Origin: Termitomyces sp. T153
Taxonomy: Eukaryota; Basidiomycota; Agaricomycetes; Agaricales; Lyophyllaceae
DNA length: 64,000 nucleotides
Direction of reading: 5' to 3'
Assembly: GCA_018296165.2 (NCBI GenBank)
Contig: JACKQL020000028.1
Coordinates: 186,001 to 250,000 of the forward strand
The translations under genes and the position numbers were made by a program. The notes below the pieces were generated by a model. That model had not been told where the DNA came from, made no database searches, and saw nothing but the letters and a program-made list of their open reading frames with translations. Numbering within the stretch: position 1 is the stretch's first letter; each line of letters opens with the position of its first letter. Below, one piece after another: positions 1 to 64,000 of this stretch.

Positions 1-602
1 TTTGAACCTCAGGCATGCCCCTAGAGAATGACTCTGTCAACAAGTTTGTAGATCAGATGAGGAGGGCACAGGAGGAGACAAAAGCTGCATTGGTGAAGGC
101 CAAGAAAGACATGGCATAGTACTATGATTGCAGATGGACACCTGCCCCAGTTTACAAGCCCAGGGACCTTGTGTACTTGGATAGCTCAGACATTAAGACA
201 ACAAGGCCATCCTAGAAGCTGTCACACCATCATCTTGGCTCCTTCACAGTGGAGAAGAAGGTAGGGCCTTTGGCATACCAACTAAAACTCCCAGCAGGCC
301 TCTGCCAACTGCACCTAGTCTTCAATGTGGTCAAGTTATTTCCAGCTCCAGAGGATCCAGTCCCAGGCCATCACCCTAAGCCACCCCCACCACCAGTTCT
401 GGTCAATGATGAGGAGGAGTATGAGGTGGAGGAAATCTTGGACAGCAGGGTATTCTGAGGGAAGTTGCAGTTCAAGGTAAAATGGAAGGGATATGGCATT
501 GAGGACATCTCTAGATGCATCAGGCTTGGTCTGGAACTTCTACCATAGGCATTCCAATGCCCTAAAAGCTATTTGAGGCATCTACCCTATTTTGCCAGCT
601 GA
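1..602 (+). pseudogene. 3' end of a G1 Ty3/Gypsy pol: integrase C-terminus and chromodomain
   Basis: One reading frame can be followed from the window edge to a TGA at 600-602. It begins with the integrase C-terminal region and reaches a GPY/F-like module (VGPLAYQLKLPAG, then an LVFNVVKLFP stretch). It ends in a chromodomain: EEYEVEEILDSR, then KVKWKGYGIEDIS. The chromodomain targets integration to modified chromatin in chromoviruses. The frame is broken by in-frame stops near 117, 213, 456 and 549, several explained by C-to-T changes, so the copy is dead. The 5' part lies outside the window. The domain order and the downstream purine tract and LTR make the assignment secure. Confidence 0.85.
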
Positions 603-651
603 CCAGGCAATTTGTAACTTCTTCTACCCAGTGCATTGAGGTGCCACATTA

Positions 652-664
652 TAGAGGAGGGTTG
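652..664 (+). promoter_or_regulatory. Polypurine tract of G1
   Basis: A purine-rich run (GAGGAGGGTTGA) sits directly before the TGTTAGGGG terminus of the LTR. Its place, 50 bp after the pol stop and abutting the LTR, is that of the plus-strand primer. Confidence 0.6.
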
Positions 665-1106
665 ATGTTAGGGGACATCCCACTTGTTTCCCCTTCTTCT
701 TATCCAGTTCTTGTTAGACTTCCCCCACTATAGTTTTCCTTCATTGTCCTCCCTTCTTCCTATCTATTGGTCCTAGTTTCAGCCCTCAGGCTGCACTGGC
801 TCTCTGTCAATAATTCAGACAAATGTGGCCCCTTTGATACTGCCACTGGCTTATGTAACTGCTGACCAATTGCTGACACATCACTTTTGTCTTTTTTCTC
901 TGTCATACTGTACAGTTGTTTCCCATGCTTCTGAAGCCTCTGAAGCATCACACCTGGCCTAGGGAATCCCCAGACTTGTTCTCTTTGGATTTCCCTTTGC
1001 CAGGTGAGTAGTTATCTCAGTAGACACTGTACAGTACTGAATAAACCTTGGATTTCTCTTTGCCAGCTGTGTGATTGAGCTACAGCCTCCAGAGGTTGCC
1101 CTTACA
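665..1106 (+). mobile_element. G1 LTR (3' LTR of the element at 1-602)
   Basis: A 442-bp segment begins TGTTAGGGG and ends GCCCTTACA, with TGT/ACA ends. A purine tract precedes it and an AATAAA lies near 1040, favouring plus orientation. A second partial copy of its 3' part lies at 6499-6608 (about 75% similar by eye). The right edge is only 6 bp from the stop codon of the minus-strand pol at 1113-4020, so this LTR has pol 3' ends on both sides. No 5-bp target duplication is visible. Confidence 0.6.
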
Positions 1107-1449
1107 GATCCCTTATATGGCACATAGGGCCTCTGAATGTCTCTGGTAGAACTCCTTGACAAGTCTGGGGGCATGTACATTCTCCCGTGGCTCCTAGGAG
1201 ATATCCTTGATTCCATAGCCTTTCTACTTCACCTTGGATTGTAGTCATCTCCAGAATAAATGGCTATCCAGGATTTTCTCCACCTCATATTCCTCATTGT
1301 CATTGACCACCATGGGGGGTAGTGGAGGATCTGGTGTCAAGGAAGAATGGGGAAAACTGGGTGGATGCATGAATGTAGTTGTTGTATTGGAATTTGGTAT
1401 CAGGAAGGAGTTCATCCCAGTCATTTTGGTATATGTTGTGAAAGAGGTG

Positions 1450-1992
1450 GAGATACTGCTCTAACTCCTGGTTTACATGTTCCTTCTGGCCATTGGACTG
1501 TGGGTGGTAGGTGGTAGTGGTGTGGAGCTTCACTCTGAGCAGTTGGTAGAGCTCCCTGGTGAGCTCTGCCACAAATTGTGGTTCCCAATCAGAGACATAG
1601 GCATCAGAGAGGCCATGGAGCTTCCAGACATTCCTCTGGTACAGGTTTGTGGTATCCATGGTAGAGCAGGTGGTGTGGGTCTGAACAAAGTGTGCTTGCT
1701 TGCCATACAAATCTACCACCACCAGGATTGCATTGTAACTGTGGGCATCAGAGAGCTCTACAATGAAGTCCACAGAAGCCATGCTCCATTATTCTGTGGG
1801 CATGAGTAGTGGGTGTAACTGTCCATAGAGGAGTTGGCATTAGGGCTTGGTCCAGAGGCAGAGATTGCATGTACTAGTGTAGGACCCAATATACTGGGAC
1901 ATCTGGGGCCACTAGTAGTTCCACAATACTAGCTCCAGTGTCTGCCACCATCCAGGGTGCTCAGCAATGCAAGAGTTGTGGTGTTGCTCCAC
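1450..1992 (-). repeat. Left arm of 543-bp inverted repeat (integrase)
   Basis: The reverse complement of 1450-1992 matches 5954-6496 with no gap (paired coordinates always sum to 7946). I saw no mismatch on reading it through. The arm spans the end of the zinc region and the integrase core. Confidence 0.9.
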
Positions 1993-3894
1993 AATCCTCT
2001 GGCAGAGCTGTGAAACATTGGAGACATAGATACAGTCTCAGAAGGTCAGGATTCCATCTTGGAGGGCCCATTTGTCTGCACAGACTGCCTTGGCACCAGT
2101 GATATGCCCTGACTTTAGTGTCCAAGCAGCTTGTGCCACAAGTTCCCCCTGCTGACTGTTCCAATTACCCTGCTGTATGTCCCAGAGAATGTCTGCTTCT
2201 GCTCCCTTGACAGCTAGACCCTTCATGGCTCCATGGCTCAGATGGCAAACAATTTGGGGCAGAGGAGCATGATGTTGCTGTTATCCCCTTTTGTGCCATG
2301 GTCTGCTCTCCAAAACAGGGTTTCTGGTTTCCCCAAGCTCTGGCCAGGCTTGTGGTGCAAAGAGAAGTCAAAGTTAGTGAGGTAAAGGGACTACTGGGCC
2401 TGTCAGCAATTGAGCTTCTTGGCTGTTCAGAAGTATTCAAGGTTCTTGTAATCCATCCAAACCTCAAACTTGTGCTGCACACCTTCTAGGAGGTGCTGCC
2501 ACTCCTCAAATGACTGGATGATGGCCAGCATCTCCTTGTCATGGATCTCATAGTTCTGCTCCACCACATTCAGGCTCTTGGAGTAAAAGGCCACCAGATG
2601 CCACTTCCCATCCTCCAAAGATTGCTGCAAGAGCACCACCTCAGTGGCAAAGTCAGAGCTGTTGGCCTCCACCTGGAAGGGAGAATTGTCATCCAGAAAG
2701 AGGAGGACAGGTCTGGAGGTCACAGTGCACTTGAGAGTGTCAAAGGCCATCTGCTCCAGAGGTCCCCAACTCCATGGAACATCCTTTCCCATGAGGTCAA
2801 ATAGTGGATGGGTGTGGTGCAAGAAGTCCTGGATGAATCCTCAGTAGAAGTTTGCAAAACCAAGGAATGCCTGCACTTCCTTCTTGTTCTTGGGCTCCAG
2901 CCACTCCACCATGCCTGCTACCTTCACTGGGTCCATTTCTGTGGTTTCATGCAATATGATCAGGCCCAGGTACTCAATCTGGGTTTGTTCAAACTTGCAT
3001 TTCTCCAGCTTGAGGTATAGTTGGTGCTAGCAGAGGTGTTCCAGGACAAGATGAGTGATCTGACAGTGTTCCTCCAGCATTTTGGTATAGATGAGGATGT
3101 TGTCAAGGTACACACACACTATGCATTCTGCTATGAGGTCCCAGAAGATGTTGTTCATCATAGTCTGGAAGGTGGTGGGGCTATTGGTGAGTCCAAAGAA
3201 CATAATGAATAGCTCAAACAATCCTCAGTTGGTCTGGAAGGCAGCCTTCCACTCATCTCCCTCCTGAATGCACACATTGTTGTAACCCCACCAGACATCC
3301 AGCTTAGTGAAGTATTGTGCACCCCAGAAGTTGTTGATGAGCTTGGAGATGAGGAGGAGAGGGTAATGGTTCTTCATTGTCATGGCATTGAGTACCCAGT
3401 AGTTCTAGACCAGTTGGAGGGAGCCATCCTTCTTTTTGATGAAGAAGACCAGAGAAGCCATCAGAGACTTGGATGAGCAGATGTGACTGGAGTCCAGATT
3501 CTCCTGTAGGAATGCATCAAGCTCATCCTGTTCCTGGGGCGCAAGCAGATAGACCTTACAGCTGGAGGGTGCCAAGTCTAGTAGCAGTTTGATGGCATGG
3601 TCCCACCTCTTGCACTCTGGAAGTGAATTGAATAAAGCTTTGGAGAACACATCCTCAAATACATGAACATAGGGGGGTATCACATTCTGGAACTCTTAAG
3701 GCATGGCATTAGCCACAAATGCCTAGGCCAGCCATTGAGACATGGTCTGGCTAACCCAGATCTCTACAATGGAGGGCAGCAGGTGTACAGTGGTAGCATA
3801 GATTTGATCCCCCACTTCTACCACTTTGTCCAGGAGCAGCTTGTATATGCCACCAAACTCTCCTCCATGCTCCTCCTCCAGGGCTCTGCTGCTG

Positions 3895-4020
3895 CTCCAA
3901 TTGTCCTTGTAGAGGGCCTCTCTACAAGTGAATGCAAGAGGTGGGGGATCCAGAAGGTCTAGATCTGCAAAGGGGAGAGGGCTAGCATGACATGTGCAGA
4001 TGGCTGTGTGCTCCCAAACT
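3895..4020 (-). repeat. Left arm of 126-bp inverted repeat (protease-RT linker)
   Basis: The reverse complement matches 5829-5954 (paired coordinates sum to 9849) with one mismatch noticed (GCTAGC versus GCCAGC). With the partner arm it flanks the gag-protease segment 4021-5828, which could therefore flip by recombination between the arms. Confidence 0.88.
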
Positions 4021-5828
4021 CAGGTGCAACTAATGCAATTATCTCTTACCCACTATACTACTAAACTCTCTACCCTCCATCAAACAACTAATCTGATCTC
4101 CTAATCACTCCAGGCATTGCTTGAACACCTACCCCCTAACTCCACCCCTCCTGCAGCTATGGAACCAGCCCCAACTGCATCTGCACCTGTTCCTGCAGCT
4201 CTAGTGACCTTACAGCCATGGATTCCATGTCCTGCACTACTAGACATGTATGACAGCACCTGCTCCAGTGGTGAGCAATTCCTGCAGTCCTGCCTCACCT
4301 ATATTCACCTCAACAGAGACACCTTCAACTCTGATGTGTTGAAAATAGCCTGGGTGCTGTTGTACATAAAGACCAGACATGCCTCTACTTATGTGCTGTG
4401 AGTCTTCTGCTGCTCTGGAGGTGTTAGAAGCTTTCTGGACTGGGCCACCTTTGAGAAGGACTTCCATGTGGAGTTTTTTTCATTAGACCCTGCCAAGACT
4501 GCAGCCTTGATGCTACATAATACAGAGCAGTACAAACAAGGGAAGTGTATGTTAGATGAGTACATTGATTTGTTCTAGGCTCTGGTCAGGCAGGCTGCTT
4601 ACCCCAATGGCCTCCAACTATGCCTTACTTTCTGGGATGGCTTGCACCCCACACTGGTGGAACACATTGACAATCTGGCAGAGGGTTACCCTGATGATGA
4701 AAAGATTGCATTGTGGTACAAGGTGGCCTGGGACCAATGGCAACTCATGAAGATCTGGAGAGAGCTCTGCCACCCCCATTCTGCACTGCACCCAGCTCCA
4801 ATCAGCAATCTCCACCACCCTGCACCTGCCTGTCCAATGCTGGCCTTTACTCTGGCTATCCCTGCAGCATGCCCCCTGCCACTGGGGATCCCCATAGACA
4901 TGGATGCTGCCAGGCAGCTCTGTGCTGCCCTGCTGCTGTGCCAGAGATGCTAGAAGCCTGGGCCCTTTGCACAGCACTGCCTCCTGGGCCTGGAGGTACA
5001 CTACCTTTTCATAGCAGAGCAGGAGGAACTTCTCCTGCAGCTGCTGGCTGCAAAGCATGCTGCTGGAGCTCCATTGCTGAATGAGCCTACACCAAAGTTG
5101 ACTCCAGAGGAGATCAGTGCATGCATCTCACCTCCAGAGCTGGAGGGGGATTTTTAGTTGAGCAATGGATGAGGTGTACACCTCTGTTGCTGGGTGCTAA
5201 CAGGTTCTTGTATCTGTCAATAGAAAATGAAACTGCTTTTTCCAATGCCCTTCATTCTGAGATAGAAGAACCTCAATGCCCCCCTTCAGACATACAAATA
5301 CTAAGTCTGGAGCCCCCACTGAGCTTTCCAACACTGCCAAAGGTCTGTTGGTGTGGCCCTGCTTGGGCACATCAAATGCCCTGACAGTATATGATGGCCT
5401 CCACTGCATCTGCCCACTCCCTGCACTTCAATGTGGAGATTGAGATGACAGGCACAAAGCCATAGAGTTATGGCTCTTCTAGACAGTAGAGCAATGGGAC
5501 TGTTCCTGGACTCAAAGTTTGTCAAATGCCATGGCCTGACCATGCAGCCCCTCCCCAAGCCCATTCCTGTTTACAATATTGACAGAATGCCTAATGAAGC
5601 AGGTGCCATCAACTCCATGGTTGATCTGGTCCTCTGTTATGAGAACCATGCAGAGCATGCTGTATTTGCTGTTACCAGCTTGGGAAGGCAGGACATGATC
5701 CTTGGTTTCACATGGCTCTAAGAGCACAACCCCAAGGTCAATTGGACCAAAGGGGAGGTAACCATGAGCAGGTGCCCCCAGAAGTATTCTGCCTGTGCTG
5801 TAGAGGACAGAGCAGAGCACTGGACCCA

Positions 5829-5954
5829 AGTTTGGGAGCACACAGCCATCTGCACATGTCATGCCAGCCCTCTCCCCTTTGCAGATCTAGACCTTCTGGA
5901 TCCCCCACCTCTTGCATTCACTTGTAGAGAGGCCCTCTACAAGGACAATTGGAG
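5829..5954 (+). repeat. Right arm of 126-bp inverted repeat
   Basis: Reverse-complement partner of 3895-4020. It abuts the right arm of the longer repeat at 5954, so the two arms together are the minus element with a 1.9-kb internal deletion. Confidence 0.88.
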
Positions 5955-6496
5955 TGGAGCAACACCACAACTCTTGCATTGCTGAGCACCCTGGATGGTG
6001 GCAGACACTGGAGCTAGTATTGTGGAACTACTAGTGGCCCCAGATGTCCCAGTATATTGGGTCCTACACTAGTACATGCAATCTCTGCCTCTGGACCAAG
6101 CCCTAATGCCAACTCCTCTATGGACAGTTACACCCACTACTCATGCCCACAGAATAATGGAGCATGGCTTCTGTGGACTTCATTGTAGAGCTCTCTGATG
6201 CCCACAGTTACAATGCAATCCTGGTGGTGGTAGATTTGTATGGCAAGCAAGCACACTTTGTTCAGACCCACACCACCTGCTCTACCATGGATACCACAAA
6301 CCTGTACCAGAGGAATGTCTGGAAGCTCCATGGCCTCTCTGATGCCTATGTCTCTGATTGGGAACCACAATTTGTGGCAGAGCTCACCAGGGAGCTCTAC
6401 CAACTGCTCAGAGTGAAGCTCCACACCACTACCACCTACCACCCACAGTCCAATGGCCAGAAGGAACATGTAAACCAGGAGTTAGAGCAGTATCTC
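5954..6496 (+). repeat. Right arm of 543-bp inverted repeat (integrase)
   Basis: Reverse-complement partner of 1450-1992. Both arms translate to the same integrase segment over more than 110 residues, including shared in-frame stops. Confidence 0.9.
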
Positions 6497-6498
6497 TG

Positions 6499-6608
6499 CT
6501 AGGTGATTAGTTACTGATTGTATTGTTGTCTACTACACTAATATACTTTGGATTCCCCTCTGCTAGCTGTGTGACTCTGATCCATTGCTCCAGAGGTTGC
6601 CCTTACAG
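6499..6608 (+). mobile_element. G1 LTR fragment (3' part)
   Basis: The segment ends CCAGAGGTTGCCCTTACA like the LTR at 665-1106 and shares the preceding GCTGTGTGA stretch. Only the last ~110 bp are present, joined directly to the broken integrase. Confidence 0.55.
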
Positions 6609-6823
6609 TGTCTCCCATACAAGAGGCCTCTGCATAGTAAGCATTGATGTTGCCTTTGCTTAAACTAGTGTAGCCATACTTTAGCCAGCTCTACTTACAT
6701 AAAACTCCCTACATATCCCTTATTCCATATCCCTCAATTTAATGCCATTAACCCCAGAAATGTGTGACCAAACTAAGTCTTTTTACTTATTTTGATTTTG
6801 TTAAGTAAAACTTTGATTTTTCA

Positions 6824-8320
6824 TCAGCCTTTGGGGCTATTGTCTGACCCATTCCCATCATGGTCTAGAGGCTCATGAAGCCTTATAGATCCAAATGACA
6901 GATCTGATATAGCATTTCCAGCAGGCTTTTGTAGTTCTTCCCTCAACTCTTTTAGCTTTTCTGGAGTGATATCTACCCACTGCTCTAGGCTCTGAGATAG
7001 CTCCAGTTGTTTTCAAGCTTTGTAGGGGACTACTCTAAAGGCTGCTGCCCTAGTCTGCAAAACTGATCCATCTAGCTCTGCCACAATGTAATTACCACCT
7101 CTAGTCTTAGTAGTTACTACCATTGGACTATGAAAGTGGGGAAGCATTTTAGCACTGTGTGAACTTTCTGTAATCATATTCTTGACCAAGACCAAGTCCA
7201 AAGGCTTGAAATTGAAGTCTTTGATAGAGTTCTTATGCTCTTCTGCAAACTTCAAGGCCCATTGGAGTTTGTCCTTCCCAACTCTCTCTCTCATCTCTTC
7301 TACATGTTGGTGGTGCTTGGCTAAAGCCCTAGCATGATAACCAATCAACTCTTCTGTAGATAATGGCCCTTCTGGTAATTCTATTAACTAGGTAGCCTCT
7401 ACCAAGTCTAAAGGTAGAGTTGGATGAGCCCTAGTGACCATGAAGTATGGTGAACATCCAAATCTCTGCCAGATAGTGATGCAATCACTCCACATTATAT
7501 GGAAGAAGAACCAAAACCATTTTGTTCAATCTTCACAAGCTTTGAATAAGGCCTGCCTGACATCCTAATGTGGTCTCTCAATCTTGCCATTAGCTTGAGA
7601 GTAGTATGGAGAGATGGCAATACCTCTGATTCCATATTTACTTTCTATCCAAGCTGTGACCTTCTTGAATTGTTCAGCATTGTCAGTGATGATCTCTGCA
7701 ATGCAGCCCAAATGACAGATCACATCCTCAAACAACCATTGACCAATTGTTTTATGGTTTTCCTTGTGCAGAGGTCTCCCTTCCATCCATGAAGACAATG
7801 CACACCTACCATGGACAATATACTTACAGCCATTTGAAGCTGGAGTTATGTGCATGGTATCAATGTGGATTGTTTGGAAGATAGAGGGAGTATAGGTCAC
7901 TGTGGGAGCTCTGTTTACAACTGTCTTCTGATGTATCTGACAGTTGTGACAAGTCCCAACATACCACTGCACATCTCCATTAATTCCTGGCCACCAAAGC
8001 CATTCTCATATTAACATTTTGGTTGCATAAGTCCCTCTATGACCCAAGACATCATGGGCTGATTTCAGCATGAACATCTGCCTATCAATATTGACTACTA
8101 GCTTATGCCTGGCCTCATGATTGTGCTTGTACAGTCTCCCCTTGAAGAACTATCTTGTAAACCTCTTGAACTTGTCTGGGTCCCAACCCTGCAAACCTTC
8201 AGGTTTTTTGCTTGGGTCTTGTAGCCAGCTTTGTACAATTAGTAGCAAGTCATCCCACTGTTCACTCTCACCTCCCTTTCTATGTTCTAAGTAGGCTTGT
8301 AAGTCTGCTTCCTTTTCTTC
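6824..8320 (-). pseudogene. G3 Gypsy pol 3' fragment: zinc finger, integrase core and C-terminus
   Basis: A single minus frame runs from about 8320 to tandem TGA codons at 6821-6826. It matches the intact G3 pol at 63080-64000 closely. Recognisable parts are an upstream spacer (VQSWLQDPSKKPEG), the HHCC finger (HDVLGHRGTYATK, CHNC), the integrase core (IDTMHITPASNGCKYIVHGR, IITDNAEQF, NGKIERPH) and a C-terminal region (LPHFHSPMVVTTKTRGGNYIV). In-frame stops (for example near 7013, 7385 and 8010) kill it. Because the intact G3 copy is cut by the window edge, this fragment shows how the G3 pol ends. The RT half is missing, and the right end is joined to a truncated G2 LTR at 8320/8321. Confidence 0.85.
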
Positions 8321-8945
8321 CTCGAGATACAAAACAATAATGAAAATAATAACAGAATAGAGACAAGACAAGACTGGGAGACTGAGAGTAAGAAAATGAG
8401 ACATGGAACACAAAACACGAGAGAGAAACAATCAGACCATAGGTAATGTTAAGCAATATCAATACTAGAGTACAAAGAGCTACTCTATGTCTTATATACT
8501 GGCTACTAGAGAGCTCTGGGGAACGTCGGCTGTGGCAGCGGGGCTTGGTGGAGCTCAACAGAGTTGATGGGTGTCAGTTACAATCAGAGGGTGGGCCATG
8601 TTGATATGTTGATGGGATCAATTGGTGACATGGGCTGTTCCAAGATCATTGTGATACTCCAAAATAAGTTGGAGGAATCAGGGTGTCGAGTTGATGACAT
8701 GTAATGGGGTCAGGCATGGCAGGGGAATGGTCCCAGGGGTTCAGGAGATTCAGGGGAAGTGTCACTGACTGCAGAGAAGACATTGGAGTTGGCCAGGGGG
8801 CTGTCAGAGTTAGCTGAGGATGCATCAGAGTAGGCCAGAGTGGGTGCAGAGCACTGTGGAAGTTTGGCGAGGCATTGGGAGAGGTTCTGGGGGGGGCGGG
8901 GGGTCATTGGGCAATGTGCAGGGGTCCAGGGAATGGATTGTGACA
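8321..8945 (-). mobile_element. G2 LTR 'a', truncated (3' LTR of the split element 8321-13615 / 24349-25186)
   Basis: In minus orientation it starts at 8945 with TGTCACAATCC. It contains the G2 TATA motif, then the start-site block near 8440 (AGTATTGATATTG, one change from the other copies). It stops abruptly at TTTTGTATCTC where the G3 pol fragment begins, so about 500 bp of U5 side are lost. A purine tract lies immediately to its right. Confidence 0.82.
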
Positions 8946-8960
8946 TCACCCCCTCTTTCA
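8946..8960 (-). promoter_or_regulatory. G2 polypurine tract
   Basis: On the minus strand TGAAAGAGGGGGTGA abuts the LTR start. Counterparts lie at 14599-14613 and 47659-47672. Confidence 0.75.
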
Positions 8961-9164
8961 ACATTGAGACCCTGGAGATGTGGGGTGCAGGTCGGGGATT
9001 GGCAGGGGTGTGTGAGTCAAAGCCAAGTAATATTGATCAATCTGCAGCAAATGATGGCAGCGTGGGAGGCAAAGTCAAAGCATGGTTGCTGCTTTGTCAG
9101 GGGGTTCTTCCCAATCAATTAAAAGACTTGGACATATCCCAGAGTTCCCCCAAAAATTTCTTCC

Positions 9165-10775
9165 ATGTCCTCCAATCACTCAGCTCCATGGTTTTTCAAT
9201 GCGGATGAGGTGGTGGTGTACAACAGTGAGGAGGTGGAGTTTGAGTGCCAGCACTGGGTCAGTGCCATGTACTGGGGTCATATGTAGTGTCTACTTATTT
9301 TTTTGGGGTAATTGATGGAGCTTTGCAGGGTGGGTTGCAATGGTATTGGGCTCTTTTGGGGGCTCTACTCAAGAGAGGGGCTTGGGATGGACTAGAGTTC
9401 ATCCTGTGCAGTCAAGTTTGGCAGCAGAGGGCAGAGAGGGAGTTCTGCAGGTGCAGCAAGTTCCACAGGCAAAGGTGATGGCAGAGGAGTTTGCGAGGGT
9501 GTTGGCACAGGCTTAGGGCCCTCCAATGCTGGAGTGGTGTTTGAACCAAGCCCTGGTAGTTTTCAAGCCCTTTTGGTCACGTTTACTGACTGGTTGATTA
9601 TAGTGTACCCTTTGTGCTTGACAGAGTGAGCTGTGCAAATTTGATGGGCCCTCTATGGGCTCACAACATGACACCTCTGTGTGCCTTCTATACCATGCAA
9701 GGCATAAGAAGTGCTCAATTTTGTTGGAGTGGTGGGCAGCGTGCATTGCTGCAGAGCAGGGGTGGGATGAGGGTTGGGTGTGAAAGCAACTCAGCGAGGC
9801 GTGGAAGGCCAGAGTGTTGGGGGAGGAGAGTGCGGGGTGACCTGCAGGGAAGGTGGGATCTCTGTAGGGTGGGCGGAGAGAGGGGGTGCTGGCAGTAGTG
9901 GACAAGGGGAAATGGAAGGCCTCCCCGCTGTTGGAGGTGGGGCCCAGCAAGAGGCTGTGGGGACACAAGTCAATGGTGGGGCCTCCAGGACCTCACTTCT
10001 ACTCTGTTACCTTGGGCGCACCATTGGAACAGGCTTCAAGTTCCCCAGAGCCCCTGCCTTCAATCACAGAGGTTTTCTTATGTTGGCAGGTGGAGACTTT
10101 GATGATGGTGTTGATGGCATGAGAGGGAGAGCTCTGATGGGTAAGGGAGGATCTGGATGTGGCACAGAGGGAGAAGGAGGTGCTGCAGTGGGAGCAGGAC
10201 ACCTCAGTGCAAGTGGTAACAGAGCAGGTGTTGGAGGTGTGGAGTTTGCAGGAGTGTCTGATGCAGTGGGAGGTACAACCCACAGAGGTGGCGGAGGAGC
10301 AGCAGGTGGCATTGGAGGGTGGTTCATTGTGGGCAGAGCTGGAGGCAGCGGGGCAGAGGGAGGATTGGTTGGCCAGTGAGGCTGCCTTGGGCCATGCAGG
10401 GGTCCTTCATAAGTATCTCCCCAGTTCTCCATTCTGTTGCTAATGAATTGTTTTTGGTTAGGCTGGGTGCAGGAGTACTGAATTCTTCTAGACGGTGCCT
10501 CCATGGCACTGGCATTGATCTAGGACGGGTTGACACAAATGTCTGTGAATCACCCTCCGGAGCTTCAGCAGGGGATGGCAAGGATGGGGAGGTTGCTGAC
10601 AGGGCATCAGCAGTGCAACATGGTGGCCTTAGAGTCATGGTGGGAGGTAGTGGTGGATGCGGGGGAGGCCTTGCTGGGGTTGGTGGAGGTTCTAGCAGTG
10701 GTGCAGGCCTAAATGGAGATTGATTTGGAGATCAGGAAGGAAGGAAGGGGGTTTTCCAAGGGGGGGAGGGGTTGA
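9165..10775 (+). pseudogene. G2 antisense gene, copy A (Zn2Cys6-like protein)
   Basis: This gene lies on the strand opposite to the element's pol, 204 bp from the purine tract. Exon 1 (ATG at 9165) begins MSSNHSAPWFF and ends in the shared block EEFARVLAQA-GPPMLEWC. Intron 1 is 9556-9603 (48 nt, ends TATAG). Exon 2 carries the cysteine cluster CX2C-X6-C-X15-C-X2-Y-X6-C, with the fifth cysteine now tyrosine. It continues with a Gly/Pro-rich stretch (GPARGCG) and a Glu/Gln-rich, coiled-coil-like part. Intron 2 is 10409-10461, with its donor mutated to ATAAGT. Exon 3 has the shared block LLTGHQQCNMVALESWWEVV. Several nonsense changes make it non-functional. The DNA-binding role is inferred only from the cysteine spacing. 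Confidence 0.7.
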
Positions 10776-13615
10776 GGGAGCAGTCAGACTCTGTCCTCTT
10801 GTTGCTCTGCACTCCGTCACCTACTCCCTTTTTGTTATATTATACTATTGTCAATGCAATTTTGGTCAATGCTCCTGAGCATGTATGGTGAGCTTTAGTT
10901 TGTGTGAGGGTAAGTAAAAACACACAGGAGTGCAGGAGGAAGTTGAATCCTTAGTAAGTCCAGAGGTGGGGGTTAAGCCCATTGTTTGCCATCTGTGTTG
11001 GCTAGTCCCAGGGTCATTGCGGAACTTGGTGGAGTATTGTGGGAGGGAGTCCCAAGGCTTGACAGAGTGTTGAGAGTCTTTCTATGGGGTTCTGTTGCAT
11101 TTTGGAGTGTTGACAGCAGTGTTGTTGGGCTTGGCCCTCAGAGTTTTGGACCAAAGTTGTAGGGGTTGTCCTCTGTCTGTGGCAGAGTTGAGCATTGTGC
11201 TGGTTAGGGGGGGCAGACCTCCAAATCTTTGGAGTGTGCTTGATAGTGGCTGGCAGTTTTGTTTTTTCTGTTAGTGTGGCTTGCAGAGGAGCAGAGGCCT
11301 TCTAGTGATTTGGCCTTTATCCTGACATGGGTGGCAGAGGTGGCAGAGGTCCTTCTTGACAACAGTGGGGGTGATAGAGTGAAGACCCTTTACTAATGCA
11401 ACTGATGGAGATGGCAGAGGTCTCTTTGGATGGTGGTGGGGGTGGCGGGGTGAAGTTTGTCCTTGGAGGCAGGGCCAGTCAGAGGCAGAAGTCCTTGATG
11501 GCATAGAGGCATGGTCCTGGTGTGAGGTGGTCCTTGTAATAGTTTGTTGGGGGACTGTTCCATGGGCCAGCTATGCTGTGAGTTGGATTAGTGTGGGTGC
11601 AGAGGTACTCTCTTGGGGTAGGTGTTGCCATCCTTTGGTTGTTGGTGTCCAGGCTTTGGGTTTTAGTGGGTTTGCACATAGTGGGGGGTTTGTTGAGCTC
11701 CGGAGTATTGTATCTTGTTAGAGGTGTACTGGGTTTGGGCCTTGTTATGCTCCAGAGTGTTGGCTCTGGTCGAGGTTGCGCTCCAGAGTATGGTGTTTAG
11801 GGATGGGTGTGCTCAAGTGGTGTTTTGGTATGCTCTGGAGTGTCATTGACAAGGGGGCAGGGTTTGGGGTGGCCAGTCTCAATGAGTTTCTTCTGGTCCA
11901 AAGTTGAGGTTCATGAGTTCTAGGCCATTCATGCAATCTTGCTCTCCATTCCTGGCCAAGAGTAAGTCCAGAGATGGTTAGAGAAGTCTTACATAGTTCT
12001 GTTATTCTCTAGAACTTGAGGTGCTGCCTGAGCTGAATTGGTGGAGGCCTCCTTTTGGCAGAGGCAGCATGGGGTTCAGTTGGTGACTGTCTCATCCTAG
12101 TAGAGGTGCTCTAGGGTGAGGAGGAGTTTGGGGGCTGTCATCCCATGAGTTATTCCTCTTGGAGTAGGTGGTTCTTTTAGTGGAGCTGTGTCAGGGGACT
12201 GTATTGAGGGCCTAAGGGTTACTAGTTTGTTGGCGGAGTGCATGGAGCCAGTGGTACAAAGGCAGTGTGGGGGTTGGTGGTCTTTCATCTCTTCCCAGGG
12301 CAGAGCCAGTAATGGGGTGGTATGAGAGTTGGTGGAGTGTTGGCCTTGCTGATGGAGCTCTTTTATGCTTGGTGGGTCGGAGTGGGGTTAGTTTGGGGTG
12401 AGCTCAGGGCCTCAGGCAGTAGTTTTTGTCCTTTCCCAGGGTGGAGCTGGCAGCAGAGGCAGTGGGGGGTCAGCAAAGTGTTGACTTCACTGGCAGAGCT
12501 CTCTTGGTTTTGTTGGGACAGGGCAGGATTGGTCTGTGTGGGTTCAGGGTGTTGTTTCTTTCTTCTGGAGTGGGAGTTAGCAGTGCAGGGTTGCAGGGTG
12601 AGGGTAGCCTGGTGGGTGGTTTGTTGATAGAGTTGATTCCAGAGGTGATGTGGGGAGAAAAGGGGGTCCAGGAAGTGTTTAGTCAGTCCATTGTTTCCAT
12701 CATACAAACTAGGAGTCCAGAGTCAAATGTGGGGATTGGGGTTGGTTCTTAACTTGTTAGTGGGGCTGTGTCAGAGGTGACATGAGTTGAAGGGGAGGCT
12801 CCAGAGTTGGGTTTTCCTCTTGTTCAGTCAGCGCAATGAGCAGATGTTTAATGGATGTTACCACTGAGTGGTGGAGTCATTGCATATGGTGGTGGCTCCT
12901 AGAGTCACATTTGGATGTGGGGAGTGGGTCTGGCTGCCTTCCAAGGCTTTGGTGATTCTAGCCATCATCTCTTTGTGCAAAGTCTTTTGCTGCATTGGGG
13001 AAGATGGTTGTTCACAATTGTTGGAGGGTGGCAGAAAGTTAATCACAGGAGGACATCGATCTGAGACTTTAAGGAGGTTCACAGTGGAGTTAGGGTAGTC
13101 TTTCCTTTGTGCTCCAGAGCAGTCTGGAGGTCACTATGAATGGGGGCAGGGTAGGTCTTGGCACTGTGGGGCAATCAACTAATTTTCTGATTGGGGAAAA
13201 GGTGCTGCTTCCTTAGAAGGCATCATTGGTTCCTTGATTGTTAGGGCAGAGTTGGAGGGGCTGCCTCATCATTCTGAGCATCTGGATCAATCTCTGTTGG
13301 CATGGTTAGATTTTGCCAGGGGCATTGCAGAATTTGGGGAGAAACTACTTGGAGGGTCTCAGAGTTTATTCTCTTGTTGGGGAAGTGTTTTGTCAGGGGA
13401 GGGGAGTAGTATGGTGGCAGGTCTGGAGCTCTGTGGGCAGGTTGTGGTGTGTGATGCCCTTGCTGGTGGGGTGGCACTTTCTTCAATGTTGAGTTGTTGT
13501 TGGGGGGTTGCAGCATCCTTGGAATGGGTAGCAATGGGGGAAAAACCAATCACTTTTTATGGGAGGCATCAGCAATTTTAGGGCACTCCAGAGAAACTAC
13601 TTTATATGGAGTTTG
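10776..13615 (-). other. Degenerate G2 internal region (former pol side)
   Basis: No frame longer than about 110 codons is recognisable. Nucleotide similarity to other G2 copies places it. The left end (10890-11010) matches the sequence after the chromodomain in the fuller element (16640-16740). The right end (13560-13610) matches the RT N-terminal block equivalent to KVVPPEYHEFADMF. The segment 11690-11850 holds repeated CTCCAGAG/CTCCGGAG units. Integrase or RT catalytic motifs are not visible. It is interrupted at 13615 by the insertion 13616-24348 and continues at 24349. Confidence 0.55.
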
Positions 13616-14598
13616 TGTCAGGTTCTGCTGATGACGGGGGCTCAGTACACTGGCGAGTCCTTACTAGGCAGACACGATATCCTGCGCTTATAACCAGGCG
13701 TCTGGAGTTGGAGCGGAGGTGGGGAGGCTTGCAAGGGGGTTCTAGGGAAAACGGCCCAAGCAAGTCCTGAATGGCCTGGAGAAGTCTAAGACTGAAGGTA
13801 TTGGTCATTGGCCCAGGGCGGGTGTCAGGGCTAGTTTGTGGGCACGCAAATAGATTGCGGGGTGAGTGGAGGCTTCTTGAGTGATGGGGGCAGGGCCAGA
13901 GTTGGATAGGGGATTACCTGGGCTTGATGGGTCCTGGGGCCAAGCAGGGAGTGAGGGTCGGAGTTGTCATAAGAATGTTTGGGTCGTGGCACATGCACGG
14001 AGTTTGTACTGACATAGGGAGCAAGAGGAACTTAGAAGAACAAAGGAAATATGTACAGTCAAGACGAGACAGAGATGAGACGAGACTGAGGAAAAAGATA
14101 GATTCAAAACTTAAAAACAGAAACAGAGATGAGACAAGAGACGAAACATAGGAAACCGGTAAATGTAATATCAAGACTAAAGTTTGAAGAGTTATTCTAC
14201 AACTTATATACTGACTACTGGGTACCCCAGAGGGTGGTGGATATGGTGGCGGGAGTTGATGGAGCTGTGTGGAGTCAATGGGTGTCAGGTACAATCCAAG
14301 GGCAGGCTGCAGCGGTATTCTGATGGGATCAGTTGGGGGCATGGGCCACTCTGAGGACGTTGTGATACTCCGGAATGGGTCGGGTAAACTAGGGTAAGGG
14401 GTCGGGAACATATGACATGGCCAGGAACAGTGGAGGAAGGTTTCAGGGAGAGTGTTGATGGCTATGGAGAGGGTGTTGGAGTTGCCATCGGGGTTTGCCA
14501 GAGAAGCATTGGAGTTATCCAGTGTGGGCGGGGTTCAGGGGAGTTAGACAGGAACTCGGGAGGGGTTGGGAACAGTGTCTAGGGAGTGGGTCGTGACA
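13616..14598 (-). repeat. G2 LTR 'b' (3' LTR)
   Basis: 983 bp, starting TGTCACGACC at 14598 and ending AACCTGACA at 13616 in minus orientation. It has the TATATAA and, 32 nt further on, AGTCTTGATATTA. LTR 'd' lacks an 85-bp stretch found here. Confidence 0.88.
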
Positions 14599-14613
14599 TT
14601 ACCCCCCCTTCAG
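14599..14613 (-). promoter_or_regulatory. G2 polypurine tract
   Basis: CTGAAGGGGGGGTAA-type purine run directly before the 3' LTR on the minus strand. Confidence 0.75.
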
Positions 14614-14812
14614 CATCGAGACCCTCGAGACGTGGGGAGCGAGTTGGGGATCAGTAGGGCATGGGAATCAAAGTTGATCAATATTGATCAAACCACAGTG
14701 AGCGGTGGTGGTGTGGGGAAGGAAGTCGAGGTGTGGCCGCTGTTTGCCAGGGGCTCCTTCCTAAGTTATCAAAAAGGGGTGGACACACCCGGGAGTCCCC
14801 CAGCTTGTTGTA

Positions 14813-16509
14813 ATGTCTTCTTCAGCTTATTCTCCCACAGCATTTAGGTCACCATCCCTGCCATCCCAGCCGTCGTCTTCCAAGGATTCAGAGGGTTGCT
14901 AAGATTGCTGTCAGATCGAGGCAATGTACCATAGCCATGAGGGTGGTCTGTCTTATGTACCCCAGAATACTAATCGGTCCTTCGCAGAGTTGTCTGCGGC
15001 CATGGCAGGTCCCTCAGGGCCATTGTCTGGCGCAGACGTGACACAGCCACCAGCAGGCATGGCCCCTTCTACACGCTCCAAGTCTGGCATTTGTCTGGGG
15101 GTGGTCTGGCTTGTCCCAGAGAGTTTGAGGGTGGTACAGGCAGAGGTGATGCCAGAGCAGTTTGCCAAGGCGGTGGGTCAGGCGAGGGGTCCCCCCACCT
15201 TCATGTGGTGTCAGGTGGCAGCTCCGGTGAGTGGTTACTTAGCTTTATGTTTCCTGGACTAACATGCCCTTGCAGTGTGCGTCTTGCACCCAATGAGGAG
15301 AACAGTGTGAATTTGAGGTGCCTGCATTGGGGGTATGGCGGGACACGTCAGTGTGCCTTCCATGCCATTCACGGCATGAGAAGTGCTCTGTCACCCTAAG
15401 TTGGCGTGCCACCTGCATCGCGGCGGAGCAAGAGTGGGATCGAGATTGGGTCACAGCGCAGCTGGAGGAAGGGCGGAAGGGCAGAGTGTCAGGGAGGGGC
15501 TCTGGGGCTGGGGAAGGGGAACGGGTTAGCATGCCTGCTATGAAGGTGGGGCCCCTGCAGGGTGGATGGAGGGAGGAGGCCCCTTCCATGCAGGAGAAAG
15601 GAAAATGGAGAGCATCCCCTTCACCCAAGGCAGGTCCCAGTAAGCGGGCGCGGGGCGAGCAGGCAATGGGGGGCCCCCCTGGTTCCGCGGTATACTCCCC
15701 TACATCCAGAGCCCCCATTGAGCAGTCTGCGGATAGGTCGTGGTTGGTTGCGGAGGCCTTTCTGCGGCATTGGGTAGAGAGCTTGGAATGGTTGTTGGTC
15801 GCATGCGAGGAGGAGGTTCAGGAGGTACAGGAGGAGAGGGACGGGGCTCAATGGGAGCTGGACAGGGTTTGGAGGGAATGGGACTTGGTGCGGAAGGACA
15901 AGGACATCACCATGGGGACTGCCATGGAGTGATTGTCTTGTCTGCAGAAGTTGGAGGTGCGGACGGTGCATTTGCAGGTGAGGGTGGAGGCAGCAGAGGT
16001 GGTGATGCAGCAGGCAGGAGGCTCAGGGGCATGGGAGAATCAGCAGGGTTCCAGCGCTGGGGAAGTCCGGGCAGCGGTGGAGAGGGCACGGCAGCAGGAG
16101 GAATGGCTTGCCAACAAGGTGGCCTCAGGCCGGCGAGGAGTGCTTTGTGAGTGGTTTCCTTGCTTCCCATCTCCTAAGCACTGATTTCATTTCCATAGAC
16201 TGGGCCAGGGAGCATTGCATCCTTCTCAACGGAGCGTTGGCAGCGCTGGAGTCCATCCATGATGGGTTGGTGAGGATGCCCAGGGACCTTCTGCCGGAGT
16301 TGGGTCAAGAGGTTATGCAGATGGGGCATCTGTTGGCAGGGCATCGGTGGAGGGCGACAGCAGACCCCAGAGCATGGTGGGAGATGGTGACGGACATGGG
16401 GGAACTGCTTCCCGGGCAACCCGAGGTTCTGGCAATGGTAGTGGCGCAGTTGGAAGTGTTCATGGTGGGAAGGGTAGCGGGGTTAGGGTTGGAGGAGGAG
16501 GAGGGGTGA
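14813..16509 (+). pseudogene. G2 antisense gene, copy B (Zn2Cys6-like protein), best preserved
   Basis: Three exons read opposite to the element. Exon 1 (ATG 14813) opens MSSSAYSPTAFRSPSLPSQP. Intron 1 is 15227-15275 (GTGAGT ... CTAAC ... GCAG, 49 nt, phase 0). Exon 2 begins with the intact cluster C-A-S-C, X6, C, X15, C-L-P-C, X6, C, which fits CX2CX6CX15CX2CX6C. This is Zn2Cys6 spacing with a long middle loop. A Pro/Gly/Lys/Arg-rich stretch (KAGPSKRARGEQ) and a long Glu/Arg-rich, coiled-coil-like part follow. Intron 2 is 16147-16198 (GTGAGT ... CTAAG ... ATAG, 52 nt). Exon 3 encodes ILLNGALAALESIHDGLVRM and ends EEEEG. Only about three nonsense codons are present (near 14898, 15291 and 15931). 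Fungal Zn2Cys6 proteins are usually transcription factors. Here the loop between cysteines 2 and 3 is not basic, so DNA binding is uncertain. Confidence 0.75.
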
Positions 16510-16736
16510 GGGGAACTCAGACCCCATTGTTGAATTGTTCTCTGTCCATTCTTGTTCGATATGTACATTCACTGCTTGTCACTATACATTCTCTGGTCCT
16601 TCTGCTGAGTGTGGGAAGTTTCAGATAGAGCAAGGAGAGGAGTAAGTGAAAACACGTAGGAGAGTACTGGTGGGAGTTGAATCCCTGGTGAACACAGAGG
16701 CAGGGGTTACACCCACTACTGCCATCTGTGTTGGGT

Positions 16737-17153
16737 CAGTTCTGGGAGTTCCAGGGCTTGGTGGGATTTTGTCGGTGGAAGTCCCGGAGTTCATCGGGGG
16801 CTCTGTTGAGGTTCTTTCAAGGTTCCCACATGTTGTCCTCAGGTCCGTAGCCCTTCCAGTGGACCAAGTACTGGAGTTGGCTGCAGACTATCCGGGAGTC
16901 AAGGATCTCGTCAACCTTGTAGTAATACTCATCCTTGACTTTGACGGGGAGCGGTCGGCTGGGGCGTTGGCCAGGGAAGGGGACTTGAGCATGCTTTTCA
17001 AGGAGTCAAATGTGGAACACAGGGTGGAGGCCCTTCAGGCCCGGAGGCAGGTTGAGCTTGTAAGCATGGGTGGAGACCTTCTGGAGGACCTTGAATGGGC
17101 CGGGCATTTGTGGTTGAGTTTGATGGAAGGCCTCCGGGTCTTGAGATTCTGCC
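16737..17153 (-). pseudogene. G2 integrase C-terminus and chromodomain
   Basis: The minus frame from 17153 gives PFKVLQKVSTHAYKLNLPPG and GLHPVFHI (the GPY/F-type module), then a chromodomain ([28 protein letters not shown]). It terminates at a TGA (16737-16739). Two internal stops are present. It belongs to the element 13616-24348 but is separated from its RT by the LTR at 17154-18306. Confidence 0.85.
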
Positions 17154-18306
17154 TGTTAGGTTCCGCTGACCTCGGGGGCTCAGCTGCACTGGGCAAGTCC
17201 TTACTAGGTGGGCGTGATCCCCTTGCACTGGTAACCGAACACTCAAAAACGTTCCAGGCACTGATGGCTTGTGCGGATAGTCGGTGGGATGTGATCTGGA
17301 CAGATCCGGGGAAGTTCAGAGGAGTCGGATTGTGGGAAACGGGATGGTCTTGGCGGGGTTTAGGCAGAAGACCATATGGGAGATTCACGGAAGCAAAGGA
17401 GTAGGCAGCTGTGTGATCAATGGGAGTGGAGCCGGGGTTTGATGGAGTCCAGGACTGAGCGAAGAGCGAGGTTCAGACTAGGTGAAAGAGTGTTGGGGTT
17501 TGTGATCATAATCGTGGAGTTTGTGAGGTCATTTAGGTTGATGAGGACTTGGCCACAACAGCTGGATGGAGTCACCGAGACAGCATCAGACGAAATGGAA
17601 TGGGGTTGATATGGAACAAGAGTAGATTCGAGTGGAGATACAAAACAATAACAAGAACGATAGCGAAATGGAGATGAGACAAGACTGGGAGACTGAGATG
17701 AGACCGGGAGACTGAGATAAGACCAGGAGACTGAGAGTAAGGAGAACGAGACACGAAACATGAAACACAAAACACAAAACACGAAAAGGAAACAATCAGA
17801 CCATAGGTAACGTTAAGCAATATCAAGACTAGAGTACGAAGAGCTACTCAATGACTTATATACTGACTACCGGAGAACTTTGGGGTATGTCAGCTGCAGC
17901 GGCGGGGCTTGGTGGAGCTCAACAGAGTGGGCGGGTGTCAGTTGCGATCAAGGATTGGGCTGCGCTGATACGTTGATGGGATCATTGGGGAATGCGGGTT
18001 GCCCCAAGGTTGTCGTGATACTCCAGAATGGGTCAGCGGAACCAGGGTGTTGAGTTGATGATGGGTGGTGAAGATTGGGAACAGCGGGGGTGGTTCTCAG
18101 GGTTCGGGAGATCCAGGGTAAGTGTCAGTGGCTGTGGGGAAAGCATCGAAGTTGGCCAGGGGGCTGTCGGAGTTAGCTGGGGAGGCGTCGGAGTTAGCCA
18201 AAATAGGTGCGGGGCATGGGCAGAAGTTCGGCAGAGCGTCGGGGGTTTTTTTGGGGGTCGGGGGTTGCTGGGCGATGTGTGGGGTTTCAGGGGACAGGTC
18301 GTGACA
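17154..18306 (-). repeat. Extra G2 LTR 'c' inside the 13616-24348 element
   Basis: A full LTR of a different subtype from 'b' and 'd', with start-site block AGTCTTGATATTG. It starts at 18306 in the middle of RNase H, directly after residues RAYLEGS, and ends at 17154 next to the integrase C-terminus. The flanking 5-mers differ (CTGCC and GGACC), and about 1.9 kb of pol is missing between them. A simple solo-LTR insertion would not do this; recombination between LTRs of two insertions would. Confidence 0.85.
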
Positions 18307-20960
18307 GGACCCCTCGAGGTAGGCCCGCCACTGACGAAAGGCTTTGACGATTGTGAGGAGTTTCTTGTCATAAATATCGTAGTTGAGTTCCACTGGGATT
18401 ATTGATTGGGTGTAGAAGGCAACGGGGTGGAGATCCTTGCCTCCCAAGTCCAACTGGGAGAGTATCCTGGCAATAGCATAGTCGGAGGCATCACATTCGA
18501 GCATGATTGGTAAGGAGGGGTTGAAATGGTGGAGGACTGGAGTGGAGGTGAAGGCCTTCTTCAGGAGGAGGAATATGCTCTGGCACTTGCTGTCCCAGTC
18601 CCAAGGGGTGTCCTTCCATGTGAGTCAGTTGAGGGGTTTGGTGATCCCAGAGTAGTTGTCAATGAAGCGGCAATAGAAATTAGCAAATCCCAACAATGAC
18701 TGTACCTCCTTGACGTTCCGCAGGGAGGGCCAGTTGAGTATCGCATCAACCTTGGCGGGGTCCATGTGCACACTGTCAGGGGTGATGATGACTCCAAGAT
18801 ATTCGACTTCCATTGTGTGGAAGGAGCACTTCTCAGGTTTAGCGTGAAGGTGATATTCTCAGAGTCATTCCGAGACATGGCAGACGTGCTCCAAATGCTC
18901 CGCCAGCAAATTTGAGTAGATCAGGATATCGTCCAAATATATGATGACAAAAATGTCATTCATGTTGTGGAAGATGTTGTTCATGAAGTACTGGAAGGTG
19001 GCAGGGGAGTTAGTCATTCTGAAGGGCATTACGAGATACTCAAAGAGGCCATAGTGGGTGCGAAAGGCAGTCTTCCATTCATGTCCCTGGGCAATCTGGA
19101 CATTGTTGTAGCTGGAACGGAGGTCAATTTTTGTGTAAATCTTGGCGCTGTGAAGACAATCAACAAGGTCTCCGATTAAGGGGAGGGGGTACCAGTTCTT
19201 TTTGGTGACTTTGTTGAGTCCCCGATAGTCCACACAGAGTCGGAGGGATCCGTCTTTTTTCTTGGCAAACAGAACTGGGGTGCCAGCCGCGGAGATTGAC
19301 AGGCATATGAAACCTTTGCTGAGCATGTCATCAAGGTATTCCTTCAGGGCCTGGAGCTCGATTTTGGACATGTTGTAGATCTTGCCAAACGGGGGTGAGG
19401 TACCTTCTTTGAGGTTGATCTTGTAGTTGTAGGAGCAGTGTGGAGGGAGTTCCTTGGCACTTCCTTCAGAGAACATGTCAGCAAACTCATGATACTCTGG
19501 GGGAACTACTTTGGATAGGATCTGTTCCTCTGTCTTGCTTTCTGGTGCGGTAGTCCCTGTGCAGAGGTATTCCTTGGGTAGGGCTGGCATGACTTGCAAC
19601 TGGAAGGCGGGGGTGCCTTCTTGTAGGAGGCACGCGAAGGGGACAGCGCCAATGATTTTGATGTTGAGGTCTCTGGAGTTGATGGGGTTGGGTACTGTAG
19701 GTGTAACAGTCGGGTCTGGGGTGACGTCGGGGTCAGTTGGGGGCTTCGGGCATTGCTGGTCAGGGTAGCGCAGGCCCTTATATCAATTTCGGAGTATGTC
19801 GGGGGGCAGCCGTTGTAATTTGTCCAAGGGTGATCAAGACAGAGTTGTGCTTCTTTCTCCGTCAGGGTTGGCGTCAGGGGTTGGGGAATCCTGAGTTGTT
19901 CTGGAGGTGATGGTGTCAGGGCGGGGAACATTGAGATCAGAGATAGACTGGAGGTGGAGGTAGATGGCAGCTGCTAAGCTTGCTTTGGGGCTGGGGAATT
20001 GCATGGTGAGGTTCTTCTAGTTGATGTTGGGATTAATGTCTTGCAGCCATGGGAGTCCGAGCATGATTGGGGTCAACGGGGGTAGTTGGGTAATGAGGAG
20101 TTGGGCCTGGAATTGCAGGTCATTATTGAGGGTGAGGGTGTTGTCATGGTACTGCGTGATTCTTGTTGTGGCAGGGCTCCTGTCAAAGAGTTGGAGCTTG
20201 AGGGGTTTGTTGAGGTCGTTGCGTCAGAGATCAAGTTGGTTGCTGATGAAAACACCGGAGGCACCGCTGTCTATGAGGGCAGGGAGTACCTTGAGCGAGC
20301 CGCCAAGTCGGACATAGATGATGAATGACTGTACAGACCTAGAGCAAAGTTGCGGAGGGGTCCAGGGTTGGTCGATCGTGGTCTCAGAGTTCTTGGAGGG
20401 GGGTGAGACATAGAAGGGTACCAGCCCGGAGTTGGTGGGGTTGTCCCAGTTGAAGTGGAGGGTGAGACTGGGCCAATTGACATGGGGATTGGTGGAGCAG
20501 AGCCACGAGAACCCTAGGATGACGGGGGCGGAGGGGTGTAATTTTGTGACGAGTAGTCGGAGTTCTTGCTATTGTCCATTGGTGAAGGTCATGGTTGTTT
20601 CTAGACAATGAGTGATGTCTCCTGCTGGGGTAGAGTCTCCGTCAAAGAGTTTGAGGGGGATCAGGGCGGGGAGGCGACAGAGAGGTTGTGGGGCAAGCAC
20701 CGCCAGGGATTTGTCAACGAAGTTATCAGTGGCACCACTGTCGACTAGTGTGGGGACGGGTTTGTCGGTGAAGGGGAGAGTGGTGTGGAGGAGGAGGTTT
20801 GTGGACAAGTGAGAGGGGAGGTGTGCTGGGGGGTTATCCAGGGCGAGTACTATTGCGCGGAGGAGTGGGGCTGGGGTGGAGAAGACATCAGGATATGGTC
20901 CGCGGTCTAGTGCATCTTCCAGACCTAAACCGCTGACTCGTTTTCCATGAACTGGTAGTT
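18307..20960 (-). pseudogene. G2 pol 5' part: two retropepsin domains, RT, start of RNase H
   Basis: One minus frame with a few stops. The first retropepsin has LVDSGATDNFVDK near 20740 and VILGFSWLCSTNPHVNW. A second has ALIDSGASGVFISNQ near 20265 and IMLGLPWLQDINPNIN. RT (19599 to about 18865) is open and well kept, with SKVVPPEYHEFADMFSEGSA, VLFAKKKDGSLRLCVDYRGL, MTNSPATFQYFMNNIF and the catalytic YLDD. RNase H begins (MLECDASDYAIARILSQ, YDIYDKKLLTIVKAF) and is cut by the LTR at 18306. Two protease-like domains in tandem are unusual for Ty3/Gypsy. Frame and spacing are the same for both, so this is not an obvious assembly slip. Confidence 0.85.
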
Positions 20961-20998
20961 ACAGTCCTCTCTGTCAATCATCCACATGGCGCGTCCCA

Positions 20999-23402
20999 TC
21001 ACCTGTCATTAGGACAACTGCAAATAAAGTGTCCCTGCTCACCACATAGGATGCACGCGCCCTCCTTCTGCCGTTTCTCCTGCATTTCCTCTGGCACGTT
21101 GATCCATGGGCTGTCCTGGATTCTGTTTGCGCATAGGGCTTTTTGATCATTGGTGGGGTCCAGGATGTCGTCATGGTCATCGGGGTTGGTATCCAGGGGT
21201 ACTGGGGTGTTCTGGAGGTTGGCGGCATTGAGCTGAGCAGGTGGGCGCTGCCCCAGGGGTCGGTTGGTGTTGGAGACTCCTTGGCCTGGAGGGAAGCAGG
21301 GTGTGGGGTTGGCAGGGTTAGTGGGGATTGAGGATTGAATGCCATTGGTTGCTCTGGCCTGCCAGTTGGTGTTACCGGAGGTATTCCAAGAGGTCCGTGG
21401 CGCCGTGTTTTTGCTGTGGTCTTCCTAGTAACGTTGGTCGACCTGGGTAACAAGTGCCTTGTACCCATTGTAGGTGGTTTGCTTGGGCGCAAGGCAAAGG
21501 ATGTCCTTGATCCATTGTGGTAGGGCACGATGGAGGGTGAACCGGAGGGCATTGTAATTCCAGCCAGTCTTGTAGGCCTCTTATTCAAATCATACGATAA
21601 AGGTCGTGAAGCATTCATTGTTGCACATTTGGAGATTCAAAGATGCCAAACTTACTCAAGAACTCTTGGGTGAAAACGAGCCAATTGGAGAGTATGGGAT
21701 TGTTTGGGTCGAACCAGAGTAGCATGGTGTAGTAGTTGAAGGCGATGCTCTGTAAGTATGATGTGGCAAAGGCTACTTGTGAGCTCTCAAGCTGAAAGGT
21801 GATGGGCTTAGCTTGGAACATAGTTAAACACTGAGTCAGGAAGATTTGCCACTTCCAAGGGTCACGGCCAGTGAAGGGTTCAGGCTTCTGGATGTCGAGT
21901 TTACCCTCCTGGGCCAGTGCGTTGCGGGTATCGTCCTGTGAGTTTTGAGTTTGAGGTGGGAGTCCGGCATTGTAGTAGTAGTAGTAGTGATTTCCGTTTC
22001 CACACTGGGGGGGAAAGTTGTCCATTGCTGGGCCCCATCCTCCAGGGGGTCCGCCATTGGGTGGTCCTCCACCGGGGTTTTGACCCACGCTACCCGGGGT
22101 GGGCCCTGGGGCCCATTAAGGGGAAGGGGGTCCTCCAGGGGTCGGGGGTCCAAAATAGTTGGCATTGGTGGGGGGATTAGGCATCGGGGCAGGCGGGGGA
22201 TGAGAGGAGTTGGTGGAAAAAGGGGGTCGGGGTGCTCCGGGGCCCATGGGCTGTTGCAGGGGAACTGGGGCATTGGGATGGGGTGGAGGGGCATTGATAC
22301 GAGGGGCGCAGAGATCGAAGTGGGGGAGTCGGTCTTGTTGAGGTCTGTTGCATGGAGCGTGTTTGTTGGCGGGGTTGCCCGGCTCGTCAATATAGGAGAG
22401 GGTCCAGTTGTTGTCGTCGACGCGTAGGGGCAGTTGTTGGGAACAGAGTTTGGGAGCGGCAAGTTGGTCCCAGGTTCGGAAGGCACTGGGCACGGAGCTA
22501 GCCTGGGGCCGGGCGGAGAGAGCCAAGATGTGGGCGGTGGGTTGGTCAAACAACTCCCCTGCGGGGTTGAGGTTACTCAAGATGCTGGAGGCCGCGTTGA
22601 GTTCTTCCTGCTGACGGGGAATGGAAGATGGGGCTTTGTTTTGTGTTCCAATGGGTTTCTCGCATTGCACATGGAAGGAGCGGGCGGGATCCAGAGGGTC
22701 TTCGAAGGGGCAGGGGTTTGGGCTAGTGTAGATTTCTTCGACCAAGGCACGGAGCTCGTTCCATAAGTTGTTGTTGATGCCCAGGGTGCCTTGCATATTC
22801 TCTGGGAGGTTCCCTTGCAGGTAGCGTTTGTGGAAGTCAAGGAGTCGATCCATCCAGACCTCCAGACTTGCAGAGGCGTCAGGGTAGCCTAGGTTAGTGA
22901 GGAGGGTGCAGGTATGCCTTGCGAATTCCACGGGCGACAGGTGGAGGAAGCAGAGGACTTTGTCACGTTGCTGGGCATAGGCTTTGACCCTTTGCTGCCT
23001 AGGAGAAGGAGGAGTTTGAGCGGCGAATGGTGGGCGGGGGGGGGAATAGTTATCCATGGGCTCCAGAGGGACTGGGGCTGCAGTGGGGATTGGATACGCA
23101 TAGTAATGGGCAGGGGGAAGGTAGGTGGGGTTGGGGGGTGCTGCAGAGTATCCTCCGGGGTTGATACGGGGATTATTGCCATCAGCGTGGAATGCAGGAG
23201 GGCAGCGCCAGCCCAGGAGTATTCCCTGGCTGATGGAGGGGGCATAGAATGCCTGGTTGGGGTCAGGGATCCAGTGACAGGGCACGTACTGATCCGCGAA
23301 GGGACCTGAGTAGAAGGGGGCATAGGGATTTTCCAGTAGGGGTCAACCATAGGCATCAGTTGGGTAACTGACAGGGTTGTACACGGGGTTAAACACAGAC
23401 AT
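20999..23402 (-). pseudogene. G2 gag
   Basis: Starts at ATG 23402 (MSVFNPVYNPVSYP), 20 bp after the primer site. A TGA at 23343-23345 interrupts it, then 389 codons are open (long Pro-rich region with RVKAYAQQRDKVLCFLHLSP). A Retrotrans_gag-like domain follows (LDIQKPEPFTGRDPWKWQIF, YYTMLLWFDPNNPI). A +1 frame change near 21610, which I take for an indel, leads to WNYNALRFTLHRALPQWIKD and a zinc knuckle C-I-L-C-X4-H-X4-C before a stop at 20999-21001. Gag would form the particle and bind the RNA. One stop and one indel make this copy defective. Confidence 0.82.
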
Positions 23403-23421
23403 TGAGAACGGGGTAAGAGGG

Positions 23422-23434
23422 AGTCTTGATATTA
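23422..23434 (-). promoter_or_regulatory. G2 self-complementary primer-binding site
   Basis: Directly after the 5' LTR (minus strand) is TAATATCAAGACT. It is the exact complement of AGTCTTGATATTA at 23974-23986 in the same LTR, which begins 32 nt after the TATATAA (24012-24018). This is the arrangement used by Tf1, whose RNA 5' end primes reverse transcription. Confidence 0.75.
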
Positions 23435-24348
23435 TGTCAGGTTCCACTGATGACAGGGGCTCAGTACACTGGCGAGTCCTTACTAGGCAGACACGATATC
23501 CTGTGCTTATAACCAGGCATCCAGAGTTGGAGCAGAGGTGGGGAGGCTTGCGAGGGGGTTCTAGGGAAAATGGCCCAAGCAAGTCCTGAATGGCCCGGAG
23601 AAGTCTAAGACCAAAGGTATTGGTCATTGACCCAGGGCGGGTGTCAGGGCTAGTTTGTGGGCACGCAAATAGATTGCGGGGTGAGCAGAGGCTTCTCGAG
23701 TGATGGGGGCAGGGCTGGAGTTGGATAGGGGATTACCCGGGCTTGATGGGTCCCAGGGCCGAGCAGGGAGCAAGGGTCGGAGTTGTTGTAAGAATGTTTG
23801 GGTCGTGGTGCGTGCGTGGAGTTTGTACTGATGTAGGGAGCAAGAGGAACTTAGAAGAACAAAGGAAATATGTACAGTCAAGATGAGATGAGACTGAGGA
23901 AAAAGATAGATTTGAAACTTAAAAACAGAAACAGAGACAAGACAAGAGACAAAACATAGGAAACCAGTAAATGTAATATCAAGACTAAAGTTTGAGGAGT
24001 TATTCTATGACTTATATACTGACTACTGGGTACCCCGGAGGGTGGTGGATATGGTGGTGGGAGTCAACGGAGCTGTGCAGAGTCAATGGGTGTCAGGTAC
24101 AATCCAAGGGCGGGCCGCAGCGGTATTCTGATGGGATCAGTTGGGGGCACGGGCCGCTCCGAGGACATTGTGATACTCTGGGACGGGTCGGATAAACTAG
24201 GGTAGGGGGTCGGGAACGTATGACATGGGTTTGCTGGAGAAGCGTCGGAGTTATCCAGTGTGGGCGCGAAAGTGTGGGCAGGGTTCAGGGGAGTTAGATG
24301 GGAACTCGGGAGGGGTTGGGAACAGTGTCTAGGGAGTGGGTCATGACA
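23435..24348 (-). repeat. G2 LTR 'd' (5' LTR)
   Basis: 914 bp, the same subtype as LTR 'b', with an 85-bp deletion relative to it. TATATAA at 24012-24018 and the predicted start at 23986 give the promoter. GTTTG follows the outer end. Confidence 0.88.
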
Positions 24349-25186
24349 GTTTGTTTTTGGGTACTCTAGTAGTGTGATCCCAGTTTGATAGATGTCTCCT
24401 GGTGTATGGGCAGAGTTTTGTGGAGTTGTTATCCAGTGATTTGTGATTGCAAGGTGGGTGCTGCAGGGCATCATCATTTTGGTTGGCATTGTAGGTCCCC
24501 TGAGTTGGATGTTAGAGCTGGGGTGGGGGCTCCAAAGTTGTATTGCCAGGGTCCAGAGTTCCATGGGGGGCTTTGGAGTGGCTCAGAGGGGTTGGTTGGG
24601 GTGGCCTTTAGCAGGCAAGCCCTCCAGGGACGTCAGAGCATATGTTCTTTACTGTTGGGGGTTTCTGGAGCTCAAGAGGGTTGATCAATGGTTTTGGGGA
24701 TGATGGTGGGGCTTTCCCCTCCCTTATATGAACATGTCAGCAGGTTCAGAGTACTCCAGGGAACTACTTCACATGGGATCCTCTTTTCCCTATAGTTCAT
24801 TCTAATGGGGCAATTCCAATGCTGGGGTTGGGCATAGCATTGGTCTTGAGATCTTGCTCTGTTGTTGGTAGAGTTACTGGCTTGAGCTTGATTTTGATGA
24901 TGGCAGAGCTAGTGTGAGAGGGTGGAATTCCTCAGGGGTGGGTGTGGGTGAGAGTCAGATGGTCTGCTAGCATGGTAGCAGGGTTCTGCTATTGGGTTAC
25001 AATGCTGTTGGGGACTCACTGGGTTTGTCCTGATGGCTTGCAGAGTTGCTTATAGGTTGGTGGATCCAAAGGCAGGCTTCAGGGAAGTGCATTCTCAGTG
25101 ATCTCATCATTGTTCTGGCTGGATTGGTGATCTTCTTCATGCAATGGGTGATTTTTTGCGGCAGGTTTGTGTTATTGTTGTTGGAT
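24349..25186 (-). other. Continuation of the older G2 internal region (5' part)
   Basis: On the minus strand 25180-24349 resembles 38780-39620 of the plus-strand G2 element, including CAGCAAGTTC and the CTGACTCTCACCCACACCCA stretch. It also contains one RT-N-terminal-like block (24730-24775). No coding frame survives. It joins the segment ending at 13615 across the GTTTG-flanked insertion. Confidence 0.6.
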
Positions 25187-25664
25187 GGGTCGATTCAACT
25201 CCATCTCATCTTGTTTGATCCATCCCATCCATCATGTGCCTATTTTTCCCAACGTTAACACCTTCACAAACCCTGCAATTACAATTACAAATCCCAGACA
25301 CTCTTTAACCAACTCTGGACCTCGCTACATGCTCAGCTCCAAACTCTATCAACCTCCATTGATCCCCCATCAAACTCTAGCTCCACTTCCATCACTCACA
25401 TAGCCTCTGCCTCATCTGCACCCATAATACTCACATATGGACTTGTGCCTGAACCCCACCAAGCCTGTCCCCCTTCCCATCAGCTCATCCCCTACTCCTT
25501 CAGACCTCCTCAGACTAGCTCAGATCAACCTCCACCAACTACCCTCACAAGCTCTCAGTGTTTGGGACACCTCTGAATGCTCAGTTGTCAGTGCAGGGAA
25601 GTATGTTCACCTAGTAAGGACTCATCCAGTATAGCTGAGCCCCCGTGGTCAGCAGAACCTAACA
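25187..25664 (+). mobile_element. G2 LTR fragment (3' part)
   Basis: Plus-oriented LTR sequence ending AGCAGAACCTAACA. It resembles the U5 side of the LTR at 35984-38359. Its end touches 24 bp of LTR 5' end in the opposite orientation (25665-25688: TGTCACAACTTG... read on minus), so two LTR ends are joined tail to head. Confidence 0.7.
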
Positions 25665-25688
25665 GGGTCCAGGGAACAAGTTGTGACA

Positions 25689-26034
25689 CATTCCTACTAA
25701 GTCTGGCATGTTCTCCGCAGATTCTGTCCAGGTTTGCAATACTATCTGTGTCATCCACTGCTTCTGGATAAGACTCCTTAATCTCTTTCTCAAAAGCAGA
25801 CCAAGTATAGTCATCTCCAAAGGAATAAAAGCCCAGCCATTCCTGTTCAGTCTGAGCATCTACATACTCTAAGATTCTCTTTTTCCTTTCCTTATCTCCT
25901 TGGATCCTAGCATGCTCAAACAGAGAGATCATCCTTTGTAAAAAGCAACAAACCTTAGAGAGCTCAGTGTGCTTAAACTTAGGTGCATCCCTGCTGTCAG
26001 GCAGTGGTAGTTTATATCTGATATTTTGCTCCAT
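25689..26034 (-). pseudogene. G3 gag N-terminal fragment
   Basis: Minus frame from ATG 26034: MEQNIRYKLPLPDSRDAPKF, then ERKKRILEYVDAQTEQEW, DYTWSAFEKEIKESYPEA and RICGEHARLSRN, where it is cut by G2 LTR sequence. It aligns without gaps to the intact G3 Gag start (MPAEVSKQKLPLSTSRDAPR), supporting that ATG as the true Gag start. Confidence 0.85.
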
Positions 26035-26352
26035 ACTTGAGGTAGTAGAAACTGGTTGAGTAGTAGGGCACAGTTCTTTTGGTGAGCTTGAAATTACTTT
26101 CTCAGTTCAAAGTTTTCTTCTTCTGAGTAAGGTTTCAGGGTCAGGCAAAAAGGACTTTGAACTACTGCTATTAGTCCTAATTTCTCTTTTCCTTAATGTC
26201 ACAGAGTTTTTCACCTTGGTTGCAATAACTTCAGGTGTTTTGGGCTAAGACCCAGGTGGTGCAAAACTAATGTTTTACAAGGGTTGGACTTCCTCAAGGA
26301 AATCCAAAAAGTGAGTTTTGTGCAACAAAAGCCCCTCATGGTGGGCTCCAGA
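26035..26352 (-). other. G3 leader with primer-binding site
   Basis: Untranslated leader between LTR and gag, with stops in the gag frame. At 26341-26350, 2 nt from the LTR end, the minus strand reads TGGAGCCCAC, followed by CATGAGGGGC. The intact copy has CGCGAGGGGC there, a clear CpG-to-TpG/CpA decay. A TGG-initiated site is typical of tRNA-primed elements. Confidence 0.65.
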
Positions 26353-27187
26353 TGATGTGAAATGTAAGTTTTGATGCCATCAATTGATCAGATCAATGGA
26401 TCAAACTTTGTTTCACAGAGAAGGCTTAGGCTACACACAAGCTCACATAGACATAACAGTAGTAGATATAAATTTAAATGGTTTATTTGCCAGTTTGAGA
26501 TGGTCTTGTACTATTGAAAGAGTCCAAATATATTTAATTAAAAACCCAAAACAACTAAACAGTTGTAAGCCTAAGATAACTGCTCTCTGGGGTTATCTGA
26601 GCCATGGTATCTTGTTGCTTGTCCTCTCCCTCAATTTCCCTCCCCTTTTATAGCTTGTTGCATGCACATGGACCAGGGTGTTTTCCATGTGTGCCTGTGA
26701 TTGTGCCATGTGGTTTTCCTTGGCTTTTCCTTCTCATTAGTTGATAGGATGAGATGCATGCAGGGTTGGCATTACTTGGTTTTTGTATGTCCAACATCTT
26801 TCCTTTTGCTCTTTTTCCCTCCAACTTCTCCTTAATGGACTATGCATGGTTTGTATGGTGGCCAGCTTGGGTTTTAGGTGGTCTGCCATATGGTATCAAG
26901 GGGGGTAGGGGATTATCATTGCAATAGACACCCATGGCTATCCTTGGTGTCAGTTAGAATTTGAGCTGGGTCACTGACCACAGCCTTGATTCCTTGTCAG
27001 AGCTTTTGCTGGCATCATTCAATGTGTGCTTTTTGGGTTCTTCAGTGATTTTTCTTTATACTAGGTAAGGTTTTTATGTCTACAGTTTTTGATATTACCC
27101 AAGCTTACAGTTTTTAGTTTGTCTATTTGGTATTATTATCTTTTCTAATACTTCCATCCTGTCTCAGAGTACAAGACAGGTGTATTA
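26353..27187 (-). mobile_element. G3 LTR, decayed (5' LTR of the gag fragment)
   Basis: Read on minus it starts TAATACACCTGTC (27187) and ends CATTTCACATCA (26353). It matches the young solo LTR at 50059-50938 at both ends and in the GAAAACTGTAG-type blocks. Nearly all CpGs are gone. Confidence 0.82.
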
Positions 27188-27778
27188 CTGAAGAGTCAAG
27201 TGCCCAACACTCATTGGTCATCCCTTAGTTACCTATAAGACTTCCACTTGTTGTTTGACCTATGGCTTGTGTCATTCCAAAACAACTTTTATACTGGATG
27301 TGTTTCTTGGTTATTTTTTCTTCTGTCCAAGATCTGAGTATTTGGTAAACCTGAAGTTGTTTAGTGATGTCAAGGAGAAGAAGCCACAACTAGGATACAG
27401 AATATGGGAATGCAATCCAGTAGTGATTGGTGAACACTAGTTGCCTGAAGCAGACTTTGACTCAATAATATCTATCTACTATCAGACGAGACTGATATAA
27501 GTTAGCTATGCACATGCTTGGTTGTATGATGTGAAATGGCTTGTTCCAGTGGAGGCTATGGGACAGTAAACAAGTATGCAGTGTTAGGATGTTACTGAAT
27601 TTAGATTTTATGTTTTTTGTTCTCACAATATGTCATAATGAGTATACTTCTTCTCTGCTGCCGAAGTGGACCCTCCAAAACCTATGCATCATAAGTGCAG
27701 CAAATGTCAGCTTACATTGCTGGCTAATGCATCAAATTTTACTTGTTTAAAACAACAGTCATTGTCTGAGAAAAATAG

Positions 27779-29112
27779 ATGGCACATAAATTAAGAAAAT
27801 GCAGGGATCAGATCAGAATGATCAAAGATTTCATGTATCTCTTGTCTGATCTTCCTGTTGTATATCTGGACAAATTTTTACATTTGATTGAAATTCTTTT
27901 TGAGGCTGACTTGGATGACATCATCACTCTCAAAGCTTGCACATTAGATGAGTATAAGAAACAGGGAGTCACATGCACAATATGTCATATCAGGATGGGT
28001 AGGGTAGGTCAAGGTTTAGTACACAAATATGTCTCACATGGTTGGAATACAGATATATTTTCTCACACAAACAAATTAAGCAACTGTTGGCACAATTGGA
28101 CTCCTCATGGAAAATACATAGCTTATATAGTGCTCACCCTCTACTTGTGTCTGGGTCTTATAAGTGTGAAACAGGCATGGAACACACATAGCTTATCCAG
28201 ATGACATATAATGCCTGCAAGAAAACAAGGTGTCAGACTGTTTGTATTGCATCAGATAGTGAAGCTTGTTGTGGAGAGGCACTTGACCAACTCACATTCA
28301 AACACACATTACAACCAAATTCACCATTATTTGATCTACTTTCTCCACTACCATTAATGAACATGGAGGTTGGAGATGATGATTTGACTGCTAACAAGTA
28401 TGCCAAACATGTCATAAAACATCTTCAGAATCTGACACTGCATGACAAAGGAGCTTTGGTTGGGGATGTCCACATCAAGCTAGTGTTAATCAGTGTTCAT
28501 TTACACTCCAATGCAGTCTCTGTCCAGCAAGCTGGATATTTACTGAATCTCAACAATAAACAGAATGTTAAACTTGCATATGAACTCCTTCAAGCAATCT
28601 GGTCATTACCAACTGCATCATCTGACTAGAGCATTGAGTGAATGAGTGGATGTGCAAAGCTTGTGAGGCTGATAAATGTGGTGGAAAATGGCATTGAGAA
28701 TAAGCTCAACTAGGTAAGAATTATCTGGTGATCCAATTACCCTATTTGGAATATTAGTCAGCAGGTAAGTAAGTAGGTCACCCATATAGCCCTTGAGAAA
28801 AAAATTGACCTGATATGTTTCTTTTGAGATTTCATTTCCCCTTTGAAAACAGATCTTGAAGAAAATGAAGCTTTTAAAGAGGCAGCATATATTCTTTGCA
28901 GTCAGATCCAATTCAACAACAAGATTTGGATGAAGGCCTTAAGTGATGGCAAATTTGGTCATGATGTCACTGATTTTGTCAATGATATTGGAGTTTATGA
29001 CAAAAACAGGGAGAATATGTAGTATGACATGGGCAGAGGAGCAGTCATAGTTGGAGAAATGACAAACACACAATACAATGGGATATATACAGTGGGAAAT
29101 ATCATAACTTAA
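27779..29112 (+). pseudogene. Decayed unrecognised gene, part 1
   Basis: Two overlapping open stretches: 27779-28204 (141 aa, with KACTLDEYKKQGVTCTICH) and 28201-28629 (142 aa, ending VKLAYELLQAIWSLPTASSD). After a possible intron (GTAAGT near 28764 to CAG at 28852), 28855-29112 is open in the same frame (YILCSQIQFNNKIWMKALSD, TDFVNDIGVYDKN) with one internal TAG. The second, third and downstream (29704-30162) pieces share frame +1, suggesting one old multi-exon gene. The ELL.AIWSLP block recalls an agaricomycete repeat-family protein seen in many genomes, but I cannot name it. Low coding constraint remains. Confidence 0.4.
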
Positions 29113-29148
29113 TAGAACCCTTAGGAAATATTTCCACTACTTTAGTAG

Positions 29149-29303
29149 TGGGTTCTTGTGACCCTATCAAAAAAAAAGTTCAAGGTTGATTCAGATAAGT
29201 CCAATGAACTGTTGATCTGGGCAGCCTGTTGGTTCCCATCCTTTTTTTGAATATTTTTTTTTTTTGGTTTTTCTTTGGGTTTTTTAAAATCTACTCTCTG
29301 TAG
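29149..29303 (+). repeat. Dispersed repeat, copy 1
   Basis: About 155 bp beginning TGGGTTCTTGTGACCCTATC, containing GTTCAAGGTTGATTCAGATA and GCAGCCTGTTGGTTCCCAT, with T-rich tracts, ending ACTCTCTGTAG. It is about 80% like 30473-30641. Family unknown. Confidence 0.7.
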
Positions 29304-29703
29304 GAGCCACTTCTTTGGTCAGGTATGTGTTGTATTTCCACTTTCCAGTTAGGTTTGTGTTTTATATTCACTTGTATCTTCCATGTTGTATGTTACATGT
29401 GATAGTACTCCTTTTTCATTTTTTGTAATTTTCTTTGTTTCTCTTCCATTTTTCTAATTTGTCCCCATCTCCAGGGTCACCAGATAGAGCAATTTATGCT
29501 GATCAAAGATCAGTAGCAGAGTTGAATTATGGCAGTCATCTCCAGGTATTGTAAGTTCTCTCAGTGCAGCTGAGCTGGTACAGATACATTGGGGAAACAA
29601 GTCACAGACCATGTCATGACATATTGCAAAGCAAGGCACTTGTCATTCTTTTGACAGAGTATTGATTACTCATATGACCACATCAGTCTTTCCTCAAGTC
29701 AAT

Positions 29704-30162
29704 GCTCAACCCGAGTACCTCCTGCCATTCCTCTCCTCACAATAATCTGTCTAATGGAAGACATTGTTGTGGAGGTACAGAAGTGCAATTGCCCACCTGT
29801 GGGATTTTATATTTCTGCCCTCAGACTGCAGATGTGGCCTGTTTTCCAAAAAGAAATGGCAAAGAATGTGGGTGGGCACTTTGAAAAAGCTCACTGATAG
29901 TGGTAGCTCAGGTGACACAAAAAATGATAGCAAGGTTGATCTGCCACCCATAACTGGTCAGCAAATTGTTAGATCACAATAAAACAAAATGACAACAAAC
30001 ATTATCAGTCTGGCAGGCAACTTGGACATTGGTATCATCAGGCTCAAAAAATGCCAGTGGAGAAGAGGGGGAAGTGCCTATGAGATTGAATCAGACAAAA
30101 ATTTATATGGAAGAAAGACAATATTACAATTTGCACCAGCACCATTGCAGCCATTGAAGTAA
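29704..30162 (+). pseudogene. Decayed unrecognised gene, part 2
   Basis: Frame +1 is readable with a few stops: LLWRYRSAIAHLWDFIFLPS, CRCGLFSKKKWQRMWVGTLK, VDLPPITGQQIVRSQ, then NIISLAGNLDIGIIRLKKCQ, ending APAPLQPLK and TAA at 30160-30162. It is in the same frame as 28201-29112, so possibly the C-terminal part of the same gene, split by the dispersed repeat. Function unknown. Confidence 0.4.
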
Positions 30163-30472
30163 CTTGAAAAAGAAAATATACATGTAAGTATAAAAGTCAT
30201 ATGTAAAAGTATATCTTACACAGTCAAAACTGCTCATTACAGAAAATGCATAACTGATTTGAGCCATAAGTAAATGGATGGTATAGTTAGTGTTCACACA
30301 CAGTGGTATCAATGAGATATTGGCACTTGATCCTGACCAAGGCATCATGGAATTTACAAGAATCATCTCAATAGGAATACAAGCTTCTTCATTAAAGCCA
30401 CAAGTGACTAAGGTATTTGTAAGTATAGAGTTCAATAACAAATGTTGACACTTTATTACCTGTCTGAAGATA

Positions 30473-30641
30473 TGGGTTCTTGCAACCCTATCCAAAAAAA
30501 GTTCAAGGTTGATTCAGATAAGTGGTGCAGACCATTGATCCAGGCAGCCTGTTGGTTCCCATTTTCCTTTTTCCTTTTTTTAAATTTAAATTTTTTTGGG
30601 GGGTGTTTTTCTTTGGGTTTTTGTAAATCTACTCTCCATAG
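30473..30641 (+). repeat. Dispersed repeat, copy 2
   Basis: Partner of 29149-29303 in direct orientation, 1.3 kb downstream. The T-rich tract differs in length. No target duplication noted. Confidence 0.7.
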
Positions 30642-31291
30642 GGAAAATACAGGACAATAGACACCAAGAAAGATCAATCAAAAAAAAAAAGACCTGACAG
30701 ATTGGCTGTCTCAAATCCATCACCAAGCAATGATTTTGCATTGGTTTTGGTACAAGGTATCCTCAAATCCAATCCCAAATCCACCTTAGAATCCACTCTC
30801 ATGTGAACAACTTACTATGTGATGTTTCTGTTACAGGTCATGCAGCTTACAGTCCACACAATGTAAGTCAAAACCAGTCAATAGTTCTGTCTATGAAGTA
30901 TGAAGTAAGGTGCTGCCTCATGTAAGTAAGAGTATAGTACTTTTAGAAATAGCATCACATGATACTATCATTATAATCAAATAAATAATATATACTAGGG
31001 ACATATGTAAAGCATGTAATGGATGCTCCATTATATACCCCCCTTTTGAGTCTGTCAATGGACTCACTTCCAACAACAAATACAGTTAAAGACAAAAGGG
31101 TGGGATACAGCATCCCACCTGAGGGTGTGCACTGGAATTTGCATGAGAATTCCTACATTATCAGTAGTAGAATCAACTGATTCTATGTGGACAAGTATAC
31201 TTCAGCATGCTGTCAAACTGCACTGAGTGAAAAATATGGGCTGCTCAAGCCCAGCTACAATTATTAATTTTCTGTGAGCTACAATATTAGC
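30642..31291 (+). other. AT-rich stretch without recognised features
   Basis: About 650 bp with short A runs (30678-30690) and no open frame I can support on either strand. Confidence 0.5.
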
Positions 31292-32794
31292 TCACCCTGC
31301 TTGTTTGTCCATCTTCAAGGCCTCTGCTTCCTTGTTACTCACAATGTCTGCCCAGTGCTCTGATACAGCATTAGCCATATCAATGGGGTCATTGGATCCA
31401 GCCTCAGAGGTGGTAGAAGTAGCAATGTTAGTTGCTATTACTGCTTTTATGGGGCTGGGGACAACTTGGGGAGTCATTGCTGGTTGACCTGGAGTGGTCA
31501 ATGCAGAATTGTTAGTGTGGTGCAATTCCATCATGGACTCCTCTGTAAGTGTGTCCTTCAAGGATGCACCAGAGCTTGATGGTGGAGTGGACATGGCTGC
31601 AGCCACTGATGATGAAAGCCCTCCTTGGTTGGGGCTGCACTCATGGGAGGAGCCACTGATGATGGCTCCTCTGTGGCAGCTCATGAGGCACTCATGACTC
31701 ATGACCTCTGCAGGCCAGTGCAAGAAGTGAGTGAAAATGCTATCCTCACCAAAGTGCAGCCATTCAGCTGTGTCAAGAGGAGAGTGGCCTCTGCTTTCAT
31801 GAATTTGGAGGAGCACGTGAAAGCACTCCCAGTTGTCAGTGGTGGGGGCATGCCACCCATTGTATCCTGGTAATGGAGGGGTTAACCCAATGGTTTGAAG
31901 TTGACAATGGCATTCATTGTTGACCCACATGAACAAGTTCATGTGCAGTGCACTCTCAGACTAATGGTGATTAAGAAAGTCTATGCTATAGGTATATGCA
32001 TGAGTTACCCAGGAGGGAGGCACATGGTTGGCCAGGAGGTGATGTATCACCTCTGTTTCACTTGAATTGTTGATTTGTGTAGGCAGCACTTGCAGCCTAT
32101 GTAGAGTGAAAGTGTAGGAGGTAATTGCATTAAACTCCCCTACACTGGATGAGTAAGTGTCTACTGCCTCTCAATAGAGATGTGACTGAGCCACCACCAT
32201 TGTGAACAGCCTCATATAGGCTGTTTGTGCATACAGAGTAGTTGAGGCCAGTGCCCAACCCAAGATGTAACCAAAGACCAAGCATTGGTCTCTGCACAAA
32301 GTGGCATCAATGGCCACACCTGAGTATAGGTTCTGTGAACCTGGGTGGCTATGGTGCAGGATGTACTGTGCCCATGCCTCAATGTCAAAGTGACAGCTGA
32401 TTGGGACTTGATTGAGTCCTGCTCCCCACATATTGTTGTCTGTGTGGCCTAGCATGGCCAACAAATGTGAGGGTAAGGGGACCAGTACCCAATGGCAGCC
32501 CTCTTTGGGCAGAGATGTTTCCAACTCTGCAGGAGTTGGCTCCATAGCCTGCCTCATTGTGCAGTCCCTTGATTGTGGAGCTGTATAGAAGGAGATCTGA
32601 TAGAACTCCTGAAGGAGGAGGGTGGCATGAATCCACTCCTTCAGAGTGACCTTGGATCTGCTAACCTGAATGAGTTTAAGGATCTGGCAAATCTGCTCTA
32701 GATTCATGGGCATCACATAATGAGCCCATCAATACAACACTTTGTAATGTGGGGATATGTGAGATATCCCAGCCATCTCCATTGAGCAGGCAAA
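31292..32794 (-). pseudogene. Unrecognised gene, cut at its 5' side by a G2 LTR
   Basis: One minus frame runs from the LTR edge at 32794 to TGA at 31292 with only three stops (near 32740, 32171 and 31965), at least one looking like CGA-to-TGA. Readable parts include EWIHATLLLQEFYQISFYTA, HWVLVPLPSHLLAMLGHTDN, GVAIDATLCRDQCLVFGYIL, then a Ser/Thr/Pro-rich, probably disordered region and a C-terminus SEHWADIVSNKEAEALKMDK. About 500 codons survive. I do not recognise a domain. The long shared frame says it was a real protein gene, and the upstream exons were separated by the insertion at 32795. Confidence 0.55.
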
Positions 32795-33105
32795 TGTCAG
32801 GTTCTACTGACTATGGAGGCTCAGCTACACTGGGCAAGTCCTTACTAGGCAGATGTAATATCCTGCACTGATAACTTGGCATTTGGGGAGGGTCTAGACT
32901 TCAGAGACTTGTGAGGATAAGTGAGGAGAAGTGGTCCAAACAAGTCCAGGATAGTCTGAGGAAGTCTAAGACAAGATACAGGAAAGGGTTGAACTTGAAG
33001 AGGGCATCAGGCACAAGTTCAGAAGTGAGTACTAGAGGTGCAGGGTAAGTGGAGGCTATGCAAGTGATGGGAGCAGGGCTGGAGTTTGATGGAGGATTAA
33101 TAGGT
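32795..33105 (-). repeat. G2 LTR remnant (3' LTR, U5 side)
   Basis: Starts TGTCAGGTTCTACTGAC and matches the U5 side of LTRs 'b'/'d' and 56856-56952. The U3 side, purine tract and the antisense gene's upstream region are deleted, since the ATG of copy C follows within 25 bp. Confidence 0.75.
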
Positions 33106-33125
33106 GTTCCCTTGACTACTTTCCT

Positions 33126-34420
33126 ATGGCTTTGCCAGTACTATCATCCTTGCTGCCTTCTCCAACTCCACTCCTGTTGGATGACAATCACATAGAGGTG
33201 TGGGCAGAATATAAGCATTTCCAGGGAAAGTTTGACAAGCATTGGGATTATTGGAGAGTAGATGCCATGCACTGCAGTTATAAGTATAATGTTCCTTTCA
33301 CTCTGGAGCAGATTGCTGACCTGTGACAAGAATTGTCTGCAGCTGCAGTGAGTTCATCCAGCAGCTCTACTCATGCAGGGGGCCTAGGGCAGGTCAGTCA
33401 AGCAGCTTCACTGCTGCTGACCCATCCCACAAGGTCATGTTTGGGTCCAGAGATTGTTCAGGCCATCTTGGAGGGGCAAAGAGTGCTGCAGAGAGAGGTG
33501 ATGCCAGAGATATTTGTGGAGGCATTGGGGTGGGCATAGGGTCTTCCAATGCTGGAATGGTGCCAGAATGAGGTTCTGGTGAGTCCTCAACTCTTTTTGC
33601 AGTATTTGCTGATCAGTTGTTCCAGTGCACCCTCTGTGTATAGCAAGGGGAGCCATGTAAGTTTGACAAGCCTTCTGTAGGGCCCCACCATGATATGTCA
33701 ATCTGCTTTCCATGCTGTGCAAGGCACAAGAAGTGCTCAGTTTCACTGGAGTAGCATGTGGCCTGCATTGCCATAGAGTAGAGGTGGGAGAAAAGCTGGG
33801 TGAGAGAACAGTTAGAGGAGGAGTGGAGGACTAAGGTGCTAGAGAGTAAGGGCTTGGCAAGGAAGGTGGGCCCACCACAGAGAGGTTGCAAGGACAAGGA
33901 GTCAAGCACATGGGACAAGGGAAAGAGGAGGGCATTCCCACCTCCAGTGGCTGGGCCTAGCAAGAGGCCCCAAGGTGAGTTGTTAATGGCAGGCCTCCCA
34001 GGCCTCACATATACTCCCCAGGCTCAGGAGTGCTGCTAGGGCATCCATCAAGTTCCTCTGAGCCTGCACTCTCAATTACTGAGATGTTCTTCTATCAACA
34101 GGTAGAGGGTTTATCTAGGATGCTGACAATGGGAGAGGGGGAGCTTCAGAGGGCAGGGGAGGATTGGGACCAGGCATGGAGGGAGAGGGACATGTTTCAG
34201 CAGAATGGCAATACTGCTGTACAGGTGGCAATAAAGTCGGTGTTGGAGGTGCAGAGTTTGTAGGAGCATTTGGTGCAGTTGGAGACATGGTCTATAGAGG
34301 AGGCAGAGGGGCAGCAGAGCTTGCAGGAGGGTGGTTTATCCCAGGCAGAGGCAGTGGCTAGCAGGCAGTGAGAGGAATGGTTGGCAAGTGAGGTAGTCTT
34401 GGGGTGTGCCAGAGTTTTGC
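33126..34420 (+). pseudogene. G2 antisense gene, copy C (Zn2Cys6-like protein)
   Basis: Exon 1 from ATG 33126 (MALPVLSSLLPSPTPLLLDD) ends with the shared block REVMPEIFVEALGWA-GLPML EWC. Intron 1 is 33579-33625 (GTGAGT ... CTGATC ... CCAG, 47 nt). Exon 2 has the full cluster CTLC-X6-C-X15-CFPC-X6-C and then the PVAGPSKRPQGE block. The intron-2 donor position (34421) reads ATAAGT, the same G-to-A lesion as in copy A. Exon 3 is not recognisable. Stops follow residue ADL and occur inside the cluster loop, among others. Dead, but the cysteine spacing is unchanged. Confidence 0.7.
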
Positions 34421-35983
34421 ATAAGTGTTTCACTTGTTTCTTCCAGAACTTGTAGTTGATGGATAGAGTATGGTTGTGCTTCTCAAGGAGTTGGGTTGGG
34501 GTTGTTGGGTGGAGTTTCCTTAGGTCTGGAGTTACATCAAGTGTATTCAGTTAGGCTTGAGAGAAGATCTTCAGACTTTGAGTATGCTTTGGCAGCAGCA
34601 TTGATTTTGTTCCAGAGGAGTTGGGGATGGGGGGGTGGAGGTTTCTTGATGACTGTAGGGGCAATGAGGTGGAGGTCATCCTTGGGGATTGGGGTAGGCT
34701 GGAGGTGAGATTCCTTGACAGTGTAGCAAGGAGGCTCCAGAGTTGAAGTTGTTGTAGTGGGCTCAGCAAGGAATCACTTTACTTGCCAGCTATACTGTTG
34801 GTCAGTTAGTGTAGGAGCAGAGATACTTTCTCAAAGTTGGGTTTGCTCATCCTTGTGGTCCATCAACCTCCATGTGTGAGGAGGTTGATGGATTGACTTC
34901 AAGAGTGGAGGATGTCCAGAGGTTTGTGTTTTGGGGGGGATGATTGGATAGGGGTTTGTTGAGCTCCAGAGTATTGCATTTTATTGGAGATGTGCTTGGT
35001 TAGGAGTTTGCTATGCTTTGGAGTGTTGGTGGTAGGGTGGCAGGGTTCCAAGGTGACCAGTCTCAGTGGATTCCCTTGGTCCAGAGTTGAGGTTTGCAGG
35101 TTTGAACATGCTACATGATATTCTTTCTTGTTTCTGGCCAAAGGTGAGTTCAGAGACAGGTAGGGGAGTCTTACATATTTCTGGCATCTTTGGGGCTTGT
35201 GGTATTGCTGGAGTTTGTCAGGAAGAGTAAGTTTGGGGTCTGGGGCATGGGTTCATCCTTCTTAGAGTAGGGGCCAATAGTTTGGAGATAGCACAGATGT
35301 TGGTTGGTGGATGATTCTTCTTGGCAGAGTTGCTTCTAAATGAAGTATAGAGTGGGGGTGGGTTTGTTATTCTTGGGTTGCCTTTCCTGGGCTAGGAGTC
35401 AGGAGTTTGGGGTTGATGCAAGTGTTGGTGGACTGGCAAACTCCTGTAGTACAAGCATCAGTTAGAGTGGGGAGTTGTTCTGGCTGCTGTGTTGAGTGGG
35501 GAAGGAGTTTGGAGTTGCTATTCCATGTTTGGTTCCTCCTAGGGGTAGGAGTAGGTGGTCTAGAGGTGGCATAAGGGGCAGGTTAGTTGCTGGCTCATTG
35601 GTGGAATGATGCTGAGAGTTGTATTGGGGAGTCCAATATTGTATTGGAGGTCCAGCAGCAGTTTCATTCTTTTTTCAGGGTGGAACCAGTAGACTGGAGG
35701 CAGCACAGGAGTTGGTGGAGCACTGGTTTCTTAGTAGAGTTCTCTTGGGGGTTGTGGAGTGTGGGTGGAGTTGGTCTGGGGTTGAGCTTAGTGGTTTATG
35801 TCTTCTTCTGAAGTAGGAGCCAATGGTCCAGGGTTAGCATGGGAGCTGGTTGGTTGTTGGCTCATTGATGGAGCTGCCTTTGGAGATGGTGCTGAGTGGG
35901 GGAAGGGGTCTGGAGGTGTGCTTCATTGGTCCATTCCTCCCAGAGCAAGGATCTGGAGGCAATATAAAGGTTGGATTGGGGGG
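34421..35983 (-). other. Degenerate G2 internal region
   Basis: Similar in sequence order to 10776-12740: CTCCAGAG-type units near 34960-35040, then TGGTGGAG-rich text. No catalytic motif or long frame. Ends at the GGGGG duplication where the plus-strand element is inserted. Confidence 0.5.
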
Positions 35984-38359
35984 TGTCACAACCTGTTCCA
36001 TGGACCCCTGCACATCACCTCCAACTCTCCTGCTTCCCCAGAACCTCCCCCAATGCCCTGTAAAACTCCTCCAACCATTGTCTGCCCTCTGTGCCCACTC
36101 CAACTAACTCCAATGCTTCCCTGGCTAACTCCAACAGCCCCCTGGCCAACTCTGACATCTTCTCTGCAGCTACCAATGTTCCTCTTGGATCTTCTGAGCC
36201 CCTGGAACCATCCTCCACTATTCCTAACTCTGACATATGTTACTAGCCCATCATCCTGGTTCCCCAACCTACTCCGGAGTATCACAATGACCTCAGGACA
36301 GCCCACATTCCCAATTGATTCCATCATTATATCAACATGGCCTACTCCCTGATCACAACCAACACCCATCAACTCTGCCAAGCCCTGCTGTCACGACCCG
36401 TCTCCTGGACCCCCGCACATTGTCCAGCAACCTCCTGATTCCCCAAAACCCCTGACACTCTGCCGAACTTCTGCCCATGCCCCACGCCCATTTTGGTTAG
36501 CCCTGACACAACCTCAGCTAACTCCGACGCCTCCCCGGCTAATTCCGACAGCTCCCTGGCCAACTTCGATGCCTTCCCTGCAGCCACTGACACTTACCCT
36601 GGATCTCCCAAACCCCGAGAACCACCCCCGCTATTCCTGATCTTCGCCACCCATCATCAACTCAATACCCTAGTTCCTCCAACCCATTCCAGAGTATCAT
36701 GACAACCTCGGGGCAACTTGTGTTCCCAAATGATCCCATCAACGTATCAGCACAGCCTGACCCTCGATCACAACCAACACCTGCCCACTCTATTGAGCTC
36801 TGCCAAGCCCCGCCGCCACAGCTGACATACCCCAAAGTTCTCTGGTAGTCAGTATATAAGACGTCAAGTAGCTCTTCGTACTCTAGCCTTGATATTGCTT
36901 AACATTACCTATGGTCTGATTGTTTCCTTCTTGTGTTTTGCATTTCGTGTTTCATGTTTTGTTTTCCTTACTCTCAGTCTCCCGGTCTTGTCTCAGTCTC
37001 CCGGTCTTATCCCAGTCTCCCGGTCTTGTCTTGTCTCCATTTCATTATCATTCTCGTTGCCATTTTGTATCTCCACTCAAATCTACTCTTGTTCCATATC
37101 GACCCCATTTCATTTTGTCCAATGCAATCTCAGTGACTCCATCCAACTGTAGTGCCCAAGCCTTCCTCAAGCTTAATGACCTCGCAAACTCTGTGATTAT
37201 GATTACAAACCCCGACACTCTTTCCTAGACCCGAACCCCACTCTTTGTTTGGTCCCAGACTCCATCAACTCCAATTGATCTTCCATCAAACCCTGGCTCC
37301 ACTCCCATTGATTGTGTAGCCACCTACTCCTTCGCTTCTGCAAATCTCCCATGAACCCCACCAAGCCTGTCCCGTTTCCTTGCAATCCGACTTCTCCGGA
37401 CCTCCCCGGATCTGTCTGGATCACATCCCACTGACTATCTGCACAAGCCATCAGTGCCCAGAACACTTTCGAGTATTCGGTTGCCAGTGCAAAGGGATCA
37501 TGCCCGCCTAGTAAGGACTTGCCCAGTGCAGCTGAGCCCCTGAGGTCAGCAGAACCTGACACCTGCCACCACAGCCAACATCTCCTGAAGCTCCCCAGTA
37601 GTCAGTATATAAGTCATAGAGTAGCTCCTTGTACTCTAGTCTTGATATTGCCTTATTTAATGTGTTTCTGATTGTTTCCCTCTCATGTGTCATGTTCCAT
37701 ATTAAGTCTCCTAGTCTTATCTCAGTCTCTCAGTTTTGCCTTGTCTCTATTCCATTATTGTTCTTGTTATCATTTTGTATCTCCACCTGAATCTATTTTT
37801 GTTCTCATCTCAATCTTGTCTTGACTCTGCCTCTTTCTGTTCAGCTCTGTCTCATCTTGTTTGATCTGTTCTGCCTATTGTGTTCAAGTCTTTTCCAACC
37901 CTAACGCTTTTACAAACTCCATGCTTATGATTACAAACATCAACACATTTCTGTAACTGACTCCAGACCTCGCTACATGCTTGGCTCCAAACTCCATCAA
38001 CTTCTGTTGATCCCCCATGAAGCTCTGGCTCTGCTCCCACCACTTGCATAGCTTCCACTTCCATCACTTGCATAACCTCCACTCCTATCACTTGCATAGG
38101 CTCTGCTTCCTCCATGCTCACAATACTCACTTATGGACTTGTGCCTGACACCCCACCAAGCTTGCCCACTTCCCACAACTTATCATACACTCCTCCAGGC
38201 CATCCTGGACTTGCTCAGACCACTTCCCACCACTTATCCTTGCAAGCCCCATGTGTTTAGAACTTCTCTGAGTGCCCAGCTGTCAGTGCAGGGAATCATG
38301 TATGCCTAGTAAGGACTCACCCAGTGTAGCTGAGCCCCCATGGTCAGCAGAACCTGACA
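35984..38359 (+). repeat. G2 LTR (5' LTR of 35984-53842), split by a solo LTR
   Basis: Starts TGTCACAACCTGTTCC and ends AGCAGAACCTGACA. Without the 1178-bp insertion it is about 1.2 kb. TATATAA at 37606-37612 is followed 32 nt later by AGTCTTGATATTG (37638). Confidence 0.85.
36389..37561 (+). mobile_element. Solo G2 LTR with target duplication CCTGC
   Basis: 1173 bp, TGTCACGACC ... AACCTGACA, inserted into the LTR 35984-38359. CCTGC is repeated on both sides (36384-36388 and 37562-37566). It keeps many CpGs, unlike its host LTR, so it is younger. No internal sequence remains, as after LTR-LTR recombination. Confidence 0.92.
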
Positions 38360-38372
38360 TAATATCAAGACT
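38360..38372 (+). promoter_or_regulatory. G2 self-complementary primer-binding site
   Basis: TAATATCAAGACT abuts the LTR end and pairs with the predicted RNA start AGTCTTGATATTG (12 pairs plus a G-U). Confidence 0.72.
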
Positions 38373-41300
38373 CTCCCTTACCCCATTTGTGATGTCCACA
38401 CTAGCTCTGCACACACATCTATCAAACACTTTTGATGTCTATAGTTGGCTCATACCTAGAAACCACTATGATTCAGTTGGCCCTGCCCAATTTGCTAAGG
38501 CATGTTGAGTCACAAATCTAACACCAATGTCTCCTCTGCTCTAGTTACACCTATACAATGGCCCTCTCCACAGACATCCTTTCTGCTCACACCCTGCACT
38601 ACTTCTACTGACACCTCCCACACTTCCCCCACCTTCTCCACCAACTCTGCTCCTCACAAAGGTCAACCCCAACATCACTAAATCTGTACCCAAAATTCTG
38701 GCAATAATTCAATACATTGCTTGACAACTTCTCTAGCACTGCACCCTCACCCCTCCCAATAACAATAACAAAACTCTGCTGCAAGAAGTAGCTCACTGCA
38801 CAAAGAACAAATCACCACTCCTACCAAACAATAAAGAAACCCTGCGAATGCATTCCCCCAAACCCCACCTTTGGATCTACTGACCTAATGCAACTCTGCA
38901 TGCTGTCAGAAACAAGCCCAGCAAGTTCCCAACAGTATTGATTCTGCCCACAACCTAATAGCAGAACCCTGCCACCACACTAGCAGATCATCTGACTCTC
39001 ACCCACACCCATCTTCAAGAAAGTCAACCCTCCAAAGCTAGCTCTGCCATCATTGGAATCAAGCTCAAACCAGCAGTCACACCCCCACTCCACAATAACA
39101 CAAGATCCCAAGACCAAGGCTATGCCCCAATCACAGAAACCACTTTCAGAATCAGTTAGGACCCCTTGGTTGACCCAGCTGTCACTTCCACCCAATGATT
39201 GGAAAGACTCCAATGCCTCTGACCTGACCCCAACAAATCTGAAACAAGACCAAGGAACTCCCAAGCCCCAAGGTGGCCAGGAAAGAAAGGAACATGCACC
39301 TCCACCCCATCTCCTTGAAACACACCCCAAAAATGCTCCAAAAACCTCTAAAAGTCACCTGAATGAATCATGGCACCCTGACTCACAATAAGGAATAACT
39401 CTGGACACCCCTGCCACTACTCCAACTCCCCTCCACCTGATCAAGAACCTCTGACATTGAAAGTGCTCAATGCTGCCCCCCCCTCTCTGCACTGCACTGC
39501 CAGTTGAGACCTCTACTCCCAAACACTGCCACCTCTAGCAGGAGAATCCCTCAGCACATAAATCACTCCAAACAAACTATAGGGAAAAGAGAATTCTACA
39601 TGAAGTAGTTCCCTAGAGTGCTCTAAACATGCTGACATGTTCTCTCAAGAAAGGAATATGTGCATCTGCCCCACCTTCTTGGGACAAAATGCCCCAACAA
39701 CTCTTGAAATCAATATGAAGAACCACAACACTCTGACTTGCAATGCAGAACAACTCTGAACCCCTCCACCACTACTTCAACACCTCTGCCCACTTGATCT
39801 AGAACCTCCAACACTAGTATGCTTGAGGCCACTCTCCTCCACATGCTGGTACCAGATGAGACCTCTGTTCCCCCCACCCAACTATGCCACCTCCAACAAA
39901 GGAAACTCCCAGCACAGAAGCCACTCTGCCAGAACAAGCTATAGGGAAGAAAGAACCCCACACAGAGTAGTTCTCCAGCATATCCTGAACTTGCTGACAT
40001 ATCCCACCAAGGAGAGAAGAAACCCTGCCAACACCTTTGAGACTGCCCCACAGACTCCTTACCCAACTGTTTTAAAACCAAGAAGCCCCAACAGTGAAGG
40101 GGACAAAGCCCAGACAGCCCTTGGGTTCTCTCCACCAAGCAATTTGAAGGCCCAACAACTCCAACAACCCTGCCCAAGGTCTGGAATGCCCCAAGCTCCC
40201 ACTCCACACTACTCCAGACCCCTCCATGCAACTCCAGACCCTGGTAACACAGCTCTGGAGCCCCCATCTCTACTCTGACACCCAATGATGAAAACTCCTA
40301 ACAATGACTTGCTGACAATGTTCCTGCAACACACACTCCACAGGGTCTAGCTCTTGACTGACAACTCTGAACCCCTCTGCCCTTGCACAAGAAAGCAACC
40401 ATCAGTCAAGGACCACACCACTGGAGCACCCAGGAACAGATGCCATATAAAGTAGTCTCCCCAAAATGTTCTAAAGCTGCTGATACATTCCTCAAGAAGC
40501 AAGCAGCACCCCCTATTGCTATCTGCTCCAAATCAACATTGGAAGGATGTTGCTATCCCCATCAGCAACAAATCAACATTGAGAGAAATGCCACCTTAAC
40601 CCACAACAAGCAAGAATGCCCCATGCCCCTACCTCTGCCATGGAAGATGCTGCCCTGCTCCCCCCCCCCCCACCCCCACTATCAACCCCCAGCATAACCC
40701 CAGCTGGAATGCCCAAGAAAACACTCTCTCCAAATTCTGCAAGACACCATGCAACCAACCTCACTTGTCAAAAGGGTTGACCAGAGCAACAAAGGTACCT
40801 GCTCTGATCCTGCCACTAGAGTCACCACCCCGCTGTTGCCCTACTTCACTCCTCCAAAAATTGATCTCACAACAAAGAACCAATTCCAGACTCCTAAAAC
40901 AGTCACCCTGAGACCAACAATGCCCCAGGCAACCCAACCACATTTGCTGGAGATTGACCCAGAACGACAATGGAGCCCTCCAACTCCACTCCAAAGATCA
41001 AGAGACTAGTGATGCCCTCCAAAGAAGGGGTACCTTTCCCCCTGATTAGAAACCTAATTGATTGCCCCACAGCACCAAGACCTACTCTGCCTCCATTCAT
41101 AGTGACCTCCAGACCACTCCGGAGCATGAATAAAACATCACCCTAACTCTGCCCTGACTCTCCTTGGAGTCCAAACTAATGTTCTCCTGCAACCAACCCC
41201 TCCACCACCCTCCAGCCATTGTTAATGACCATCTCCCCTAATGCAGCTAAATACTTTGCACAAAGGGACAATGGCCTGACTCACTCAAGCCTCGGAAGGC

Positions 41301-41578
41301 AGCTAGACCCACTCCTCTCATCCAAGCATGGCTCCAGGAGCCACCACCCATATGAAACAACTTTGCCACTCAGTGGTAATGTCCATTAAACATTTGCTTG
41401 TTGTGCTGACTTGAATAAAGAGGAAACCCCCAGTCTGGAACTTCCCCTTTGACCTGCATCAACTCTGACACATCCATGCTGACAAGACAAGGCCCAACCT
41501 CAGCTGCACATTGACTCTGGACTCCTGGTTCTTGTGCTAGAAACAACAGACTAATACAACACACCCTGGACCCCTTTC
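38373..41578 (+). other. Degenerate G2 internal region, short-element type
   Basis: A short frame near the start (ATG about 38390, MSTLALHTHLSNTFDVYSW, PAQFAKAC then TGA) matches the equivalents at 42752 and 56840, so the first ~40 codons are shared by the short G2 elements. After that no gag or pol domain is readable. Three blocks resembling the RT N-terminal motif (GTAGTT...GCTGAC) occur at 39605, 39967 and 40452. It is interrupted at 41578 by the CTTTC-flanked element and continues at 48824. Confidence 0.55.
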
Positions 41579-42722
41579 TGTCATGACCCATTCCCTGAAG
41601 CCCCATACATCACCCAATAAACCCCCATCCCCCTGGAACCCCCCCCTGATGCTTGATCAAACTTCCCCAGCACTCCACACCTACTCTGGCTAACTCCGAC
41701 GCATTCTTGGCTAACTCCGATAGCCCCCTGGCCAACTCCGACATCTTCCCTGCAGCCGCCGGTGCTTCCCCTGGACTTCCTGAGCTCCTGGGACCACTCC
41801 CCCACCATGCCTGACTCTATTACATGTCATCAACTCAACACCCTGGCTCCCCCGACTTACCCTGGGGTATCACAACAACCTTGGAATGGACCACATCACA
41901 ATTGATCCCATCAACATATCAATGTGGCCCACTCTCTGGTCGTAACCGACACCCATCGACTCTGTCAAGCTCTGCCAAGCCCCACCACCACAGCCTATGT
42001 CCCCAGAGCTCTTGGATAGTCAGTATATAAGCCATAGAGTAGCTCCTCATACTCTAGTCTTGAGATTAACTACCTACTTACTAGCCTTTCCTGATGTGTT
42101 TCTGATTGTTTCTTCTCATGTTTTGTATCCCATGTCTTGTTTTCCCTATTCTCAGTTTCCTGGTCTTATCTCGCCTCTATTCCATTATCTTTTTGTTATT
42201 GTTACATGTCTCTGCCTGAATCTATTCTCATTCTCGTCTTGTCTTTGTCTCATTCCATTCAACTCTGTCTTGTCTCATTTGATTCTGTCTATCATATTCA
42301 AGTCCTCTCAACCATAACATCCTCACAAACTCTGCAGTTACAATTATGAACCTCCAACACTCTCTACCAACCCTGGACCCTGCTATATGCTCACCTCTGA
42401 ACCCTATCAATCCCTGTTGATCCCCTGTCAGAACTCCAGCTCTGCTCCTGTCATCCATGTAGCCTCTGCCTTCTCCGCACCTGCAATACTCACATACAGA
42501 CTATGCCTGAACCCCGCCAAGCCCATCCTCCTTCCCTGCAACTCATCCTCTACTCCTCTGGACCTTCCCAGACTTACCTGGATCAATTTCCTCTAGCTAT
42601 CCTCACAGGTCCCCAGTGTTTGGAACACCTCTGAGTGCCCGGTTGTCAGTGCAGAGAATTGCATCCGCCTAATAAGGACTTGCCCAGTATAGCTGAGCCC
42701 CCATGGTCAGTGGAACCTGACA
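41579..42722 (+). repeat. G2 LTR (5' LTR of 41579-48818)
   Basis: 1144 bp. TATATAA at 42024-42030; predicted RNA start AGTCTTGAGATTA at 42056-42068. The GAGA (instead of GATA) marks this subtype. Confidence 0.9.
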
Positions 42723-42735
42723 TAATCTCAAGACT
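42723..42735 (+). promoter_or_regulatory. G2 self-complementary primer-binding site, co-varying form
   Basis: TAATCTCAAGACT abuts the LTR and is the perfect complement of this subtype's AGTCTTGAGATTA. The T-to-G change in the LTR is matched by the A-to-C change here. Confidence 0.82.
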
Positions 42736-45700
42736 CCCCCTTACCCCGCTCATAATGTCCACACTAACCCCGCACACACATCCGACAAACACCTCCAATG
42801 TCTACGACTGGCCCATGCCTGGAAACTACTATGATTCATACTGCTCTGCCCAATTTGCCAAGGCACATTGAGTTGTGGATCTGACACAAAATGTCCCTTC
42901 TGCCCCAGTTACATCCATAGAATGGCTCTATCCATGGACACCCTCTTACAGCTCCCACACTCCTCCACCATCTCTGCCAGCTCTGCCCCTCACAGAGGCC
43001 GACCCCAACATCACCAAAGCTTCACCCAAAACCCCAGTGACAATTTGACCCAGTGCTCAACAACTTCTCTGATACTGCACCCTCACCCCTCCAACAACAA
43101 TAGCAAAAGCCCCACTGTGGAAAGTTGCTCATCACATGAAAGACCAATCACCAACCTCACTTAAGACAACAACGAGACCTCCAAGAATGCGTTCTCCAAC
43201 CCGACCCCAACAACCCTGGAATAAGACCAAGAAATCCCCAAGCTTTTAGGAGTCAAGAAAGGAATGGCTATGCACCCCTGCCCCGCTGCTTGAAGCACAG
43301 CCCAAAGTTAACAAGGAGAACCATGGCACCCCGACTCTTAATGAGGAACAACTCTGGACTCCACCCACTATTTCACCACCTGCCTACTATCTCAACACCT
43401 TCTCCCATACAATCTAGAACCTCCGACGTTAAAGACCCTTGATGCCGACCCTCCCCACACACCACCCCCAGATGTAAACTCCGCCATCAGACTCTGCCAC
43501 CTCCTACAAAGGAACCCCCAGCATAGGAGTTACCCCGAACTAACTATATGAAAAATGACCCTACACAAAGTAGTTCTCAAAGTACTCTAAAATTGCTGAC
43601 CTGTTCATATAAGAGAGGGAGAAGCCCCACCATCATCCCAGAGACTGTTGATCAACCCACTCAAACATCCTGATGATCCAAAGAGCATACACTCCAACAT
43701 CTGTGGAGGACTTTCCTGCCAGGATCAACGACCCAAATAACTCTGCGCCAACTCGAAGCTGCCCCAATCCACTCCTCTGACCCACTCCAGATTCTAGTGA
43801 CATGACTCCGGGGCCCCCACTCCGACTCTGATATCCAACTGAGGGGACCTATGATGCCAGCTCAACACTTCATACAACCCTGCCCCTATGCCAGAAGATG
43901 TCTATCAAGTGGGGACCACATCAACAGAGTATCCAGAAACAAACCCCATGCAAAGTAATCTCTCTGGAGTACACTAAAAGTTGCTGATGCCTTCCCCAAG
44001 AAGCAAGCAGTGCTTCTCCCCATTGCCACCCACCCACATTCGCAACAACCTCCAGGCCGCTCTAGAGCACAAATGAAGTATTGCCCTGACCCCACCATGA
44101 CTCCCAGGAAGTCCCACACCAATGCTTCCCTGTGACTGACTTCCCTGCCACCCTCCAACAATTGTGAACAACCATCTCCCCCCAATGCAGCAGATATTTT
44201 GCATGGAAGGAAGATGGCCAGACTCACTCAAAACCTGGAAGACCACTAGACTGGCCCCCCCCATCCAAGCTTGGCTCCAGGAGCCACCACCACTCCTACA
44301 CGACAACTCCGCTGCTCAGTAAAAACCCCCACTCCAGAGCTCCCCCTGTGATTCGCAACACAACCCCACCAACAAGTTAAGACCCAACCCCAACCCCCGC
44401 ATTGACCTCAGACCCCTGGTACTCATGCTTGGAACAGCAGACTGACAAAATGCACCTCAGACCCCTTCCTCCACCCACACCACCCCCAAAGCCAACACAA
44501 CCAACAAACCCCCCACTGAGTGACCCTTGTGTTGACTCCAGGACTGCCAACTTCTTCCCTGATGAAAGAACCACCAACCCCCAGAAGGAACAACCCACAG
44601 AACAAGCCCCAAAGCATCTCCGCTGGGGCGAGCCATTCTCCAACCAATCCCTGTGCTGCCCCTGCTCAAAGAAGCATCCACCAATACAACCCCAACAGAC
44701 CTCCAAACTCTAGGGAGTGTCAGAAATACGTAAGACCCCTCTGTCTGTCTCTTGACTTACCCTTGGTCAGGAAAGCAATGTCACGTAGATGACCTGGAAC
44801 CTTCAAACTTTGACTTCAGACCCAAAAGAACTGGTCAGGACTGATCACCCCACACCCCGCCCCCTCATTGTTGACACTCCGGAGCACACCAAGGCACCAT
44901 CCGAGCATGCCCACCCACAGACGCAATACTCTGGAGCACGACTTTGACCCAGACCAACACTCCGGAGCATAGCAAAGCCTGATCCTGAGTGCCCTTTGCC
45001 AAATACAATACTCTGGAGCTCGCCCTGCACAACCCCACCAAAGGAAAACCTCTGGGCATCCTCAACCAAGGAATTGCAACCCTAAGGGAGTACCTCTGCC
45101 TCCATGCTGACCAATCCCACAGCATAGATAGCATGGAAAACAGCCCCCTGCAAACTTACTACAGGGACCACCCTACTCTGGGGGCTCTGCCACTAAGCCG
45201 CTAGGGACTCCCTCCTCTGACTGACTATGCCCCAAGGACAAACCTCACCCTGCCACCCCCACCATCATTAAAAAGGACCTCTGCCACTCCGCCACCCATG
45301 TCGGCATAAAGGCTGGACCGCTAGAAAACCCTGCCCCTCCCACCAGCCACACCAACAAAAGACTGAAGCCCCAACCACCCTGAACACACGTCAAAGACCC
45401 GGAGGTCCACCCCTTTGAACCAGCACAACACACATCTCCGCCACAGACTGAGGAAAACCCCTACACTCTGGGTCCAAGACTCCAAGAATCAAACCCAACA
45501 ACACCACCAAAAAACACCACAGAACTCCACAGGAAGACTCCCAACACCTCCGCCAAGTCTTGGAACTCTTCCTATGGCACTCCGCCCCGCCCCAACAACC
45601 CCAGGGCTAGCTGACACAGATGGCATTAGTGGGCTTAACCCTCACCTCTGGATCCACTAGGAATTCAACTCCCACCAGCACCCCTGTGTATTTCACTTAC

Positions 45701-45841
45701 CTCACCCTCACACAAATTAAAGTCTCACTTCACACACCCAGGAATGACGAGGATGCATTGGAAGTACAAAAAAAAATATAATACAAGGCGGAATGGGGCA
45801 GCAAGCTTGAAGACGACAAGAAGTGGGGCCTGACCACCCCC
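42736..45841 (+). other. Internal region of the short G2 element, no readable gag/pol
   Basis: An initial frame from ATG 42752 (MSTLTPHTHPTNTSNVYDWP) stops after about 40 codons. Two RT-N-terminal-like blocks lie at 43570 and 43955. The stretch 44875-45040 has repeated ACTC(C/T)GGAGCAC units. The end (45600-45720) matches the region after the chromodomain at 16640-16740. Strand composition is strongly C/A-rich. I found no zinc knuckle, DSG, YLDD or DDE motif. Confidence 0.6.
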
Positions 45842-47455
45842 TCACTCTTCCCCCGGAACCCCCGCCATCCCTACCCCCAAATCAATCTCCATCTGGGCCC
45901 ACACTACCGCCAAGACCTCCGCCAGCTCTAGCAAAGCCTCTCCCACATCCACCTCCCACATCCACCACCACTTCTCACCATGACTCCGGGGCCACTGCAT
46001 TACACTGTCAATGCCCCGCCAGCAACCTCCCCACCCTCACCATCTCCTGCTACAGCTCTGGAGGCTGACCCACAGGCATCTGTGCCAACCCGTCTTGGAT
46101 CGACACAAATGCCGCAGAGGCACTGTCCAAGAGAACCTGGTGCTCCCACACCCAACCTGACCCCAAACACAATCCATTTAGTAACAGGCAGAGAATTGGG
46201 AACGACACTTACGAAGGACCCCCGCGCACCCTAAAGCAGCCTCATTGGCCAGCCAATCCTCCCTCTGCCTTGCTACCTCCAACTCCATCTGCAGCAGACC
46301 ACCCTCTGGTGCCATTTCCCACTCTTCCGCCTCCTCTATGGGCCACACCTTCCACTGTGTTGGATGCTCCCACAAGCCCTGTACCTCTGGCACTCGCTCT
46401 GGCACCACCCACACTGAGGTGTTCCATGCCCGCTCCAATGCCTCCTTCTCCACCTGTGCCACGTCTCAATCCTCTCTTGCCTGTTGAAGCTCCCCCTCCT
46501 GTGCTATCAATGCCGCCGTTAGCACCTCCACCCACTTGCAAAGGAAGACCTCTATGATCAAAGGCGGGGGCTCTGGAGAATTTGATGCCTGTCCCAAGGC
46601 CACATCTGGGGTAGGAGAGTGAACGTGAAACCCCGGAGGACCCACCATCAGCTCATACCCCCACGGCCTCTTGCTAGGTCCCGCCCCTGACAGCGGGAAA
46701 GCTCTCTGCTTCCCATGGTCTGCCACCAAGGACGCCCCCTCTCTCTACCCACTCCGCAGAGGCCCCACCTGCCCTGCAGACCACCCCGTGCTCACCTCCC
46801 CCAACATCCAGGTTTTCTGCGCCTTGCCCAGCTGACTCTGCACCCAGTCCTTGTCCCACTCCTGCTCCATGGCAACGCATGCCACTCACCACTCTAATGA
46901 GATTGAGCACTTCTCGTAGCTTGCATGACATGGAAGGCAAACAGAAGTGTCACGCTGCGAGCCCACAGAGGGTGCATCAAAGATGCAGGCCTTGCCCCGC
47001 CGCACATAGAGAACACACTAAGAACAATAGATTAGCACATGTGACAAAGGAGAACTCAAAGACTCACTGGGGCCTTGTTTTAGCACCATTCCAGTGTCGG
47101 GAGGCCCCAAGCCTGCGCCAACGCCCTTGCAAACTCCTCTGCTATTACCTCTGCCTGAGGGATTTGCTGCAATGGTGGGACTCCTTCCACATCCCCCGCC
47201 ACCAATTGGGGCACCGTGGGATGAAATTTGGCCCACCTAGGACCCCCCAGAGAACCCACCACCACTGTGGACAACTCTGCAGAACTCCATCAGCCACCCC
47301 AAAGAAACAGGTTGATGCTGCTCATGACTCCAGTATATTGCACCAGCTTGGCGCTAATGCTCAAACTCCTCCCCCTCGCTGTCATACACGATCACCATGT
47401 CCATGTCTGAAATCAACGGGGCGGGGGAAGTGGCTGAATAACTGGGAGGGGACAT
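45842..47455 (-). pseudogene. G2 antisense gene, copy D (Zn2Cys6-like protein)
   Basis: Minus-strand gene in a plus-strand element. Exon 1 from ATG 47455 (MSPPSYSATSPAPLISDMDM) ends in VIAEEFARALAQAWGLPTLE. Intron 1 is 47018-47067 (GTGAGT ... GCTAATC ... TTAG, 50 nt). Exon 2 has the cluster with the second cysteine changed to tyrosine (CVLY-X6-C-X15-CLPC-X6-C), the block GAGPSKRPWGYELMVGPPGF and a Glu-rich region. Intron 2 is 46157-46212 with an intact GTAAGT donor, TTACTAA branch-like sequence and GTCAG acceptor. Exon 3 keeps VLLDSASAAFVSIQDGLAQM and ends EEQ/E then TGA (45842-45844). Both introns look spliceable. A few nonsense codons remain. Confidence 0.75.
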
Positions 47456-47658
47456 GACAAAGGATTTGAGGAAGCCCTGGAGTACATCCAAGGCCTTTTA
47501 ATTGATTAGGAAGAACTCCCTGATGAAGTGGCGGCCACGCTTTGACTTTGCCTCCCACGCTGCTGTCACTTGCTGCAGATTGATCAATATTACTAGGCTT
47601 TGACTCCCACACCCCGCCAATCCCTGACCTGCTCTCTGTGTCTTGAGGGTCTCAATAC

Positions 47659-47672
47659 TGAAGGGGGGGTGA
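47659..47672 (+). promoter_or_regulatory. G2 polypurine tract
   Basis: TGAAGGGGGGGTGA directly before the 3' LTR. Confidence 0.78.
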
Positions 47673-48818
47673 TGTCATGACCCATTCCCTGAAGCCCCAT
47701 ACATCGCCTGACAAACCCCCGTCCCCCCCGAACCCCCCCCCCTGATGCTTCGTTGAACTTCCCCAGCACTCCACGCCTACTCCGGCTAACTCTGACACAT
47801 TCTTGGCTAACTCCGACAGCCCCCTGGCCAACTCTGACATCTTCTCCACAGCCGCTGGCACTTCCCCTGGACTTTCTGAGCTCCTGGGACCACTCCTTCA
47901 CCATGCTTGACCCCATTACATGTCATCAACTCAACACTCTGGCTCCCCCGACTTACCCTAGGGTATCACAACAACCTTGGAATGGACCATGTCATAATTG
48001 ATCCCATCAACATATCAACATGGCCTGCCCTCTGGTCATAACCGACACTCATTGACTCTGTCAAGCTTTGCCAAGCCCCGCCACCACAGCTGATGTCCCC
48101 AGAGCTCTTGGATAGTCAGTATATAAGCCATAGAGTAGCTCCTCATACTCTAGTCTTGAGATTAACTACCTACTTACTAGCCTTTCCTGATGTGTTTCTG
48201 ATTGTTTCTTCTCATGTTTTGTATCCCATGTCTTGTTTTCCCTATTCTCAGTCTCCTGGTCTTATCTCGCCTCTATTCCATTATCTTTTTGTTATTGTTC
48301 CATGTCTCTGCCTGAATCTATTCTCATTCTCGTCTTGTCTTTGTCTCATTCCATTCAACTCTGTCTTGTCTCATTTGATTCTGTCTATCATATTCAAGTC
48401 CTCTCAACCATAACATCCTCACAAACTCTGCAGTTACAATTATGAACCTCCAACACTCTCTACCAACCCTGGACCCTGCTATATGCTCACCTCTGAACCC
48501 TATCAATCCCTGTTGATCCCCCGTCAGAACTCCAGCTCTGCTCCTGTCATCCATGTAGCCTCTGCCTCCTCCGCACCCACAATACTCACACATGGACTAT
48601 GCCTGAACCCCGCCAAGCCCATCCCCCTTCCCCACAACTCATCCTCTACTCCTCTAGACCTTCCCAGACTTACCCGGATCAATTTCCTCTGGCTATCCTC
48701 ACATGTCCCCAGTGTTTGGAACACCTCTGAGTGCCCAGTTGTCAGTGCAGAGAATTGCATCTGCCTAGTAAGGACTCGCCCAGTGTAGCTGAGCCCCTGT
48801 GGTCAGTGGAACCTGACA
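47673..48818 (+). repeat. G2 LTR (3' LTR of 41579-48818)
   Basis: 1146 bp. TATATAA at 48120-48126 and AGTCTTGAGATTA at 48152-48164. It is followed by the CTTTC duplication rather than a primer site. Confidence 0.9.
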
Positions 48819-48823
48819 CTTTC

Positions 48824-50058
48824 CTCACTCTGCACCCCCTCTGAAGTCAATGCTATCAACAAACCACCCACTGAGCAACCCTCACTCTAACCCCAGACTG
48901 CTAACTCCCACTCCAAAGGAAGAAACAAAGTCCCGAGCTCACTCAAACCAATCCCACCCTGCCCCACTAAAACCAACAGAGCTCCACCAGCAAAGTCAAC
49001 ACCTCACCCACCTCACCAACCCTGCACTGCCTCTGCTGCCAGCTCCATCCTGGGAAGGGACAAAAACCACTGCCTGAGGCCCTAAGCTCACCCTCCAAAC
49101 CAACCCTGCTCTAGCCCACCAAATCCAAAAGAGCTCCATCAGCAAAGTCAACACTCTACTAACCTTGCACTGCTCCATTTGCTGGCTCTGCCCTGAGAAG
49201 GGATGAAGAACCACCAACCCTCACACCACTCCCATTTCACTGGCCCTATGCAACTCCACCAACAAGCCAGTAACTCCTAGGCCCTCAAATACAGTCCTCA
49301 ACACAGCTCTGCCAATGAGCCAGCAGCCCCCAGACTCCTAATACAACTTCAACCCACATGCTACCATCTGCTCTGACTCCTGGCAATCTGCAGGATGACA
49401 ACTCCAAACTCCCCCTTGCCCCAAAGCACCTCCACTAGGACAAGCCATTCACCAATGGACCCCATGCTGCCTTCATCAAAAGAAGCATCCACCAATACAA
49501 CCTCAGCAGCACCTCAAGCTCTAGAGAATACCAGAAATATGTAAGGCCCCCTCTGCCCATCTCTGGACTTACTCTTGACCAGGAACAGAGAGCAATGTTG
49601 TGTGGATGGACCAGAACCCAAAAACCCCAATCCCAAACTAGAAGAAACTCACTGAGATTGGTCAATCCAAACTCTGCCCCCTCACCAATAATACTCTGGA
49701 GCACAGTGAAACCCCAACCATGCATGCCCTTCACCACATGCAATACTCTGGAATGCAATAAAGCCCCAACCACCATGCCCCTGACCAGAGCACACCATTC
49801 TGGAGTGCAGCAAGGACCAAACCAAGTATGCCCTGATAAAACACAATACTCCAGAATTTGACAAACCCCCACCATACACAACCCCACCAAAAATGCAAAC
49901 CTCCAGATGGGACCAAACCAAGTATGCTCCAACAAAACACAATACTCCAGAATTTGACAAACCTCCACCATGCACAACCCTACCAAAAATGTAAACCTCT
50001 GGACACCACCAACCAAGTGATTGCAAATCACACCTTAAGGAAGGACCTCTGCCCTTAT
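48824..50058 (+). other. Continuation of the degenerate internal region of 35984-53842
   Basis: Continues from 41578 without loss apart from CTTTC. It resembles 44460-45150 of the short element. No coding motif. It contains a tandem array (49689-49990) and ends at the TTAT duplication of the G3 solo LTR. Confidence 0.55.
49689..49990 (+). repeat. Imperfect tandem repeats, about 52 bp and 94 bp
   Basis: Units headed AATACTC(T/C)(G/A)GA recur at 49689, 49742, 49795 and 49847 (about 52-53 bp). A 94-bp unit (AATACTCCAGAATTTGACAA...) is repeated at 49847 and 49941. A shorter array of the same kind is at 44875-45040 in the nested element. Confidence 0.75.
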
Positions 50059-50938
50059 TGATACACCTGTCTCGTACTTCGAGACAGGTTGAATAAAGAA
50101 CTAGGAAAGTTACCATAAAAACAAGCTGAAAACTGTAGGCTTGGGTAAGATGCCGAAAACTGTAGGCATAAAAACGTACCTAGAATAATAGAGTATCACC
50201 GAGGAACCCAAAAGCATGCAGACAACGATGCCAGCAGGAATGATGACGTCGAGAGGAAAAGCTGGTCACGCATTTGATCGACGATCAATGGCTGTGCTCG
50301 GCAACCCGGCTAGAAAGATAACCGACGCCGAGGACAGCCATGAACGTCTAAAAACGCGATGATAGAACCCTATTCCCCTCGATACCAGACGCCGGACCAC
50401 CTAGGCATCCAAGCTGACAGCCATACGAACCGCACGAAGGCTATAGGAGAAGAAGGAAAGGAAAAAGAACAAGAGGAAAGAGGTCGGACGAACGAAAAGC
50501 CGAGTAACCCCGACCCAGCACGTCATCGCAAACGGCCAGCCAATAACGGAGAAAGGCCAAGAAAAACCACGCGGTACACCTACGGGCGTGCATGAAAAAC
50601 AGCCGGGTCTGTGCGCATATGACGACCTATAAAAAGGAGAGCAGGATTGGGGGAGAGGGCAAGCAACGACGTACCACGGCTCGGCTAGCCCCAGAGAGCG
50701 GCTAACTTAGGCCTACGAGTATTTATTTGGTTCGGGTTTTTATTTATATATATTTATTTGAGCCCATTCAAAAGTTCGAGACCCTCTCAACTAGCGAATA
50801 AATCAATTTAATTATTATCTACAACTGTAAACGTCTAAGTGAGCTTTCGTGTAACCTAAGCCTCCAAACTCTGTGAGAGTAAAGTTTGATCTGTTGATCC
50901 GATCAATTGACGGCATCAAAACTTACATTTCGCATCAT
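50059..50938 (+). mobile_element. Young solo G3 LTR with 4-bp target duplication TTAT
   Basis: 880 bp, TGATACACCTGTC ... TTTCGCATCA, with TTAT before (50055-50058) and after (50939-50942). The sequence is rich in CpG (for example GATCGACGATC) in an otherwise CpG-poor setting. A TATAAAAA box is at 50628-50635. A perfect 9-bp stem (CCTGTCTCG/CGAGACAGG, 5-nt loop) lies at 50066-50088. It is probably the most recent insertion in the window apart from the right-end element. Confidence 0.9.
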
Positions 50939-51630
50939 TATGCTAACCCAAACTACACCATAGGCTAGCACATAAAACACTTCCCCACCAACTTACTACA
51001 AGGGCCACCCCACTGCAGGAACTCTGCCACTATGCCACTAAAGACTTCCACCTCTGACTAGCCTGGCTCTCCAAGGACAAACTTTATTCTGTCACCCCCA
51101 CCACCATCCAAAGGGACCTCTGCCACCTTTGCCAGCTGCGTCAGCATAAGGGACTTCACTCTGCCACCCCACCACCTGTGTCAGCATAAGGAAAAGCCAA
51201 AGCTGCCAGCCACCATCAAGCATACTTCAAAGACCTGAGGACTACCCTTACAATTTTGGTCCAAAACTCTGAGGAGCAAGCCCAACACCCCAAGACACAA
51301 CAGAGCTCTGCAGGAAAACTTCTAACATCCCTGCTGAGCCTTGGAACCCCTTCCTACAATGCTCTGCCAAGTTCCAACAACTCTGGAACTAGCCAACACA
51401 GATGGAATTAATGGGCTTAACCCCTACCTCTGGATACACTAGGGACTCAACTCCCACTAGTACCCTTGTGCATTTTGCTTATTTCACCCCTCACACAAAA
51501 CTAAAAGCCTCACATGCCTGCCAGGACTCAGAAGATAGTTCAATAGAGAAAGTACACCACTAAGAAGTACAAAAAAATAAAGAGGAACTATGGAATGTGT
51601 GGTGACAAGAAATGGAGTCTGATGGCCCTC
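50939..51630 (+). other. Degenerate G2 internal region after the solo LTR
   Basis: Resembles 45150-45800: CTCTGCCACC repeats, then the ACACAGATGG...GGGCTTAACCC(C/T) block found after the chromodomain in fuller copies. No coding motif. Confidence 0.55.
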
Positions 51631-53283
51631 TTAATCCCCCCTCCCCTCTAGAGCTCCTCCCCTCCCCTCTTTCCCAATCTCCAAATCTATTTCTATCTGC
51701 ACTTGGACCACTGCCAGGACCTCCATAAGCCCTGGTAATGCCTCCTCCACATCTGCCACCACTTCCTACCATGATTCTAGGGCCACTGTGTTACGTTGCC
51801 AGTGCCCCACCAACAATCTTCCTATCCTCACCACCTCCTGTGCTAACTCCAGCAGACAATCCATGGACATCTGTGCCAACCCATCCTAGATTAACATAAG
51901 GGCAGCAGTAGCCCAGTTCAAAAGAAGTCTGTGCTTCCACACCCAACCTACCTAAAACTCATTAACTAGAGACAGAGAAAAAGGAAAGATACTCACAAAG
52001 GATCCTAGCATGCCCCAAGGCTGCCTTGCTGATCAGCCACTCCTTCCTCCACCTTGCAGCCTTCATCTCTACCCACAATGAACTGCTCTCCAACACAGGC
52101 AGCCACTCTTCTGCCTCCCTCACAGGCTACACCTCCAGCTACACCATGTGCTCCCGCACACTCCACACCTCTAATGCCCACTCTGTGGCCACCTGCATGG
52201 CAGTGTCCCACTCCTGCTGCAATATGTTCCTCTCTCTTTGCACTGTGTTGCAATTCTCCCCTGCTCTCTTGAGCTCCCCCTCCTGTGCCATCAATGCTGC
52301 CATCAGGGCCTCCACTTGTCAATAGAAAAACACCTCCATAACCAAAGGTGCAGACTTTGGAGAGCTCAAGTCCTGTCTCAATGGTGTGTCCAAGGTCAGG
52401 GAGTAGACATGAGGGCCTGGAGGCCCCGCCATTGCCTTGTGCCCCTGCAGTCTCTTGCTGGGCCCTGCCTCTGGCAGCAGGGAGGTCCTCCACTTCCCTT
52501 TGTCTACTGCTGCCAGTGCCCTCTCCCTCTGCCCACCCTACAGGGGTCCCACCTTCCCTACAGGCTGCCTTGCATCCCCTGACCCCTCCACACCCAACCC
52601 CTGCCCTAATACTCTGGCCTTCCATGCCTTGCCCAGTTGACCCCACACCCATCCCTTGTCCCACCCCTGCTCCATGGCAACACAAGCTGCCCACCACTCT
52701 AGAGAGATTAAATACTTCTTGTACCTTGTGCAGCATGGAAGGCAAACTGAAGTATCACATTGAGAGCCCACAGAGGGCTTGTCAAACTTGCAAGCCTTGC
52801 TCCACTGGGCACAGAGAGTACATTAAAAAGCAACTAATCAGCAACACAAAAAAAGGGATTTGAAAACTCACTAGGGCCTGGTTCAAACACCACTCCAATG
52901 TTGGGGGACCCTGCACCCACTCCAATGTCCTCGCAAACACATCTGCCATCACCTCTGCCTAGGGAATTCACTGCAACTCTGGAACCTCCTCCATGTCCCC
53001 TGCTGCCAAACTTGACCTTGCAGGATGAGTTCTAGCCTGTTCCAAGCTCCTCTCACAAGTAGAGCCCCCCAACAATCCCATCATGGCAGCAGACAACTCT
53101 GTGAAACTCAGTTAGTAGCCCCAGGAACAGAATAAAGGACTTATAACTATGGTACATGGTGCCAATCTGACGCTGATGCTCAAATTCCTCCTGCTTGCTA
53201 TTATCCTCCATCAGCTCACCTGTGCAATCATTGTTGGAGGACAAGGGAGTGGAGGAGCCAGACAAATAGGCTGAAGAAGACAT
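51631..53283 (-). pseudogene. G2 antisense gene, copy E (Zn2Cys6-like protein)
   Basis: Exon 1 from ATG 53283 (MSSSAYLSGSSTPLSSNNDC). Intron 1 is 52823-52871 (49 nt) with an intact GTGAGT donor, but the acceptor AG has become AA. Exon 2 has CTLC-X6-C-X15-CLPC-X6, with the sixth cysteine now tyrosine. Here the loop between cysteines 2 and 3 is fully open (AQWSKA), showing that the stops at this place in copies A, B and C are secondary. The GPASG/GPS-type block and Glu-rich part follow. The frame of exon 3 ends QVQIEIDLEIGKEG... and TAA (51631-51633). Several nonsense codons are present. Confidence 0.7.
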
Positions 53284-53359
53284 GATAGGAAAGATTTTTT
53301 GGAGCCTTGGAGTACATCCAAACCTTTTAATTGATTGGGAAGAACCCCCTGATAAAACA

Positions 53360-53842
53360 TTTCTCCCTACTCTCAGTCTCCCAGTAACACTTTTACAAAC
53401 TCTGCACTTATGATTACAAACATCAACACATTTCTGTAACTGACTCCAGACCTTGCTACATGCTTGGCTCTGAACTTCATGAACTTCCATTGATCCCCCA
53501 TCAAGCTCTGGCTCTGCCTCCACCACTTGCATAGCCTCCACTTCCATCACTTGCATAACCTCCACTCCTATCACTTGTGTAGGCTCTGCTTCCTCTGAAC
53601 CCACAATACTTGCTTACAGACTTGTGCCTGACACTCTGCCAAGCTTGTCTGCTTCCCACAACTTATCCTACACTCCTCCAGGCCATCCTGGACTTGCTCA
53701 GACCACTTTCCACCAGTTATCTTTGCAAGCCCCATGTGTTTAGAACTTCTCTGAGTGCCCAGCTGTCAGTGCAGAGAATCATGTCTGCCTAATAAGGACT
53801 CACCCAGTGTAGCTGAGCCCCCATGGTCAACAGAACCTGACA
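53360..53842 (+). repeat. G2 LTR, internally deleted (3' LTR of 35984-53842)
   Basis: CTCCCTACTCTCAGTCTCCCAG is joined to the ACACTTTTACAAACTC part of the LTR, so the middle is missing and the U3 start with its purine tract is lost. It ends ACCTGACA followed by GGGGG. Confidence 0.78.
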
Positions 53843-56842
53843 GGGGGTTGGCTTGTTGGTGGGGTTGTGACAGAGGTTGTGCTGGGTGAGGAGGGGAGTC
53901 TGGAGTGGGATTTACCTCTCTATTCAAATCAGCACAACATGCAAGCATTCAGTAGGGATTACCACTGAGTGGCAGAGTTCATGCTACTCAGCCCCAAGGC
54001 TTCCTACTGGTCATCTGGTGGGGGTGTTTAGGCTCCTTAAATTGACCATAAGGCTGCAGGGGCTGAGATTGTTTGTTGGAGAGGTTCTTAGGTCTATGAG
54101 CAGCAAGTGGAAGAGTTGTTGAATAAGTGGCAATGGTCTCCAGAGTTGTTCTCAGATGCAGTGGGGTGTTCTAGTTCTTCCCCAAGAGCTTGGGTGGGTT
54201 AGACTGGTGTCCAGACATGCAAAAACATTGTTCATGTTGAAGGGGTGGCTGTCCACAAATGCTGGAAGGTGACAGGGAACTTGGTCATACAAGGACATCA
54301 CCTGAGACTTGAAGGGGGTCATGGCAGGTGTGAGGGTGATCTTCCATTCATGCTCTGGAGTGGTCTGGAGGTTACTGTAGATGGAGCAGAGGTAGGTCTT
54401 GACACTGCAGGGGCAATCAATGAGATTTTCTAATCAGGGGAAAGGGGTACTGCTTCTTTTGAGGGCATTGTTGATTCCTTGATTGTTGGAGCAGAGTTGG
54501 AGGAGTCATTCATCTTTCTTAGTGTCTGGTATAAAGCTCCAGTGTATGGGGTTGGGTTGCATAGGACATTTGCTGCTTTGGGTATCTGGAGTTTGCTTTT
54601 TCACTGGCTTATTGATTTTGTTGGAGAGATGGTGGGAGGGGGGGGGACAACAACTGGGTTGTGCCTCAGATAGTGGAGGTTGGGGCACATGACATCTTTA
54701 CTTGTTGATGGGTGGGGATGATGATGGCATTTTTCCAATTTTGACTTAGCAGTGGGTGGTGGCAGAGAAGGCTACTCTTTTCTTGGAGAATATATCAGCA
54801 AACTTATGATACTCCAGAGAGACTACTTTATGTTTGGTTTGTCCTCCTAGTTGCTCCAGCAGTGTGATCCCTGTATGCAGACATCTTCTCTGGCAAGGGT
54901 GATGGGGTTTGAGGTTGGTGGTCAAAGATGTTGGCTTATGGAGTGCATGCTACAGGGACAATGCTGATGGGTGGGTGTCAGGGGTTTTCCAGAAGGTTGT
55001 CTGAGGTTCTCTGAGTGAGTGTCATAGTGGAGTGAGGGGTCTGGAGTTATGGTACCAGGATCTGGAGTTGCATGGAGGGGTCCAGGGTGGCCTGGAGTGA
55101 TGGGTCAAGGTGCCTCAGGCCTCTATATTGATTCTTTGGAGTGTCAAGGAAGACTTTAGAAGGTGTCCAAGAGGGTGGAGGTGTATTTTTGGTACCACAG
55201 GTCTTTGGGTTGATGAGAGGGTAGGTTCAGAGTTGTGATGGCTAAGTCCAGAGTTTTGTAGAGTTGTAGGTTACTTCCAATTTTGATTTAGTGGGGAGAA
55301 GCCTTTGAGGGATGCTCAGAAGTGCATTCTTCATAGTTGAGGCTTTGGCATTCAAGATAGTTGAGTGTCAAGGTTGTGAGAATGAGTCCAGAGAGGTGAG
55401 AGTGGGGTTCTTGCTTCTTTCAGGAAACATGTCAGTGAGTTCACAATACTCCAGGGGAACTACTTTGTATGAAATCTTCTTTTTCCTATAATCTGTTCTG
55501 GCCAAGTAGTTTCTGCACTTGGGTGTTCTTTTGGTAAGAGTGGTGTGATTTGGTAGTCAATGGGCAGAAGTCCCATCCTGTGATGTGTGTGCAAAGAGAG
55601 GTGGTGTTGAGCATTTGGATGCTGGGGTTCTGGATTGATTGGAAGAGGGTATTGAAGTAATAGTGGAGGGGTCCAGAGTTGTCTAGCATTGTGGGTTGGA
55701 GTACTATGGTCCTCATGTTGCTTCTGAGATTAGCTAGGGGTGCTGTTGGAGTGTGCTTCAAAGAGGTTGGGGCAGAGATGTGTTTTCCTTCACTCTTTGG
55801 CCATCTTGAAGTTTGGGAATACTTTTGTATTGCTCTGGAGTCACTAGAGTTGAGTTGAAGGTGTCAAAGCCTTGGTATATTCAACCTTGGAGACTTTGTT
55901 GCAGAGTTTGTCCAGTCAAACATTGGGTGGGGTCAATGGCCAGGTAACCAGAGGAGTCCTAGCTGATTCCACAGGTTGGGTCTGGGGTTGGGGGTGGAGC
56001 ACTGGTCGTGGAGGAAGAGGGGTTGTTGGGTCAGGATTTGATTCCAATGATGGTGGGGCTTGCTTTGGAGGGTTGACATCCTTAGAGTTGGTTGAGAGTG
56101 TGGCCTGGAGGTTGGATTGTTTACTGGCAAAGCATCAGAGGTCTGCTCCTTTGATGTGGGCAGAGGGAGCACTGTCAGAGAATTATTAGTTCAGATATTA
56201 GGGATGTACAGATCTTGATGGAGCTGTGAGATAGCCTAGAGGTGTTGGTGCTGTTTCTTGGGAGAAGTATGGCATAGGAGGGAGTTGGTCCAGAGTCATG
56301 CAGTTATTCTGGTTGGAATGGGGTAGGGCCAGTAGATTTGGAGGTGTGAGACTAGGGAGTTGGTGGTTGGAGGTCTTGTTATTGTTTGTTAGTGGAGGAA
56401 GTAGCTTGTTCTTATGCAGCAAGTGATTGTCTCCAGTGGGGGGTTTGCATTATTGTTAGGAGGGGGGAGTGGTGTGGGTGAGGTGCCAGAGAAGTTGTTA
56501 AGCAATGGATTGATTTATTGCTGGGGTTGGTTGGAGACTGGGAGGAGACAGAGCTAGCAGAGGAGATGAGGGAGGTGCAGGAGGTGCAGGAGAGGGTGGT
56601 CTAGAAGTGATGCAATTGGAGTTGAGTGGAGAGGGTGTCTGTGGAGAGAGCTGTTGTGTGGGAATGTGACTAGAGCAGAAGGGACATTTAGCATTAGATC
56701 CACAATTCAATGTGCCTTGGTAAACTGAGCAAGGCAGAACAAATCATAGTGGGTCTCAGGCATGGGCTGACCATAGACATTGAGAGTTCTAGGAGAGGTA
56801 TAGGCAGAGCTAATTGCAGACATCATGAACAGGGCAAGGAGG
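53843..56842 (-). other. Degenerate internal region (5' half) of the old minus-strand G2 element
   Basis: Minus strand: a short conserved start frame (ATG about 56840, MSAISSAYTSPRTLNVYGQP, then stop after ~38 codons). A Pro/Ser-rich stretch with stops and two RT-N-terminal-like blocks (near 55465 and 54825) follow. No gag or pol catalytic motif. It continues at 35983 beyond the GGGGG-flanked insertion. Confidence 0.55.
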
Positions 56843-56855
56843 AGTCTTGATATTA
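56843..56855 (-). promoter_or_regulatory. G2 self-complementary primer-binding site
   Basis: TAATATCAAGACT on the minus strand, directly after the LTR remnant 56856-56952. Confidence 0.7.
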
Positions 56856-56952
56856 TGTCAGGTTCTGCTGACCATGGGGGCTCAGCTACACTGGGCAAGT
56901 CCTTACTAGGCAGATGTGATATTCTGCACTGATAACTTAGTGTTTGGGGAGG
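56856..56952 (-). repeat. G2 LTR remnant (5' LTR), cut by the G3 element
   Basis: 97 bp matching 32795-32891 (GGGCAAGTCCTTACTAGGCAGATG). It ends in TTTGGGGAGG where the G3 LTR begins. Confidence 0.82.
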
Positions 56953-57283
56953 TGATACGATGTTGTCACACCATTGGGAACATAATAAACACCAGAAGTC
57001 AAAACAAACATTTATTAAGGCTGAAAACTGTAAGCCTCCTGGTAAAACAAGTCCCAGCAACATTATCCCTTTAAATACACCAGAAGAAAGACAGAACAGG
57101 ATAGGACAAGGACTATACTAGACTATACACTCAATAATAGTCCAATCACTGTAATGGGAGGGGAAGCATGGGACTGGCAAAAGCACCTGAGTGGCATCAA
57201 TTCTGGCAAGATCTAGATCTGATCTAAGAATAACCAGATTGGAATATTGACTGAAAGGAGGTAAAGGAGGAATGAATGAGAAA

Positions 57284-57468
57284 GAATGGAATGAAGGGAA
57301 GGGAAAGGAAGATGAATGGAAGGATATGAAATGAATGGAATGAAGGGAAGGGAAAGGAAGATGAATGGAAGGATATGAAATGAATGGAATGAAGGGAAGG
57401 GAAAGGAAGATGAATGGAAGGATATGAAATGAATGGAATGAAGGGAAGGGAAAGGAAGATGAATGGAA
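57284..57468 (+). repeat. 49-bp minisatellite in the G3 LTR, about 3.8 copies
   Basis: Unit starts GAATGGAATGAAGGGAAGGG; copies at 57284, 57333, 57382 and 57431 appear identical. Diverged GA-rich relatives continue to about 57700. The plus strand is almost pure purine. Confidence 0.93.
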
Positions 57469-57856
57469 GAACCTGAATGGGAAAGAACCTAAAAGGGGAA
57501 GAATATGAAAGGAATAAAGGAAGATGAATGGAATGAATGGGAGGGGACAGATGAATGGAAGAACCTGAATGGGAAAGGACCTGAATGGGGAAGAATATGA
57601 AATAAATAAAGGAAGAAGAAGGGAAGAAACTGAATGGAGAAGAATATGAATGGAAGAAATACAAAGGAGGGAGAGATAAATGGGGCAAATGGAAGCTAAG
57701 AATGCAAAGGAGGAATGATGGAACCAGGAACTGGCCTGTGGCACTGAAACAGGCATGCCAAAAGGGGGAATTAGAATAACAGTTATGAATAAGGGGCTGG
57801 AAAGTATGGAACCAAAAGTCACATGTAGGGGGTGGTCTGTGCACTGTAGAAAGAGG

Positions 57857-57865
57857 TATAAATAG
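57857..57865 (+). promoter_or_regulatory. TATA box of the G3 LTR
   Basis: TATAAATAG in an otherwise GC-balanced setting, 248 bp before the LTR end. Position and motif fit the U3 promoter. Confidence 0.65.
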
Positions 57866-58106
57866 CCCAAGTAGAGTAGCAAATGGACAGGCAATTAATA
57901 GGCAAAGGCTCGGTGGTTCCCAGGGAGTGAATCACTTAGGCTGGAGTTTGTTGAGACCCCTCTGCATTCAGAATAGAAATATTTTGGAAGTAAACCCCTT
58001 CAACTTCAAGCATTCATCAAGACATCAGTGTGGAATTAGAGTAGACTGCCTAAGTCTTCAAGAAAGCCCCAGAACTATCAGTATTACTCTAACCCAGTAC
58101 TACATC

Positions 58107-58117
58107 TGGAGCCCACC
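58107..58117 (+). promoter_or_regulatory. G3 primer-binding site (tRNA type)
   Basis: TGGAGCCCACC starts 2 nt after the LTR and extends as GCGAGGGGC. It is conserved in the decayed copy (26341-26350). TGG pairs with a tRNA CCA end; the GGGCTCCA complement recalls tRNA-Lys, but I cannot confirm the tRNA. Confidence 0.65.
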
Positions 58118-58445
58118 GCGAGGGGCTTTGGCTTAGAAAGTTTACAAGAAGAAGCACTGTTATCAAGTTCAAGACTTTGTGGACCAGCAAGCAGGGTTCA
58201 CACATCAAGCTAAAATCAAAATATCATTTGCACCAAGAGGGTCTACCCCAGAAAGACTGAAGAGAACAGTGCCAAAGCAAAGGGTCAACACCACAGAGCA
58301 AGTTCACAAGCCCACAACCCACAGCAACAAGACTAAAGCACTCAATCTAATTAGTGTTGGGGACCCTGAACAAATCTTAAGAGCAAGCAGAAAGAAGACC
58401 ACTAAAAATCACAATACATCAACATTACAAAATCAAACATTCAAC

Positions 58446-59723
58446 ATGCCAGCAGAAGTTTCAAAACAAAAGTTACCACTGTCTACAAGCCGTGATGCAC
58501 CTCGCTTCACTCATACTCAGCCATCAGAAGTCCGCCGCTTCATTAGGAAGATGGAAAGCCTCTTCAAGGCTGCAGGAATAAATGATGATGAAGAAAGAAA
58601 GGAAAGAGTAACAGAGTATGTGGATGCAGAAACAGACAGTGAATGGAGAGGATTGGACAGTTTTAGTGATGGATCAAGCTGGGAGACCTTTGTCAAAGAA
58701 GTGCAGAGTTCTTATCCAGAAGCAATATCTGAAGAAGGAAGTGTGGCCATGCTTGACAAGATCTGCAAAGAGCATGCCAGATTAAGTCAGAATGACACAG
58801 AAGAAATTCATGCACTTGTCAGGAAGTTCAGAGCAGAGGCCAAGAAGTTGACAGGAGTATTGGGGAATGGAGCACTGGTGGAGAAATTCACTAAATGCTT
58901 TACTCCAGCATTCAGGGAGCTCATCTTGGCCCAAGCATTACAGAAATATGGACATTATAGTGATGTTAACAGGAAGAGACACAAAGATGACAGATTTGAT
59001 CTGAAAGAAGTCATAAACATAGTGGCTATTTTAGTAGACTCTGGAACTTCCTTCAGGAGTGAAGAAACTATAAAAGAAAGAGGGCCAGGGATGATCAAGG
59101 TTAAACAGGAGGCTGATTTGGAGACTGAGGGAAGGTTAGCCAACCTTCAGGATGGAGTTATGGCTTTGGGAAAAGAGATGAGTAGCTTGAGGGGATTTAT
59201 GCAGACCATGAACAATGAGTGGAAGGCAAAAAGTCAGACTCCTGTGCAAGGGGGACTGCAGAATAGGATTGGAGTACCTGCACAGACTCTGCAGACCATG
59301 CAGTTCCAAGGCAACAGCAATACAGCTGCTGGGATAAACTGTTATCATTGTTGGGAGCTAGGGCATCGTACCAATGACTGTGGATACCTCAAAACTCAAC
59401 TCCAAGAGGGAAAGCTCATTCTTTTTGAAGGCAGGCCTAGGTTACCTTCTGGGGATCCCATTCCCAGGAGTCCACCTAATGTGCCTCCTAAAGAAAGGGT
59501 CAATACAATCATGGATCCAAAAGCTGCAGCCTTCTATGGTTGGGTAGAAGAACCCTTAGTAACTATGCCAAGTATAGCTACTTATGTGCAGGCAGTCCCC
59601 AAAGAGAAAGAAGACTTGGAGAAGAAGATAGAGGAATTGCAGAACTTGGTGTCAAGTCTAATAACCACTAGGAGTCAGGTTTATGAGAAGGGCACCCAGC
59701 AGCAGAAACAGGAGGGTTTTTAG
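58446..59723 (+). CDS. gag: G3 Gag
   Basis: 425 aa. The ATG at 58446 is chosen because the decayed copy at 25689-26034 begins at the same point; the frame is open upstream to 58137 but has no ATG. The N-terminal part (PRFTHTQPSEVRRFIRKMES, SDGSSWETFVKEVQSSYPEA) resembles the core of agaricomycete Gypsy Gag. A helical stretch follows (EEIHALVRKFRAEAKKLTGV). A zinc knuckle CYHC-X4-H-X4-C lies at residues 299-312, and the C-terminus is a coiled coil (KEKEDLEKKIEELQNLVSSL). It should form the particle and bind the RNA. The last codons are GAG GGT TTT TAG, which place a slippery heptamer right at the stop. Confidence 0.93.
   Translation: MPAEVSKQKLPLSTSRDAPRFTHTQPSEVRRFIRKMESLFKAAGINDDEERKERVTEYVDAETDSEWRGLDSFSDGSSWETFVKEVQSSYPEAISEEGSVAMLDKICKEHARLSQNDTEEIHALVRKFRAEAKKLTGVLGNGALVEKFTKCFTPAFRELILAQALQKYGHYSDVNRKRHKDDRFDLKEVINIVAILVDSGTSFRSEETIKERGPGMIKVKQEADLETEGRLANLQDGVMALGKEMSSLRGFMQTMNNEWKAKSQTPVQGGLQNRIGVPAQTLQTMQFQGNSNTAAGINCYHCWELGHRTNDCGYLKTQLQEGKLILFEGRPRLPSGDPIPRSPPNVPPKERVNTIMDPKAAAFYGWVEEPLVTMPSIATYVQAVPKEKEDLEKKIEELQNLVSSLITTRSQVYEKGTQQQKQEGF
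59714..59720 (+). promoter_or_regulatory. -1 frameshift site 1 (gag to protease), GGGTTTT
   Basis: G GGT TTT in gag phase fits X XXY YYZ and is followed at once by the gag TAG. The protease frame (-1) opens at 59687 and is clear through the site. A possible stimulator is the 9-bp stem 59736-59744 / 59777-59785 (one G-U), starting 15 nt downstream, somewhat further than usual. Confidence 0.8.
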
Positions 59724-60736
59724 AGAACTCAAGGAGGGTGGTAGATGGCAAGGTCCAGCCTGAATTGAGGACACCACTACCACCTGAGAGTGATCTAAGA
59801 AGGCAAAGGGGGGTCATAGAGATAGAAAAAGGAAGTCTGCCATTTGAGCAGGTGCCTGCTGTTAATGGAGACAGAGTGATAAAATTTCAAAATGAGAAGA
59901 AAGACTTGTATCAGCCCAGAATATGGCAAAGAAAGGAGGAAGAAATTGTTAGTAAAATACTGGATAGTGAAGTAACAGTCTCTACCAGGGAACTGTTGAA
60001 GGTACCAGCAATACAGGAAGCTTTGGAGAAGACCTGGAGAAAGAAAGAAGGTGCTACCAAGTGGTCAGCAGCCAAGGTCTTTGTGCAGGATAGTGAGGAG
60101 GAATCTGTGATGGCACAAGTCAATATAGATGACTTGCCTCAGCCAAGTTATCATATCTCAAAAGGTGAAGAAGAAGGAATTCCAAAGGGATCAGTGGTTC
60201 ATGAAGACTGTGTTGCTACCTTCTTGGAACAGCTTCCACCAGGGGATAGGCCTGAAATGGTCTATGTGGCTAGAGACTTGCAGGTGTTAAGGTCTCTGTA
60301 CCCTAGTGTGAATGACCAGGCTAAGATGGAAGCCATATTGGATAGTGGGTCTCAGATTGTGTGCATGGCCTTGGACAAAGCTCTAAGTTTGGGCCTAACT
60401 TGGGATCCTGACATAAGACTGCGCATGGAGAGTGCCAATCAACAAGTCAATGAGTCTTTGGGAATGGCTAAGAATGTGCCCTTCAAGTTTGCTGAAGGTT
60501 TCACAATATACTTGCAAGTGCATATATTTGAGAAACCTGCCTATACAGTACTACTGGGGAGGCCATTTGACACAGCAACAGAGAGCAATGTGCAGAACTT
60601 GAAGGATGGGAGTGCAATTATCACCATCAGGGACCCTAATACTGGGAAGAGAACTGCACTACCCACCTTTGAGAGAGGGAAGAAACCTCCTGACAAAAAT
60701 GAAGACTTGGGAAAAGTGTCAGCCTTGAGGAATTGA
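59720..60736 (+). CDS. G3 protease, expressed as Gag-PR by frameshift
   Basis: The frame entered at 59714-59720 runs 338 codons to TGA 60734-60736. No ATG stands near its start (first codons TTA GAG AAC), so translation by frameshift is the simplest reading. The N-terminal 190 residues are a charged linker (GDRVIKFQNEKKDLYQPRIW). The retropepsin follows: MEAILDSGSQIVCMA (DSG at 60341-60349), and VLLGRPFDTATES near 60550, the ILG-type flap partner. It would cleave the polyproteins. Its length is larger than a minimal retropepsin because of the linker. Confidence 0.88.
   Translation, partial: LENSRRVVDGKVQPELRTPLPPESDLRRQRGVIEIEKGSLPFEQVPAVNGDRVIKFQNEKKDLYQPRIWQRKEEEIVSKILDSEVTVSTRELLKVPAIQEALEKTWRKKEGATKWSAAKVFVQDSEEESVMAQVNIDDLPQPSYHISKGEEEGIPKGSVVHEDCVATFLEQLPPGDRPEMVYVARDLQVLRSLYPSVNDQAKMEAILDSGSQIVCMALDKALSLGLTWDPDIRLRMESANQQVNESLGMAKNVPFKFAEGFTIYLQVHIFEKPAYTVLLGRPFDTATESNVQNLKDGSAIITIRDPNTGKRTALPTFERGKKPPDKNEDLGKVSALRN
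60709..60715 (+). promoter_or_regulatory. -1 frameshift site 2 (protease to pol), GGGAAAA
   Basis: G GGA AAA in protease phase fits X XXY YYZ. The pol frame has a stop at 60700-60702 and the protease frame stops at 60734-60736, so the usable overlap is only 34 nt, and it contains this heptamer. A 6-bp stem CAGCCT/AGGCTG (60720-60725 / 60752-60757) starts 4 nt downstream. Confidence 0.82.
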
Positions 60737-63700
60737 TCCCTGACCAAGGAGAGGCTGCAGTAATGATAGAGGGCAGTGAAGAGGAGGGTTTCTGGATTAA
60801 GGGGTACTGTGTTAAGGAGAAGAGCTTTGAGCAGCAAGAACTCAAGGATGCATTCTTGTATGCTTACCATGCCACTGGAGTAGCAGGAGAAAGGACAGGG
60901 CAGTTATTAGGAGCTTATCTGAATGGGGAGCTAGGATACCTACCTGAAGAATTCAAGAGTGGGGGGGAGAAAAGCCAGGAAGAAACAGTACAAGTGTTTG
61001 GGAAGTATAAGCCTGTAGCCAAGAAAGTTAGGCCAGTCCTAGGTACTACACCAGAAGAGTTCAGGATAGAGAGGAATATCATTGGGGACCCTTTAAAGGA
61101 TATGCCACCTTTGAATCCAAATCCACCTGAATTCAGACCTACTGGGAGGTACACAGAGGAGTGCAAACAGATTATAGACAAAGCACATGAAGGGGAGTTT
61201 CTATGGCCAGAAGAAAGAAAGTTACTGCACCACTTGATGATGCAGCAAAATGAAGCTTTTGCATGGAATGATAGTCAGAAGGGGAAGTTCAAAGAGGAAT
61301 ACTTTCCACCAGTGGTGATGCCGGTAGTACCTCACCAGCCATGGGTGTTGAAGAACAGACCCATTCCTCCTGGAAAGTACAATGATCTGTGTAAGGAGAT
61401 TAAGAGGAAGTTGGAAGCAGGGGTTTATGAGAGGTCAAATTCCTCATATAGATCACAATGGTTTGCAGTTCTGAAGAAGGATGGGAAAAGTCTAAGGATT
61501 GTGCATAGTCTGGAACCTCTAAACAAGGTCACAATAGCACATTCTGGAGTACCTCCTGCTACAGAAGAGCTAGCCAACCACTTTGCTGGAAGAGCATGTG
61601 GAGGCATGTGTGATCTCTATGTTGGATATGATGAAAGAACTTTGGACCCCAAGTCCAGAGATTATACAACCTTTCAGACACCCTATGGAGCTCTGAGATT
61701 GGTTACATTACCAATGGGATGGACTAATTCAGTTCCTATATTCCATGATGATGTTACCTATATCTTGCAGGAAGAAATACCCCATCTCACTTGGCCTTAC
61801 ATTGATGATGTTCCAATAAGAGGACCAGAGACTAGGTATGAGCTAGAAGGGGGAGGTTATGAGACCATTGCAGAAAACAAGGGGATTAGGCGCTTTGTAT
61901 GGGAGCATCTGGACAATGTGAATAGGATTGTGCAGCGCATCAAGTATGCTGGAGGAACCTTTTCAGGGATTAAGTCTGTGCTATGTGCAGATGAAATAAC
62001 TGTAGTAGGTCACTTGTGCTCTTATGAAGGTCGCAAGCCAGAAACAAAGAGATATGCAGTAGTCATGAGCTGGGGAGACTGTCATAATGTCTCAGAGGTT
62101 AGAAAGTTTCTGGGGACTTGTGGCACATTTAGGATGTTCATCCAAGATTATGCCAAGATCTCAGAACCTATTAATAGGTTGACTAAGGAAGATGTGGCCT
62201 TTGTCTGGGGAGAAGAACAGAAGGAGGCTATGAAGGAAATGAAGAGGAGGTTAGCAAGTTGTGCAGCCCTGAAACCCATAGACTATGAGTCTGAAGGTGC
62301 TGTAATCTTGGCAGTGGACACTTCTTGGATGGCTGTTGGGTTTGGTATCTTCCAGGAGGATGGTAGCAATCCCAAGATAAGGACTTGTGCTAGACTAGGG
62401 TCAATCACTCTGAATGAGAGAGAAGCCAGGTTTTCACAACCTAAGAGGGAGTTGTATGGGCTTATGAGAGCCTTGCAAGTCAGCAGCTATTGGTTACTAG
62501 GGTGCAGGAAGCTTATTGTTGAGAGTGATGCTAAGTACCTGAAAGGGATGCTAAGCAATCCAGGGATTGGGCCTAATGCCACTATAATGCGCTGGGTGGA
62601 AGCTGTACTTATGTATCACTTCACCTTGAGGCATGTCCCAGGGAAGACTTTCAGTATGGATGGTTTATCTCGCAGGGAGAAGCAGCCAGGGGATGAGGAG
62701 TATGCTCCTGTAGATCAGTCACTATTGGATGATCCCAAACCAATGATCTTTGAATATCCAGATGAGATTAACAAAGTACCTGGTTGGGAGGAGCATGTGC
62801 CCCTCAAGTTGGAAGACTTCATAGGCCAGATTGACACAAGAGGAGGTTACTTGCTAGCAACATCTCCAGAAGATGTGCAAGAAGAAGTGAAGTTGGGTAG
62901 AGACAGGGAGCAGGGGATAGGCTTAAGGTTGCAAGAGAAGAGTAATAAAGCAGGAACTACCTTGAATCCAGTGGCAGTTCTAACTTTGTCTACACTCTTG
63001 TTACCAGAAGAACCCTCTTCCTCTACAGTAGGAGAGTACCAAGAAGAGAGAAGAACAGAGAAGGGGAAAACCTTAGACAGTCTCTTGCCTCTAGTACAGG
63101 ACTGGCTTAGGCATCCTGGAAAAGTACAAAGAGAAGTGTTAGGGATGAAAGAAGGACAGTTTCTCAAGTTTGCAAGACAATTCTTCTTTGATCTTAAAGG
63201 AAGGCTCTATAGAAGAGGAGAAGAAGGAAAACACAAGCTAGTGATAGAGAAGGACAGGAGGATGTACATGTTGAAGTCAGCCCATGATGCACTAGGCCAT
63301 AGAGGGACCTTTGCAACTAAAGCATTGTTAGAGGAAAGGTTTTGGTGGCCAGAAATGGAAGCAGATGTAAAGTGGTACATAGACACTTGTCATGCTTGCC
63401 AAGTTCGTCAGAAGGTGGCAGTGTGCAGGCAACCAGTGGTAGCCTATACTCCTAGTATATTTGAAACCATACACTTGGATACCATGCATATGACACCAAG
63501 TTCAAATGGGTGTAAATATATTGTACATGGGAGGTGTGCTTTAACCTCATGGATGGAAGGTAGACCTTTGAGGAAGGACAACCACAAGTTGATTGGGCAG
63601 TGGCTATTTGAAGAAGTAATCTGTAGATGGGGGTGCATAAGCAACATTGTGACAGACAATGCTGGGCAGTTTACAAAGGTGGTACATTGGCTATCTAAGA

Positions 63701-64000
63701 AGTATGGGATACAGGGCATAACTATTGCTCCCTATAATTCTAGAGCTAATGGAAGGATAGAAAGACCACATTGGGATGTGAGGCAAGCCTTGTATAAAGC
63801 CTGTGAAGACAAGACCAAGTGGTATTGGTTCTTCTGGCATGTAATGTGGGCAGACAGGATCACAGTTAGAAAGAGGTTTGGGTGTTCCCCCTTTTTCTTA
63901 GTAACTGGAGCACATCCTATTCTACCATTGGACTTAGTGGAGGCAACTTGGTTAGTGGACTGGCCTGAAGGACCAGTGTCTACTGAAGAACTAGTTGGCC
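60715..64000 (+). CDS. pol: G3 Pol: reverse transcriptase, RNase H, integrase (C-terminus beyond window)
   Basis: Open without a stop for about 1,095 codons to the window edge. RT occupies about 61340-61990 (RSQWFAVLKKDGKSLRIVHS, TLPMGWTNSVPIFHDDVTYI, catalytic YIDD at 61798-61809). After YIDD a stretch VPIRGPETRYELEGGGYETI separates it from the thumb. RNase H has VILAVDTSWMAVGFGIF (Asp at 62317), RELYGLMRAL, VESDAKYL and RHVPGKTFSMDGLSR. Integrase has HX4H and CHAC (63290-63405), IHLDTMHMTP (Asp 63478), VTDNAGQF (Asp 63655) and NGRIERPH (Glu 63760, 35 residues on). No chromodomain is seen within the window. The frame is entered at the GGGAAAA site. Confidence 0.95.

What the first reader, a model, noticed from the sequence alone, without database searches (positions are those of the whole stretch)
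59687..60736. Two successive -1 frameshift sites give a retrovirus-like gag-pro-pol layout in a fungal Ty3/Gypsy element
Gag (ends 59723), protease (ends 60736) and pol (open to 64000) lie in three frames, each -1 relative to the one before. Both overlaps are short and each contains a canonical X XXY YYZ heptamer in the correct phase: GGGTTTT directly before the gag TAG, and GGGAAAA inside a 34-nt window. The rest of the element is open, so random indels are unlikely. Ty3 uses one +1 shift and some fungal Gypsy elements one -1 shift. I know of no described Ty3/Gypsy with two -1 shifts, the strategy of HTLV- or MMTV-like viruses.
Basis: partly seen in the sequence, partly recalled or inferred. 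Interest (0 to 1): 0.88.

Follow-up and report, generated by a model that had tools for sequence, protein, structure and literature searches.

The report
Jumping gene with two frameshift steps
A mushroom jumping gene of the Ty3/Gypsy kind appears to make its three proteins in falling amounts by having ribosomes slip back one base at two successive places, a trick described in some retroviruses; relatives share the arrangement, but the slippage itself has not been measured.

Summary
Gag (58446-59723), protease (59687-60736) and pol (60703 onward) lie in three frames, each -1 to the one before, with in-phase heptamers GGGTTTT (59714-59720) and GGGAAAA (60709-60715). The chance of an in-phase heptamer in both overlaps is about 0.0002-0.0006. 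The host looks like Termitomyces.

It is not decay. Site 1 is intact in 20 of 20 other copies read, site 2 in 18 of 20. A sister family with saturated synonymous sites keeps the -1/-1 layout, each frame under purifying selection. A stem starting 7 nt after site 1 covaries between lineages. Stand-alone protease and pol proteins abound in relatives.

Best explanation: two-step programmed -1 frameshifting, as in betaretroviruses but within Ty3/Gypsy. Site 1 is well supported. Site 2 is weaker: no downstream structure was found in this family, and sister families carry a non-canonical A_AAA_TTT there. One copy has protease and pol fused; a distant family has gag-protease fused and pol at +1.

Ten literature searches listed no Ty3/Gypsy element with two -1 shifts; the 2003 survey was not held. 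New variant of a known kind.

The parts
56953..58104 (+). 5' LTR; its counterpart (57840-58104) recurs at C28:253327-253591, about 9.5 kb further on
   Evidence: start from the edge of homology between copies; end from where matches elsewhere stop
58107..58126 (+). primer-binding-site-like stretch TGGAGCCCACCGCGAGGGGC
   Evidence: position and TGG start, by eye; no tRNA match was made
58446..59723 (+). gag, 425 aa, with a CCHC-like zinc knuckle (CYHCWELGHRTNDC, by eye)
   Evidence: homologue P0121 99% identical over the whole query
59714..59720 (+). slippery heptamer 1, G_GGT_TTT, directly before the gag TAG
   Evidence: 20 of 20 copies
59728..59790 (+). stem 7 nt after heptamer 1: lower pairs 59728-59730 with 59788-59790, upper pairs 59736-59744 with 59777-59785
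   Evidence: z -3.80, 0 of 200 shuffles; covariation
59687..60736 (+). protease ORF, stop to stop; entered at 59720 by the first shift; Asp protease domain about 60308-60568
60709..60715 (+). slippery heptamer 2, G_GGA_AAA, in the 34-nt PR/pol overlap
   Evidence: 18 of 20 copies
60703..64000 (+). pol (RT, RNase H, integrase), entered at 60715 by the second shift; continues to contig position 250491

Best explanation
This is a Ty3/Gypsy LTR retrotransposon of a Termitomyces-like mushroom, recently active to judge by its near-identical copies, whose full-length RNA is decoded with two successive programmed -1 ribosomal frameshifts. Most ribosomes stop at the gag TAG and make Gag. Some slip -1 on GGGUUUU, helped by the stem 7 nt downstream, and make Gag-Pro. 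Some of these slip -1 again on GGGAAAA and make Gag-Pro-Pol. Shown here: the three-frame layout, its conservation, selection in each frame, heptamers in phase, a covarying stem at site 1. Inferred: that ribosomes slip, how often, and the stepped protein ratio.
For: In-phase heptamers in both overlaps, joint chance 0.0002-0.0006. Site 1 in 20 of 20 and site 2 in 18 of 20 copies; 10 of 20 open in all three tested segments. F2 keeps the -1/-1 layout: gag/PR in 12 of 12 fetched copies, with a pol ORF of at least 130 aa at the -1 place in 11 of 12. Synonymous sites between F1 and F2 saturated (pS 0.78-0.81) with pN 0.37 gag, 0.31 pro, 0.19 pol. Stem after site 1: z -3.80 in F1 and -2.65 in F4, covariation above all of 500 shuffles. 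In 2 of 6 distant PR/pol protein pairs one DNA can encode both ends, and only in the -1 phase.
Against: No downstream stem at site 2 in F1: z +1.19 and +2.07. F2 and F4 carry A_AAA_TTT at site 2, not a canonical heptamer. F2's site 1 stem is not significant on its own (z -1.62 over 70 nt; -0.68 over 80 nt). L026 has PR and pol fused, L021 lost one base of heptamer 2. F3 has gag-PR fused and pol +1. Five of 120 pol relatives hold a PR motif. No translation data of any kind.
Confidence: 0.82

Rival explanations
1. Decay: gag, PR and pol were once one frame, and chance indels separated them.
For: Several copies do carry stops and indels; one copy, L026, has PR and pol in one frame.
Against: The same two frame changes in 10 of 20 copies otherwise open in the tested segments, in the sister family F2, and with selection in all three frames.
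Confidence: 0.02
2. Splicing: introns remove the stops and join the frames on a spliced mRNA.
For: Some public gene models of relatives run from gag into PR (P0125, P0136), which I read as predicted introns; the PR N-terminus is poorly conserved (pN 0.50).
Against: The -1 frame is open straight from both heptamers, an in-phase heptamer sits at each junction, and a covarying stem follows site 1.
Confidence: 0.05
3. Stop and restart: ribosomes terminate at the gag or PR stop and reinitiate at a nearby ATG.
For: F2 has an ATG shortly after the gag stop in the PR frame, and F1 and F2 share a GTAATG in the pol frame after the PR stop.
Against: In F1 the first Met of the PR frame is about 130 codons in. 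The pol ATG is not kept in F4 DNA (GCAGTGAG) nor, as Met, in many pol relatives. Conserved pol residues lie before the ATG.
Confidence: 0.06
4. Polymerase slippage: RNA polymerase or reverse transcriptase adds or drops a base at short homopolymers, making in-frame RNAs.
For: Both sites hold short homopolymers, T5 and A4; it could also serve the non-canonical site 2 of F2 and F4.
Against: The runs are shorter than in the cases I recall, and an in-phase heptamer with a covarying stem 7 nt downstream is what ribosomal slippage would need.
Confidence: 0.04

Closest known systems
Betaretroviruses (MMTV, JSRV)
   Same: gag, pro and pol in three frames, -1/-1 (PMC1224870, passages); PMC5009743 (passages) says some retroviruses use two -1 shifts, the first the more efficient.
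   Different: Retroviruses of vertebrates with env; here a fungal Ty3/Gypsy element with no env-sized sense ORF found after pol. The MMTV heptamers are recalled only.
Ty3 (Saccharomyces)
   Same: Ty3/Gypsy domain order; top solved-structure match of pol, E 4.2e-27.
   Different: Ty1-Ty4 have pol in the +1 frame, a single gag/pol shift (PMC7175516, passages).
CsRn1-like elements and PEG10/RTL3, Ty3/Gypsy-derived
   Same: -1 frameshift after gag (PMC2582038, passages; PMC11011659, passages).
   Different: Two ORFs, one -1 shift; no second shift between PR and pol is described in the passages seen.
Fungal chromodomain Gypsy elements (MarY1, Laccy, Tcn and others)
   Same: Ty3/Gypsy of basidiomycetes.
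   Different: The majority of full-length ones surveyed have one or two ORFs (PMC2864245, passages).
F3, a distant family in the same genome (L049)
   Same: Related PR (45%) and RT (56%).
   Different: gag and PR in one frame, pol +1 with a 134-nt overlap.

Membership tests
Ty3/Gypsy LTR retrotransposon (Metaviridae) | PR, then RT-RNase H, then integrase | tested here: met
   Pfam protease in ORF2; RNase H then integrase zinc finger in pol; RT and RNase H part aligned to Ty3. Pfam's RT model RVT_1 was not among the matches listed.
Ty3/Gypsy LTR retrotransposon (Metaviridae) | long terminal repeats | tested here: met
   LTR of 56953-58104 with a copy about 9.5 kb downstream
Ty3/Gypsy LTR retrotransposon (Metaviridae) | closest to Ty3/Gypsy reverse transcriptases in a tree | not tested
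   No RT tree was built; only the similarity search
Programmed -1 frameshift signal, site 1 | in-phase X_XXY_YYZ heptamer and a structure 5-9 nt downstream | tested here: met
   G_GGT_TTT; stem from 7 nt on, z -3.80, covarying
Programmed -1 frameshift signal, site 2 | in-phase X_XXY_YYZ heptamer | tested here: met
   G_GGA_AAA in F1; not met in F2 and F4, which have A_AAA_TTT
Programmed -1 frameshift signal, site 2 | stimulatory structure downstream | tested here: not met
   z +1.19 over 70 nt, +2.07 over 80 nt in F1; pseudoknots were only enumerated, not scored
Programmed -1 frameshifting | measured -1 product | not testable with these tools
   needs a reporter assay, ribosome profiling or mass spectrometry
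Betaretrovirus (Retroviridae) | gag/pro/pol at -1/-1 | tested here: met
   parallel from PMC1224870. It works like one in this respect.
Betaretrovirus (Retroviridae) | env gene after pol | tested here: not met
   No sense ORF over 94 aa after pol in the 1.9 kb read, so not filed as a retrovirus

The most novel reading that the evidence does not exclude
A large, old clade of mushroom Ty3/Gypsy elements uses two-step -1 frameshifting as its ancestral expression system. Its second site has turned over between GGATTTN-like, GGGAAAA and a working non-canonical A_AAA_UUU signal, with F3-like fused gag-PR and +1 pol as an alternative state, so that the clade is a natural series of exchanged recoding signals.
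Probability: 0.4. Interest if true: 0.75.

Novelty: new variant of a known kind. Interest (0 to 1): 0.64.

Why it matters
It would extend the two-step -1 strategy of some retroviruses, which sets separate doses of Gag, protease and Pol, to Ty3/Gypsy elements of fungi, suggesting that separate control of protease dose arose more than once or is older than retroviruses. Families with different slippery sites side by side in one genome give a direct test of how recoding signals evolve, and the covarying stem offers a fungal stimulator to assay in yeast.

Tried and rejected
Scans of viral contigs with pol and with the PR alignment A1, and of genome contigs with A1, gave no relative, so the DNA of the metagenome relatives could not be read. 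Gao et al. 2003 (recalled; I take it to be the survey that PMC5009743 summarises) was not held. An H-type pseudoknot at site 1 (CTCAA/TTGAG plus GGGTGGTAG/CTACCACCT) came up for F1; its first stem has no listed counterpart in F2, so I preferred the covarying stem. The covariance model R1 was not accepted on the own genome. Alignments A2 and A4 each held a wrongly placed row from L027 and were not used for counts. The nine pairs counted were chosen after one search had shown which pairs hold. At site 2 the CTGGTC/GACCAG hairpin of F2 (z -1.21) was set aside, since the conserved protein there could explain it. In-phase GGGAAAA at 59168 inside gag has no stem after it (z -0.38) and served as a comparison.

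Full report
What is there. The window lies in a 72-Mb assembly of 307 contigs. Its closest public proteins are from Termitomyces: P0001, 98% identical over 56% of PR, and P0121, 99% over all of gag. The element has a 5' LTR at 56953-58104 and a 3' copy about 9.5 kb further on. Gag, protease and pol are in three frames, each -1 to the one before; pol ends 491 bases past the window. The top match of pol among solved structures is Ty3 Gag-Pol, E 4.2e-27. Pfam finds a protease in ORF2 and RNase H followed by an integrase zinc finger in pol.

Chance. Canonical in-phase heptamers (XXX, then AAA or TTT, last base not G) occur 5 times in 1850 codon pairs of gag, pro and pol. Two of the five sit in the two overlaps, which offer 10 and 9 positions. 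The joint chance is 0.0006, 0.0002 or 0.0004 under three null models.

Copies. One search gave 22 copies of this family (F1) at 95-100%, the window's own included and one split in two; I fetched 20 of the other 21. Heptamer 1 is GGGTTTT in 20 of 20, followed by TAG in 19 and TAA in one (L028). Heptamer 2 is GGGAAAA in 18 of 20. From, 10 of 20 (L009-L016, L019, L022) are open in all three tested segments: gag, pro and the first 528 codons of pol. Against: L026 lost 2 nt at site 2, so that PR and pol are one open frame, and L021 lost one base there. L017, L018, L020, L023, L024, L027 and L028 have stops or indels elsewhere. L025 could not be judged in gag, because the compared stretch ran into other DNA. 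The wider site-1 pattern GGDTTTTTADANNNCTCAA (up to one mismatch) occurs 131 times in the genome against 18 for the backward control.

Sister families. F2 (67-72% DNA identity in the aligned parts; 40 matches scored, a lower bound) has the same -1/-1 layout. In 12 of 12 fetched copies (L037-L048) site 1 is G_GAT_TTT then TAA. A pol ORF of at least 130 aa begins at the -1 place in 11 of 12 (not in L038), and 6 of 12 are unbroken in all three frames over the 4.4 kb read. Site 2 is A_AAA_TTT then TAA in 11 of 12, with one substitution in L046. Of seven more loci at 71-74% (L029-L035, worn; called F4), an exact pattern search found the F2-type site 1 in three and the F2-type site 2 in five. A_AAA_TTT is not canonical: the P-site lysine codon re-pairs perfectly, the A-site codon does not. 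Between F1 and F2 synonymous sites are saturated (pS 0.78-0.81), while pN is 0.37 in gag, 0.31 in pro (0.16 in its second half) and 0.19 in the first 528 codons of pol. Each frame has been kept as protein. F3, a distant family (45% PR and 56% RT identity), differs: in L049 gag and PR are one frame and pol is +1 with a 134-nt overlap. The two-step layout is thus not universal.

RNA structure. After site 1 an upper stem (59736-59744 with 59777-59785) sits on a 3-bp lower stem that begins 7 nt after the heptamer. Folding gives, over 80 nt, z -3.80 with 0 of 200 shuffles as good in F1, z -2.65 with 2 of 200 in F4, z -0.68 with 52 of 200 in F2, and z -1.44 with 14 of 200 in the distant L052. Over 70 nt F1 has z -2.27 (3 of 200) and F2 -1.62 (18 of 200). 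On seven rows of three lineages 85.7% of 84 cells pair and 13 cells are changed on both sides; 0 of 500 shuffles reach either value, and sliding by 1-3 columns gives at most 48.8%. RNAalifold, left to itself, finds the main part of this stem. On nine rows, with L052 and the worn L053 added, and nine pairs chosen after, 97.5% of 81 cells pair. The number of pairs changed on both sides and the number of pair types do not exceed the shuffles in either count. After site 2 in F1 there is no stem: z +1.19 with 183 of 200 as good and +2.07 with 198 of 200.

Relatives elsewhere. Of the 120 PR relatives listed (274 found), 104 have [DG]F 3-9 residues before their end, and 98 of these also end in [MR]N. 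G_GAT_TTT or G_GGT_TTT before the PR stop would give this, but it is inferred from protein, not read from DNA. Of 20 gag relatives 10 end in [DG]F, from Termitomyces, Tephrocybe, Arthromyces and one unnamed source. Of the 120 pol relatives listed (1135 found), 97 are 1150-1300 aa long; 5 hold a PR motif and so are joined to PR, in the DNA or by the gene model. Named hosts include Lentinula edodes, Armillaria ostoyae and Coprinellus aureogranulatus. In two of the six (P0019/P0169, P0112/P0186) one DNA can encode both ends over six overlapping codons, in the -1 phase only. In the other four no phase fits with four or more codons, as far as I see because the called pol start lies at or after the PR stop. 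Random pairings fit in 1 of 1500 in the -1 phase and in none in the others.

How it most likely works. Gag is the main product; a first -1 slip makes Gag-Pro; a second -1 slip in a fraction of those makes Gag-Pro-Pol. PMC5009743 (passages) says that where retroviruses use two -1 shifts the first is the more efficient. A strong structure at site 1 only would fit this, but the efficiencies here are unknown.

What is known. I read passages, not whole papers. PMC5009743 reports a 2003 survey of pol frames relative to gag, with -1 common in animals and +1 against -1 less skewed in fungi. PMC2864245 gives one or two ORFs for the majority of the full-length fungal Gypsy elements surveyed. PMC2582038 describes one -1 overlap, or fused or same-frame ORFs, in CsRn1-like elements. 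PMC11011659 treats PEG10 and RTL3, with a -1 shift each. PMC1224870 gives MMTV and JSRV as -1/-1 and leaves Gypsy out of its analysis of translation strategy. PMC7175516 gives +1 for Ty1-Ty4. PMC3587641 was checked because of the words 'two frameshifts' and concerns a damaged Copia sequence. The listings of the ten searches showed me no Ty3/Gypsy element with two -1 shifts. Most subscription papers, Repbase and GyDB were out of reach, so novelty is provisional.

Verdict. It is a new variant of a known kind: two-step -1 recoding, known from retroviruses, in a Ty3/Gypsy lineage. The weak points are the second site and the absence of translation data.

Noticed in passing
L050:494-2127 (contig C28:250494-252127, just past the window end): Between pol and the 3' LTR the window's copy carries about 1.6 kb that is missing in copies L020 and L022 and has 13 matches at 73-100% in the genome. 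Its longest ORF is antisense (138 aa, L050:1761-2177): perhaps a captured or antisense gene in the place of env.
   Followed up: partly
L049 (C2:1913900-1916700): A distant family has gag and PR in one frame and pol at +1 with a 134-nt overlap: another recoding mode, or an intron, in the same genome.
   Followed up: partly
L036-L048, site 2: The PR/pol junction of F2 is A_AAA_TTT before TAA, conserved but not a canonical -1 heptamer; how it shifts is unexplained.
   Followed up: partly
L026 (C48:389000-397500): One F1 copy has PR and pol as a single open frame of 1117 aa through a 2-nt loss at site 2, with gag open: a natural single-shift variant.
   Followed up: partly
57237-57700: Purine-rich tandem array (GGAATGAAGGGAAAGGAAGATGAATGG-like units) within the LTR, of different length in different copies.
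   Followed up: no
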